This document shows positions 1-64,000 of a stretch of DNA of 64,000 bases, one piece after another. The translations under genes and the position numbers were made by a program. This DNA is from Zarea fungicola (taxonomy: Eukaryota > Ascomycota > Sordariomycetes > Hypocreales > Cordycipitaceae), in NCBI GenBank assembly GCA_900169235.1, contig FWCC01000295.1:335-64334 (forward strand), in the 5' to 3' direction. The notes below the pieces were generated by a model that searched no databases, had not been told where the DNA came from, and saw only the letters and a list, made by a program, of their open reading frames with translations. Numbering within the stretch: position 1 is the first letter of the stretch; each line of letters opens with the position of its first letter.

Positions 1-657
1 TAGTCACCCTAACTACAATAATCTAGTAGGCTCTAACCGTGATAAAAACCTAGTCTAGTGTGTAACTCACTTATCTACACAGCTCGCTTATTAACTATAT
101 TATAGCATTTTAGTATTATAATTATTTAAAGTAATATAAGCTTTTAAGGTATTATATTCTATGGTTTTTTAAGAGTAGGGTTTTTCTATATAACTAAATA
201 TAGTATTAATATATAACGTAATAATAAAGGAGAGAAGTTAATAAATATATTATAAAGAAATAACTAGGCTAGATAATAGGTCTTAAGGATAAGACTAATA
301 AAGGAGGAATATTATATTATAAATATATTAAATATATTACTATAAGGGGGCTAAGGCGGCCTAAAGGGGACCTAGTAATTAGAACCCTATAGGAGGCTAA
401 ATTAGGAAGAAGGGAGTTATATGACCACATAAGGATTATGGGCGCACTATAATCTAGTAACTCATATAAGGAGCATAAGAGCACGTACTTTAGTACTCTA
501 GGAATTAATAGAGAAATGAACTAAATATATAAGTAGGGGAAGGACTATAGCTAGTCTAGATAGTTTAGATCTCTATTAATTAATTTAAGTAATAGTTCTA
601 CTATTAAGAGTACTACCTCTTAATAAAACTTACTATATACTATTTAATATAACTTAA
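1..657. repeat. AT-rich, RIP-like degenerate DNA
   Basis: This stretch is strongly AT-rich, with many TA steps, many stop codons in all frames and no usable reading frame. Such composition is what repeat-induced point mutation leaves of transposons in ascomycetes. The source element cannot be recognised. It ends sharply where the more GC-balanced inverted-repeat element begins near position 658. The RIP interpretation is inference from composition. Confidence 0.55.
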
Positions 658-1422
658 CCTGCTTTAGAACATACCCGATAAGCCATCGTTACACTGCACC
701 CATTACATTTATATGGGGCCATGCAAGAAAGGCCAGCTCCGTCGCAGAGCAGCTGATCTGCGACGGTAGTGGTATCAGTTTATGCATCCTCAACGTCATA
801 GCTACCATAGATATCATAGATATCATAGTTAATTATAGTTATACGGCGCGTGAGGCAATATCTACGGTCGTAATCTAGCTGCTGGCAAGCCAGTACCCCT
901 GCGAAAGTATAGCAGTACTGCGCGCCCACTACCCAAAGCTGAGCAGCAGTGCGAATTGCCAACTCACTCACAATTTTAATCATGGCCAGGGCTCTCCTCT
1001 GGTTAGGTCTTGCTATGGTAGTCTTTTTGGCTACGGTCGTAGTATCTGTCCTGGCAAGTTCATAGCAGACACGGCCCTTTTCATGGCGATTTAAAGGCTG
1101 CTTGCCGTTTCTATTATTCACCCTGCGCGCGACGAACAGGGTGAATATGTTATACCCACTCTGCAAGTACTTCCTGGCACCGTCGCGCATGTGGCGGAGG
1201 TTCCTTCTAATATTGCAATAAGAATCCCTGCACATGCGAAACTTTTCCAAAAGATTGAGCATGAAACGCCCTGGGAAGACAGCCATGGTGGACTTATCAG
1301 CCTCACAGACCGTATAGCTGAATGAGGGATTCGAGGGAATGGCGGCGCAGTCAAGTTCTAGTAGACTAGTGTAACGATGGCTTATAGACGTAGGTCACAG
1401 TCGGGGTATGCTCTAAAGCAAG
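658..1422. mobile_element. Small terminal-inverted-repeat element
   Basis: The left end (658-695) and the right end (1368-1422) are inverted copies. A perfect 17-nt match lies at 679-695 and, inverted, at 1368-1384. A further match containing GCTTTAGA/GCATACCC lies outside it. The right arm has about 17 extra bases in the middle that the left arm lacks. Between the arms are a hairpin (two 9-nt arms CCGTCGCAG/CTGCGACGG near 738-765) and an open frame of 168 codons on the minus strand (780-1286) matching no family I know. It reads as a non-autonomous DNA transposon or MITE-like element. No clear target-site duplication was seen. Confidence 0.55.
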
Positions 1423-2451
1423 TTGGGTCATTCGAACGGTATTCACTTAAGTCTGGTTAAGAGTAGAACTTTCAATAGAAGACTATTTCTCAGATTGACC
1501 AATAGGAATCTAAACTACCTAGACCAGCTACCGGGATACTTCTTCCTTGAGTACCCGTTTGTCCCTCTATTGAATCTTCGGATTACTCCCCGATCATGGT
1601 GATCCATCCTTGCCTCTGTAACTCTGGGCCACTGCCGGCTCACCGTGATGCGCGGTGATCCAGTCACGCGACCTTCTTCCTTGGTTTGTTGTGTTTCCAG
1701 CGACTGGCTCCGCTCACGGTCTGGCCTAGTCAAACATTGCATGTCTAGGATTGTGGTGGGACAAGGTATTTCCTCCATAAGCATGAGTTTCCAAGGGAAA
1801 AAAAAGATTAGAAACCAAAGTGGAGATACCTCCCACAATTGTAACGAGTGCTTGGCTTGGTAGTAATGAAGCCAGCGGCTTGATGCCTGAATGGCAGCTT
1901 TCAGACTTGACTAATGGAATGGAATCCTCATTTGACATGATTGATCTTGGCCAAAATGCTAGCTGCACTGACCATGGAGCTACAGAGTCCGAAAAAGGGT
2001 GGCGACGGGTGTTGAGGGTCTCTAACACTATCTATTTGTGCAACGCACCTCATCCAGCCTGAAACAGGTTCCATCTGAACCGCTGAGGGCATTCCTTGCG
2101 ACATCGAGACACATTGGACAGTACCCAGTACGCCAGTCACATTTGAGGGCGACACCATTCTTTTCTTTTTCAAGCTTCCAAAATTGTGGAGAACCAAGGT
2201 GTAAACTTTTGAATTTGCATTTGGCTATTCATACCCATAGGACTAGCATCACCTCAGGGGGTGTTAGCGGCTTGCAACAACGTCAACGACCTGGGCGAGT
2301 AGCCCGGTACTCGATTTCTAACACCCCTGAATGAATTTAAGACACTCACAACTCAATTATTCATTGTTGAAACTCGACTATTTCCTAGACACTGAAGTAC
2401 ATTGCGTATCTATTCCCTCCCTGGCAAAGGCTGCCTTGAGAGCCAGTTCTT
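1423..2451. other. Unassigned region with overlapping short frames
   Basis: Several 70-110-codon frames overlap on both strands here, but none resembles a known family and none joins into a longer protein by plausible introns. The minus-strand frames at 1515-1838, 1726-2028 and 1928-2197 succeed one another in different registers, which could mean a decayed gene with frameshifts. I cannot support a gene call. Confidence 0.3.
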
Positions 2452-2871
2452 TCAAAGCTTTGTCCTTAGTTTTGTGAAGAATGACATCGTGGAGATACTG
2501 TCAGAAAATTCTTGAATCTCGTCAATGAGCATTCCATCTTCGGAAAATTTTATCAGCCAGATGGATTCACTTTTGAAAGCACTCACGGAGCTTTCACCTC
2601 TGCCTGCAACTCGTACACAGGCAGTTGCGGAATCGCTATCGATGATTTGTTCATGAACGTCGGCATCAAACTGGGTAAAAATTGAGTTGAGACGGATCAT
2701 ATAATGGTAATATTGCGCGTTGTCCATTGGGGATAGTTTCATTGATGAAGGCATAAAGTAATGTATGCAACCAGAACTCTTGAGTTTGAGGGTAGACTTC
2801 GCATCCAGGTCCAGCCAGGCATTGATGAACTTCTGTATGGTGTCGAGCATTCTTCGCTTCTTGAGTTGCAT
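2452..2871 (-). CDS. SnoaL-like (NTF2-fold) protein
   Basis: This single-exon frame of 139 residues has the layout of fungal SnoaL-like/ketosteroid-isomerase-fold proteins: an N-terminal helix (about 6-24) ending in a W-L-D-L-D motif, a CIHYF-type strand around residues 35-39, a helix with YYHYMIRLN, and alternating strands ending near E-F-S-D. The length is normal for the family, so the Met at 2871 is accepted. Family members bind small hydrophobic ligands or cyclise polyketides, but many fungal ones are uncharacterised. It is divergent from the fatty-acid dioxygenase at 3428-5503, with about 560 bp between start codons, so a shared role in oxylipin or secondary metabolism is possible but only inferred. 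The catalytic residues cannot be fixed. Confidence 0.6.
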   Translation of the reverse strand: MQLKKRRMLDTIQKFINAWLDLDAKSTLKLKSSGCIHYFMPSSMKLSPMDNAQYYHYMIRLNSIFTQFDADVHEQIIDSDSATACVRVAGRGESSVSAFKSESIWLIKFSEDGMLIDEIQEFSDSISTMSFFTKLRTKL

Positions 2872-3427
2872 TCTGATGAGATAAACTGCAAGATGCTGTA
2901 TTGTGAGGTCGTTGCTGAAAGAACTGGGCTACAATTAGAGTGGCAAAGCTGCAACAGTGCAGTGGAAGGCCGAGATGAAGGCTATGCAAGAGACAACACA
3001 GACATGAGATTCGTAAAGGGATAATATTCTCTCTAATAAAGTGTCTTTGCAAGTATTGAGTACTAATTTATAGATCCATTCCATCTACGGAAGGGAGGAC
3101 AGATGCTTTGCAGATGATACGGCTATCGTGTCGCAACTCTATTCGATCCATACATCCAGCTCATCTCATTCGATGGGAACCATACATGTTTCATTTCATC
3201 GCTGCGTATCACGAAATTATTACATTCCAGTATTCGTGTGAGATAACCACCCTGCATTCCGTTGGCCAATGCCTTTTGTATCGGGGAACATCTTCCTCAA
3301 GGAGATATATGAGCGACAATCGAGTAGTAATGTGTTGCTCTCCAAGTATCAACTTGGCTATACTCCAAGGGAAGGACGTACACTCGTGTTCAAACACGAT
3401 CACCTGCCACTACAATCATTGGGCACG

Positions 3428-5503
3428 ATGGTTATATTTTATTTTCTGCTCTTAGCCTCTCAGCTGACATCTAACTTAATTTGCACTACTGTCAATGCAG
3501 TCCCAAAATTATTTACAGACTTGGCTTATTCTGCTACAGATTTGAGGTATCTTGGCGCCTATGATATCATTACTCTCTGCGAAATTGCCATCACTGGTCT
3601 GCCCGGGCTGCCAATAGATGACAAAACGGCATTAATAGAAAAATCAAGAAGAATCCTCGCAAAACTTCCCGCCGAGTCAGGCTTGCTTAGGAGCGTTGAG
3701 GGTCTATTCCTCCACAAACTTTGGTTGCAAAGATACAGGGCCATCAGTCTCAGTACAGCGCGTTGCGTTGCAGAAATGGACGCCTTGCAACCAGCATCTC
3801 GGGGTGATTGCGTGACCGCAAAGAGCAGCAATTCGTCATACATTTCAGTAACAACAAAGAGCTGGAGTGAAACTGATCTCCCAAGTCCAGAGGCTGTTTT
3901 TGATGGTTTGATGGCCCGTGGCAAGAGATTTTACCCACATCCTGGAAAAATTTCAAGTGCCCTGTTTCATCTCGCAACAATTATAACACATGACATTTTT
4001 CGTACTGTGTGGTATTCCGACCCTGGTTTTCAACCTATAGATGTTCACTGATATGGCTTCAACCAGGATCCAAACGATTTTCGACGTACCAAAACATCGC
4101 CGTACCTGGACCTATCACCATTATATGGCTACACGGTAGCTGAGAGGCGAGGCATGCGAATGCTTACCCAGGGACTCATCACACCGGATTCCTTTGCCTT
4201 TGGGAGATTCTCGACCTTACCACCAGGTGCAAGAGTTTTGCTGATCTTTTTCAACCGCTATCACAATTTTGTAGCCCGGAAACTTGCGACGTAAGTATCC
4301 AAAGAGTCCATACCTACTCACTTGATTGCGGTATAGCACTAAAGAAAACAGAATCAATGAAAATTCTCGCTTTTCTACGTCGGAATATGAACCAAGAACA
4401 ACCAGCGAAATTGATGAAGATCTTTTCCAGGTTGCAAAGCATATAACCTGCTCTCTTTATGTCAACATTATTCTTAAGGATTATCTACGCACAATTTTGG
4501 ATCTTCAGCGCGAGCATACATCGTGGAGTTTCTACCCACGCAACAGGCCAAAAGATTCGATTTTTATCAAACGCATTCCAGAAGGCAATGGCAACCAGGT
4601 ATCCGTCGAGTTCAATTTGCTTTATCGATGGCACTCAACCATATCCCAGAAGGACGAACAATGGATGGCAGCAGAGTTTGGAAACATGTCAAAGCAGCAA
4701 AATGTTTCCAAAGTTACTGATCCGAATTTCATGGCCATGTTGCATCAAAAGGAATCCGGTTGGTACTCTCAAAAGCAGCAAAATATATTTGTGGGAATGG
4801 ATCGGGACGACGATGGCACGTATCATGAAGGTTTTCTCCATGATATTTTTATCTCCTCAGTTGAAGAAGTTGCAGGGTCATTTGGGGCAAGAAGAGTTCC
4901 AGATGTGCTGCGGCCTGTTGAGATACTTGGAATTCTGCAGTCACGAGAATGGAATGTAGGAACACTAAATGATTTTCGTCATAGTGTTGGCCTACGCCGG
5001 CACACAACGTTTGAAGATGTGAACCCTGACCCGCAGATTGTCGATGCAATCTCACAATTATATAGCTCGCCAGATCATGTCGAGTTATATCCCGGCCTGG
5101 TTGTGGAACAAACCAATGAGAAAGGCCTATGTGCTGGCTTGACCACCGGGTTTGCCATTCTCGCGGACGCCTTGATGTTAGTACGTGGGGATGCTCAACA
5201 CACGACAAGCTTTAATGCTGGCAATCTCACTAGCTGGGGGTGAGTATCTAATGTGAATGACAATCCATTTCTTTATTTGCTAACTTTTCGTCAAGGTATG
5301 ATGAAGTGTCGAGTCATGACGGTATTGACGCGGGTCATGTGTTTCACAAACTGGCACGGCGAGCACTTCCCCACACTCTACCCGAAAACAGTATATACGG
5401 TCATTTTCCGTTTGTTGCACCAGAAGAGAACGTCTCTATACACAAGAAACTAGGTACATTCGAGAGGTATGATTGGAGCAGGTCTCTGAGCAATGAACGG
5501 TAG
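3428..5503 (+). CDS. Stand-alone Ppo-type fatty-acid dioxygenase (haem peroxidase fold)
   Basis: The four proposed exons 3428-4006, 4067-4290, 4337-5239 and 5296-5503 give about 637 residues. The protein matches the N-terminal dioxygenase half of psi-factor-producing oxygenases/linoleate diol synthases. The distal haem His lies in THDIFRT (about residue 188). The catalytic Tyr and proximal His lie in the YRWH motif (about 364-367). SPYLDLSPLYG and FNRYHNFVA are also recognisable. Such enzymes turn linoleate into hydroperoxides for oxylipin signals. Typical Ppo proteins continue for about 450 residues with a P450-like isomerase half; here the frame stops right after the dioxygenase domain and no P450 sequence follows. 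The in-frame TGA at 4049-4051 falls in the 60-nt intron 4007-4066. The start is uncertain: Met at 3269 is also open, and Met 3428 begins a hydrophobic, signal-like stretch. Confidence 0.8.
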
Positions 5504-6572
5504 TCTCTCATTATAACTTGCTAGGAGCCAAGTATAACGGGGATATCCCTAGAATGAGCGATACGCTGCTCTTGACTATTAAGATGGCCAGCAGGATTCG
5601 TCACTACTACAATCCTCACTGCTATAGTATGTAGTAAGAAGTAATAGAATAGTTGCCTGTCCATGGCACCTTGATTTATGGCCTTTGGGCTGCCACATTT
5701 GACAATTTCTTATTCTTCTATAAAGAAATAATCTAGCTAAGAATATGTATCTTTATTTATATGTAAAATATTTTATTTATAAAGTCTTCTTCTAGTTATC
5801 TATTTACCTTTTTATTATTTTACCTCTCTGTTGATTATTTGGTAGTTTTTGTTTGGCTGGTAGTGGCGCACCACCCCCAATACCAGATGTACCTTTTTAG
5901 TGGCACATGGTGGTGACAATACTTGAACTTTCTGCCATTCTCTAGACACGGGTTCCGAGCAGACAGATGTGCGCTAATTCTCTAGAATAAATATAACCTG
6001 GAAATCAATTTTGAAAAGAATCAAGAAATTACGAATCGCCCTCCAGCATTTACCGTAAAACATCACGAATAGGAGCCCTCATAATGTGTACCTGTCTTGG
6101 TGGGCACTGAGAGAGGATCTGGCAGCACGGCAATGGCAAAGACACAGAGACTGAGCCTGGGAGCCTGGGAGGTTGTGATTATTTAGAAAATAAATTTCAA
6201 GTGAAATAGATTCAATTTATTCTGTCTACTCTGTATATTCTGTATATTCGGTATATCTGTCATTACCTATTACATTCACAGTGTTGTTGAGCCAAGTCCT
6301 GTATATAGATGGTACGTACGTCCGTCAGTGAGGCTCCGCCACTGTGGCGGGTCCAGCTGTGCCACAATCCCCTTCACTATCAATCTGGCAGCTCATTCAC
6401 TTGGACAGAATAGCTATCTTCTCCATCAACAGCTGCTTGAATTCCTGCTCGTCGGTCGCAATCGAGCCAAGACACTGTGTACATGAAACCAGCGAATCCG
6501 CACTCTCAATTACACAGCTGAGCAGTTTTTACGACATTCCTCACCACTCGCTCCACGGAGCCGGCTGTCGCA
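5504..6572. other. Intergenic region, partly AT-rich
   Basis: No coding sequence is recognisable. About 5690-5840 is AT-rich. A short imperfect array of TTCTGTATAT-like units lies near 6222-6262. The last 300 bases are probably promoter and 5' leader of the ChAPs gene that starts at 6573. Confidence 0.5.
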
Positions 6573-8900
6573 ATGTTGGCCCCTGCTGTGCCAGAGTAGG
6601 ACCGATTCGCACCCGTGGGAGGCTCACTCGGCTAACCCAGATCTAGGATCACGGAAGAGAACCTCCATGAATCGATTGACGCCCGAACCGAGTCTCTTTT
6701 GTCCCTGCGCGAGCTCGGCCCGCCTGATCTTGTCCACCTCCTGAAGCAGACCACTCACAGCCCGGGCAAGCAGGTACGTGGGATGCGACCACGATTATAT
6801 CCCAAGCTAACTGTTTAGTCTGGCGTCTATCATCATGTTACTGGTGTGGATGCCTCATCGTCTGCCAGTCTTGCTGCCTATATCAATACCCTGACATACA
6901 AGGAGCACGGCCCTAGCGCAACGTCCAAGATTGTGGAGGGTGTTTTTTGGTAAGGATAACGAGCTGTGGAAAAGTACTGACGGCTACTGACAATGACAAG
7001 CTGCTACAATGCATTCTCTAGGCTCGATATGCGTGTGCACGTTTCAATCCCCGGTACTGTCGAGAGCTACTGTGTTGACGAACGAGGCGAGAAGCGAAAG
7101 GCATCAGAGGACCTGTGGCTGGAGACATATCTGTGCAGTGTTCTGCGCGCCTACTCCTACGCGGATGATGGCAGCGGCGATACAATTCGAAAGATTATGG
7201 GCGTGCGCCGCTTTAACCCAGTAACCAATACCGAGGCTGAGCACCGCTTCTTGCATGCGGCTGAGCAGCTCTTCTTCCGAGGTATGCCCCCGCCTTGATT
7301 GACGGGATAAGGGAGCTAATCGTTTGTAGGCTGGCAGCTCGGCTCGGACTCTGTTGTTCAGGTCCCAACGACTGTTTCTAATCACTTGACTGCTGGACTT
7401 CTCAAGTACCTCGAGACGACAGGCCGGTTCGCATCTGGTATCAATCTGTTTGAGAAGCTTAGTGCGCAGAGCATTGAGGTTTCATCCCTGCTGGCCAAGG
7501 TGCAATTCATGGGCAGCGAGGAAGTTTCTGGCGTCAAAGTACTTTATGAGTCGCTTCAACAGAATCCAATGGACTACGTCATGCTCGACACCCAGGCCGA
7601 ATTCTTGATGAAGAAGGCGCAAAAGTCTGAGACGGCCGAGCAGCGAACCGACAGGCTTACAATGGCGTTGGGATGCGCCGATCGAAGCACCGTTGCTGCT
7701 CCCAGCGAGTTTGGTACGTGGGCCAGGCTGGCACAGGTCTACGTTGCCATGGAAGACTGGGAAAACGCGCTCACGACTCTCAACTCATGCCCCATGTTTA
7801 CCTACCAGGACAAGGATGCGCCGCTGATGCCAGAGCCCAAGGAAGTACAGCTACCCATTCTTCCTGAAACCAGACTGGATGAGATTGACAGCGAACCCGA
7901 GTCGAGGTTCTCTGAGCAGGTGGATCCCAGCCTCCTCGGCCTACGCGCGGCTGCGTACCGCGGCACGTTTAAAAAGGCATACAGCATCCTGACGGAGATG
8001 ACGTCCAAGATTGGCTGGGATCAGCTGCTCAAGATTCGCAGCACCGTGTTTGTCATGGAGGACGAATACCGCACGGAGAAGCAGGAGGCGACACAAGGTG
8101 CGCATAAACGAACAGCAAGCACAGATGGTCTACGTGGCACCCCTGACCCTACCGCCAATGGCAACGGCAAGGAGCAGCCCGAGGCGGAGGGGGAGGCTGA
8201 TGGGGCTGACAAGGTCAATGGCGAAGAAGCCGGCGTTGAGCGTCCCTCGAACACGATTGACCCCAAGATAGTAAAGGCTGATCAGGAGAATGTAAGTCTA
8301 CCAGTTTGCAGTTTGCAGTTTGCCAGTTTGCCAGTGATGCAATCAAGCTAATGAGAGCAGGGTGAGGACGAGGAGACGCTGTCCAAACTCAATACGAAGC
8401 GCCTGTGTGAGCGATGGCTAGACAGCCTATTCATGGTGCTGTATGAGGACCTCCGTGTATACACGATTTGGCGCACGCAGATGGCCCAGTATCGGGCGCA
8501 GCAAATGCAGTATAAGAAGTCTGCGGAGGAGTGGGAGATTCTGGGCACGCTGGCGGAGCGCCTGCAGCACTTTGACGAGGCTGTCGAGGCATACCGGGCC
8601 TGCCTGTCTCTCCGATTTAGCCCCAAGGCCCTGGCCGGTGTGCTCCGCGTGTACGAGCGGTCCAAGAGCACACGCGAGACGGTGGCCTCGGTGATCCGAC
8701 TCGTCACCTGGCAGTACAGATGGTACAGCGAGTTCAGCCCGGAGCTGCTGCACACGATCCGCACGCTGATTGAGGATGAGGGCGCGGTCAAGGTGCGCAG
8801 CATAATACAGGCGACGAGCCTGCCACAGAATGTATTGGATCTGACGCACCACTATGCGGCGCTCTGTGCCAACTTTCGCAGCAGCGGCACCGAGGGTTAG
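6573..8900 (+). CDS. ChAPs-family (Chs5-Arf1p-binding) exomer protein, Bud7/Chs6 type
   Basis: Proposed exons are 6573-6595, 6641-6773, 6819-6949, 7001-7281, 7330-8291 and 8361-8900. The N-terminus carries a conserved block with RTESLLSLRELGPPDLVHLL, followed by YHHVTG.DASSSASLAAYINTL and the tetratricopeptide-like helices of ChAPs proteins (YLETTGRFASGINLF, WARLAQVYVAMEDWENAL). ChAPs proteins pair with Chs5 in exomer, the Arf1-dependent coat that carries chitin synthase and other cargo from the trans-Golgi to the cell surface. A less conserved, acidic Glu/Gly/Asn insert lies at 8090-8290, just before the last intron. The start is inferred from frame conservation across the first 45-nt intron. 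At the third junction (6949/7001) a Cys replaces the Trp I would expect, so that site is slightly uncertain. The stop is TAG at 8898-8900. Confidence 0.88.
8292..8360 (+). repeat. Intron with short tandem repeat (CAGTTTGC units)
   Basis: The last intron of the ChAPs gene contains four to five adjoining copies of an 8-10 nt unit (CAGTTTGC / CCAGTTTG) between about 8300 and 8335. It is probably replication slippage inside non-coding sequence. The splice sites GTAAGT and GAGCAG lie outside the array. Confidence 0.7.
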
Positions 8901-9245
8901 TGGACGGATCTGGACAGCTAGTACGGAGTAGCTGGGGTCTAGATGGGACCCTGGGCGGCAGCCAGTAAAAACGGCGCAGTGCTTGTTGAGATGGATAGAT
9001 ATTCGTACATGTATACTGCATGACTTTAGCTAATTTTATTATTTAAATTTCAAGACGGTTTCAAGTATGATGTCACGCCGGTAGAGGCATGTCTGTAGAA
9101 AGTTGCCCCTCAGTTTCGATGGTGGGGCATGTCTAGAAACTTATCAAGCATCGGCAGCACTGGAAACTTTTTCAACGTCTACACCACGGGAATACAACAC
9201 CAGCTGTCGCCATCACTCCACTACGACTGCAAATATATTGTTGAA
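8901..9245. other. Intergenic region between ChAPs and GPN1 genes
   Basis: No gene is visible. The stretch holds the 3' end of the ChAPs transcript, with AT-rich sequence at 9025-9055, and the promoter/leader of the GPN1 gene on the same strand. Confidence 0.5.
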
Positions 9246-10491
9246 ATGGCTTCGGAATCAGCGAGCGCGACGGCGGCGACGGCCTCGTCGCCAGTTGCCA
9301 TTGTCTGCGTCGGCATGGCAGGTTCGGCCACACCTCTAAAGATGTGCTCAGCTCAGAGCTAACCCTTGCTTCCTAGGCTCCGGCAAGACGACCTTTATGC
9401 AGCGCATCAACGCATACCTCCACGAAAAGGAGGAGCCGCCCTACGTGATGAACCTCGACCCGGCCGTCATGACGGTGCCGTTTGAGTCCAACATTGACAT
9501 TCGCGACTCGGTCAACTACGAGGAGGTGATGAAGCAGTACAACCTGGGGCCCAACGGCGGCATCCTCACGTCCCTCAACCTCTTTGCCACAAAGGTGGAC
9601 CAAATCGTCAACCTGCTCGAGAAGCGCACCAAGCCCGACCCGACGGCGGCGGCGGCGGCGGCGGCGGCGGACCCAGCGAAAAAGCCCATCCGCAACATCC
9701 TCGTGGACACGCCGGGCCAGATTGAAGTTTTTGTGTGGTCCGCCTCGGGCACCATCCTGCTCGAGTCTCTGGCCTCGTCGTTCCCGACGGTGATTGCGTA
9801 CGTCATTGACACGCCGCGCACGGCGTCGACATCAACCTTTATGAGCAACATGCTCTACGCGTGCTCGATCCTGTACAAGACCAAGCTCCCCATGATTCTC
9901 GTCTTCAACAAGACGGACGTCAAGGACGCGGCGTTTGCAAAAGAGTGGATGACGGATTTCGAGGCGTTTCAGGAGGCGCTCCGCAAAGATGAAGAGTCGG
10001 ACGTACTCGGAGGCGTGGAGGGCGGCGGCCATGGAGGGAGCGGGTACATGGGCAGCCTGCTCAACTCCATGAGCCTCATGCTGGAGGAGTTTTACGCGCA
10101 CCTGAGCATGGTCGGGGTGAGCTCGCGGATGGGCACGGGCGTGGACGAATTTTTCGCGGCGGTGGAGGAGAAGAGGCTCGAGTTTCTGAGGGACTACCAG
10201 CCCGAGCTGGAGAGGCGGCGCGAGGAGCGGGAGGACGCGAAGAAGGCGGCGCGGGACAGGGAGCTGGGCAAGATGATGCAGGACATGGCTGTTGGTGAGG
10301 GCGGTGTTGCTGGTGCTGCTGGAGCCGCTGGCGAGGAGGAGGATGTGGAAAGCAGTGGTGACGATGAGGATTCCGGGGATGAGGCGGTCAAGGCGAGCCT
10401 GCAGGAAAAGTACAATGCCGCACTGGGGGATAATGAGGATTCGGTGCTGGCGGACGCGAGTTTTGCAAAGTATCTGCACAAGCAACGATGA
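9246..10491 (+). CDS. npa3: GPN-loop GTPase 1 (Npa3), RNA polymerase II assembly factor
   Basis: Two exons, 9246-9321 and 9377-10491, give 396 residues. Walker A (GMAGSGKTT) is split by the intron, then come the LDPAV motif, the diagnostic Gly-Pro-Asn loop (LGPNGGI), the G3 motif DTPGQIE and the G4 motif NKTD. GPN1/Npa3 dimerises with its paralogues and is needed for assembly and nuclear import of RNA polymerase II. The C-terminal third is charged and acidic, with an [17 protein letters not shown] stretch typical of the family. A run of eight alanines encoded by GCG repeats follows the KRTKPDPT segment and looks like a codon-repeat expansion. The convergent neighbour is the Rpb12 gene, a subunit of the same polymerase. 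Start and splice sites are well supported by motif continuity. Confidence 0.93.
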
Positions 10492-10598
10492 ATGAGCGGA
10501 CCAAAGGAAATAACGAGGCGTTTTGGAGTTTTCATAGTATGGATTTATTTCCGAAAAGAATTTGATTGTTATTTTTTTCTCATCTTTCAATTTATATT

Positions 10599-10868
10599 GA
10601 ATTTCGCATTTCGCATTTGACTGTATTTTGTCATTTTCATTCAAAAATGTATGAATTTCTTTGCCAGTGAGAACAAGAAATGAAGTTGATTTATAATCCC
10701 AACTCCAATACACCTGTAATCACTCTATCAATTTTCCTGCGAATTTCGCATTTAATTGTATTTTTTCTTTTTCATTTAAAATGCATGAATTTCTTGGCCG
10801 GTGAGAACAAGAATAAAGTTGATTTATAAGCCCAAAACTCCAATACACCAGTGATTCCTGTATCAATA
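10599..10868. repeat. Imperfect tandem duplication of about 130 bp
   Basis: Two adjoining direct copies are visible at about 10599-10733 and 10741-10868. Both run from GAATTTCGCATTT through ATGAATTTCTT, GGTGAGAACAAGAA, GTTGATTTATAA and CTCCAATACACC to TATCAAT. They differ by scattered substitutions and small indels. The pair lies between the convergent GPN1 and Rpb12 genes and may hold their 3' untranslated regions. No coding potential is apparent. Confidence 0.85.
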
Positions 10869-10969
10869 TTTCTCCCCCCATCCTTATTGTTTCTTTTATT
10901 TCGTAAAAGATGCAGCAAGTCGAATGCACCCTCTTCCCATCCCCAGTCTCCCAATCATTGTGGCATAAT

Positions 10970-11285
10970 CTACCGGGCCTCAAACTGAACCATGCTACAG
11001 GGTCAAAAGTTAGCTATTACTCATCCATATTCTCGGGCCACCCCAACTCGAGCGAAGCGAGGCCCCAAAAAAAACGAACCGTTTGGTGCGCTCCTTGTAG
11101 AGAACGCGGCCGGCGCAGTGGGGGCAGGCGACGACGGCATCCTTGCTGAGGGAGACGCTGCCGCCGCAGTCACCGCAGAGGTAGGTCATGATGGAGCGCT
11201 GCTCGTGGCGGCCGACGTCGTGGGTGGCGCCGCGGGCGGTGGATGCGCCGGTCGAGGTGGGGACCTGGTATTCTTCGCGAGGCAT
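10970..11285 (-). CDS. rpb12: DNA-directed RNA polymerases subunit Rpb12 (RPABC4)
   Basis: The gene has two exons, 11080-11285 and 10970-10994, with an 85-nt intron (10995-11079) that is easy to miss because the unspliced frame stays open to 11010. Spliced, the protein has 76 residues. The zinc ribbon is CGDC (about 37-40) and CPHC (54-57), followed by RVLYKERTKR and the invariant C-terminus MVQFEAR, which only the second exon supplies. Rpb12 is the small zinc-binding subunit shared by RNA polymerases I, II and III. The start Met at 11285 (MPREEYQVPT) fits the usual short N-terminal tail; the upstream in-frame Met is probably leader. It converges on the GPN1 gene and is divergent from the HIT gene. 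Confidence 0.93.
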
Positions 11286-12101
11286 GTTGATACGACGTGT
11301 GTTTTTGCGCGGGATGTGCTTCTTTGTTTGGCGTTGATTGACGTTGACTGGAGTGGCGGGAAGATGTTGGTTTGGAGGGCGACGATAGAAGGAAAACAAA
11401 GGCGGTGGCGCGGGTTTAAGCAGAGTGGATGAATATGTCCGGCAGAATTGGGCGGTGAGCCTGTCTGGTAGTAGGAAGAGGCAGTTGGACTATGCAATGA
11501 GTATCCATGTTGATTAGAAAAAATTTAAATAAAAATAAAGTAAAGTAACAGAACTTTTTCTTTTTTTTGGCAGGCTCCATTCGTGCTCTCTCCCAGTACC
11601 AGTACTACTTACTGCGCCGAGCTCTGTCGCAGGTTGGATATGCAAGCTCTCAGTGTCTGGCAGCGACCTTGTAGCCAGAACCTTTACTTCACCAGATATC
11701 GGCTGAAATAAAACTTGGAAGAAATACACAAAAGCATACAAGGACTAATTCAAGCCATTCAATATATTCCAGTTAAATTAGAAAGCTTCTATGCTTCTAC
11801 AGTTGTTGGTCCTGGGCCGGTTGTATTGTAAAAGTGGGGCAGCTCTCCAACACTGAACCTCGGCCTGAGAGAGCCGTCTTGAATCTGCCCATTGCATCAT
11901 TTCTTCACCATCACCCTTTGTTCTCTTTTCCTTTGTTCCAGTCTAACTGGCCAAATCTTGAATCCGCCAGCAGCATGCTATTATATTAATTATTCATTTT
12001 TACCTTTTGTCTACTCACCTCCACCGCCGTACAAATCACCACTCCCCGATCAAAGCAATCAAGCTACGACATTGCGACGACATTGCGATAACTTCTCCAG
12101 C
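11286..12101. other. Divergent intergenic region between rpb12 and the HIT gene
   Basis: No gene is recognisable. The region separates two divergent starts (11285 minus, 12102 plus) and should contain both promoters. About 11515-11570 is AT-rich. Pyrimidine-rich sequence at 11905-12060 precedes the HIT start. The frame is open upstream from 11892, but that part lacks family similarity. Confidence 0.5.
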
Positions 12102-12710
12102 ATGTTTGATCCCGCCGCGCCGCTCTCCTCCAACGAGGAATGCCCCTTTTGCGAAATCAGCGCCTCCTTCCCGCCCTTTGACCCGCTCCATCCGCCACTA
12201 TCCTCAAAGCCCGTCCTCCGCGCCGCCGACTCCTCCGCGCCCACGACCTTTGTCGTCCTCTCCACGCCCACCACCGTCGCCTTTCTAGACATTATGCCCC
12301 TCAGCCCGGGCCACCTGCTGGTGTGCCCGCGCCCGCACCGGCCCAAGCTCACCGACACAACGCCCGCCGAGGCGCGCGCGCTGGGGGAGCAGGTGCGCCT
12401 CCTCTCGGCGGCGGTGGCGCGCGCCACGGGCGTGCAGGACTGGAACGTGGTGCAGAACAATGGCGCCGCCGCGGCGCAGGTGGTTCCGCACCTGCACTAC
12501 CACGTCATACCGCGGCCCGAGATTCGCGCCTCGGGACGGGTGTCGTCGAGCTTCACCATGTTTGGGCGGGGACAGAGGGAGGAGCTGGATGAGGAGGAAG
12601 GGGAGGCGCTGGCGGCGGAGATTCGGAAGAGGGTGGCTGAGGTGCTGAGGGAGGATATGGAGAGGGATAATAATACAGATGGGACAGGGAAAGTCAAGGC
12701 GAAGCTGTAA
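12102..12710 (+). CDS. HIT (histidine-triad) family nucleotide hydrolase/transferase
   Basis: This single exon of 202 residues starts at the Met of MFDPAAPLSSNEECPFCEI. It has the HIT-family N-terminal CPFCEI motif, the strand FLDIMPLSPGHLLVCPR, and the catalytic triad HLHYHVIPR (about residues 130-138) preceded by QNNGAAAAQVVPH. HIT proteins of the HINT/Hnt branch hydrolyse nucleoside phosphoramidates or related nucleotide conjugates; the exact substrate cannot be read from sequence. The C-terminus is an acidic and basic helix (EELDEEEGEALAAEIRKRV) typical of fungal members. The open frame reaches upstream to 11892, but the family similarity begins at the chosen Met. Confidence 0.85.
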   Translation: MFDPAAPLSSNEECPFCEISASFPPFDPLHPPLSSKPVLRAADSSAPTTFVVLSTPTTVAFLDIMPLSPGHLLVCPRPHRPKLTDTTPAEARALGEQVRLLSAAVARATGVQDWNVVQNNGAAAAQVVPHLHYHVIPRPEIRASGRVSSSFTMFGRGQREELDEEEGEALAAEIRKRVAEVLREDMERDNNTDGTGKVKAKL

Positions 12711-12936
12711 AGAGTGTATACAAAATGTAGAATGGGGTTTGGATTTTTGTTTCAGTTGTATTATAGCAGCATTTTGGCGTTGGGGGGTTGTCGATTTTCA
12801 TAGAGGGAAGGGCATACATTTGTTACGGAGAATCGAGGCAAATATGCATATCTATAGATTTTACATGTTATTTTACTTTATTTCATCTTTATTTTCACTT
12901 TTTTCCACTTTTTCTTGCATATCCATGTGACTGCGG

Positions 12937-14026
12937 TTACTCGTCATCGCCGAAAAACACCTTGATCGGCAGCCAATCATCGTCGCACACCTTGAAACGG
13001 TCTGTAATGGTATCAATCGTCTTGACCTCGTCGGCCGTGAGACTCCACCCGTCAATGTCAAAGTTGGCCTCGACGCGGGACGGGGTGACGCTCTTGGGAA
13101 TGACGCTCCAGCCCTTTTGGATGCCCCAGACCAGGAGAACCTGCTGGACCGTCTTGCCCTTGGCGGCGGCGAGCGTCTTGAGCGTCTCGTTTGTGTAGAG
13201 GGGTGAGTTGGTGGACCCGAGACACGAGTAGCCGGTGCTGTGGATGCCCTTGGCCGTGTTATACGCAACAAACTTGGGGGACGGGTTGCAAGGGTGCAGC
13301 TCAATCTGGTTGACGGCGGGAACAATCTAGATAAATTCAACAGGTCAGACGGCATTTCAAATAGGCAAGTGCAACATGATAGTTGATTGACGGTACCTTG
13401 CAGCTAGGGTCGTTGAGCAGAGTCTCAAGGTGCTTGATGCCAAAGTTGGACACGCCAATGTTGCGCACTTTGCCCGTGGCCACCAGCTTCTGCATCTCGC
13501 GCCACGTGTCGACATAGTTCCAGTCCTCGTAGGCCGCAAACTGGCCCGGAATCGTCGACGCCGGCCAGTGAATGAGATACAGGTCGAGGTATTCGACGCC
13601 CAGGTTGGTGAGGGAGCTCTCCAGAGACTCGGCCACGCTCTTGTGCTTCGAGGTGGCGATCTTGGTCGTGAGCCAGATCTGGTCGCGCGGCACGCCGGAC
13701 GCCTTGATGCCGGCGCCGACCTCCGCCTCGTTGTGGTAGGCGGCGGCCGTGTCAATGTGGCGGTACCCGGCGCGGAGGGCGGCTTCAACGGCCGCCTGGA
13801 CCTCGTTGGGCTTGGACTGCCATGTACCCAGGCCAATGGCGGGGATCTTGGCGCCCGTATTGAGGGTAAAAGTATGACTGGACGAGTTGTTAGGGCGGCT
13901 GGAGTACAGACGTGGAAAGTGAGGCTGGTGTTGGTGTTGGTGGTGGGGGAGTGAGAGGAAGCATGAGGGGCGAGTGAGGGCGAGTCTGCGAGACAAGACG
14001 TACGCGGTATTTTTGACGGCAGCCAT
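12937..14026 (-). CDS. Aldo/keto reductase
   Basis: Exons 13397-14026 and 12937-13326 (intron 13327-13396) encode 339 residues with the AKR TIM barrel. The catalytic tetrad is visible: Asp in YRHIDTAAAY (about 91), Tyr of the same motif (about 96), Lys in LTTKI (about 120) and His in LIHWP (about 153). The C-terminal half adds VNQIELHP, LLVWGIQKG and IPKSV, with the NADPH-phosphate-binding region nearby. These enzymes reduce aldehydes and ketones with NADPH; the substrate is unknown. About 50 residues precede the barrel; they are rich in Arg, Ser and Leu without acidic residues and could be a mitochondrial targeting sequence, or the true start could be an internal site. A satellite-like array lies immediately upstream of the start. 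Confidence 0.9.
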
Positions 14027-14029
14027 TAT

Positions 14030-14140
14030 GATGGATTATATGATGGATTATATGATGGATTATATGATGAGATGTATGAGTATGACATGTATGAGTATGA
14101 CATGTATGGATGTGAGATGTATGAGTGTGAGATGACGAGG
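14030..14140. repeat. Short tandem repeats just upstream of the aldo/keto reductase gene
   Basis: The sequence begins with about three and a half copies of a 13-nt unit containing ATGATGGATTATAT. It continues into units of about 15 nt with GTATGAGTATGACAT and GTGAGATGTATGAG. The array directly abuts the proposed start codon at 14026, so it would lie in the 5' leader or core promoter. Confidence 0.8.
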
Positions 14141-14865
14141 ACAAGACAATGACAGGCGAGCAAGTTATATGACAATACTACGACTCTAGTGCGCGCGCCT
14201 AAAAGGTCTGTTGCCTGTAGGAAACTGCCCCATTCAGCGCAAAGATGTGTTAATGTGCCGAGATGGCTTAATTAGTGGAAATCCGTTCATTAATCATAAT
14301 AAACAAGGTCGAAAATACGCTGTTACGGTTCGTCCAACCCCCCACGGTGTCCCACACCAGTCCAAGCCAAGGCGGGCTGCCCCTCATTCTTCATCATCCT
14401 TATTATTAAACCCTCCAACCGCAAGCCAGCGATTGCAGACCTTTAGGCTTTAGGGCTTTTAGCCGGCCTAATGAGATGGCATAGCGCGATTGACCCTCTC
14501 TTTTGTTTCCATTGTCTTCTCTCCAACATTTAATTGATCCAGGCGTGCCAATGACAAGTCCCCACGTTGTACTCGGTACCGGCCGGAAACGCGTCCCGGG
14601 AATACGGCTCGGGCTGCCGCGCGACAAGATTTAACCTGGAACCAATCGCCAATGTGTCGCATTTGCATTTGTCTTGTATTGTGACTAATACCCATCACGT
14701 ACATTTCAAACCGCCGCTGATAAGAGCCGGCGCAGTCAGTGGACGTGGCCCAGACACGGTAGTTGGAGAGTGCCCCGCATGATACACCACCGCTGTCGGC
14801 GAAAACCCAAACCCAGGTCCCATCATCGAGCTGACAGCCTCGTGTTCATTATTCGTATTCGTGCT
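14141..14865. other. Intergenic region
   Basis: This holds the promoter side of the aldo/keto reductase gene and the 3' side of the MYND gene. No reading frame with recognisable similarity, RNA gene or repeat was found. A run with TTTAGGCTTTAGGGCTTTTAG lies near 14440-14462. Confidence 0.45.
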
Positions 14866-15621
14866 TCACCTCCTCGACATGTCCAATGTCGACGAGACCA
14901 TGTTGCCCATGCCTCCCGACTCCATGGCCATGAGCATCTGCATCATCGCCCGCCCGCTCTGGCCTCCGGGTCCCCTGCCCAGCGCCGTCTCGGCAAACAT
15001 CCTCAGCTGCATCGGAAACTGCCCGTCGCCGTAGTGGTCGATAATGTCACTCTTTTCCACCGCCGTCATGAGGTTCTGCCACACACCCCTGTCCATGCCC
15101 ATGGCCTCGCACGCCGTCCTCTTCTCCGCACTCCACCAGCCCGGTAGCAGAGCCGGTTCTTTGCCCTCGACCTTGGTGAGGAACCGCTTAAACGCCGGCA
15201 GCGCGCTGGGGTTGCCCGCGAGCAGGCCGTCCGCGTCCACGTCGCCCTCCATGTTGTAGTCGTCGTTGGCCCGGAGGCGGTACGCGTCGAGGAGCAGCCG
15301 GTACACGTCCGTCTCGGAGCGGCCGTGCAGCCAGGTGTTGCCGTTGAGCCGCGTAAACGGGTCCGCCACGCCGGCGTCGACGCCCTTGGGCGGGGAGAGC
15401 TTGCCGGGCTTTGCTCCGCGTGAGGAGTTGCCTGGAGCCGCTGGTTTGCTGCTGCCGCCACCGCTACTGCTGCTCTTGGCGGTGCCGCACTGCTTCTTGT
15501 GGGCTTTCCAATCCTCCTTTTGGCACTCGCGGGAGCAATACGGCGTTTCGGAGCACTTGGCACACCGCTTAATGGGCGTCTCGTCCGAGGTTTTTGCGCA
15601 GACAACACAAGCAAGTACCAT
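14866..15621 (-). CDS. MYND zinc-finger protein
   Basis: This single exon encodes 251 residues from the Met at 15621; an in-frame Met at 15681 would add 20 residues. An N-terminal MYND finger spans residues 5-45: CVVC, then CAKC, YCSREC and a final Cys after HKKQ, with the conserved DWKAHK before it. MYND fingers bind proline-rich partners. A Gly/Ser/Lys-rich linker (50-85) follows. A C-terminal alpha-helical domain has FTRLNGNTWLHGRSE, DVYRLLLDAYRLRA.DDYN and PALLPGWWS, a pattern seen in many fungal MYND proteins of unknown role. The last 40 residues are Met- and Gly-rich (MMQMLMAMESGGMG). Function beyond protein binding is not predictable. Confidence 0.85.
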   Translation of the reverse strand: MVLACVVCAKTSDETPIKRCAKCSETPYCSRECQKEDWKAHKKQCGTAKSSSSGGGSSKPAAPGNSSRGAKPGKLSPPKGVDAGVADPFTRLNGNTWLHGRSETDVYRLLLDAYRLRANDDYNMEGDVDADGLLAGNPSALPAFKRFLTKVEGKEPALLPGWWSAEKRTACEAMGMDRGVWQNLMTAVEKSDIIDHYGDGQFPMQLRMFAETALGRGPGGQSGRAMMQMLMAMESGGMGNMVSSTLDMSRR

Positions 15622-16400
15622 GATGGGCAGTATTAAAAGACGTGTATTTTCTACTGTTGTTTCGTATTCTTCTGGATTCAATTCGTGGTGAAATGGCTTT
15701 CAATGTTTGATTCCATGATGCGGGGAATTGACTGCCGGTATCAGAATGCTTATTCGTCACGTGTGCCACACACCATTGGACGTGAAAAGCAAATAATTGC
15801 GCTCAGCTGCTTCAGGTAAGAATTATGTGGCCGGGTTGTAATATTTCGGCATCTTAATTGGCAATTCATGGAATGCTGAGCCGCCATCATCACAATGCCT
15901 CCATCCAGACAACCAATTGAGCTGTCCGTGAGTTGTCCTGGATCAAGGACGACATCTCGCCACATTGACAAGAACAATGGCATAGTTGTGTTATCACGCC
16001 ATTTTCATCACCAAATCACATTGTTTAGGATCCAACGAGCGTACAATATTTATTACTTTTGCCTTCCTTCTCCTGGTTCAACCATCTGCAAGTGGCTATA
16101 TAGGGTAAGGCGGACCCAGTTCCGACAAGAATTAGTGTGCTGCTAGTTGTAGTGTGGAGCTCTAATTAAATTGAACTAGATGCGACAAGAATTGACTAGC
16201 CGCTTATGTACTTATTATCTTTACTCTTATTATTGTATAGGAGCGGGAGCTGCGGGAGCCCTGAGCTGGCACAATGTTGGTATCAAAGCGCTAATCCCTG
16301 GCACAGCCCCGCGTGATGAGCAAGGGGCCAGGCGCCACTCAAGGGGCATCGTTGAATTCCATCCGAGTCCGATTTGGATCAATAATCATCATCAGTCAAG
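15622..16400. other. Intergenic region
   Basis: Only short unrelated frames are present. A TATATA-like element lies near 16097, but no gene follows at the expected distance. The stretch probably contains the MYND gene promoter on its left side. Confidence 0.4.
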
Positions 16401-17003
16401 ATGGAAAAGACACCTCGATCGTACGTACGCCAAGATATTGCCACAAGAGCGCTTGTGGTAGCGTGGAAGTCACCAGTTGTGGGCAAATCGGCCAAGGAGA
16501 TTGAGCGTCTCACTGGAGTACCTTTTCGCCAGGTAGAGCGAATTTACGCAAAGGCTATTAGGCGTGGATTTAACCCTCACGTTCGACCCATTGTTATTAA
16601 AGTTGAGCATCTATCTGACGCCCCCAAGCCCGGCCGCCCCACAAGGCAGAAGGAAGAAAATGTAAGTCTTGGATTGGTGCAAAGACGCGCACAAGGTAAC
16701 CACCAGGCCACCGAGACAAACAATGACCCGACTGGCAATCCCTGGCATCCACCATGCAACTGCCAAGACAGATTATGGTAGCCATGGCCGAGAGGTCGAG
16801 CTTTCAGGCATTACATGCATTCGCAAGTTCTGACCCCGAGATTATAATTGTTAAAATATCATGTACATAACAACAATTATTAATACTAATTATTGAGAGA
16901 TACAGGGAATGGATCAGGCACCAGATCAGGCATCAGATCAGGCAACAGATCAAGCAAAAGATCAGGGACCGACATCAGAGGCGGATACAGGTAAAGGCGA
17001 CTA
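16401..17003 (+). CDS. HTH protein resembling a Tc1-type transposase N-terminus, with DQA repeats
   Basis: Exon 1 (16401-16661) encodes 87 residues with a helix-turn-helix pattern: RQDIATRALVVAWKSP, a GKSAKEIERLTGV helix and RQVERIYAKAIRRGF. This resembles the DNA-binding N-terminus of Tc1/IS630-type transposases found as free-standing genes in fungi. GTAAGT follows at 16662. A plausible second exon starts after TACAG at 16906 in the same phase and encodes four Asp-Gln-Ala-x repeats, ending with a stop at 17001-17003. The intervening 244 nt is long for this window, so the second exon is tentative; unspliced, the frame would end at 16781. It may be a domesticated or relic transposase piece. 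Confidence 0.45.
16910..16963 (+). repeat. Four-copy 12-nt coding repeat (GATCAGGCA-NNN)
   Basis: Adjoining 12-nt units GATCAGGCACCA, GATCAGGCATCA, GATCAGGCAACA and GATCAAGCAAAA are followed by a partial unit. All keep the Asp-Gln-Ala-x reading frame. Third-codon drift and a changing fourth residue suggest selection on the reading frame or simple slippage. Confidence 0.8.
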
Positions 17004-17406
17004 GCAAAGAGTTTCTTGAAAAAAGAAAAAAAAACCTGTATATTACATCATGGATAACCAAGCTGCCAATGATACGATGCTGGAAATTTTGCGGAGGAAA
17101 TAAAGGTGCTGGACTCCGTTGCAAAACGGTTGCGCTGAAGTTGGCATGTCATGAATCCGATTGTTCAGGCTTTCCTCCCCCACAACGGCGCAAAAAGTCC
17201 AACCAGATGAGCAGGTCGGTACAATCACGGGTAGTTACAGTTGCTGCTGAGAGTTGGTGCTCTCTGCAGGTATGCAATGTGGCAACTTGATACCCGCACA
17301 TCCCACAGAATTCATCCCTTGCATTGCGGCTGTTGGGTAGATTTGAGGAGTCGTCCCAAGCTCTCATAGTTCGGATATATTGAACAAGTCTAAATCCTGA
17401 GCTACA
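17004..17406. other. Intergenic region
   Basis: No supported feature. A short A-rich run at 17020-17035 and small unrelated frames are the only structure seen. Confidence 0.4.
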
Positions 17407-19166
17407 TCACTCCAAGCCATATTCCTCAATCATCATGTCTGCACAAGTCATGCCTGTAACATAGGCAACAGATTGAACGTGACAGCTAGCCAGGATAGGA
17501 ACCGCACTCATATCTGCCACACGCAGGTTCTCAACACCCAAAACCTTGAACTTATTATCCACAACAGCCTCTGCATCACCAGGCTGGCCCATCTTGGCAG
17601 TACCGCTCATATGCCAGCTAGATGACATTGTTTGTCGCCAGTAGTCTAGCAGACCCTCGTCGGATTCATCTGCAGGCGCAGCAATGGGCGCAATAGTATC
17701 CTTCGCGAAGCCTTGATATTTAGTAAATCGTAGGGCCTCGCGTAGCGCTTCAATGGCCACACGGCGGTCAAAGGCGGAACCGAGAAATTTGGGGTCAAAT
17801 TTGAGCGCCGCATCTGGGTCCGCCGACTGGAGGGTAGCCTCGCCTCGAACCTGGGCGTTGTACAAGAATACAGCAAAAGCAGAATAGTTGAGGCTGTCCT
17901 GAGGGAAATCCGGAGCGAGCCAGTGAATGGGGAGGTGCGTAAGAATTTCAGTGTGCGGAACCGTATCCGTATTGAGGTATGCCTGCACATCAGCTGCGAG
18001 CGCCTTGAACTCTTCAGAAGCAACGAGCTTCTCGAGCTTGAACCAGCCCACGCCGCCTTGGCAGGCAAACTTGGACCAAGGGCCCGAGCCATCTCGCTCC
18101 CACTGCTCCAGGGCAGCATCCATGGCCTGCTTGTCACCATAGAAGGATGCACGATCCGTATCGCCGCCCTCACGTTTGAAGGCAATAGGGCAAAACGGTC
18201 GATCTCGCAGACCCTGGCCGACCGCTGGGATTTCCTCAATGACGGGAATACTGAATTTTTCTAGCTGGTCCCGTGGCCCGAGGCCAGAGTGCATGAGGAT
18301 CCTTGGCGTGTTCAAAGCCCCTGCAGAAAGGATGACCTCTTTCGAAGCCGAGTCTAATCAACATTATATTAGAGATAACAGAGAACTCCACTGACCTTGC
18401 TGCTGATTAAAAACTCACAAGTATTACCATTGGACTCAATTCCAACTGCCTTGCGACCCTCGAGGATGACACGCTGGACAGGGGAATCAGTCATGATGGT
18501 GAGATTCTCGGGCTTCGGCGTCAATAAATCGCTGGCGGTTGATCGTTGTCCATTATGGGCCGAGTTAATCGACACGGACATGCCAATTGGGTTGCCCGAG
18601 TTATGGTCAGGGTTCATGGGAAAGCCAGCCTCCTCAAACATGTCAAGCAGCGGGGTGACATCTGTCGCCCATTCGGCGGCATAGCCGACCTGGAGCCTGC
18701 CTGAGCCACCATGATCCTCAGGTTTTGGCGATGTGTATTTGCTTTCCACTCCCGCCGGGAGCTTAGTGTGCAAGGTCTCTAGTCGTCGAAACCTTGCCTG
18801 AATGTTGTGCCAGTTGAAGGACTGGTCCCCCACGAGACGAGCCCACTCCTCGTAGTCGTCCTTGGCGCCAATTGTGTAATAGCCAAAGTTGATTGCACTG
18901 GAGCCACCGAGCCCCTTGCCTCTAGAGTAGTCTATCGCGCGGTTGGCACAATGTTCCTGAGGAGACGTTTTGTAGCCCCAGTTCATGTCCTGATTTTGAA
19001 AAGTAAGCCACCGCTGCCCATCAACCCGAAGGCTGTGGTCATCATTTGGGCCGCCAGCTTCTATAAGCAGGACATTCGGCTTCTTGGGAGAGCTTGCGAG
19101 ACTGATGGCCAGTGCACTGCCAGCAGGGCCTGCGCCGACGACAATAAAATCAAAGGACGATTCCAT
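17407..19166 (-). CDS. GMC-family FAD oxidoreductase (copy 1)
   Basis: Exons 18419-19166 and 17407-18353 (intron 18354-18418, GTGAGT..TTAG) give 564 residues. The ADP-binding motif FIVVGAGPAGSALA is at the N-terminus, the GMC signature RGKGLGGSSAINF follows about 80 residues later, and LSAGALNTPRILMHSGLGP is the second signature. The catalytic His is in SSSWHMSGTAKMG (about 494) and the second active-site position is also His (ASCHVQSVAY, about 541). GMC enzymes oxidise alcohols, sugars or aryl alcohols with FAD; the substrate is unknown. The Met at 19166 directly before the nucleotide-binding strand is the usual start. Two upstream in-frame Mets (19289, 19301) would add about 45 residues without a convincing signal peptide. 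A second GMC gene lies upstream on the same strand. Confidence 0.92.
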
Positions 19167-20209
19167 CGGTATCTTGCCAAGGTGAATATTGGTAGCAAGT
19201 CTATTTTCTTGTTGCAATGCAAAGGCACAGTTTAGGTTGGGCTGCAGATAGAAGTGGGACACCACAGTGCCTTTAATAGATGTTGACATTATGAATCGCA
19301 TGCCAAATGCGTAACTTAGTGCAATGCATTAAGCGGGGAAGATAAGCACTACTCGTTTTGCTTGTCGACGACCCCAAATCGGCAATTGATTCCATCACGA
19401 CTGCACTCCAGGTCCAACCTATCCCTTTGGCTATTTCAAGACTTCAAGAGGGACCTCGGTGATGTAATTAATGACGGGACTAATATAAAACTTAACCCGG
19501 TGCTGGGATTAATTAGTTGAATCATCGCGACCGGGATTAAATAACCTTCGGCGATCATTTACAGTGGACGCAATACGGTGCATGACACACTTCATTGGCT
19601 GGCAGTCTACTAATGTCAGCGGCCTCTTGACAAGCTCCAGCATGACTTTAAACGCAGGTCTATTTCATGACGGCACTGTTGACAGTGTCTCTGCCCTGGA
19701 TGGTACATCTATGGAAGATCCAAATAGCGCAGTGGATTCGTCTCGACCGCTCGAGTCATGGGCGAAACTTGGGTAGCTCCCGAATGGGACAGTGAAAAAC
19801 TAAGGACCTCGAGCACTTGCTTGTTCCTTTTAACGGTTTCCACCGTTATCCATTAGTGCTAGATTCACGCACTACTGGCCGTGTTGCTTTAATTTTAGTA
19901 ACAGCCTCTATATACTAACGTAAAAGGAGCTGTAACTAAGCATTTAAAATCCGCCTATAGAAAGATTTATAGTACCGTAAATAATGAACCATTTTTTATT
20001 CGCCATGTTTAATTTGTATCAGTTGCTTTTCATCAACTAATAATAGCGGCACTAAACGCTGCTTCTGGCAAACCTTACCTTTCTATAAATAATATGTATC
20101 AAAGTTGTCATGCATGCCATTCGCACTTCTTTCCCACTCAGATCAATCAGAAAATTGCTTTCAAATATGCAATTGCTCTGCAAAGCCAGCATATTTAATG
20201 TAAAGGCCC
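19167..20209. other. Intergenic region between the two GMC genes
   Basis: The right half of this stretch should be the 3' end of the second GMC gene and the left half the promoter of the first. About 19880-20110 is AT-rich and may be relic repeat DNA. Nothing coding is recognised. Confidence 0.45.
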
Positions 20210-21865
20210 TCAGCTTAGTTCATATTTCTTCAAAATCTTCTCCGCTGCAATCATGCCTATCTGATATGCATGAGCCTGGATGTGCGTGCAAGGTAAAAAT
20301 GGAAAAACGCTACAATCCACAATTCGAAGGCGCTGCGTACCGAAGACTTGAAAATCTCGATCAACAACGCCACCTTGCGAGCCGTCCTTGTCATTGCCCA
20401 TGCTGCAAGTGCTGGACATGTGCCAACACGTGCCGGCATTCTTGCGCCAGAACCGGAGAATATCGTCGTCACTAGTGCTCTCTGGTTCATCCATGACTTT
20501 ATAGTTTTCTTGAAAGGGACTTGAATGCATGAACTGCATAGTCTCCTTCATGCTCTCAATGGCCAGCCTGCGGTCAAAGGAGTGACCCAAGAAGCCCGTT
20601 TCGAACCGTAATGGAAGGCTAGTGTCAGGGGATTGCAATGCAAAACTGCCTCGACTCTGAAGATTCTGTAGAATAAGGAGTACTGTGATGGTCGCCGGTG
20701 TACCTTCCGTTCCCACATTGTACTCTGGCGTAGTTGCAGTCAAGCAAATCTCGTGAGTTGGAATGGTTGAGGCCCTCATATGTTCTTGCTCTATAGAAGG
20801 CAGACCAGCAAACTCGTCACTGGCTAGCACGGTGTTACTCTTAAAGAACCCTAAAGCTGGAGTGCTTTGAAATGATGCATATGGACCAGTTCCGGATCGT
20901 TTCCAGTCATTGACGGCTGCTTCTTTTGCTGCCTCATCTCGGAAGTACGGAGTCTTCATAGATGTCAGTTCTTTTCGCTGCCAGCGTAGCATAACCATCA
21001 CATGGTCTTGAAAATTCTGCCCGACGTGTGGATTTGAGTAAAGCACTGGGATACCAAACTCCTTGAGTTGTTCGGCAGGGCCAATACCAGAATGCATAAG
21101 AATCTTTGGAGACTCCATTGTGCCGCTCGAGATAATGACTTCTTTTCTTGCCTGAATTATTTGACCGGTATGGGTAGCAACACCAGTAGCTATGTTCCCA
21201 TTGAATGTAATGCGGTGGACGCTGCAGTTTGTAAGAATAGTGAGATTTTGTGGCGGTTCATGTAATAGATCAGCTCCTGTGCTGCGCCTGCCTCGGTAGG
21301 AAGAAACAGGATAGATGGCCATGCCCATTGGGTTTTCGCCATTGGCGACAGTATGCAGCGGAATACCGTTGGCGGCAAAATGATCGACAAGCGTCACTAT
21401 TTCCGAGTCGTATTTAGCCGCATAACCAACCCGCAGTGATCCTGCATCCATGCCCTGGGTTGTGAGTCTTTTGTACCTCTCCTTGACTTTCTCCCATTCC
21501 CAAGAATCGTCGTCGGTAAATTTTGCCATGCGTTCCATGTCATCTCGTGGCCCTTCTGTCCAAACCGTAAAATTGACGGCACTGCTTCCACCCAATCCTT
21601 TCCCACGGGCAAGATCCAGCACACGGTCGTCTAGGTTGGGATCTGGGGCACTCTTGTATCCCCAAGCTTGTGACGGGTTTCTGTGCTGTATATGCCTGTT
21701 GGCAGCAATGCGCAGCTGTTCATCTTGATTGCCATCTCCCGCTTCAATAAGCAACACCTTGGGCGCTGCTGCGCTGGTTGCAAGTGCAGAGGCTAAAGTA
21801 CATCCTGCGGGACCAGCACCAACAACAATGAAGTCATACGCGTCCGAAGGCAAAAGAGTTTGCAT
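20210..21865 (-). CDS. GMC-family FAD oxidoreductase (copy 2)
   Basis: This intronless frame of 551 residues has the nucleotide-binding motif VVGAGPAGCTLASAL, the GMC signature ARGKGLGGSSAVNF, and ISSGTMESPKILMHSGIGP. The active site has His in GTCWHMSSTCSMG (about 483) and a second His in CTHIQAHAY (about 526). It is related to but clearly diverged from copy 1: the start is shorter, no intron is present, and the region between signatures differs. No signal peptide is seen, so an intracellular or peroxisome-independent location is likely. It could take part with copy 1 in an oxidative pathway, but no biosynthetic core enzyme is adjacent. Confidence 0.93.
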   Translation of the reverse strand: MQTLLPSDAYDFIVVGAGPAGCTLASALATSAAAPKVLLIEAGDGNQDEQLRIAANRHIQHRNPSQAWGYKSAPDPNLDDRVLDLARGKGLGGSSAVNFTVWTEGPRDDMERMAKFTDDDSWEWEKVKERYKRLTTQGMDAGSLRVGYAAKYDSEIVTLVDHFAANGIPLHTVANGENPMGMAIYPVSSYRGRRSTGADLLHEPPQNLTILTNCSVHRITFNGNIATGVATHTGQIIQARKEVIISSGTMESPKILMHSGIGPAEQLKEFGIPVLYSNPHVGQNFQDHVMVMLRWQRKELTSMKTPYFRDEAAKEAAVNDWKRSGTGPYASFQSTPALGFFKSNTVLASDEFAGLPSIEQEHMRASTIPTHEICLTATTPEYNVGTEGTPATITVLLILQNLQSRGSFALQSPDTSLPLRFETGFLGHSFDRRLAIESMKETMQFMHSSPFQENYKVMDEPESTSDDDILRFWRKNAGTCWHMSSTCSMGNDKDGSQGGVVDRDFQVFGTQRLRIVDCSVFPFLPCTHIQAHAYQIGMIAAEKILKKYELS

Positions 21866-23095
21866 TTTGAAGCTACTCGGAGAATGAGTATTGTCAGGGA
21901 CTCCGTGGCTAGCAAGAAGAAGGTGATGAGAGAACTAGCAAGATAGCAAGAATAAAGCTGTAGATTGATAACAATGCTCTATTGATCAATAGAGAGGTGG
22001 CAGTCCTCTCCAGTCTGTGGTATGCCGCTATCTCGCCTTTTATACACTGCTGTCTAGCACGTGGCGCGACATGAGTCGTGATAATTATTTTGGAAATGGG
22101 GAAGTAGGCAATTATTAATGTCTGAGTAGATGTTAAACAACTCAAAGAGCAGTTTGTGCCAGCTTCCTACCGACATGGAGCAGACGAGTTGTGGAATTGG
22201 CTTGCTGACTGATGGATCACGACTCCGCTTCAGGCATGGCGGTGTCGACAGTATTTGTGATCTAAGCGCCGTTTTTGGCTTTAAAATTACCGTTTGCCTA
22301 GATAGGAATAACGTTATAGGCTTACTGGGAACTCTCCACCTGCACTCCGTCCCCATTCTACCTGCAAGATCATCCAGGTTGTAGCGCTGACGTCGGTGGA
22401 AACTGTAGCGGGAACAACCCGAGTCAGTCTCCATTGTTCGTCGTGCAGTCATACACGGAGCTGGTAATAGTACCGGCGCTGCCTCCGATTGGGATGGGCC
22501 TCGCATCCGATTTTTGCATTCTGATGGAACTCATGCCATTGGCAAAGCGCCATCTTGGCATTGCCGCCTCTTACACACTTATACCCGAGCCGCTGCGCGC
22601 GGGGGAATTTTTATTGACACCACTGCCCGGTAGCCGGAAGCTGCTGTCAAGCCATGCCAACAAGCCCCCGAAATAGCTCCAGTAAGTTCAAGTGTAAGTC
22701 CCTGCCCTTGCAGCTCGCTAGTGTCCGTGTGGAGGGGGGCCGTTGAGATCTAGATCCGCGCCTAGGACGAATGTAGCGCGCCACCGTTGGTGTATTAAAC
22801 TTTACTCAAGTTAAGTGATGCTTCTCGGGAATATACGATGTCGATCCAAAGGCACTTCAACATCCATTTTATAGATCCTACCGAAACATGAATTAATCAG
22901 TTAGAGCTAGCATTCCTCTTCGCATTGGAGCAGAGGATTGCGGGCACGATACTAGTCTTGTAGGAAAGATAAACGTTTACTGGATCATGTGGTACTCTCA
23001 TCTTGTATTCAATCTATGTACTCTTGAGTAGCTATATTCGAACATGAACAAGAGCCCGCCTGCTCAAGTTGACCAGAGATTGTACAAGCACAGTT
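21866..23095. other. Intergenic region
   Basis: Apart from the GMC promoter nothing is recognisable. A 150-codon minus-strand frame (22054-22506) has no family resemblance and no conserved motif, so it is not called. Confidence 0.45.
22038..22044 (-). promoter_or_regulatory. TATA box of GMC copy 2
   Basis: On the minus strand the sequence reads TATAAAA about 173 nt upstream of the start codon at 21865, with GC-balanced flanks. Assignment is by position and sequence only. Confidence 0.45.
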
Positions 23096-25439
23096 TTAAG
23101 AATGCACGACATTAATAGCCGCAATGTGCACCTCGGAGCTGGCAGCAGATTCGCCCTGGTTGTAGTTTCCAGCCTTGAAGTAGCAAGCAGGAGAATCCCA
23201 GCTGAACGTGCTAAGAGGGGTTTCCTTGCCATTGATCGAAATGCTCAGCTTGTTGTTGGAGTAGTTGATCTTGTAGGTGAACTTGGTGCCAATTGGGACG
23301 TTTCCAAGCTTAGTGACGACCTGGTTGCTATCCGCGTCAGGCTTGACTCCGACCACAATGTCGCCTGATGGGCTGTAGTACATCTCGGCGAGAGGCTTGC
23401 TGGCCTCACTGGCGAAGCATTGGCCGATGGCTGTACCGTGCGTACCATCGTCAGACTTGATTACGGTCATGGTCACTTCCATTGTGTTGGTGCCCTTGGG
23501 AGACCAGGCGGCGTTTGCACCAGTGGTCTTGTCGACCTCGCGGAGTTCGGTTCGGCAATGGTCGCTGCCAGAGGTGGTAGCACATCCAGTCAGATCGGGG
23601 TTGCCAGGCGCCAGCAGGACCATTTCGCCAGAGGACTTGTCAGTGGTGAATGTCGGTCCAGTGTATCCTTGGCAGCCCTGAAGCTGCTTGCTCTTGATGA
23701 TGTCTGGTGCTCCGGTGGGAAGCTGAAGGTTGAAGTAGGTCAAGTCGAAGTTGCCGCCGGGTGCACAGGAAGGGTTCAGAGTGCCGCTATCTCCATTGCC
23801 GGGGTTGCCGCCATTGCCAGGGTCGGTGCCATTGCCAGGGCTGCCGCCATCACCACCATCACCACCGTCGTCGCCGCCATCGTCACCACCATCATCACCA
23901 CCATCATCACCGCCATCATCACCGCCATCATCACCATCGTCACCGCCGTCATCACCATCGTCACCATCGTCACCATCGTCACCGCCATCATCACCATCAT
24001 CACCATCGTCACCATCATCCCCGTCGTCACCGCCATCATCTCCATCATCACCGTCGTCACCATCACCATCATCTCCATCATCTCCATCATCACCGTCGTC
24101 ACCATCGTCACCATCATCACCGTCGTCACCGTCATCACCATCGTCACCATCGTCGTCACCATCGTCGTCACCATCGTCATCACCATCATCCTGGCGGCGT
24201 TGGTTAGACTTTACAGCATCGTCGCCATCATCGTCGCCATCATCATCTCCATCATCATCTCCATCATCATCTCCGTCATCATCACCGTCGTCACCGTCGT
24301 CACCGCCATCATCTCCATCATCACCATCGTCACCATCGTCACCATCGTCACCATCATCACCGTCATCACCGCCATCATCTCCATCATCTCCATCATCTCC
24401 ATCATCTCCATCATCTCCATCATCACCGTCGTCGCCGCCATCATCACCGTCATCACCACCATCATCACCGTCGTCACCGCCGTCGTCACCACCATCACCA
24501 CCATCACCACCATCACCACCAGGGTTACCAGTGCCAGAGTTGCCACCATTGCCAGAAGCATTAATTCCTGCAGTGAGCTTATCACCGAGGGACTGCAGCG
24601 AGGCCTCGAATTCTTCAAAGCTATCAGCATCCCACTTCGCACCGTTGGCACCAGGGACAGCACCAGAGCCAGTAAAGGCAATGTAAAGGACATCATTGTC
24701 ATCATGGGCCTCATTGCCATTCACAGCGTCACCGTAACAGGCGCGGCCAAGGGAGTCAGAGACCTCACCAATCAAGGGAGGGCCATCATCACCATTAGTG
24801 TCACCCCAGACACCATAAATCTATGAACAAACAGGTTAGCTTCCTCACTTCCAAGTCATCAAAGGAGCTGACTCACCATCTTGTCACCACAAACAACCGC
24901 AACAAGAGACAGCGGCTCGACGCCATAGGACTCAGGCCTGAAAGTGACGTAGCCGGATTTGCTACCGTCATTACCGAGGACAACAAATGAGTGGATATAA
25001 GCATTTAGGTCATCAACGCCCTTGTTATATCCCTTGACAGTGTCACCAAAAGTTGTCTGGCCTTGAGTGTCAGTGGAGGAGTCACAGCTTCCATCACCAG
25101 TACCCAAGGCACCATCGCAATCAATGTCCATGTTGACAAGTTGACCTCCGCGTCCCTGAAGATACATGATACCATTATCGGCCAGATGATCACCGCAGTA
25201 GCAGAAGTCTATTGGGAGGGGTTAGATTTGGATAAGGACATCAGGCACCGGTGGGTCTGCGTACCTTTGGAGTCTTCTTCCTGACTGTAGAAACCATCCT
25301 TGAGCTTGTTGGTGCACTCTCCCTTGGCTCTGATGGAGTTGTAGAGTGCCCTGACGTTGGCCGGCACGTCCCTAGCCAGGACTTGGTCCGGAGCCAAGAT
25401 CAAGCTCGAAAGCAAGAGTGCGTTGAAAACGCGATGCAT
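23096..25439 (-). CDS. Secreted GH75 chitosanase - Asp/Gly linker - PL7/PL20-like lyase fusion
   Basis: Exons 25265-25439, 24877-25208 and 23096-24820 encode 743 residues. Residues 1-22 are a signal peptide ending LAPDQVLA. Residues about 23-260 match fungal GH75 endo-chitosanases: DVPANVRALYNSIRAKGEC, FCYCGD, MDIDCDGALGTGDG, VVCGDKMIYGVWGDTNG, DVLYIAFTG. Residues about 268-493 are almost only Asp and Gly, broken once near residue 375 by a basic island containing NQRRQ. Residues about 525-743 show NFDLTYFNLQLPTG, HCRTELRE and YFKAGNYNQG, the pattern of the alginate_lyase2 jelly-roll superfamily (PL7, or glucuronan lyase PL20). The protein would cut chitosan and a uronic-acid polymer outside the cell. 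Phase is preserved at both introns. The substrate of the lyase domain is not certain. Confidence 0.85.
23848..24527 (-). repeat. Coding minisatellite for the polyanionic Asp/Gly linker
   Basis: About 680 bp of interspersed GAC/GAT and GGC/GGT codons form irregular tandem units (GATGACGGTGATGACGGC-like on the coding strand). They encode Gly-Asp-Asp and Gly-Gly-Asp-Asp motifs without hydrophobic or Ser/Thr residues. The only break is at about 24183-24216 (Ala-Val-Lys-Ser-Asn-Gln-Arg-Arg-Gln). The repeats give long shadow frames on the opposite strand. Confidence 0.92.
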
Positions 25440-25533
25440 CTTGAAAATCAACAGTGAAAAGAACTTCTCAAGCGTCGTCTGCTGTGCAGTGTTGAGCTTG
25501 GGCCTCTTGGAATCATTCTGGCAAAGTTCGCGA

Positions 25534-25541
25534 CTTATATA
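25534..25541 (-). promoter_or_regulatory. TATA box of the chitosanase-lyase gene
   Basis: The minus strand reads TATATAAG about 95 nt upstream of the start codon at 25439, the distance expected for a TATA-driven fungal secreted-protein gene. Confidence 0.55.
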
Positions 25542-28500
25542 GAGGCACACATTGCAAGTCGCGGCCAAACCCGGTATTGATCGCAATCGCACCCGTTGCG
25601 GAGAGGAACTCGAAATACGTAACTGGGATAATAGTTCGTCTGCAGTATGTACAAATCACTTCTAGATAGGCAAGGATATCCTCTATGCAAAGCGTCGGCA
25701 ATCTACTCCACATCTACGCAAGCCTTTACCCCGTGATCATCCGGCATTGTAAGGGATCTCTTGGCTCGGCAAAGAGGGTTGCACTGAATTTCGGTATTGT
25801 ACGGTTCAGCATTTGCACGGAGCGCTCTGGCAGCGACGTATTTGCATGAAGCTATCTCGCATTACAAAGGGCTATACAACCAAGCAGAAGTTAATAAAGG
25901 GCTGCATTCATTGGTGGAATTGACCAACGGCTGGTGTGCGATCTACTCGCCGTTCATTCCCGGTAGCGTGTTGTGAGGCCTCGACTCGGTCGTGATTTGA
26001 GCCAACTCGTACCGACGATCATCCTTTTCCAGCTAGCTCACGTTTCACCACACTGGCCAACTTTATGCAGTTGGTTAGCGGAGCTGATCGCCGTCTTTGC
26101 CTTTTAAATGAATACTGCTTATTCAAGTATAGCAATCTTTATCTGACAAGTATATTGAAATTTCCACCAATGCAATGCGACATAATGAGAGGCATTTCAG
26201 ATTCCAGTGCACACTTTCCCATTTCTGTTGCAGGTTTCGGTGTCTTCGTATCCTTTTTAAAGATTTTAAACCTTCACACCTCTGGTTTAACGGCAACTAG
26301 TAATAGACAAATCATTTCTTAACAACGGCAATAGTATTTGTCACCGGTCTAGTCTGTACGGAGTATTCTTTTACAGTTATGGCAGGAGTTTGTGGCACAG
26401 CGCTACCGTTGCCGATCTTAATGTCCGTCCAGTGCGGAGTATCATCATGTGGCATTAATGGCTTGACATCTACGACGCCTTCCACAAGCTAGCCAGCCCA
26501 GCAGCCCTACGGGGTAATGTTTTCTGTTCATCTATACTTTCCTAGTGCTTGGCACTTCTTTTCTAGCTAGCCTGGTCTAGGACACTAACCAGCTTGGGTA
26601 CTATGCCTGGACTCTCGATTTCCCCCGCATGACAGTACAGCGTTTCAAAGGATAGCCAGGTGTTATGCGAATTATCGCTGGTGGATAGAGTTTCTCCGAG
26701 CATGATATATGTCTGTGCTTCATTAGCAAATCATCCATCCCGCATCCGGCGATATGCAAGACGGGGCTGCCCTGTGCGCCCGCTGCCGGTCGTGGTTTTC
26801 TCGGCAGTGTCGCGCTTTCGATAAAGCCGTGGCTTTTTTTTGCCTGCCAAGGCTCGATTCAAATGGGTTCAAAGCAGTCAGGCCGGCATTTGCCAAGAGG
26901 CCATGTACGCGCAGGGGGGCAAGCCTTCTGGGGTGGCCACAGCGTGAGATCTCACCGTGGAGAAGTTCGGTGGACTGATCGCATGGGGAAACGTGGAGCA
27001 GTGCGCCGGTAGACTTGACCGTATTCTCTCACAACGCGCCTTTCGCGGTGGGCAGAAATGATTTCTTGTTTCATTTAGCCTCCGATTCACCCGCAAAAGC
27101 GTCCCCGCGCGATGCCTGGAGGCAACCCAACTAAATGACGTACAATCTGGCACATCAAGGCTACTGCTCTTCATTTTGGGGCAATGTCGGTATACTGTTG
27201 ACTGCCAAGGCGCGGGCGAGGTTTGTAACTACTCGTTCCATCCCTTGCAGCCAGAGCGCACCTCCAAAAACCACCCTGTATAATGGAACTAACTGTAGAG
27301 ACAAGGCGCGCGATTGGGGAGGACAGAGGGTTCTTAATTGTTACAGTCGTCCGTTTTATTACAAATGTATTTCAATTAATTACTATACGTGGCATGGCTC
27401 AAATTACAAAGTTTGATGTTTGAAAAGCACCTGCGCTGCTGACAGTGGGCCATTTTGTTCATGCGCACGCCGTACACTCTTAATAGACATCTCACACGTA
27501 AAAACGGGTAGCTGTTAAACAGGAACCAGTCACGTACAAACATGAGCACAAGCTCTGTTCAAGTGAATAATCATTACAGATCACGAGGATACTCGTAAAT
27601 GTTCTTGATGCTTGCTGAATAGATGGGTGAGGTAAAACAATCCTGTGGCGGCATATAAAAAAGTAAACTTTCTCTGAACGTCCCAATGCGAAGCATTTTA
27701 GATGACAGTAGGGCGATGGAAGTAGTGGTTGTTCAGAAAACTCTACAATACATCTGCTTCAAGTTAGGCCGCGAGCATTGACACGGCCTCCTAAAAGCGC
27801 TGAATAGAACTTTAAGTTTAATTGGCTCTCTTGCTGGCTGGCACACAATTAGCTCGCTGGTAAGTAAGTAATCCATCATGGTCCGTAGTTATCTTCTACT
27901 CATCTTCATCCCAAGTTTCCATAACTATGGGTTCAAATCACCCACAATAGCCTCGCCGAGAGCTATAACTACAAATCAGCGCTCGCTGCATTATAATTTC
28001 TTTTTCTGGCCTATCAGTTGGCTGTTCTTAGAAAGTCATGCCGAGTTAGCCAAAGAGTCATGCATGTGAATAAGTTGTCTTTCTAAATACTGTTTCAATT
28101 CTTTAGTTGACCCACACTATGCCTACAGACTACAGAGCCAATTGAGCACTAGCTACCGGTGTTGGATTGTAGGCAGCTAAATTTCGTTATTCCAGGCACA
28201 TTCATGCAAGGCACTGGAAGATTGGTGGTGACTGTCGTGTCTCTGCTTCCATCCAATGCCAAATGACTCAAGTATAAAGACATTGAGATGTAGGAGGCTA
28301 TAATCTGGAAAGGAACGGGCCAGAAGAAGATTCCTTAAGAAAGCTATTAAGCATCATACTTCTATACTCTTTCTTTCTTTCTCTTTCCCTTTCTTCCTTC
28401 CCCCCATTTTTTCTTTTTTTTGTTTTCTTTTTCCGGTCTTTTCTCTGTCTAAAAGTCCGACTGCAACCTTGCTGAGGTGGCAATGCTCTCAGCTCGGTGA

Positions 28501-28816
28501 CAATTTACTTTTATTTGTCTCACTCAAGCTCAAAACACCTCGAAGATTGGTTAGGATCACCAATCACTGTACAGATTTACATCATTTAGCGGATATGGCG
28601 GAGGTGTCCCAAGACATGCATCCTGTGCAGTGCCGTGTCGGCCTCAATATGTTTTAGATAATACTGAGCCCACGTATAATTTCCCTTTCAATCAAGGATA
28701 AATTCAGCCCACAGGGCATCCATTAGGCATTATCATTTCGAGCAACCGTTACTCGCCCGAGCTTCCGCCTTGATCCCCTTATCGCGCCTAGAGTTCTTTC
28801 TACTCACAAATTAAAC
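25542..28816. other. Gene-poor stretch
   Basis: More than 3 kb contains only short frames without recognisable similarity or codon pattern. A pyrimidine-rich tract (about 28360-28445, CTTTCTTTCTTTCTC and T runs) lies about 400 bp before the cofilin start and may belong to its promoter. No transposon ends or RNA gene could be supported. Confidence 0.4.
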
Positions 28817-29335
28817 ATGGTATGGGACTTTTTGAAGTCTTTAGAGTATTAACATCAGACGAGCTAATAAAATTTACAGAGTAGTGGTGTTAACGTTGAC
28901 GATGCATGCTTGACGGCTCTCCGGGAGCTTAAAATGGGTCGCATTGGCTACATTATATATCAACTAGATTCAAAACTTGAAAATGTTCAAGTGAAAGAAA
29001 AAGGAGCCTTTGCAAATCACGATGAACTTCTTGATAAGATGCCGAAAGCCGACGCTGCTTATGTGGCTGTCGACTTTCAGTACTCAGTAAGCGAAGGCGA
29101 GGCCAAACGACACAAGATAATATTGATCTCGTGGTGTCCTGAAGGAACAGGAATCAAGGTGAGTTTGTAGACCAACTAAGAGAGGATTTAGCTAACTTGA
29201 TTTGAAAACAAGCTTCGCATGGTGCATTCTGCCGCCTACAACACCCTACGCAGCATGTTGGATGTTGTCGCCGTCTATGTTCAAGCCACTGACCTTTCCG
29301 ATATTGAGTACAATGAGCTTGTTTCGAAATGCTAA
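28817..29335 (+). CDS. Divergent cofilin/ADF-family protein
   Basis: Exon 1 (28817-28819) is the ATG alone, followed by intron 28820-28879. Exon 2 is 28880-29158 and exon 3 is 29213-29335, giving 134 residues. Splicing directly after the ATG gives Met-Ser-Ser-Gly-Val, the normal cofilin start with the regulatory Ser close to the N-terminus. The ADF-H fold is recognisable from LTALRELKMGRIGYIIYQL, the strand YVAVDFQYSV, KIILISWCPEGTGIK and the actin-binding helix MVHSAAYNTLRSML. Cofilins bind and sever actin filaments. The sequence departs from ordinary fungal cofilins at many sites (for example Gly-Arg-Ile instead of a Lys-rich segment after LKMG, and Asn-Thr-Leu in the long helix). It sits alone in gene-poor DNA, so it is likely a second, diverged paralogue. 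Confidence 0.85.
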
Positions 29336-32300
29336 TCTTCTGCATTCTTTTGCTTAATGGTGATGAGAATCGACACTTAATCTGCTTCTGGATGGTCGGC
29401 TTAGTGCATCTTAATCAGTTAACAGTACATTATTTTCAGAATTTTCAGAGAGATCAGACGCTGATGCCATAGACGTAAGCCCGGACTAATTGACTCTCCA
29501 TAAGGCAGAATAAAGCGTCGTCAATATCATTGCTACATCAAGTCATCCCATTCCTGGCTCTCGCAGACATCGACATTGTGCGACACTACCGACTGACTAT
29601 GCCCTGTTATTCCAAGTGAGGACTTGAATGCCGCGTTGAAGAATTTTGCTCTTGCTGCTGTTGTTGATATCATTGTGACTGGAGAAGATGTCGATATAAG
29701 CTATTGAGGGCCTTTTGGGAGAAACGTAAGTCAGAAGGGTTTAAGAGTATTGAGCGCACTTTAATCAAGTTGTGATGCGAGTATATCTTGCCTGTAGTAG
29801 GGGATCTTATTTGCGGTAGTCGCCTAGAGTGATGCTTAGCTGCCTGTACAAGTATGGCCAAGATCCCTGACTGGTGCTCCACGCAATATTTCCTAGAACT
29901 TGAGAGAAGTATTCATTGTTGCGTCGTTATAGTTTTATGCTTCGTGATGCCCGGTGGTCATGTAGAAAAGTCGTCGGGCGTTGAGATTGGTAGTGGTTTG
30001 GGGGATTTTCAGACGGCCGATTTGTAGGTTGTTAGTGGTGAACACTAGTCTTTAGCCAGGGCGAGATAATAAGTATTGAACTTACATCATCGAGATTTCA
30101 ATACCATCAGTTAGCTTTTATGCTACTTATTGTGTGGTGGAGCGTCATTCGAGTAGGTATAGACTGCAGTTCGGTTTATGGAGGTGATGATGTCAGGATG
30201 CAAGGTTTGATCCTCGCTTCCTTGTAGTTCTAGCACATATAAGCCTCGCGCTGTAAAGTCTCTATGAAGATTGAGCATGAGAAGAGGTAAATCAATACTG
30301 GTGTTGCATGGGAAACGACATGAGAGGTGAATAACTTTGCAAACCTACATTCTGGAGATGCCCCCGTTGATTATCCTCTTCCTAATTCACTCTATAGCTG
30401 GCTGCATATGATCTGTGACAGGACGGGAGAGACTGGGTGATTATAATATCGGCACTAGCAAGGAGGGCACCAAGACTTGCTATCTGGAGCGCGGAAATAT
30501 AGCTATTACCCAACTTACAAATGTTCCAGACACATTTTGCAACGCCTGTCAGAAAAATTATGGATATTCACCGAGCCCTATGCAAGCGTTGATGAGCTGG
30601 AGGATGCAGCCCGATAGCCAGGCCTAACCAAAACAAGGACTAGCTAGGCGAGCTCTTTTTTCTTTTCACAAAAAAGAAACCTGGAGTAGCTAGGGAATAA
30701 AAATAGACCTGACTAGAAATCAAAGCCAGAGTGTGCCTCCCCCGCATTTTTACTGCCACTTATCACTCCATAGCCACTATCTACGCCCGTGTGATTCTGA
30801 ATTGGTAAGCTACCGTCAAGCCACGATTTCCCAGTTTTACGGCGCATATCGTGAGAGATGGACCTTTGTATCGCAGATTCGGAAGGGCATCCTGCAGCAA
30901 TCCTAGAAAAGCCAAGATCTGTAATGCGCCGACAAAGACATGCTCCACGAGTAGAATGAGGATTTATTTACAAGTCGTAGTCAATCGACCTCTTACGAGT
31001 AGGTTGGAATTAATGGAAAACAATCTCTTACGTGGAAGCATTGTTATATTAAGAGCAAAACTCTTGGTGGAAGAACTATTGCTGAGGTGGATTAGTAGAG
31101 GTGGAAGTTATCTATACCGGCTGCTATAAAAAGCACCGCTTACGGTGTCTAGAACGAAATGCACAGCAAAATGCCTGAATTGAAGATGCAATGCCCGTTG
31201 CTTGCATGCTACCTCTCCAAGCGACTTGTATGGCTGTTCTCGCAGTAACTTTTTAACGCATCTTGGCCAGCGCATTGCAAGCGCCACATGCCTCGGCGGG
31301 CCTTTTGTACGGAGGCATTGAGACCCCGTACGAATGCTAATGGGCCAAGTTGCCCATGCTTCAACCCCGACCAAGAAGAGTAAAAGAGTGACACCAGACT
31401 CGTGATGTGGACCTGGCGTGCATCAACAAGGTGGGTTTTCTCAAGCTTACCTACCAACGGCTTGCAATTTAGCCACCTTGTCATATCTTGTCTACAATAT
31501 CCTACTAAGATGATAACTGACTTTAATTTGTCTATTTTAAAGCGAGTAGGAGAATAAATCGAACTAAAAGTTCATTAAACTATCGTAGCAGAAATGCACT
31601 ACCCAGACAGTAAGTGAGAGGTGGATATCTTGTGCAGTGGTTTGGAGAGTCAAATACCTGTTTGCGCCCTATACTTAAATCCTGATTATAAATCGAGCCC
31701 AATTGGCTATAAGTTGAGCCTAATGGACTAGTGCCACGTATACTAGCATCAAAGTGCCGGCATTGGTGGGACATTACCCGATAAGCAGGCCCAAGTCACC
31801 ACAGAGATATTACACTTTACAGCTCCGCCAGGTGCGGGTAAGGCTAGTAAGCTTCTCTTCGAAAGTTCTCAGACCCCTGTAGCCAACCGGCATGCATCTC
31901 CGAGTGGCGGATCCCAGCCGAAACAAGTAGCAGATAACGCCACGGAAAGAATCACCATCCCTCTGCCTTGCCGAAAGTGGCCAAGACACTCCATGATTTC
32001 GTAAGGCTGGCTGCGCCTCGGATGCTGCGCACATGTTTAGTCTCAACTGGGACACAATGGATCACTAACGGTCTAATCTATTACGCCGACCGCGCTGGAT
32101 ACTTCACGAAAACCATACTTGGAACATAATACTGAAAAGAAATCGGTTATTCAGAACTGGGTATCATGGTACATCGCGCTGGGTTCATCACCACTGGGCA
32201 TCATAACACATAACAAAGGATAAAGAATTATGACTTTAATTAATTAAGTAGTAACTATAGCTGGTATATCTCGTTAAAACTGAGCTAGCCTTGCGTCAAC

Positions 32301-32940
32301 GCCGTTGCCACCCGAGTCGGCTGGACTAGTTACCGATCAATGCTGCCACACTTGTCACCATTGGAGGAAGTGAGTTAGGAACCAGCCCATTTTACCATCT
32401 GTAGAACTATCCCCTGTAATCGCCAGATTTTACAGTCTAATAATAACACGAAAACCGTGGATTACGTTTCCTGTGAGTGCCGTTCGTTGTAATACACTGC
32501 TTTTTCTAGTTCAACCTTGCAATCAAGGAAGCAGGAGTTTCAAATACATTAGACGGCACTGTTATTAATTCTAATTCTGAGGTCTATGAAATAAATAATA
32601 TTCTACTTTCATTATGACGATTGAACTAAATGAGACCAGCCACACCGCAGTTTCATGCGTCTGTTAGCTCCCATTGGTCCGGCTTGCCAGGCAAGAAGTA
32701 AGAGCCAAGGGGCAAGTAAGCAAAACAAACTATTAATAACTTCTACCATCTTATGGATCGTGGGTGAAATTGTATTCCAAGCTAGAATATAGCAAAATAG
32801 CAGGTAAATAATAGTAGATAAAAATAACATAAAATGACAAATAAACAGGTCAGCACATCAAAACGCCAGAGTAAGGAACCCCATATCAAGTACGTACAGG
32901 ATACTTGGTGCGGAGTTTCATCTAACAATTCTTGATAGAA
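29336..32940. other. Gene-poor stretch
   Basis: About 3.6 kb has only short frames. One at 30415-30627 encodes 70 residues with four cysteines and could be an exon of a small secreted protein, but no signal peptide exon or partner is visible. AT-rich patches occur at 31490-31580 and 32200-32280. Nothing else is supported. Confidence 0.4.
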
Positions 32941-32952
32941 TTATATATAAAA
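32941..32952 (+). promoter_or_regulatory. TATA box of the 8-Cys peptide gene
   Basis: TTATATATAAAA lies about 105-115 nt upstream of the start codon at 33057, followed by a leader with several CAA-rich motifs (CACAACTCAAACATCAAAG). It is a strong, classical position for a TATA element. Confidence 0.6.
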
Positions 32953-33056
32953 GGCCTCTGCATCGCTGAGGATAGAAAACTCACCTCGCCATCACAACTC
33001 AAACATCAAAGTCATTACTCCAAAGTCATAGTTTAATAGTCACAAGCTTGTTCAAC

Positions 33057-33457
33057 ATGAAGTTTCTTCAAATTTTCTCTCTTCTCGCCCTCACTGCGGT
33101 TCCAGCTCTTGCTGCACCCGAGAGCACGGATAGAGAAGCTGCTCTGGCCAAGATCAAGGCTGCACACCCTGATCTTAGTGACGGAGAAGCCAACTCTGCT
33201 GCCACCACCTACCTCGAAGCCCTGGACGCCATCAAGCAACTGGATGATACTACAATTGTACGTTTTACCTCAAATCTTCAATATGAATCCCCTTCGTTGG
33301 GGGGAAAGCTAATACTTTAAAGGACCGCCGGAGCATTGAGAAGCGCTGCTGCACATGCTGCGGACATGGACTTGGTGGCTGCTTCAGAGCAGCCGACTCT
33401 CTTGGAATCTGCTGTATTAGAAAGAAGGATGGCAACTGCTTCTCTCCTGGTGGCTAA
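33057..33457 (+). CDS. Secreted cysteine-rich peptide precursor with a Kex2-type site
   Basis: Exons 33057-33257 and 33323-33457 (intron 33258-33322, GTACGT..AAAG) encode 111 residues. Residues 1-20 are a signal peptide (MKFLQIFSLLALTAVPALAA). Residues 21-75 are an acidic, Ala-rich proregion without Cys, with ALAKIKAAHPDLSDGEA. The proregion ends in Ile-Glu-Lys-Arg, a Kex2-type processing site. The remaining 36 residues contain eight cysteines spaced CC-x-CC-x6-C-x9-CC-x7-C, enough for four disulphides, and end in Pro-Gly-Gly. The precursor layout matches fungal secreted cysteine-knot, antimicrobial or effector peptides; I do not recognise a named family. Without splicing, the frame would end at 33320 and miss the whole Cys-rich part. 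Confidence 0.8.
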
Positions 33458-34757
33458 ATTATAGCATGGCTTTTTTTCACGAGACAGTGTCTGCCTCAAA
33501 AGATGCTTTGAATTTGCCAACGACCCTGTTCTGCTGCCGCCTGGCTCAGTACTGGCCCTCCAAAAAGAAAAAAAAAAGAAAAAAAGAAAGACGGATTGTA
33601 AATATTTTGGGTTGTATTTCTGTTCATTTAGTTTTCCCATATAAACATAAAAATATAAATAAATACGCCAGTTTGGCGTAAAAAGATGCTTGCACAAAAA
33701 CTTGTGATTTTTGTATAATCTGGGAGGCATTCCTTTTTTACACCCGTCTTCAAGGAAAAGACCATGTCTGTATATTGACACCGATTGACACTCATTGATA
33801 CGTAAAAGCCTGTGGTCTGGTTCAACAGAACGTTCTGGCGTTACGTTCCAAGGTACTGAGATGTCTGCTCCCAGTGATGGTGGAGGTATAACTTGATTCA
33901 ATTACTATCAAAATGATAAAGAGAAATCCCTCCATATATTCAGTATAACAGACAGACAAACGGAATACAGTAACTATGGCCATCACTGACTTCATCCACA
34001 GCAGGCATCCAATGCTTCGTGGTCTTGATCGGTCACCACAGCAGGCTGCCGCGACAGTGCACCAAAATAATGCGAGCCAGTCGTTAAAATGAAGACTGGC
34101 AGCTTAGAAACTAGTATTCCCTACTTTATTTGACACGGCCTTATAGTTCTGCAATGCACTCCCTACAGGTGAACACCCACCACATCCTGTGGTGGCTAGT
34201 GGCAAAGTGTGACTGTTTTCTACGGAACTGCTGCCTGCTATGCGACTGGAACCCGCAATTTGGTCTACTTTAAATAGCACATCACCAACACTGTGGCGTT
34301 GGTCGTGACCTTTGTCACCGGCCTGTCGGAACTTGCCCACTGTGTGGGACACTCCGAAACTCCGTAGTTGCGGACATTGCCAATCCGGGGTAGTAGACCT
34401 CCGGCAAGCCCTGAAATTGATAATTAACAATGGCTTGCAAATTGAGAGACAACTGTCAATCGTGAACTACAATGCAGAAATGGACTTGTCCTGGTTGCCA
34501 AGTATCAATCCTTGTAAAACCTCATGATCTTGTTGATGTGGCACGCTCCGAGCTCACAGCTGAAGGCACGGCAGTTGGCACTCCACACGACGCCAATTTA
34601 GGTTCGCAAACATTCTTAAAATGCAACCATACATGAAACTTTACAAGGGAGCCTGTTATTGAACTACTTTAATATGAACTCTGCGTCCCTGCAATTTACT
34701 ACGCGTCATTAGCTATGCCTGGACTGTAAACATTCCTCCCTCCAAACTGAATTCGCA
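33458..34757. other. Intergenic region before the sugar transporter
   Basis: No gene is recognised. An A-rich run lies at 33560-33590. CCG/CGG triplet pairs at about 34362-34410 (CCG-N6-CGG, and CCGG repeats) resemble sites for Zn2Cys6 regulators and lie about 350-400 bp before the transporter start; this is only suggestive. Confidence 0.35.
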
Positions 34758-36710
34758 ATGGCACCTAGTGCTCGTACTAGTACTTACAACAAGCTCGTCA
34801 CTGTAGCTGTCGCCTTTGGCTCACTGGTATATCCCCAGATTCAAGCGCGCAACACGTCTGACGCAAATATTGACTTGCTGACCCCTTGCCGCCGGTTTTA
34901 GACATATGGCTACTCGGCATCCGTCATAGGCAGCACCATTGGGCAGCCTGGATGGTATTCCTACTTTCATCTCCCCCAAGCTGGGGAGCCGGGCTACGGC
35001 ACCCGGACGACCGAGGCCATCGCCACGGCTAATGGCCTCTTCAGCGCCGGAGGTGCTCTCGGAAGTCTCTGGATAATGTGGGCAGCCACAGCCCTCGGGA
35101 GACAGCGCTGCATCCAACTCGGCGCCATTCTCTGCGTTCTCGGCGGCGCTCTGCAGGGTGGAGCTGCCGCGCTGGGGTGAGTCTCTGATTTCAGATAAGC
35201 AAAAAAGGACGTTCAAGCTGGCTGACAAGTGGAAAATCATAGCATGTTTCAAGCCGGCCGCTTTATTTGCGGTCTCGGCGTCGGTGTGTTGGTCACCGCA
35301 TGCCCCATGTACCTCTCCGAGCTGTCGCCGCCCAGGAATCGCGGCTGGCTCGTGGGACACCACGCCATCTTCCTGGTCTTTGGCTACATGCTGAGCTCCT
35401 GGCTCGGCTTCGCGACGTACTTTGCGACATCCAAGAACCCGTCCTTTGCGTGGCGCTTCCCGCTCTGCGTGCAGTGCTTTGCGCCGCTGGTGCTTTTTGG
35501 CACATCACTCTGGATCCCCGAGTCACCGCGATGGCTCCTTCAAAGGGGCCGCAAGGAGGAAGCCTGGGCGGTGGTGAAGCGCCTGCGCGTGCCGCCCGGT
35601 GAGGTCGATGACATTGTGGCCCGCGAGGAATTTTATCAGATTTGTGAACAGCTTGCGCTCGACAATGTAAAGCTCAAGAAGCTCGGCGTTGGGCCTTGGG
35701 GCGCGGTTTTGAAGATTAAGAGCTATCGCAAGAGGATGCTGATTGGCTTTCTAACACAATGGGGAGCTGAGTTTGGTGGACCATTGGTTATTGTAAGGAG
35801 CACACGTCCGATTTTTTTTTATACATACAGGATAAACTGCTAACATTTGCGACCAGAATAATTATTCTGTTCTGTTGTACCAGAATCTGGGCCAAACTGG
35901 CTACATGCCTCTGCTTCTATCCGCTCTGTGGCTCACAACAGCAGGTACGTAAGACAAATTAACCATTGACAACTGAATATTTCCAGGAAATTTCTAATGG
36001 TGATGAATTTAAAAGGCCTCATCTACAATCCTCTTGGTGCGTGGCTGCATGACAAGGTAAACTCTCGACGCTGGATGTTCATCGTCGGTCTCATCGGCTC
36101 TCTCGTCACCACGTCGGGCTTGGCGGGCTGCATTGCCCAATACGCCGGGACAAGCAACAAAGCCGGCAATGCAGCTGGTGTTTTCTTTATTTTCCTATAC
36201 CTTGCTTTCCAAGGGTAAGGCCTACACTTCATCTCCACGCACCAGTATAGGTGTGCTAATCTGTCTTTCTCCGCTTCCATTAGTACCGGCTGTGATACGA
36301 CCATGTATCTCTACGTCTCCGAAATCTTTCCAACCGAGATTCGTCCTATTGGCATGGGATTCTCCCTCTTTGGCCAGTTCGCCGCCACCATCATCCTCTT
36401 ACAGACCGCACCCATTGGCATCAACAATGTCGGCTGGAAGTACTATCTCGTCATCATTTGCTGGCTTATCGTATTCATCCCCGCCGTCTACTTCTACTGG
36501 CCAGAGACGGCAGGTCTGTCACTTGAAGAAGTATCGGCGCGGTTTGGAGACGACGTGGCCGTTCACATTAACGATTTGCCCGAGGACGAGCGGAAGCAGC
36601 TCGACGAGGTCCTCAAGGGCAAAGACATGACACACGTGGAGCATCAAGAGAAGTTGGCTTCGTCTCCGGAGAGAAATAGTACTACAGAAAGGGCTGGTGA
36701 CGTAATTTAA
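34758..36710 (+). CDS. MFS sugar transporter
   Basis: Six exons, 34758-34826, 34902-35176, 35243-35792, 35857-35944, 36016-36214 and 36284-36710, give 535 residues. All five introns keep phase. Sugar-porter hallmarks are present: GYSASVIGSTIGQP in the first transmembrane region, GRFICGLGVGVL, the PESPRWLLQRGR motif after helix 6, and YVSEIFPTEIRPIGMG plus WPETAGLSLEEV at the C-terminus. The family moves hexoses, pentoses or related polyols by proton symport across the plasma membrane. At the fourth intron the first possible acceptor (CCAG near 35987) would bring in a stop, so the later AAAAG at 36015 is used. The next genes are a cyclase-family enzyme and, convergent, a transcription factor, suggesting a small uptake and catabolism unit. 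Confidence 0.9.
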
Positions 36711-37211
36711 TTGTGCTTCTTCGTTTCCGCACCACCAGTTTCGGCTTGGAATTAACTTTGCTCTACAAATCGCACGTTTTCACTCTAGTTTTGACAGTTT
36801 AGGTAATTCTCAGCTAAAAATCCTATTTAATAAATTTTTTGATAAGTTTCAAAGCACATATGTGACCCGCTGAACTTGTAAATCGTAAGAAGTTGTTTGG
36901 CGATCCTTGAAACCAAACGGTTCATCCGAGCTCTGCATCAGGGGTTAGAACGGACGAAGAATGCGGGGTAAAGTGTATCTTTGACATTGCAACATAGTTA
37001 ATGGAGAATTATTCACATGACAGATGCGAAATTAGCCAAGCCGGACATGGCGGTCGCATTGCAGCCGGATCGAGAGTGTATCGGAGCGTCCCACCACGCC
37101 ACAGTCTGGGGATACAATCAGCAACTTTTGTATGTAAGTGACGACTATTTCCCGATTTGTACGTACAATTACACATAACAAAGAAAAGAATACTTTAGTA
37201 TACAAAGCGAG
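36711..37211. other. Intergenic region before the cyclase gene
   Basis: This is probably the 3' end of the transporter gene and the promoter of the cyclase gene. CCGG/CGG triplets near 37067-37085 could be Zn2Cys6 sites. No gene is present. Confidence 0.4.
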
Positions 37212-38240
37212 ATGAAATTGACTCTATCCAACACAGCCATCCATGAGATGTGCTACGATTCCCTTCCCGACCCACGTCGTGTATGGAACAGCCCGCCCGA
37301 CTCGCGCGAAGAAGGCCTAGGCCGCCTGGTCCTGCTGACCCCAGATGTAGTCGCCTCTGCCGCCGCCACGTGCATCAAGACGGGCCGTCGCACATGTCTC
37401 AACTGGGACCTCAACCGGCTGGAAATCGCCAACTTTGGGCGGCAGCCCGCGCAGCACCACATCACGTCGCTGCTCGGCGGCAAGGCCTTTGACGACGTGT
37501 ACATCTTCAACCCGCAGCAGTCCTCGCAGTGGGATGGGCTGCGGCACTTTAGCGCGCCCTTCCCGACCAGGGACGACGCCGGCCGGCGGCTGTACTACGG
37601 CGGCGTCGAGGCCGGCGACATTGTGGACCGCCGCAACACGCGCATCGGCATGCAGCACTGGGCGCGCGAGGGCATATGCGGGCGCGGCGTCCTGCTCGAC
37701 TATGTCGCGTACGCCCGGCGCCGCGGGATCCAGTACTCTGCCTTTTCCGACCACGCGATCCCGCTGTCCGTCCTCGTCCAGATCGCCGCCGAGGAGAACG
37801 TGACGTTTCGGCGAGGCGATATACTCTTTGTCCGCATCGGCGTCATTGACGAGTGGGAGCGGCGGATGGACGACGCGGATAAGCAGGCGTACGCGACCAC
37901 GTCGAAACCGCAGCACGCGGGCGTGGAGGGCACGGAGGAGATGCTGCGCTGGATCTGGGACCAGGGCATAGCCGCCGTCGCGGGCGATGCCATCTCCTTT
38001 GAGGTATACCCGCCGAAAAAGACGTACCCCAGAGCGGACGGGGAGGAGGCGGTGCCGGGACTGTTTCTGCACGAGTACATGCTGGCTGGCTGGGGGATGC
38101 CAGTCGGCGAGCTGTTTGACCTGGAGGAGCTCAGCAGGATATGCGCCGAGGAGCAGAGATGGGAGTTTTTCGTAGCGAGTATGCCACTGAACATGCCCGG
38201 CGGCGTAAGTAGTCCTTCAAACTGCGTGGCTGTCTTTTAA
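37212..38240 (+). CDS. Cyclase-family protein (PF04199-like metal-dependent hydrolase)
   Basis: This intronless frame of 342 residues matches fungal cyclase/kynurenine-formamidase-like proteins. Recognisable parts are RRTCLNWDLN, FDDVYIFNPQQSSQWDGLRHF, GMQHWAREGICGRGVLLDYVAYAR, FRRGDILFVRIG and the C-terminal FFVASMPLNMPGGVSSPSNCVAVF, where the Pro-Gly-Gly-V-S-S-P stretch is a family hallmark. Members hydrolyse amide or lactone bonds using a metal; the substrate is not known. The GTAAGT at the end of the frame is not taken as an intron, because the unspliced C-terminus already matches the family end. Codon use is GC-rich compared with the flanks. Confidence 0.82.
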   Translation: MKLTLSNTAIHEMCYDSLPDPRRVWNSPPDSREEGLGRLVLLTPDVVASAAATCIKTGRRTCLNWDLNRLEIANFGRQPAQHHITSLLGGKAFDDVYIFNPQQSSQWDGLRHFSAPFPTRDDAGRRLYYGGVEAGDIVDRRNTRIGMQHWAREGICGRGVLLDYVAYARRRGIQYSAFSDHAIPLSVLVQIAAEENVTFRRGDILFVRIGVIDEWERRMDDADKQAYATTSKPQHAGVEGTEEMLRWIWDQGIAAVAGDAISFEVYPPKKTYPRADGEEAVPGLFLHEYMLAGWGMPVGELFDLEELSRICAEEQRWEFFVASMPLNMPGGVSSPSNCVAVF

Positions 38241-38341
38241 GGCGGCATCCAGCTCTCAAATGTACTCGGAGTTGAACCACTTTATATATATATGCATAAA
38301 TACGCCATTATAATTTTTATACAATTTTGCGAATCAGTCAG

Positions 38342-41198
38342 CTATCCCTTACTATGAAAGCTTTCCAGGACCCGTTTCAGCTTCTCCGCCAAACCCCAGA
38401 ATCGCATCCTCTGCAACAGGGCTTGCGCGTGTTCACTAACACACTTCATACCAACTGGTGTGCAAAAGTCTTTGCATGTCGCGATGCTTGCCGGCCCACC
38501 ATGTCGGATCCATTCCACAATCATCTTCTTGTGGGCATCCTCCGATGACGAAGAATCCAATTGTACATGGGCATTGTTGGTGGTGGTTGGCCATCTGCTG
38601 CCGTTGCTGCCGACAGATGATGGCGCGCAAATCTCTGGGCAGTACTTGGCGACGGCAAGGATAAAAGCATAGCCCATGAATATGCGCAAAATCTCACAGG
38701 GCGCCGATACGGTGTATGTATTCGCCACGCCAATGATTTGGGCAGCGTGCCACGCGAGGCTGCGCGTCTGAGCTAGGTCTGCTTTGAAGAGCGACTCGAG
38801 GCGGCGCTCGGCTAGACCGACGTCGAGCTCTGGATACTGGAACCGATTGGCGCGGGGCTCCATGCTGCTGCGCGTGATGAAGACGACCAGGTCCATGACA
38901 TCTTCTGCTGTGCAGAGGTAATTGTAGTGGCAAATCAATCCGGTGATGCTGTGAAACACAGGTCTGTTAGTCACGGAGGTGGTGCGAGGCTTGGCATTGC
39001 TAAATAAATGCTAACTTTTACTTACTTGTAATTGATGAGCTCTGCAATGGAGCCAGGCGTGTTCATCGAGTCGGCCAACTTATCTAGACCATGTAGAAGC
39101 GCCGACTTGGTCTGTCGCTGCGCCGCAAACAGCGACTTCATGCCGAGAAAGTCGGACATTGACATGATCTGCAGCTGCTTCAGATCCCAGAGCAGACGCC
39201 CAATCACCTGAGCGCAGAGTCTCTTACCCCATGGTGGTAAATCAGTGTTTTGTTCAGGGAGGACGCCGGCTGCCAGCGTCTTTTGCAGCGCGTCTGGAAG
39301 AGAGGCATTCATTGTACGGTCAGAGTGGTGTGTTCGCAGCGCATTCCAGGCCGGTGCCGACGGAGCCTCCCATACAGCCTCTGGGCACGGCAACCTGGTC
39401 GGCAGCTCGGCAAGATCAACAGCGCCGCGCCGGTTAGTGAGGGTACTCAGCGTGCAGTCGTACTCAAACGACGCCCAAACGACCCTAATTTCCTGCTCTT
39501 CTTTTTTCCAGCGTATCCAGTCGTTGTACAGGGCGGATGCGTCGGCTGTTGGGGATGCTTTGGGTAGGCTGGGCCTGGTCTGTCCCAGAATTAATTGCGT
39601 TCCCAGAAGGCTCATACCGCGCAGACTGCCCATGAGCATGCCCCTGGAGCGGTCCGCGTTCTGGTATAGCTGGCGGTTTCCTGAGCCGAGAGAATAGATC
39701 TGATGTAGACAAGACGCACTCAGGTACGCTAAATCGTGGTAGTTTGTGCTGTCAGAGCCCCCCTAAAGAAATACGGTTAGAATAGCAAACCAATGCGGGT
39801 GAAATACGTAAGAGAGGCTCTCACCAGCCATGTAATCATCTGGTTACAGATGTCACTTAGTAATTGCGAATACGCAGCAGCACCGGGCTCGTCCGCAAAA
39901 ATGGCCCCGATGGATGCCATGGCTGCAAGCAAGACGGTCGGGCAGTCGTCCATGCTCCATGTTGGAACATGAACAATAGGAAGGATGGGATTAAATTCGT
40001 TGAGAAACGCATTGAGGGAGCGCTCCAGTGTTTTCATGGCAACCAGCGTGGCATGGTCCTGGATGTCGTCAAATTTGGGGAGGTATGCCCTTGACAGGAT
40101 TCGTACGAGTGCATCGGAGCTGTCTGAGAGATTGCTCGGTGCGAATGCGCCGTACAAGACATCTTGTAGGGGTGGTAGCTTGTACTTTTGCGGCACAGAA
40201 TCTCGGGTTTGGCCAAAGGGCCACTGCTGGGTATCCGCAGCTTCCTGAGGCCTGCCATCAGTAGGGTTGATAAATAGCTCCCCATGCGCCAAACTTGGAT
40301 GCGCTTGGGAATGTCGCATTTGCAAAGCAGCACCGTCGCTCGCAAGGGGAGACTCATCCAGGACGTCAACGCTACTGGCTGTTCCAAAATCCAGCCAGTC
40401 GAGATTGATGTTGCTGAATTCTGATCCCCACATTGCGAAACTAGTCGATGGCTGGCCCGGTGGCCTGAATAAGATCTCCTCGTTGAGGGTCGCGTAGGGG
40501 GTGTCGGGAGCTGGTTGCGCTGCCGAGGATTCCGCGCCATACTGGGGCAAGGTTTGATACGGGAACGCATTTCCGACAAGGGAATCATTCCCCAATGTAT
40601 CAGAGCCAGTGTCACAGTCCTCGATTCCCATGTCCATGTGCGCCACCATACCCTCGGAAGCCCTGCTGCAGGCATCCCCGGTGTCACCACCGCAAGCGGT
40701 TGTCTGAGGGCTTACCAAGGCCGTCCATTCATGACCCATATCTTGTTCGGCTGATATTTCATCGCCAGATGATTCAAGGCGCGAATGAGGGCTATACAAA
40801 GATCCTCCTGGGCGTCCAGACTCGCTGGCACTACCGGGCGCGGCCGCGTAGTCGCAAAAGACGCCCGCCTTGGTGCAACGGTGACATGGTTCGCCCCTGC
40901 TGCACTTGAGCTTCTTCTCTATGCACCGCTGACAAGATTTCCGTGCGCTGCGCCGCGATGATGGCTCCGACTTGTGTGTGATGCGCAAATGGCGGAGGAG
41001 AACATCGTTTCGAGAGAAGCTGGCGTTGCACAAGGGGCATGGGAGATGTCTGCGCTGGTGGGCGGGTAGATGGGAGTCTTTGTGCCGGGCTAGATGGCTC
41101 GGTCGCGTCAGCTTGATGCCACAGTCGGCGCACTGGTGCCTAGGTACAGCTGGAGACGCGATAGGATTTGGTGCACTTGATTTGGGCATTTTGGCCAA
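38342..41198 (-). CDS. C2H2 plus Zn2Cys6 transcription factor (fungal_trans domain)
   Basis: Exons 39825-41198, 39026-39762 and 38342-38948 encode 905 residues. Two C2H2 fingers (CADC...HKDSH, about 22-42, and CPLC...RITH, about 54-76) are followed by a Zn2Cys6 cluster (CQRCIEKKLKCSRGEPCHRCTKAGVFC, about 88-114). The middle is low-complexity and acidic. The C-terminal part carries the fungal-specific regulator domain: FNPILPIVHVPTW, LAYLSASCLHQIYSLGS, IRVVWASFEYDC. Such hybrid regulators control catabolic or secondary-metabolite genes in filamentous fungi. It converges on the cyclase gene with only about 100 bp between stops. The starts at 41198 and 41189 are both possible. Confidence 0.88.
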
Positions 41199-42396
41199 TT
41201 TTTAGTAGGGCGAGAGCTAGGCCATTAGATTGCGGTGCAGTGGTACAAGTCGTGGTGAGGCATTCCAAAAATTACAGTGCTCAGAATATGTCGGTCGCTG
41301 AAGTCTGACATGCAACAGAGCCGGAAAGTTATGCACCTCGTTAAGCGGAGGTGAGTGGCCGAGACAATGGAGAGATTGCACTTCAAGGTCTGGCCCCAGA
41401 TTATTGAATGCGGGGTTGAGATGAATCGTGGCTTATGATTAACTAGCTGCATGACTCGGTAACCAACTAGTGAAGAGATCACGGTCTTTCTTGTCTACCT
41501 TGTACATGGGATGCACTGTGGCAGATAATTCAATTAGCCATACCGCAGCCCATTCACTGCCTCCTATCGTCATGTAAGATATTATTCAATCAATAAAAAG
41601 TTCCCCGAGCAACATGATTCTACCTTGCATGGCTGACCCTGAAACAGTGGCAAAGCAGTAGATTGTGGGCATGTGGCACGCTCCGAGGCCACGAGTCCGA
41701 AGCCTTGTGGGGTGGTGGCTCTCCATCTCCGGCTCGGGAATGTCAAATTCTAGCTGAGAGGCGTCTGCAAAACTCGTCAGAAGAGCGGGACATGTATGTC
41801 CCTTCACTTATTAATATGCGCCACTAGCATCAAGGAGTGAAAGACATGTCGAGAGAAGACTTACATTTTAATACCAGAAATGACAGCCACTCGTTGCGTC
41901 CTATTTCCACTGTAGACCAAGCTTCACTAATTCTTCTTCCACAAGAAGTGCCTGGGTGCCTGGCGCATTTGCAAATGCTTGGTGAGTGGCATTCAGTACG
42001 GCGCTGTCGCTCATTAGAGCTCTCCTTTATTGACAGGTTTTATGGCGAAGACTACAAAAAGACTGCATTTACATGATTTAATCACATAGGCTCTCCAATG
42101 CAGTGTATAATCTGAGTGGAATATGGAATGGGAAATATCCAGAGTGTTAATGCGTGCAGTGAGAACGCAACCGTTCCGCGTAATGTCGCGTATTGCCAAA
42201 GCGCCTTGTGTAAAAAATAATTAAAAAATTACACCATCACGGGAACTGCAAATATTCCTAGAGTGAATTTTTTCCTCATCATGGCAGAGCCCGAGAATAA
42301 TGAGTATAAACAAACAGAACAATCTCATTGGAAGTTACATGGAATAAAACTAAAAGAGAAAAAATATACCCAAACCGCTCACAGTATTGTAATCAT
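41199..42396. other. Intergenic region
   Basis: Only short frames without similarity were seen. AT-rich patches lie at 42215-42400. The left part should contain the promoter of the transcription-factor gene. Confidence 0.4.
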
Positions 42397-44506
42397 CTAC
42401 GAGCTGACTCCAATACAATAATACTCGCCAGCCTGGAACTGAGTGTTACAGTTCGCGCCATTAGCTCCGAGCACAGTATTCCAGGCGTACAACTGGTCAG
42501 TCGAAATGCCGTTGTCAGAGGCAAACTTGGTACAGTAGTCGCCCGACTTGGCGATCTGGTACTTACTACAGTTGGCCACGATGCCGGACTGTGTTGGCAA
42601 TGGAACTGAAGGCGTCGTTGTGATTGTGGTGGAAGATGATGAGACGCCAATGCAGTAGTATTCGTTGGCTTGGAACTGTGTGGTACAATTGGCGCCGTTG
42701 GTTCCGAGCACAGTGTTCCAGGCGTATAGTTCATCGGTAGTGATGCCGTTGTCCGAGGCAAACTTGGAGCAGTAGTCGCCAGATTTGGCAATCTGATATT
42801 TGTTGCAATTGGAAGCGATACCGGATTGAGTGGGCGAGGGGGCAGGGCTACCCGTTGGGCTTGAAACTGGGGTAGTTGTGGTGGGTTGAATGGAGCCGTC
42901 GTTGACGCAGTACCAGTAGCCGGCCTGGAATTGCGTCTTGCAGTTGGCACCGCCGCTGCCGAGGACGGGGTTCCACTGGTAGAGTTGGGCTTGGGTCATA
43001 TTGGTCTCCATGGCAAACTGGTAGCAGTAGTCGTTGGGGTAGGCCTGACACCAGGTCTTGCAGCTGGAGAGGATGCCGTCTTGAATTGGGTCTGGCTGCT
43101 GGGCTGAGGTACACTGGACGGTGGCATTGCCAAACCTACCAGTACTGCTACCGTCGTTGCCTCCTTTCTGCTGATTTTGGTCGCTGCCGGAGCCAGGAGG
43201 TGGAGGAGGAGGGACGTACGAGCCTCCAGGGGGTCCGGCGCAGATGTAGTCGTTGGGTGTCAGGCTGTCGCAGAGGCCGTTGATGGAAGGATTCCAGCTG
43301 AGGAAGGTTGGTACGGTCACCGTGAGGTTTGACGTGGTCAAGGAAGATGCAATAGCATCGCAACTAAGGTTACCGCTGCTGGGAACCTGCGTCAGCTGGC
43401 ATGCCTTGGGCAAGCAGAAACCAGATCCGCTGGGCTGGCAGATAGTGCTGTTGGTGGCAGCTTGGACGGCACCAGTGGCAACCTTGAAGTAGGAGGCGAG
43501 CGATGCGCAGTTTCCGTTGGGGTCGATGGAGCTAGTGGTAATGTACTGGCCGTTGGAACAGCCTGGATCTGTGTAGACGCCCGTGAAGTTCAACGCTGGC
43601 GGCACGGCATCGGCATAGTTTGGTGGCATTCTGATGAGGAGCTCAGGATATTGGTCCGTTGCATTGCAGACGTCCAGGATGTCCTGATACTGCGCAATGA
43701 GGTAGTCCGAGTAATCCTGGTCGGGGAGGTACTGCGAGGTGGTTCGCTGGTACAACATCTGAACGAAACACTCGCTGCAGAGGACATCGTCGGTGTACAA
43801 ATTGGCCATGCGAGAGTTGTCAGGACTGACATAGGACGGGTCAGAGCAAGAAGGGTCAGATGGGTTGGCCGAGCAATCAGGTTGAATAAAGTCACTTCCG
43901 ACCCATTCTTGACTCTCGGTGAGACAGAACAAATACTCGTCATTGGTATCAGTAGAACTGCATAGGCTCGATTAGTATTGTGGACGCTGAATTTTGTGAG
44001 TGAGCGTGCGGGAAAATAAAAATACTGACTTTTGATTGGTGAGACAGGCAATGTTCATTCCATCGTTGTAACGTCCCGTCACATCTGATGCAGGAACGAC
44101 CTTGCCGTATGCGACCAGGTTGTCGTCTTGACAATTAAGGAAGACGTTGGTATCCCATGCTTGCACAGATGACCAACAGTCGTTTGTGCAGAGTTGGGTG
44201 AGGTTGTCAACTTCCCACCAGTAGTTGTCGACGGAGCCGGCCATGTTCAAGAGAGTACGATCGCATGGCAAAGATGCGTTCCTGTGCTGGATCAGCATAC
44301 CGTACGAGTTGTTGTGAGGACAAGTCCACATACATGGCATCCAAGCAGTTCATGGAGATGTTGAGTACAGTCGCCAAAGAAGATGGATCGACAGTCGGCC
44401 ACAGAGCGAAAGGGTCAGTGACAGGATCAGTATCGTTGGCATCTTGGGTAGACGCAACAGCCAATAGGCCGAAGGTCGCCGCCAAACCTCGCAATTGTGA
44501 TGGCAT
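42397..44506 (-). CDS. Secreted multi-LysM protein
   Basis: Exons 44334-44506, 44030-44281 and 42397-43957 encode 661 residues. The first intron begins GTATGT and the second GTCAGT; both joins keep frame and restore the family pattern around CLDA and CLTE. A signal peptide occupies about residues 1-17 (LAATFGLLAVAST). The N-terminal third is Cys-rich. Four LysM modules follow at about 339-384, 441-493, 523-577 and 605-659; the last two are near-identical (KYQIAKSGDYC, then LYAWNTVLG). A PPPPPPGSGS hinge and Thr/Ser/Pro spacers separate them. LysM binds chitin or peptidoglycan. The gene is divergent from the chitinase-nuclease gene with 1,032 bp between starts, the usual partner position of LysM genes beside subgroup-C chitinases, so common regulation is likely. 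Confidence 0.9.
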
Positions 44507-45538
44507 GATATTGGATTCAGATGCCAGAACGGAAAACAACACGGGTGACGGTCAACAGCAAGAAGGAAAGGAAGAGGAGATGAAGGGAAGGGTAACGGAG
44601 AGCAAGCCGGCTCCAACAAACAGTCACCAGCAAATTGAGCAAGGCGAGCGAGGTCTCAACATTAGACCGGCGATGCGGGAGTGGTCTCTTTCAGGGCAGA
44701 GGTCCATTTCCAAAGGCTGGCTTGGACTTGACAAAAAGATGGAATTGACATTACCCGGCGCGTCATGCTTGGCTCGGCCTCTCGGTGCATGCGGCAGGGC
44801 TCATCAAAAGACGCCCTGCCGGTGATGCGAGTGACGGGTAATCCACCATGAAGACTTGCATACGATAGGGCCGACTTGGCACGGCACAAACGGCAAGAGT
44901 CGAATAAGCGTGGCAAAAATGGTAAGCGGACCAGGCCGCTGAATCCAACGCTAGCTGAATTCGGAGGAAGCCGAGTTCGATGAAACCCTCTGGGTTGTAT
45001 CCAGCCTTTTTTTCAGAGATGATTGGATGCCTTATCACGACGGGAAAATTGGCACCTCTTTAACTCTCAACATGCTACTCTGTGTAAGCACCAGCCAGTG
45101 GTCCCTTCATTGATGGGTGCTGATAGCCCGTCCATCACCCATGAACTGGGGTGAACAAATATATCGCTACGGATCTCGACCTCGGGGGGTATTCTTCAAC
45201 CGTCTTAGTGTCCGGCCAGGATCGATTCAGAACGGTTCACTCTGGTAATAGCATTTTGCAGCTTTGTCCGTCCGCTTGAGTAATTAATACTATCACCATC
45301 GCGACACGCAGACCGCACACGAGTTCTTCCAAGACCCGCCCTCGGGATCAAGAGACCTCAGCAACACTGCCGGTTTCAATATTTCGTTTCCCTTCGTTCT
45401 GTTCCGCCTCTTTCCCCCGCCGTCGCTCTCTCCTCCCTGGTCTTGTTCCCTCAAGAACTGCCATACACTCTTTTGTTTTTCTTTTCTCTTTACTCTTACC
45501 CAAGACGTTCACGATCTGTTCATGTTCATGAGTCTTTC
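44507..45538. promoter_or_regulatory. Shared divergent promoter region of LysM and chitinase-nuclease genes
   Basis: No gene lies between the two start codons. A pyrimidine-rich tract at about 45385-45515 precedes the chitinase start, as in many highly expressed fungal genes. The frame at 44265-44825 on the plus strand only shadows the LysM gene. Confidence 0.5.
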
Positions 45539-48500
45539 ATGATGTATCTTCGTTCTATACTTGCTCTCGTGGTGCTCGGGCAGGGGTGGGTCGAGGCAAC
45601 CAGTCCAACACATGGCACAAAACTGGACGCCCGAGGATATCAAGTGATCAAAGATGCTTTCAAATCGGACCTTGCACGTCGCGATCTCCCAGTCGGCACA
45701 TGTAACGCCCAAACACCATGCGTCAACGGTGCCTGCTGTGGCAGCGATAACTTCTGCGGTTACTCGCCCAAGCAATGTGGAACTGGATGCAGATTCAACT
45801 GCGACGCCAAAGCTGAGTGCGGCCCGTATGCCCCAGATGGCAAGCAAAGCTGTCCTATCAACGTCTGCTGCTCTGAATTCGGATTCTGCGGCAGCACTTC
45901 CGAGTTCTGTACATGGACCAACAAAGATGACTCGAATTACCCAACCTGCAGCACTAAATATGGTGGATGCGGTGACGTGAAACGTCCGTCCTGCGGAGGC
46001 GGCTCCAGTGTCTCCAAGCGCACCATCGGCTACTACGAGACCTGGGCCAACTCTCGCAAGAAAAGCCCTGTTGCTCCCGAAGACCTCAATCTAGACGGTT
46101 TCACTCACATCAACTTCGCCTTTAGCTTCTTCGATGCCTCTTCGTTCGAAATCACATCCATGGACTCCAATGCGGCGTCCCTCTACAGTCGCTTCACAGC
46201 CCTAAAGGGCAAGAAGAACGGCCTCCAGGCCTGGATCTCTATCGGAGGCTGGTCTTTTACGGACCCAGGCCCGACCCAGAAGGCCTTCTCCAACATGGTC
46301 AGCTCCCAAGGCAACCGTGCCAAGTTCATTGGGACCTTGAGACAATTCATGGACACCTACGATTTTGATGGAGTCGATCTCGACTGGGAGTACCCTGGCG
46401 CAGACGACCGTGGTGGAGTTTCAGCTGATACGGAAAACTACGTTGCTCTCGCCAAGGAAATGCGTGCGTCTTTTGGAAGCAAGTATGGCATGTCCATGAC
46501 TCTGCCCACGTCTTACTGGTACCTTCAGCACTTTGATCTGCCTGGCATTCAGGGCAGCCTTGACTGGTTCAACTTGATGGCTTATGACCTTCACGGCACT
46601 TGGGACAAGGCTTCCAAGTTCGTCGGTCCCTACATTGCCCCCCACACGAACATCACCGAGATCGATCTTGGCATGGACCTCCTCTGGCGCGCAGGTGTTG
46701 ACGCAGACAAGGTAGTCTTGGGTCAAGGCTGGTATGGAAGATCTTTTACTTTGGCTGATCCGTCCTGCAACGTACCCAATGGAAAGTGCCAGTTCTCCGA
46801 CGCTGCCAAACCAGGACCGATCTCCAATGCTGCGGGTATTCTGATTGATACCGAAATCAACGACATCATCAAGTCCAGCAACCTCCAACCAACATGGGAT
46901 AAGCAAGCTGGTGTTAAATGGGTACGTTCTAATATGACTAGACTATTCACGCAATTGCATTTCTTTGTGCTGTTCATATAATCACTTTTATTCTTTTATT
47001 CATGAAACTAATAACTTGACGTAGATCACTTGGGATTCCAACCAATGGGTCTCGTACGATGACAGCGACACGTTCAAGCAAAAGCGTGACTTGGCCAACA
47101 GCCGCTGTCTGGGCGGACTCATGGTGTGGGCTATGGATCAGGTCGATCAAACTGCACCCAACGGACTGGACCCTGGTGGCACGGATGTGACTTCTGATCA
47201 ACAGGACGACGCTTCACAAATGTCTGACAACCAGGCAGCTCAAATGACCTGCAAGGCCACTGACTGTGGCGAAAGCTGCCCAGCTGGCTCGAATCCTGTA
47301 ACACAAGTAAACGGAAACCCCGGCTCACTCAGCACCAAGGGTCGCTGCAAGAAGGGCAAGTACCGATCAATCTGCTGCCAAGGTGGTACTACCATGGGTA
47401 CTTGTCAGTGGCGAGGCTTTCGAGGCCACGGTCTCTCCTGCATCGGAGGCTGTGCTGATGGCGAGACTGAGGTTGCCACCAACACCAACAGTCACGAGGG
47501 CAAAACGGACCACACCTGCAATGGCGGTAAACAGAGCTACTGCTGTAAGGGGTTTAAGCCAAAATATTCCAAGGCTGAGCTCGAGAAGGACGCCAAAGAG
47601 GCTGCCAAGGCGGCCGCCGAGGCTGCTGCCGAGCAAGCTGCTCTTGATATTGCTGCCAAAGCCTTCTGCCGAGTCGCCGTACCTGCTCTTTTGGCGCCGT
47701 TGGAGCTTCTTGAAGACTTGATTCCCATCATCGGTGAGATATTGGACATTGCCGAGGTCGCCGCTACTCCTGCCATCATCCAAGCCTGTGTCAAGGGCGT
47801 TGAGAAGGAAGGCAAGGCTGAATTCAAGGTCTTTGGCAAGAAACACACTTTGAGCTTCAACAAGCCCACCGAGAAGCCAACCGCAACCCGACCCCCCATG
47901 AGCTCCCACGAGCCGCCCAAGACCAAGACGGACGACTCCTGTCCCAACGACAGGAAACGTCACGACTGTGATCGTCCCGAGAGGGGTGACGTGACCTCGT
48001 ACGACAAGGGTACCACCACTTTGTACGTCACCTCTACCAAGATCTGTAACGGCGGAGTCTGGCCACAAGCCTGCATGCACTACTCGTCCGCGATCAGAGA
48101 AAACCCCCGCAAGGGCTTCAACCCCGTCACTTGCTCCGAGAACGCTCGTCCGCGCCAGTTCATCCCCATCGGACCTGCCCTCAACCAATGGAACGCGGAG
48201 CACAATAACGAGTGGAAGAAGTGGCTGCGCCGCCCAGCCATTGGAAAGCGCCCTGGCCAAGGTTGCGAGCGTGATGAGTGGCCACCAGCGCATTTCTGGC
48301 AGGGCGACCCTGGCCAGGTTATACGTTATAACCACCGTGAAGATAACGCAAGTGCCGGTCAGCTGTGGAGGCAGTTCTGTCCCGAGCACGCATCCTCCAG
48401 ATGTGTGCCTGGTAGCGGTAACGTCGAGAAGCCTCCGCGAGGCAGGAAGACTACTCACTGTGAGAAGGAATTGACGATCAAAGGTTTGTTCTCGCCGTTC

Positions 48501-49219
48501 TTTCATGTTTTGTTTTTTTCAACGTCCACGGCGCATGAAACTAAACTGATTATGATGTAGTCATGGAGCTCGACTTTGAAATGGACGACGTTCCGCTCGC
48601 GCAACTCAGAGACGACGGTCTAAGCGCCAACGAATGCTATCCCAAAGAGCTCATCGATGACCCGACCTTTGCCCTCCTCAACACCGACAACTACTTTAGA
48701 CGCAACAAGGGATCTGGTCCCCGTGACTGGTCGCAAGCCCCGTCTGCCCAGCTCATCAATGGCCGCAGCCCGCCCTACGGTAAACGTGGGCTGGAATTCC
48801 AAAGGGAGCAGTTCGCATGGGATGACGGCAACTCTTCTCGCCCATTCACTGATGACGAGGCAGAAGCCATTGCTGATCTGCCATGGTGGGAGGAGGACGA
48901 GGCCAAAAAGCAGGATGCCCTTGGATATGTGCCGTGCTTGGGCGATGACTGTGCCACGGAGATTACGCGCATTGCTAGGTATGTCACTCCCTTGCATCAC
49001 CAACATCAGCTTCCCGTGACAATACTACAATCACTAACCTTTTTGCGCGTCAACAGGGAAACCATCATCCCAGTCCCTAGGACTGCGCCCAGCGTTGCCC
49101 AGGCCATCGCTACTCCCGAGGTTGCCGTGCCAGAGGAGGTTCCGGTTTCTGCTGGTTCGGCGTCCTCCAGGCCTTGGTTGAAGCAGCCCGCTGCCCCGAT
49201 GGTCACGGGTCTGAGTTAA
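45539..49219 (+). CDS. Killer-toxin-like GH18 chitinase with a C-terminal NucA/NucB-like nuclease domain
   Basis: Exons 45539-46921, 47025-48483, 48561-48978 and 49057-49219 give about 1,140 residues. In order: signal peptide (1-20); Cys-rich ChtBD1-type chitin-binding region (about 55-142); GH18 barrel with DFDGVDLDWEY, catalytic Glu about 284; a second Cys-rich block (about 548-645); an Ala/Lys/Glu helix, then a hydrophobic segment (about 666-716, LLAPLELLEDLIPIIGEIL); a Pro/Thr linker; and a domain (about 790-915) with DEWPPAHF and a later EDNASAG that resembles the DE-[YW]-P and E-N-x-x-[QA]-G motifs of NucA/NucB DNases. The tail after about 920 is unassigned. Chitinase carrier plus cargo nuclease is the plan of yeast zymocin-type killer toxins, where they are separate subunits. 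Nuclease activity is inferred, and no break is seen. Confidence 0.82.
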
Positions 49220-49464
49220 ATTTGGAATCAGCAGAATTGTTAATCTTTTATTCGTTTTTTTTCATCATGTGCATGTACCATGTACAGTCAAGATGAAGTT
49301 AATTATCTATCCATGTTTTTACGTTCTGCGGATTATTGCCCCATCTTTATCGTTCAGATGATGCTGTGTAGGGAAAGACGGCTTTCACTTATAGAGGGCG
49401 TCGTGGTCTGCAGTCATGGCCTGGAGTTTATTATATAATGAATCAACCATAGGTTTGGCCTGAT
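49220..49464. other. Short convergent intergenic region
   Basis: This separates the convergent stop codons of the chitinase gene and of the acidic tail sequence behind the following gene. T-rich and AT-rich sequence here may serve as 3' ends for both. Confidence 0.4.
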
Positions 49465-49545
49465 CTAGTTGTCTTTGTCCTCGTCATAGTCCTCGTCATA
49501 GTCCTCGTCATAGTCCTCGTCATCGTCCTCGTCCTCGGAGCCATG
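49465..49545 (-). pseudogene. Acidic-tail coding repeat behind two in-frame stops
   Basis: On the minus strand this segment reads Gly-Ser-Glu-Asp followed by repeated Asp-Glu-Asp-Tyr units and ends with TAG. It is in exactly the same frame as the last exon of the gene at 49570-50482, from which it is separated by TAA (49570-49572) and TAG (49546-49548). The 12-nt unit (GACGAGGACTAT) is tandemly repeated three to four times. It looks like the former or alternative C-terminus of that gene. Confidence 0.55.
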
Positions 49546-49569
49546 CTAGTTGTCATGCGGACCTGGCGG

Positions 49570-50482
49570 TTAACGGTTGATTTCATGCAGATTATTTCCC
49601 GGCTCCGCCATTCGATCCTTGATAGTCCTGTGCCATTCCTGCAGGGCATCACGACATTCACCACGACGAAAATTATCCGGCCATCCGTGATGACGGTAAA
49701 TTTGGCGGACCTCCTATAGAAGAGCATATATGGATTAGTATCTCACCTCAGACGTAAGGCTTTGGGAGGATCCAAACTTACATCTGTCGCATTGTCGTAT
49801 CGTAACAGCATGCCCTCTTCGTCGTCGAATGGATCAACGGTCCATTCTAGACTGCGGAAGCGCGCTTCCCACAGGCTGAAAAACTCAGCCATAGGCCGAG
49901 TCTCTCTAGAGTGCCAGAAGTCGTTGGGGTTAGTTTCTGCACTAGTCTCGGAAGCTTTCAAAGGTCCTCCGGGCTGATAGTCGCTAAATGTGTCTACATG
50001 GTAAGATGAGGTTAGCGAGAATCTCCAATAGTAGCCAAGACAGGAACAAGAGTTGAACTAGAGCACTCACTCTTCTCCGTGTCTAGTAGAACTTGACTCC
50101 CGTAAGATCCTGGGCCGTCGTCTGCAGTCAGGACAACAACATGAGGAGGGAATTCGAGGTTTCCATGGGGAATCCATCTGTTTCTGTCACCAACCGCAAC
50201 CTCGGCGCCCCTGTAGTCAAGAGCTTCGGTTGCAAAGGCGATCTGAACATTGGACCCGCTGCTATATTTGATGTACGGTAGATGGCGTAGAACATCAACG
50301 ACTTGCTTGGTTTTTTCCAGACCAGCAAGCGACGCCTCGGAAATGCTTGACCAGCCTTCCTCCGGAGGGTATTCCACACAGTCCGCTGGAATGGCCCCCA
50401 GTTCCTCGACTAAGAAGTTGTAGTATTTCCGCACAGCATCGACAGCCGGCTTCCAGGATGGTTCGACAGTACTGCCACTCAT
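49570..50482 (-). CDS. Conserved fungal protein, candidate immunity partner (SMI1/KNR4-like?)
   Basis: Exons 50071-50482, 49782-49993 and 49570-49713 encode 255 residues; both introns keep frame. The start is MSGSTVEPSWKPAVDAVRKYY, then LVEELGAIPADCVEYPPEEGW, LRHLPYI, the strand PPHVVVLTADDGPGSYGSQVLLD, an acidic loop with FDDEEG and a final IYRHHGWP motif. The protein is soluble, acidic and without a signal peptide, so cytosolic. This pattern of a PPEEGW loop, a VVVLT strand and a late HGWP recalls fungal proteins annotated as SMI1/KNR4-like, whose bacterial relatives include nuclease immunity proteins (SUKH superfamily). I am not sure of the family. It converges on the chitinase-nuclease gene, so an immunity role is a reasonable hypothesis. 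Confidence 0.65.
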
Positions 50483-52007
50483 TTTGTTTAACGGTTGTTT
50501 CCACTGCGATGAGCTGTACGGAGATTGGCAACGAAAAATGCACAGATCTTGTCCTGAGCGAACAAAGAACGATGTCTGACAAGCAACCTGGTCAAGTTGG
50601 AGCTCGTCTTGGCAAGCCCTTTGCGTCAATTGCAATCGATTGATTGAGGGGAGGGGGCCTGGCGCACTGCAAGGTGCAGATAATGAACCGTAGCCGTACA
50701 AGTGGCCAACTTGTAGAAATTGCATAAAAGAATGTACCTCACCTAGAATAGCTTAGTGCGGCATAATAAAATGGGTAAAATTTAGCGGCACTAGACAATG
50801 TGAATTGAATTGAATTGAATTGAACAACAGCAGCTCCGAGCAAATTTTAAATCGCGCAACTTTTGTCAATTTGATTTGATTGATTGATTGATTTTATTCA
50901 ACGTCTATGTAGAAGCCCTGGTTTAGGCAAAAAGACGCGCCGGTTGACCATCAACAACAGGTTCTATTCTAGCAAGGTCAAGTATGCCGGCCTAAGCTCG
51001 GTGGCCCAACCACGGTTTTACAGTGACCGCCTTCTAGAGTTCCCATGGAATCAGTCTCGTTGAAGTGGCAGCTGTGCCTTGACCCATCTAGAGTGCACTA
51101 TCCCTTTGACAGTCTGGAGAAGGCTGCTGTCGGTCACAGCCTTGACCGACGGAAGACTGCTGCGGCAGGAGTCAGGCCTCATAGGACGAGCTGCTTGGCC
51201 TGACTCAGTGGTCAAAACATCATCACCTGATCAAGAGAACAGCTACGCGGAGGACGACAAATTTCACGGTGTTGCCAAGACTGAGGACAAGACCGATTGG
51301 TTTTCCGAGTTCCGTACTAAGCAACCCTACCGAATCCATTCAGTAAACCTAACACCACTGAGATGTAGCGTATCTTGCATCGGTAGGCCAAAGTCTTTCC
51401 GCTGTGGAATTGCTGCTTCGCCAAGATGATGTACTGGCCTGCGCAAAGTATCTAGATGTGTAATTTACATGGAAAGTACCAGCGTCGTAGCATGAAAACT
51501 TCTTGTTCAGTATTATAATAAAATAAAATTATGATTTAGGGGTCCTCTTGAAACAATTGGCTGAAAAGTAAAGCTGGAGTCTGATGTGACTCACTGCACT
51601 CTCGAGGCTGTAGATTCCTTGTCTGCTCATGTCTGCCAGCGCTCACAATTTTATTTCCATAACCACCACTCTGGACCACTCGGATAAGCTATGCTCATCG
51701 ATTGACCAACCTTTTATAGATTTGTTAATGTAGATTGCCGACAACGGCGACCCAGTACCCGAATGTGTAGGTGGGTCAAACCTCACTCACGAACATCAGC
51801 CTCGGCAAATTCAACTTCGGGTTATTGGAGAGTACATTTTCATTTCGGACCTCCGCAGTTCGGGAATATCGTTTATTAGCATGACACATAATAAATCGAA
51901 TATTTATCATGAATAGATCTGGGTGAGAACTCAACTTCTGCACCACACTCGGCCCCCTTGCTACCTTGCAGTCCATCCGTTGTCCGCCAAGACGCGACAA
52001 AATCGAA
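50483..52007. other. Intergenic region with simple repeats
   Basis: Two microsatellites are present: TGAAT repeated about 4.5 times at 50801-50823, and GATT/GATTT units at 50871-50894. The 116-codon frame at 51079-51429 has no family resemblance and is not called. The right end should contain the promoter of the MFS gene. Confidence 0.5.
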
Positions 52008-53506
52008 ATGGCCGAAACGAATCGCATGGTGAATTTCAGTGAGGAAGAAGCCCAATGCCAGGTCAGCGACGAGAAGAGCACTACAGCTCCGGATGAGTTC
52101 CCAGATGGGGGATTGCAGGCGTGGCTAGTTGTTTTAGGGGCCTTTTTTGCCCTGTTTTGCAGTTTTGGATGGACAAACTGTAAGTCCTCATGTCTCTCAT
52201 GTCCCACCTGAGTGAAATGTAGTTCTCACTGTTGCTTGAAAGGTGTCGGCGTATTCCAGGCTTACTACGAAACCCATCAACTGAAATCATACTCGCCCAG
52301 CACGGTGTCGTGGATTTCGTCGCTCAACATGTTTACGCTAATGTTCAGTGTAAGCAATGTCAAGCTGTTTTTGTCTTTCCATTATCCTTGAGAATCAATT
52401 GCTGACAGCCGTTGTAATGCAAGGCTCCCTTTGTTGGGCGCCTCTTTGACCGGTTTGGTCCTCGCGTCCTGCTACCAATTGGCACTCTTTTGCACGTATT
52501 CGGTCTGATGATGGCGTCGGTTTCGTCAAAGTACTACCAGTTTATTTTGTCTCAAGCCATCTGCAGCCCTATTGGCGCGGGAATGGTTCTATACCCTGGC
52601 TTCGGCTGCGTGGCAACCTGGTTCAAGACCCGCAGAGCCTTGGCAATGGGCATAACGGCCAGTGGCTCGAGCTTGGGAGGCACTGTCATGCCAATCATGG
52701 TCGATCACTTGATGCAGAAGATTGGTTTTGGCTGGACCATGCGCGCCGTCGCATTTCTCATGCTTGGGCTGCTCATCATCACGAATCTAACCGTAAAGTC
52801 ACGGCTCCCACCCCGACCAAAGGACGTTGGTCCGTTGGACTTTTTCCGGGCTTTCAAAGACCCTGCATTCTCGCTTACAGCACTGGCTTCTTTCTTTTAT
52901 GCCATGGGCATGTTTATTCCCATTACCTTCATGGTGACGTACGGGGTGCATGTGGGCATGTCCGTGTCTCTAGCCGGCTATCTTGTTACCATATTCAATG
53001 CGGCCAGGTATATGCCATCGAGTCTTTTTTCCTTCGTTGATAGAGATGCATGAAAGTGAGCTAACTGTTTCAATAGCGGAGTTGGGCGTATTTTGTCTGG
53101 TCATATTGCCGACAAAGCAGGCAACTACAATGTCTCAATCGTTGCTGCCTGCCTCTCCACCATTTTCACGCTTTGTCTGTGGCTTCCTGGCCATACCAAT
53201 TCGACTGCCATTGCCTTTTCCGCCCTCTTTGGCTTCAGTTCCGGTACATATACGGCTCTCACCCCCGCCCTCGTCGCACAAATAACGGACATTAGCGATA
53301 TCGGTACTCGTTCCGGTGCTATTTACGCACTCTCCTCGTTTGCAGGCCTGGTAGGGAGTCCTATTGGCGGCTTACTTCTCACAAATGCGGCTGGAAGCTA
53401 TTGGAAGCAGCAGGTTTTTGCTGGCGTAATGCTTGGCGTTGGCGCGCTCTTCTTTTTAGGTTGTAAACTATACCTAGCAAAATGGCGTTTATTTACAAAG
53501 GTATAG
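52008..53506 (+). CDS. MFS transporter, monocarboxylate-porter type
   Basis: Exons 52008-52179, 52243-52349, 52424-53007 and 53077-53506 encode 430 residues; phases match at all three introns. The N-terminal tail is soluble and acidic, then [19 protein letters not shown] opens the first membrane helix, a family hallmark of fungal MCT-like proteins. [46 protein letters not shown] and [15 protein letters not shown] follow, with about 12 predicted helices. Relatives carry monocarboxylates, riboflavin or unknown solutes at the plasma membrane. The C-terminus is short and basic. No catabolic partner lies next to it. Confidence 0.9.
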
Positions 53507-54921
53507 GCAGAATCTTTTTTTTTTTTTTTTTTCATTTACAGGAGCAACATGGCTCTCCTTTCATAGAACGTTGGCTTTATGCAGTATGAAGGTTTCACTC
53601 TTGGCACTGGAGGGACTCGAGCGACAGTAAGCCTGCACGTAGCCTGAATTTTCGTCGGCAGTATCTAGCGTCGAGGCGCGGCAGCCTGATCGCTGCTATT
53701 TTGGTCGTATCTTGGACAACCTTAATTTAGATACGATGTCTCATGGCTAGTTAGTTCGAATCGACAAAGGCGCTGACTGGCACGCTCTGTCTTGAGTGGG
53801 CATGGACTCGTGTCGCCCCATCTGTAGTTGGTCTTTAGGCCGTGCGTTCCCACTGCAGATCGGCGGCCGCGCGGAAACAAAAGTATCCGAGGGAGGCTCG
53901 GCGAGATTTTCTTAGTTCTCTTTAGCGATCGATTGACATCATCCGGCGGTCCCTAGCTAGCGCCCATACGATATCGATCAGCGGCGTGGAAGGGCCTGGT
54001 GGTCCTTACATCCTTGCATTCCTACCTCCCCCTTTATCCCATGCTCGAAATGTCACCCTGTCAAGTAGGTGTATGTATCAGCAGGCTTGGATTGGTCGCC
54101 CTGCAAAGCTCCGCCACCCGTCAAGCTCTACCATGGCCCGGCCGGACGCCACAATCGGCAGGAGAGTGAGGATAAATTAAGTTGAAGACTAGCCCACGTC
54201 GTTGAAATGGCTTTAACTCATAATAGATGTATGATTACATCTGAAAGGCAGCCAATGGCACTGCAATCGTTACGAAGGAGCAATGAAGCAGCCCCACCAG
54301 AATACGGTTCAGAGAACAGCAAATTATTACTGCGAGGCCCTAGTATGTTCATGTTTTGACCAAGCCACTACTAATGTTGCAGTTCGGCCCATATATAGAA
54401 TTAATAGACTTTCTGTGCGAGTTGATAAACAGGTACATGCTATGCAGGCGAACGCGCCCGGCCGACAGCGCAATATACATCGTTGGGCATTTAAAGCAAA
54501 CGATTGGCCGTTTAATATATGTACTGTAATGCATACAGACAGGCCATGCGTATTTGCCTTGCAGAATGATAGCTCAATTCGCCATTCTATTAAGGCTCGG
54601 AGGCAAGCAACATTTGGACGTTTTTCTCGAGCTGCACTGCCTCAGGCTTATACATGCAGGTCTCTGAAAACGACCCGCTAGAGCCTTTTTTCCCTCTTGC
54701 ATAGGAAAAAAACTCGTAATTAGAGCCTTACTAAACGTCATAGAGGAAAATCTAGGCTCGTGTTTCGTGAAAAGTGCCTGCTGTGTTGCATTGCAACAAG
54801 TACAAGTAGGACGAGCTGCCCGCCATTGTCATCATTGTCCTACAAGATCAAGCATCCAACAAAGCAAAGCAGGCATTTATTCAAGAATCATAATCTAATA
54901 CTTTTAAAACAATCTGACAAG
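53507..54921. other. Intergenic region
   Basis: A run of about 18 T residues lies at 53516-53533. A short imperfect hairpin (CCTTTTTTCC / GGAAAAAA) lies at about 54686-54712. The 132-codon frame at 54283-54681 lacks recognisable similarity; it could be a relic but is not called. No other feature is supported. Confidence 0.4.
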
Positions 54922-55423
54922 ATGAAATTCGTCACCGCCGCCATCTCCCTCATTCCCTTGCTTGCGACCTCGGCCACTGCACTGCCCAGCAACGGCAATG
55001 ACAATGGCAACCCGCACATCCCGCTCGTCGAACTCAAGCTCCCAGCGCCAAACAATTATCTGGCTTCGGACATTTTCAAAGGCCAGCAGATCTATGTCGA
55101 CAACAACCGGGGCCACTCTGCCGACTGGGACGAGGAGACTTGGACAAACTTTGCCAAGTCTCGCTGCATCTTGACCCCTGGCTGCTCCACTGTCAACTCC
55201 TACCACTGTACGTCTTGCGCCACCACTGGCCAGAAATTAAATCAAGTGTATTAATTTATATTTTACCTTATTTGCAGTGGAGTCCGAGATTCTCAACGGC
55301 ACCGAGAAATCCATCTGGTTCTTTGAGCTCTATGCTGGTCCGAAATCCACCGTTGCGGACTGGGAGCACAGCATCTTTGACATCACCCATCAGCGCATCT
55401 ATACTATTGCTTTCAGCAACTAG
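54922..55423 (+). CDS. Small secreted protein, unknown family
   Basis: Exons 54922-55207 and 55278-55423 (intron 55208-55277, GTACGT..GCAG) encode 143 residues. Residues 1-21 are a signal peptide (MKFVTAAISLIPLLATSATAL). The mature protein has an Asn/Gly-rich start, then HIPLVELKLP, a YVDNNRGHSADWDEETWTNF stretch, two cysteines (in SRC and PGC), one N-glycosylation sequon (NGT), and ends IYTIAFSN. The codon choice is that of a normal expressed gene and the splice sites are canonical. No family is recognised; the features fit a secreted effector-like protein. Confidence 0.72.
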
Positions 55424-56454
55424 CGCTGGGGACCTTTTTCTTTTAAAAAAAAACAGGTAGTAGCATAGATCGTTTGGCTTATCTGAATTCACTTGTTTAT
55501 GAATTCGTAGTCTCTGTTTGCTAAAGAAGTAACGTTTGCGGGATGCACAATCACATTGCGATAGCAAGATAACGGCCTCGAGGGGAGCGACTGGACGAGT
55601 TAATACATGATTCTAATAACGTCAACTCTGTTAGGCGGGGATTCGACCGAGTCGCAGTGTGACATGTGCCATGTTATTTCTACAAAATGCTCGTCTGCAA
55701 ATGGATACAGCCCTCAAAGTTGTTGCAACGCTCAAACAAATTGTCACGCAGTGGTACGAATACCTACACATATTTACGACTCAGCGATTTAAAACCTACT
55801 GGCATGTGTTGGCTCCCTTTAAACAGTTGCGAAGCTATTCTGAGGGCTCGTTTACGAGAGCTAGGGCGTCGCGACTGAACATCTACATAACAAACTTAAT
55901 GGGGGGCAGCCAAAAATAGCCTGTAACTGCCAAGTACGGCTATTAGCTGTCCAAATATTCCTGGACTTTAAAAAGACTGTGGTTGGTTTTGAATGTCCCT
56001 TGGCAGCCCATTTTGACGTCGAATTAGGTCGGGAATATTTGAGGCGGCATCATGTCCCCACCGAAACATGTAAACCATTTGGTAGAGGTAGGCAATGGAT
56101 TGGGAAACGAGGAGATTGCCTGTTGCCATCCCAATTTCAGTTAGCTGTGAGCGTATTGATTCAGAGAGTTTCCCAGATGTCCCGACAATATTGGCAGTGA
56201 GCCTCATGGGGATTCAAGCCTGGAATACCGATGCCAAGACGATAGAAGACTGTAAAGTTGGCAAGGGGACCACAGCAAGACAGAGTTATGAAATCCCAAA
56301 CTTCATGCCTTATATGTGCTAGAAGATAGTGTATTCATTTCTCCGGTACCAAGACTAGTATATCCAGTACCATCATATTCCGCCCTTTACCACAACAAGA
56401 CTATTGGGAAACCCGCTGCCCCTTGCTGGCATCTAACCCTTCTAATACCAGCCT
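55424..56454. other. Intergenic region
   Basis: Short frames at 55659-55919 and 56095-56322 have no recognisable family. An A-run of nine lies at 55446-55454. Nothing here is called. Confidence 0.35.
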
Positions 56455-56943
56455 TCAAAGTTCCAATGCTTCCGGGTTATAGAATTCACGGAAGAAGACG
56501 CGGAGCGGCGTGGCGTCCTGACATGCAGATTGCCCTGTACTTCCTTGTCCGGGATACCACACCAAGGGGTGGCACTGAGGAGAATAACGCGGTGACAAGG
56601 GGATCACCTCGATCGATTCGGGGAAGCTCTCACCTTCGACTGGCCTGATGCTAAAGTCGTACGTCCCCTGGTCGCCAGAGGTGTAGCTCACTTCTGCCTG
56701 ACTCTGGCGTGCATTTTGCTCGCTCACCATGAGATCAACAGACATCTCCGTTGCTCGCAGTTGTACTGTTTGGCCCTGATGGAGGATGATATTTTCTGCG
56801 GCCTTTTCCAGACGGATAGGCTGGTTCATGTTGTTTGTGATGATGACCTGGCCGGGCGTGTTTGACGCGCGGGAGGAGAGCTCAGGCATACCTAGCGATG
56901 ATGCCACGAGGAGGGTTGCAGCCGTGAGCGCAGAGTACTTCAT
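56455..56943 (-). CDS. Small secreted protein, BYS1/thaumatin-like
   Basis: This single exon encodes 162 residues from MKYSALTAATLLVASSLG, a signal peptide. The mature part has a beta-rich layout: VIITNNMNQPIRL, a strand with GQTVQLRA, YTSGDQGTYDFSIRPVEG and a C-terminal CHPLVWYPGQG...C pattern. This recalls BYS1/antigenic thaumatin-like proteins, where N-N-x-N-x-P-I/V, VDYSL-type strands and a Cys-containing VW-P segment occur. The match is partial, so the family call is tentative. A TATA element lies about 100 nt upstream. The upstream in-frame Met at 56970 (MFNFFLNAK) is less likely to be the start. Confidence 0.65.
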   Translation of the reverse strand: MKYSALTAATLLVASSLGMPELSSRASNTPGQVIITNNMNQPIRLEKAAENIILHQGQTVQLRATEMSVDLMVSEQNARQSQAEVSYTSGDQGTYDFSIRPVEGESFPESIEVIPLSPRYSPQCHPLVWYPGQGSTGQSACQDATPLRVFFREFYNPEALEL

Positions 56944-57044
56944 TTTCGCGTTGAGAAAAAAATTAAACAAGAGGATATCTGTTCAGGAAGAGTAGGCTAG
57001 GTTGAAAAGTGAGTGCCTTATAGAGAAATCTTGCATCGCTCGAG

Positions 57045-57054
57045 CTTTATATAG
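57045..57054 (-). promoter_or_regulatory. TATA box of the BYS1-like gene
   Basis: The minus strand reads CTATATAAAG about 105 nt upstream of the start codon at 56943. Confidence 0.55.
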
Positions 57055-58486
57055 GGGATGCTCTAGATATAAATGGGAGCCCATAAGGTCACAGGTATTT
57101 AGTTTGTAACTTTGGGCCTCCTTAGGCAACATTTCTTAACATTCATGGATACCCAGCGGGGCAGGTGATCGGAGAGTAAGACATATCTATCGTACGAGCA
57201 ATACTCTTCCAGGCTGCATTTGATTGCAACTCTTCCACTAGTTCTCTCGCTTGTTTTAGGATTTATAGTTCAACTTTACTATTAGTCCTACTATCAATGG
57301 TAATTTCAGTTCCACGATCAAGCTGCAGCGGAACATGTACAGTGAGGTCACAATAAAGATTTGTGTAATAGACTAGTAGCTATAGTAAGAAAGAACTGGT
57401 ATAAAATGAAGTAGTTTCCATAAAACCGTTATCTCTTTACTCCTATCCTAGACGTGAGACCATTAGTGAAACTATATCTAACCAATGATAGACGTCGAAA
57501 GCCATGCCACTGAGACTGTTGGTGTTTAACTTGCCATTCGCCGAGACATAATATAGGCTGTTTAGCCTCGTTGCTTTATGTCGTCATTTATGCGTCCGTA
57601 TTTTAAGGCGGCATCCGCGGTTACATATTTTTTGGCAGATTTACTTACCGCTAATCATTGATCAGAGAGCAGACAGCTGCAGTTGAAAGCTACTCTGGTC
57701 AAACACCAAATATTAATGAGACAATGGTGTCTCCAATCCAATAAAATCGTTCATCTGCCAGGGCTGAAGCATGGCAGAATTTGCAGCGGACGCTAGTTAT
57801 GCTCAGAGCAATATGTACCCTCGACAGAAAAGCCTTTTAAACGAAAAAGTAAATATATAGGAGCAGTGTCCGCTCAAATTGTATCATGTAATTCATGACA
57901 GGTCACAATCCCCAACAGTGTTGATTCGAATACAATGTCTTACCGCGAAGATCCAGCCCAAGACCGGAAAGGCCGAGACCAGGGGTCCATCCGCCTGGTG
58001 CCCCTCCGATTCGTTCGCGTTGGGTCGCAGCAGGTCGTGCAGCTTCTATACTCCCTCTACTATGCAGAGTCCCGCTCTGCCAGCCACCGTTCTTTTCTCA
58101 TTCCCTTTGTGCGAAGTAGCCATCGTCGCTATATCAATCGAGAATACACGCGGCCACGTACCGGTGGGGAGAACTTGGATGCCTGTTGAAATCGCACTTT
58201 GTCGCTGATTTCAGGCAGCATTGGCTTGAAACCGACAGCGAGATGAATCCGCAACAGGCGCTGCTACCAGTTAGGCAGTTAGGCGCTGGACCGCAGAAAA
58301 ATAGACAAACCAGCACCAGCATTGAACCTCCAAATACATGAAGGACATTTCTCAACTACTTGATTTTTTCCCCCTCATTTTTCTTCTACGCATCGCTAAA
58401 CCTAAACCTTATCTGCAGTCTTTCAATCACCAATTCACCACACATACCAAGGTCACGATGCGCGGGCACTGGGTTCTGCTTTTTGC
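57055..58486. other. Intergenic region, partly AT-rich
   Basis: About 57240-57480 is AT-rich and may be relic repeat DNA. The 84-codon frame at 57935-58189 is Arg- and Ser-rich with no recognised family. Nothing is called. Confidence 0.35.
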
Positions 58487-58624
58487 CCGGCCCGGCGGGA
58501 TCAATTCTCCAACAACCTCGCCTCCGACCTGGCCTATATCATCGCCCTGTTCGGTGAGCAGGTTACCAAGAAGTTCCTGAGCGAGTCCACCTCCAAGCTT
58601 GACAACTGCATATTTGCCACGATG
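58487..58624 (+). pseudogene. Fragment of a fungal modin/ankyrin-type membrane-protein gene
   Basis: In one frame this segment encodes DQFSNNLASDLAYIIALFG, then EQVTKKFLSESTSKLDN, and stops at TGA (about 58622). This matches the N-terminal part of a common fungal protein family (L-L-A-L-F-G-E-Q-x-T-K-x-F-L-S-E-S-T) that normally continues into several membrane helices; here it stops after about 45 residues. It has no convincing start. It overlaps the 3' end of the minus-strand gene at 58563-59249, so the two pieces were probably joined by a rearrangement. Recognition is from memory of the family pattern. Confidence 0.5.
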
Positions 58625-59249
58625 CCCCGGGGGCCTTCATGAAAATGAGTCGATGTTCATCATCGGCCATGTCTTCCACAGCGATGGTGGCTTGATCCTT
58701 GGTGGACATCCACTCCGACCTATTGTCCTTGCGCTGCAGTTTGAACACCGCTGGCTTGTACACCGAGTACCGCGGCTGGCTGGCCGGCGTGATGTGGACG
58801 GGCAGGGCCGTGAACCCGGCAGAGAAGCCGCCGTGGGAGAATTTGCTCAGGCCGACGTGGCCAATGGTCCGCCGCGACACACTGTGGATGTAGTACTCTG
58901 GCGCATCCGTGCTCGAGCGTGCGCGCGAGAAGCCGATGCGCGGCTGCTTGGCGGTCCGGCGCAGGTCGTAGAGGTGGCGCCGGCGACGCTTGACGATCGG
59001 CACCACAGCGCCGGCTTCGTCGGAGGCGATGCTGCCGATGATTTGGTCGAAACGCGCAAACGCCACCCTCTCCGTTGCTTTGCTGAGATGGGCGACGGCT
59101 CTCGACAACTCGTATGCAGGTGGGGAGTTTGCCGTCTCAACATGGACGGTCAACCCGGCTAGGACGAAGATGGTGGGTTCTATGAGAGCATCCTCCTGCA
59201 GATCATCCTCGGGAGCGGCTTCGTATGGAGGCGGTTTGTCATCCTCCAT
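58563..59249 (-). CDS. Fungal protein of unknown function, probably truncated
   Basis: The frame of 228 residues starts at MEDDKPPPYEAAPEDD, with a PPPY motif, then IFVLAGLTVHVETANSPPAYELSRAVAHL, VAFARFDQ, RHLYDLR and FTALPVHI. This is the layout of a frequent uncharacterised fungal family in which a YEL-S repeat and an RHLYDLR strand are conserved. The final residues after about 205 (KAPGASWQ onward, Trp- and Cys-rich) do not continue the family pattern. They coincide with the modin-like fragment on the opposite strand, so the natural C-terminus appears to have been replaced. It may still be expressed. Confidence 0.55.
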   Translation of the reverse strand: MEDDKPPPYEAAPEDDLQEDALIEPTIFVLAGLTVHVETANSPPAYELSRAVAHLSKATERVAFARFDQIIGSIASDEAGAVVPIVKRRRRHLYDLRRTAKQPRIGFSRARSSTDAPEYYIHSVSRRTIGHVGLSKFSHGGFSAGFTALPVHITPASQPRYSVYKPAVFKLQRKDNRSEWMSTKDQATIAVEDMADDEHRLIFMKAPGASWQICSCQAWRWTRSGTSW

Positions 59250-60093
59250 GTTGCTGCTATCTGTCGTGCCGCGTGAGTGTTGCAGTTGAGTGAGCAATCG
59301 TTTTCCGGGAGATCATTGCACTATGGTTGAGTTCCGTGGGAATAGCCATTCGTGCGTGCCGTCACTGCACAGCCTTCAAGGCTATAACAACGCTGCAAGA
59401 AGTTACCGATCTACAAGTGCGCGTACTAGTTTGCAACTGGCTAGCATGCAAACTAGTTCACCAGCTGAACAGGTCGCGCCTGTTCCGCAGCGTGGGGTTT
59501 CATACGCCCTAGTGAGCAGACAAATCGCAAGCTCACATGATCCTAATTTTACCTTTTCTCCGCTTGAGTAGAAGAAGTATGCGAGATTTCAGAGAGAGGC
59601 AGAATGCGATGCTACCGCAAGTTTAGTAGACGGATATGAGGTAAGACAACCCGCTGTAGATTGAGAAACCAACGCAGTACATACCACTAGTAGCAGAATG
59701 GTCTGTTTTGGCAGTTATCTTACACCTAGGATAATTTGATAGCGATAACTTGTTTACTACCATACCTGAGTGGGTGTGGAACAAAATAGCCGCAAAAGCA
59801 AAGCCAGCCGCCTCCAAATGGGCAGCGCAACCAACAGTGATTTTGTTCACCGACCGATAGCCAACGCCCCAGTTTCAAAACTCAATAAAATTATCTGTAA
59901 CTACTCTATCATTGGCTGCTGGATACGCATAATTCGATTATTGAAATCTTGGCATCACAGTCAGAGCCAATCCACAACGGTAAAAGTCTCACATACCCAC
60001 TATACTTGAACCCAAGCATCCACCTGATTGAGCTGTTAAAATACAAGGCAGCTACCATAAACAAACTCGCGACTGTCTGCAACGTGCTCGACA
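59250..60093. other. Intergenic region
   Basis: No gene is supported. The right end is the promoter and leader of the glutaminase gene; the left is the promoter side of the 58.6-59.2 kb gene. Confidence 0.4.
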
Positions 60094-61488
60094 ATGCAGT
60101 CTCCAATTCCCGACTACCTTAAAGTCGTGCTCGAGAATGCACGCTCAAATGAGGCCGGGGCACCGGCCAGCTATATTGAGACGCTTGCCAAGGCCGACAC
60201 GTCAAAAACAGCGATAGCCCTTGCCATGGTCGACGGTCAGGTGTACTCGGTAGGAGACGACACAGTCGAGTTCTCCATCCAATCCATTTCCAAGGCCTTT
60301 GTATATGCCATGGCCATTGAAGATATAGGACTTCCCAAGGTTCTGGAGAGAATTGGCGTCGAGCCGTCCGGCGACGCGTTCAACCGGCTTTCGCTAGAGC
60401 GCGGGACCAACCGGCCCGTGAACCCCATGATCAATGCCGGCGCCATCACCGCACATTCACTGGTTGCCGGAAGCAATGCAGAGGAAAGAACGGAACGCAT
60501 ATTGAAGGGGATGAGCAAGCTCGCGGGCCGGCAGCTGCATGTCGACGAGGAAGTCTACGAGGCTGAGCTCAAGGACGCCGACCGCAACATGGCCATCGGA
60601 TACATGCTAAAAGCCGCCGGAATCATCTCGTGCGATCCACAGGAAATCGTAAAAGGGTACATCCGCCAGTGCGCCATCAACGTCAACGTGCGGGATCTGG
60701 CCATCATGGCGGCGACGCTCAGCAACGCCGGCGTGCATCCCGTCACTGGCGAGAGCCTCATGCCGCAGGCCAGCGTACGGCAGGTGCTCTCCGTCATGAC
60801 GACGTGTGGCATGTACGACGCCGCGGGGGATTGGGTGTCCAACGTCGGGATCCCCGCAAAGAGCGGCGTCGCCGGCGGCATCATCGGTGCCCTGCCGGGA
60901 CAGGTTGGCATCGCGACTTTTTCGCCCAAGCTGGACGAGCGCGGCAACAGCGTCCGCGGCGTGGCCATTTGCGAAAAGCTCTCGCGCGACATGGGCCTGC
61001 ACATGATGGACGTCAGCCAGATTGCGAGCGCGACCGTGCGCACCTCCGTCGTCACCATTGTCGCCGGCGAGGGCGATGGGCACCACCCCAACTGCGACCG
61101 CGAGGTCATCATCTTCAGCCTGCGCGGTGCGGTGCGGTTCCCCGGCTCGGAGCGCCTTACCAGAGCCCTATCGCGCGAGCTCGGTGCACCGAATCCGGAC
61201 GATCCTGGCTCCGGGAACCATGGCAATGCTTGCGCCGTTGTGTTTTCGTTTCGCGATGCTTACTCACTCAACACGATTGCCAGGCGCATTGTCCATGAGA
61301 ACATAAAGCGTCTTATTTCTAGTGGGAAGAGCGTCGTGGTTATTGATCCCACGGATGTCTTACAGATGCCCGACGACGACGGTAATGGCAAGGCCGAAGG
61401 CCCTCACGTCTTCAAGACGGAGACTGAAGCGCGGAACTATATCGGTGGTGTGGGTTGTCAAACTGTTCTGAAGCGAGACGATTGGTGA
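60094..61488 (+). CDS. Bacterial-type glutaminase with a C-terminal STAS-like domain
   Basis: This intronless frame of 464 residues has the serine-dependent glutaminase fold of bacterial GlsA. The SxxK catalytic pair is in IQSISKAFVYAMA (about 64-67). GTNRPVNPMINAGAI, DRNMAIGYMLKAAG, YIRQCAINVNVRDLAIMAATLSNAG and KSGVAGGIIGALPGQVGIATFSP are all conserved. The enzyme hydrolyses glutamine to glutamate and ammonia. The last 110 residues form an alpha/beta stretch (VIIFSLRGAVRF, VVFSFRDAYSLN, VVVIDPTDVL) that looks like a STAS domain, as in some actinobacterial glutaminases. Absence of introns and a bacterial domain plan suggest ancient horizontal transfer, though many fungi have such genes. Confidence 0.92.
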   Translation: MQSPIPDYLKVVLENARSNEAGAPASYIETLAKADTSKTAIALAMVDGQVYSVGDDTVEFSIQSISKAFVYAMAIEDIGLPKVLERIGVEPSGDAFNRLSLERGTNRPVNPMINAGAITAHSLVAGSNAEERTERILKGMSKLAGRQLHVDEEVYEAELKDADRNMAIGYMLKAAGIISCDPQEIVKGYIRQCAINVNVRDLAIMAATLSNAGVHPVTGESLMPQASVRQVLSVMTTCGMYDAAGDWVSNVGIPAKSGVAGGIIGALPGQVGIATFSPKLDERGNSVRGVAICEKLSRDMGLHMMDVSQIASATVRTSVVTIVAGEGDGHHPNCDREVIIFSLRGAVRFPGSERLTRALSRELGAPNPDDPGSGNHGNACAVVFSFRDAYSLNTIARRIVHENIKRLISSGKSVVVIDPTDVLQMPDDDGNGKAEGPHVFKTETEARNYIGGVGCQTVLKRDDW

Positions 61489-62220
61489 ACCTCTCATTAA
61501 CCTTTCAGCAAAACCTGGTGGCCTGCGGCATGCTTCAACGAGGGGAGTGCTCTCATATACAGCCAGAGCGACGGTTCTCGTCAGAAGAAACCCAGCGTAG
61601 AGAAATAGACTTGAAATGGACTCATTTATAGCGCGTACTTACTAGCAGAGACGGACATTGGGAAGTGAATCAAGGAATGATAGGAAAATAATGGTTAGTG
61701 GGCCCTTGGGTTGTTCCATATTGATATGGATGAATGCATTCGGAAGTGAGCGTAGCGAAAACGCATTGATCAGGAAATAAGCATAATAACTATTTGAACT
61801 AAAATGAGCTTGAACTATCCCAGCATTCTAAACTTTCCTTCAACTATTCCCTCCACTTCATTCCTTTTTGTGCCAATTCTAAATTTTACTACCCCGATCC
61901 TGGTCGTTCCTTCAAACATCCAATGAAAATCCAACACTGAGAATTGTTTGGAAGTCGCTAGTGTGGCTTCTTTCGGTCAATGGCTCGTAAACAAAAGTTT
62001 GAACTCCAAGCAGAAATGCCCTCACTCTCTAACACAGACTCCAATTCAACAAATGACTGGCTTCATGTACATCAACACACACCTCCTGCTTCTCCGAGCC
62101 GTCTGACGGGAGATGCAAAGGGTTCTTTGTCGTAATCGAAATTCTACCCAGTATCTTGATGGGATTGCGTGAATGCATCCCAGACTTGAGCTCTTTGCAA
62201 GGCATGCCTGCCGACGAATT
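61489..62220. other. Intergenic region
   Basis: This is the 3' end of the glutaminase gene and sequence convergent with the deaminase-like gene. The frame at 62046-62483 overlaps the latter in another register and is not called. Confidence 0.4.
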
Positions 62221-63699
62221 TCAACGTGGATACCGAGGCATTCCAACAGATGACTGAGACCTTCGAAGGTTCCGGCCGCGATTTCTGTTTCTATTCGCAG
62301 GCCTTCGAATTCGAACACATGACTGCATGGGCCTTGAATCAACCCTGAGGTGATGGCTGTTTCTAACAGTTTTCGCCTCAATAAATTTCTGCATCCTGTC
62401 GTAACAGTCTCTCGGACCAGCTGCGATGCCTCGATGTGATGGATTAAAGGGATTGAAGGAAAAGGGAATTGCCCAAAGTTCATATAGCCTCAGATGAATG
62501 CCCCCCACGGTGAACCTGTCGTTATGAAGCATCAAGTGCCAACACAGCCAACAGCTCAGTTTGCTACAGCCAAAGTAATCCAAACACTTTTCGTCCGGTC
62601 GCTGCGCAAAGTAGTTCATGAGCTGTATTTCGCAATGCACACGGGCCATGGCTCCGGTCGCTCTTTCGTCCTTGGCGTCCAGAAGCTTCTGTAACCGACC
62701 ATCAGCAGCGGCCTTGACTGCCGCCGGCCACGACCTGATCTCCTCTAGGTACCTGTCCTGCAACCACTCTTCCTCCTCTGATGGGAGCAATTTGAAATCA
62801 AAGGTAAATCCCTTTTGGTCCTTATGCGAGCAAAATTCGGCATATAGCTCGTATGCGGCCCACAAGCGTCCGAGGTAGTTGATCCATTGGGCAGCGGCCG
62901 TTACATGGCTCGATTTTGAGATTGGCAGCGATATTCCATCCCAGAATGTGAGTGCACAAAATTTTTCATTCTCTCGCGTCTTACCTGCCAGCTTAACGCA
63001 TGATTCCAAGTCACTCCTGCGGCCTCGATATTGCTTGCACTTTTCAATCACTGCCTTCGCGGACTTCCAACCGTTCCGGGCCTCGCGGTCATTTCTGGGG
63101 TCCCGTGCGATTTCAAGATAATTGAACCTTCTAATTTTTCCAATGTAGAATTCGAGACGATTGGCACTGAAAATACACATGGTCTTGAACATGTGTGTAT
63201 GAGTGCCACGGCTGCCGTTAGCCAGCGCAGTAAACCAACTGACCAACTCCGCTACGAACTTTTCGTTTTCGTTTTTGTTTGCATTTCTGCTCAGGTCTTC
63301 TTGTCCTGTGGGAATGATGACTTCGCTCTGGATCTGGTTTTTGGCAATGTACAAAGTAATCGTCTTTGCTTCGTCATCTCTCACCATGGCGGTGGCAGAG
63401 ACGTGGTCCCGAGCTGTTTGATCCTTGGCGCGCGCGAAGCAATCGGCGAGGCAATCTAGAAACTCGCGAGTCCTCTCTGGGGTCTTTGGTACGCGATTAG
63501 ATGGCCTCGCCCTCACCGGGAGGTGCTGGGCGGTTTTACTAAGATAAAGAGCCGCGGCATAAAATGTATCTTTATCGATACCTGTATAGTTCCATATGGA
63601 CTCGCCCGAGCTGCCACCGGGCTCGGCGTTGGACATTTGGGCAAACGAGGTATCCGCGTGGATAGGCTCTCGTTCTGTGACAATCGGGCCAGGTTCCAT
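62221..63699 (-). CDS. OTT_1508-like deaminase family protein
   Basis: This frame of 492 residues has the C-terminal deaminase-fold signature of fungal OTT_1508-like proteins: a His-Cys-Glu motif in ARVHCEIQLMNYF (about 355) and a zinc-binding Cys pair in YFGCSKLSCWLCWHLM (about 384). The H-x-E and C-x-x-C spacing is that of cytidine-deaminase-like enzymes. The N-terminal 300 residues are helical, with SWFTALANGSRGTHTHMF and WINYLGRLWAAYELYAEFC. Bacterial relatives include polymorphic-toxin deaminases; fungal members are mostly uncharacterised. The last 40 residues are Arg- and Asn-rich and may be out of family, so a missed terminal intron is possible. The start at 63699 is the first Met of the frame. 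Confidence 0.78.
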   Translation of the reverse strand: MEPGPIVTEREPIHADTSFAQMSNAEPGGSSGESIWNYTGIDKDTFYAAALYLSKTAQHLPVRARPSNRVPKTPERTREFLDCLADCFARAKDQTARDHVSATAMVRDDEAKTITLYIAKNQIQSEVIIPTGQEDLSRNANKNENEKFVAELVSWFTALANGSRGTHTHMFKTMCIFSANRLEFYIGKIRRFNYLEIARDPRNDREARNGWKSAKAVIEKCKQYRGRRSDLESCVKLAGKTRENEKFCALTFWDGISLPISKSSHVTAAAQWINYLGRLWAAYELYAEFCSHKDQKGFTFDFKLLPSEEEEWLQDRYLEEIRSWPAAVKAAADGRLQKLLDAKDERATGAMARVHCEIQLMNYFAQRPDEKCLDYFGCSKLSCWLCWHLMLHNDRFTVGGIHLRLYELWAIPFSFNPFNPSHRGIAAGPRDCYDRMQKFIEAKTVRNSHHLRVDSRPMQSCVRIRRPANRNRNRGRNLRRSQSSVGMPRYPR

Positions 63700-64000
63700 A
63701 CCCGCTATTTCAGCCCAAGGGTAAGAAGCCCGGAGCCGTTTAGCTGTTGATATATTGTGTGGCTGGGGAAATATCTTGGTCGTGCAGGTGGTAACGACAA
63801 GGTTTTGCTATTGGCACGAGCACGGGAGGCTTGGACTTGCGCGGGCTGAGAGGTAATGCTCTCAACGGGTGTGCTTTAGTAATTTGATTCTATTCAAAAC
63901 TCAGCTGCAGATGGCGGAGGATTTCGTTCTCTATTTAAAGATCATCGAACAAAGAAGAGAAAACAGTAATCATGTACAGCAAGTATGCCCCAAGCTTTCT
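63700..64000. other. Window edge, no gene seen
   Basis: This should contain the promoter of the deaminase-like gene on the minus strand. No other feature is recognised. Confidence 0.4.

Follow-up and report, generated by a model that had tools for sequence, protein, structure and literature searches.

Chitinases of the killer-toxin-like kind occur widely in filamentous fungi, and their presumed role is to open cell walls for other molecules (available text of PMC8715425). We asked what such an enzyme might deliver at a locus of Zarea fungicola, within a window of 64,000 nucleotides (the whole stretch of DNA that was analysed), where one gene appears to join such a chitinase to a nuclease. Is its product delivered into other cells, and what might then protect the producer? 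The answer that we favour as probable is a single-chain, chromosomal, zymocin-like killer toxin with a NucB DNase as its warhead and a SUKH-fold protein as its candidate immunity partner.

The gene lies on a contig of 190,793 bases (C396) in a genome of 43.1 Mb and 456 contigs. Splice search and translation yielded four exons on the forward strand and a protein of 1,140 aa, in full agreement with the coordinates, the three introns and the length of about 1,140 residues given in the original prediction. Alternative GT-AG choices allow 8 open-frame combinations (1,129 to 1,145 aa), and the frame also stays open when intron 3 is retained. Homologs align to the 1,140-aa protein over most of its length, and several homologous gene models, themselves predictions, span the junctions up to residues 1139-1140, which supports assigning the C-terminal exons to this gene. 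The computed domain order is a signal-like start, CBM18, GH18, a Cys-rich region, a hydrophobic segment, a dibasic linker and the C-terminal region, with features as follows (window coordinates).

45539..49219, plus strand: chitinase–nuclease gene, four exons
46922-47024, 48484-48560 and 48979-49056, plus strand: its introns (splice search)
45539..45598, plus strand: probable signal peptide, about aa 1-20 (hydrophobic N-terminus, 12-residue mean 2.1; its end is a guess)
45815..45913, plus strand: CBM18 chitin-binding module, aa 93-125 (Pfam PF00187, E 3.1e-9; two stretches counted)
46019..47141, plus strand: GH18 barrel, aa 161-500, intron 1 inside (Pfam PF00704, E 1.8e-67)
47214..47561, plus strand: Cys-rich region, aa 525-640, conserved in the family (median pair identity 0.64)
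47637..47795, plus strand: aa 666-718, helical and hydrophobic, proposed to cross the membrane (hydropathy)
47955..47960, plus strand: KR, aa 772-773, a Kex2-like dibasic site at the carrier–nuclease junction
48024..48386, plus strand: NucB-like nuclease core, aa 795-915
48270..48278, plus strand: RDE motif, D878/E879 corresponding to Asp93 and Glu94 of Bacillus NucB (BlNucB; alignment to NucB)
48342..48359, plus strand: DNASAG motif, N902 corresponding to BlNucB Asn117 (HMMER alignment to DNRGAG of NucB)
48561..49219, plus strand: C-terminal tail, aa 948-1140, intron 3 inside, with conserved Cys973, Cys1073 and Cys1078

Within the carrier, the predicted chitin-binding region and GH18 domain with an intact catalytic Glu are both there as Pfam matches, with Glu284 sitting in the GH18 motif (DxxDxDxE, here DGVDLDWE, aa 277-284). 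Among the 86 homologs with a nuclease-type C-terminus (type A, see below), this Glu is kept in all 72 that cover the site, while 14 do not reach it; the GH18 median pair identity within this type is 0.73. A Pfam scan from the first Cys of the Cys-rich region through to the linker gave no match. The Pfam matches thus comprise GH18 and CBM18, the combination that marks Group C killer-toxin-like chitinases. The same scan found no LysM (CBM50) within the 1,140-aa protein, a LysM protein being encoded in the adjacent gene, and we therefore name the protein a killer-toxin-like chitinase rather than filing it as a typical LysM-bearing subgroup C member.

42397..44505, minus strand: LysM protein gene, head to head with the chitinase–nuclease gene (Pfam LysM, E 1.3e-11 in ORF 42397-43971; start set by eye)

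Such a divergent LysM/chitinase arrangement is known for tal and chitinase genes of Trichoderma (available text of PMC4392113). Group or subgroup C chitinases such as tac6, beside tal6, resemble the Zarea protein in having GH18 and CBM18 and an adjoining LysM gene (PMC8715425, PMC4392113, in the parts available), but they differ in carrying LysM in the same protein (PMC4392113). The word nuclease is absent from the main texts of two papers on such chitinases (PMC8715425, PMC8042737).

We are highly confident, from the predicted fold and the catalytic residues, that the C-terminal domain is a NucB-type nuclease. The Foldseek best match of the model is NucB (E 0.01, prob 0.98; next match E 1.1), the first three VIA rows are all NucB, and the predicted structure has the bba-type fold of this enzyme. 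A family profile compared with 177,635 distinct PDB sequences returned two matches at E<=10; their E values are weak (1.4 and 1.5), but both are NucB, so the resemblance goes beyond chance. With BlNucB (PDB 5OMT/6EJS, a bba-type DNase) the domain shares the fold, the RDE and DNxxAG motifs, the Asp, Glu and Asn residues and an equivalent of the His, H813 being at the place expected for His53. Unlike BlNucB, which is a 110-aa free enzyme, the Zarea domain is fused to a chitinase, is only about 24% identical and has a long extra tail. The DEWPP and EDN sequences highlighted in the original prediction lie at residues 878-882 and 900-902; NucB mutants at the catalytic Asp/Glu are inactive (available text of PMC5758888).

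Sequence models, by contrast, fall short. PF14040 scored 15.9 bits on a 257-aa piece and 17.0 bits on a 188-aa piece against a curated cut-off of 23.8 bits, used here as the detection threshold; the full-length protein alone gave no nuclease in the Pfam scan, a six-frame genome search with PF14040 gave 0 matches, and the C-terminus had no match in NCBIfam. Going by the Pfam and six-frame results without the fold test, the nuclease assignment would look wrong. What stands of the proposed NucA/NucB-type nuclease is the fold and the catalytic residues, by which the proposal survives the refuting condition set in the original prediction; the match to the PF14040 profile remained sub-threshold, and we accordingly call the domain NucB-like by fold and active site and do not file it as a member of that Pfam family. 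A second copy of linker plus nuclease was not found in the genome (2 candidates scored), and pattern scans confirmed no relatives of the nuclease in bacterial genome contigs (23 matches) or of the SUKH protein or nuclease in viral contigs (45 and 21 matches, respectively).

The protein might also be a killer-toxin-like chitinase working on the wall of the fungus itself or of a competitor, its NucB fold serving binding and not DNA cutting. Group C chitinases are believed to make walls permeable to other molecules (available text of PMC8715425), and both the sub-threshold PF14040 score and an Asn in place of the His53 equivalent in 25 of 81 relatives would suit such a role. We nevertheless regard it as improbable: 85 of the 86 type A rows keep N902 and all 86 keep D878/E879 (rows chosen by that motif), at a median pair identity of only 0.33 across the domain, and catalytic residues kept while the nuclease drifts look like selection on catalysis.

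How widespread is this architecture? Two homology searches (best 120 of 144 and best 120 of 150 matches) yielded at least 137 proteins; together with the Zarea protein, 134 of 138 contain the anchor FKVFGK and 126 have >=120 residues beyond it. These 126 tails divide into 86 of the nuclease type (type A), 35 of a second type (type B) and 5 nuclease-like tails kept out of the 86, their motif being missing or altered; 12 of the 138 fall outside the type count (4 without the anchor, 8 with tails <120 aa). Type B was selected by NNC in 32 of 35 cases and by eye in three (P0085, P0129, P0099). The counts rest on the matches listed, so that further C-terminal types may exist, and the named sources among these matches are fungi, many rows being metagenome fragments. 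The closest named relative among them is from Aureobasidium subglaciale (84%).

Type B tails keep the pattern HY...G...NNC..F. Weak LRAT/PPPDE signals, below Pfam cut-offs, were seen in 2 of the 5 type B tails scanned and in P0096, which suggests that type B may have a permuted papain-like fold. P0096 itself is a metagenome protein of 1,706 aa whose gene model fuses LysM repeats to a second-type chitinase, an echo of the LysM gene adjoining the Zarea chitinase. One and the same carrier junction thus bears two types of C-terminal domain, and a tree of the carrier region (121 sequences, 86 type A and 35 type B) has one change between them, with support 87/87. This single switch counts against a strong polymorphic-toxin claim; frequent C-terminal shuffling was expected and is not claimed here. 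To judge from the alignments, the carrier nonetheless stays conserved while the warhead changes fast, as would be expected of toxins.

If the nuclease acts inside other cells, it has to get there. Hydropathy windows of 19 residues scoring >1.2 span aa 666-718, so the strongly hydrophobic stretch predicted at about 666-716 is real, albeit borderline for a membrane helix (best window 1.61); it is helical in the structure model, but at low pLDDT. The region around it (641-735) has a median pair identity of 0.76, the highest of eight regions compared. Farther downstream, a KR or RR is found no more than 16 residues from the linker Cys in 68 of the 86 type A proteins and in 34 of the 35 of type B, compared with a background of 8.3%. 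There are nine dibasic sites in the Zarea protein, two of them within the nuclease. The conserved junction is a plausible place for cutting by Kex2, which would release the C-terminal domain. A zymocin-like delivery role would agree with the very conserved hydrophobic segment and with this Kex2-like junction.

There is a simpler way to combine two such enzymes. A secreted degrader would attack chitin by its GH18 and extracellular DNA by its NucB-like domain, whether to feed, to disperse biofilms or to escape DNA traps, much like secreted bacterial NucB; it would enter no cell, and the SUKH gene nearby would be unrelated. BlNucB is indeed a secreted, biofilm-degrading enzyme (available text of PMC5758888), the Zarea protein begins with a signal-like N-terminus, and at least 54 GH18 exon matches in the same genome indicate that chitin degradation matters to the fungus. 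We consider this reading unlikely: the most conserved of the regions compared is the hydrophobic one, for which an enzyme acting only outside cells would have no obvious use, the nuclease evolves quickly, 35 relatives have a non-nuclease domain on the same carrier, and a leaderless SUKH-fold gene adjoins the chitinase–nuclease gene.

That gene, the LysM gene and the second C-terminal type are additions to what the original prediction contained. It converges on the chitinase–nuclease gene across a gap of 350 bases, in otherwise ordinary surroundings.

49570..50482, minus strand: convergent neighbour gene, 255 aa, introns 50070-49994 and 49781-49714 (gene model); proposed immunity protein
37179-38240, 39777-41201 and 52418-53053: ordinary neighbours (putative cyclase, C2H2/Zn2Cys6 transcription factor and MFS transporter)

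The neighbour lacks a hydrophobic leader, has no match in the Pfam scan, and a genome search did not find a second copy. A SUKH reading was first raised from the sequence and put to a fold test later, using a model of the 94%-identical homolog P0138 (pLDDT 74.4, pTM 0.74). Its Foldseek best match is Knr4 (E 0.045, prob 0.85), and 13 of the 15 VIA entries listed for it are SUKH-superfamily structures. The homolog's predicted model thus has the SUKH fold (Knr4/Syd/YobK). By sequence, however, 0 of 30 members of the neighbour family match SUKH Pfam models at E<=1, a profile search of the family matched no SUKH chain, and a PADLOC scan of five SUKH homologs found nothing, hence we call the neighbour SUKH-like by fold only. 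In the region 49537-49572 it stops where relatives go on with a short RQPPGP... tail, and similarity to these relatives extends several residues beyond its stop codon.

Such a pairing has a bacterial parallel. The ComI nucleases of a 2012 survey of polymorphic toxins are presumably the NucA/NucB family, an equation suggested by the survey's text on the B. subtilis competence nuclease. In its available text, the survey reports ComI (DE motif) from both ascomycetes and basidiomycetes and gives Imm-ComJ and Imm-SUKH as the immunity proteins that go with it (PMC3482391). Bacterial Tox-ComI/Imm-SUKH systems share with the Zarea locus a C-terminal DE-motif nuclease on a delivery protein and a SUKH-fold neighbour; they differ in having bacterial secretion modules, whereas the Zarea locus is fungal, with a chitinase carrier, convergent gene order and an immunity gene that is a candidate (PMC3482391). 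We put the chance that the neighbour is the immunity partner of the nuclease at about even.

The neighbour could alternatively be a general Smi1/Knr4-like regulator that lies here by chance, or a guard against other toxins, a reading that we take seriously while holding it to be somewhat doubtful. Its best fold matches are yeast Knr4 itself, and SUKH homologs occur in Talaromyces proteolyticus (94%), [Torrubiella] hemipterigena (84%) and Cordyceps javanica (82%), for which no toxin is named among the matches listed, as well as in Aureobasidium (about 52–60%). The first three species would fit orphan immunity genes or argue against pairing. Elsewhere in the genome, Pfam recognises one SMI1_KNR4 gene (C403) and 0 SUKH_6 matches; with recognisable SUKH genes this rare, a chance SUKH beside a nuclease looks improbable, although further ones may be missed too, the neighbour itself being invisible to Pfam.

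Linkage also speaks against a stray regulator. In Aureobasidium melanogenum, the partial gene model P0149 joins a SUKH homolog (pieces 49–73% identical) to LysM-protein repeats (54–76% over short pieces) in the order and strand of the Zarea locus, although Pfam calls no LysM in it; SUKH–LysM linkage thus recurs in another species. The contig that carries the toxin homolog P0001 has 32,132 bases, as does the one that carries the SUKH homolog P0152; most simply, they are the same contig. P0138, P0139 and P0140 (82-94% identity) come from species of different fungal classes, while P0142-P0145, from Aureobasidium, are at about 60% or less. Such a patchy distribution with high identity across classes is unlike that of a housekeeping gene, though orphan immunity genes could look alike. 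The pattern suggests possible horizontal transfer, at which the discordance between the closest relatives of SUKH protein and toxin also hints.

Returning to the killer toxin, which we think is probably what the protein is, its action can be sketched as follows. After secretion, CBM18 and GH18 would bind and cut chitin in the target cell wall, steps that follow from well-known domain functions. The conserved hydrophobic segment may then aid membrane passage of the C-terminal part. A Kex2-like cut at KR772-773, suggested by the conserved dibasic site, would release the NucB-type DNase, which, given its fold and active site, could degrade the DNA of the target. In the cytosol of the producer, the SUKH-fold protein may shield against the DNase.

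A toxin that joins chitinase and NucB is, as such, not a new idea. A protein of the linear plasmid pDH5A of Debaryomyces hansenii, ORF2, was reported in 2021 with the same suggestion of a killer toxin (available text of PMC8472843). Like the Zarea protein, it is one secreted chain of 1,226 aa, which combines chitin-binding and GH18 domains, a transmembrane region and a DNase NucA/NucB fragment preceded by Kex2 sites; unlike it, it is encoded on a yeast cytoplasmic plasmid and not in a 43-Mb fungal genome with a wide family, it includes a LysM/autolysin part, and the available text names no SUKH gene (PMC8472843). Zymocin of Kluyveromyces lactis and related plasmid toxins likewise combine a chitinase alpha part, a hydrophobic part and a nuclease warhead, as far as available descriptions go. 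There, however, the gamma subunit is a separate, plasmid-encoded tRNase, in contrast to the single Zarea chain, which carries a NucB-type domain and is encoded on a 190,793-base contig. The points that appear to be new are the breadth of the family among filamentous ascomycetes, structural evidence of its NucB fold, a second kind of C-terminal domain at one and the same junction, and a SUKH-fold neighbour that is a candidate immunity gene; among the titles and abstracts listed, mostly from outside subscription journals, none reported SUKH pairing or two C-terminal types in filamentous fungi.

The family offers a testable warhead (a NucB-type DNase missed by Pfam), a conserved site at which the protein may be cut and, in the next gene, a candidate antidote, and it is a direct test case for fungal SUKH proteins other than Smi1/Knr4 as immunity proteins. 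If the toxin reading is true, toxin–immunity logic, including that of the bacterial SUKH class, extends to chromosomal fungal warfare. A more far-reaching proposal, which we advance tentatively and at slightly less than even odds, is that filamentous fungi possess a chromosomal counterpart of bacterial polymorphic toxins, with chitinase carriers, a Kex2 junction and interchangeable warheads of at least two kinds (a NucB-type DNase and a weakly LRAT/PPPDE-like domain with H...NNC), the DNase form being locked to dedicated SUKH immunity and LysM genes in a conserved three-gene locus.

The genome encodes further chitinases with LysM and CBM18 signals, some below the Pfam cut-off, ahead of GH18 (G000:C160, loci L013 and L035; G000:C410, locus L014), and these have long, differing C-terminal extensions without a Pfam name. 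A phospholipase-like motif in the L013 chitinase was dropped, Pfam lending it no support. Close to the L014 chitinase, G000:C410:26469-26774 (L036, 1470-1775) encodes a small protein that contains Cys and has a leader-like start.
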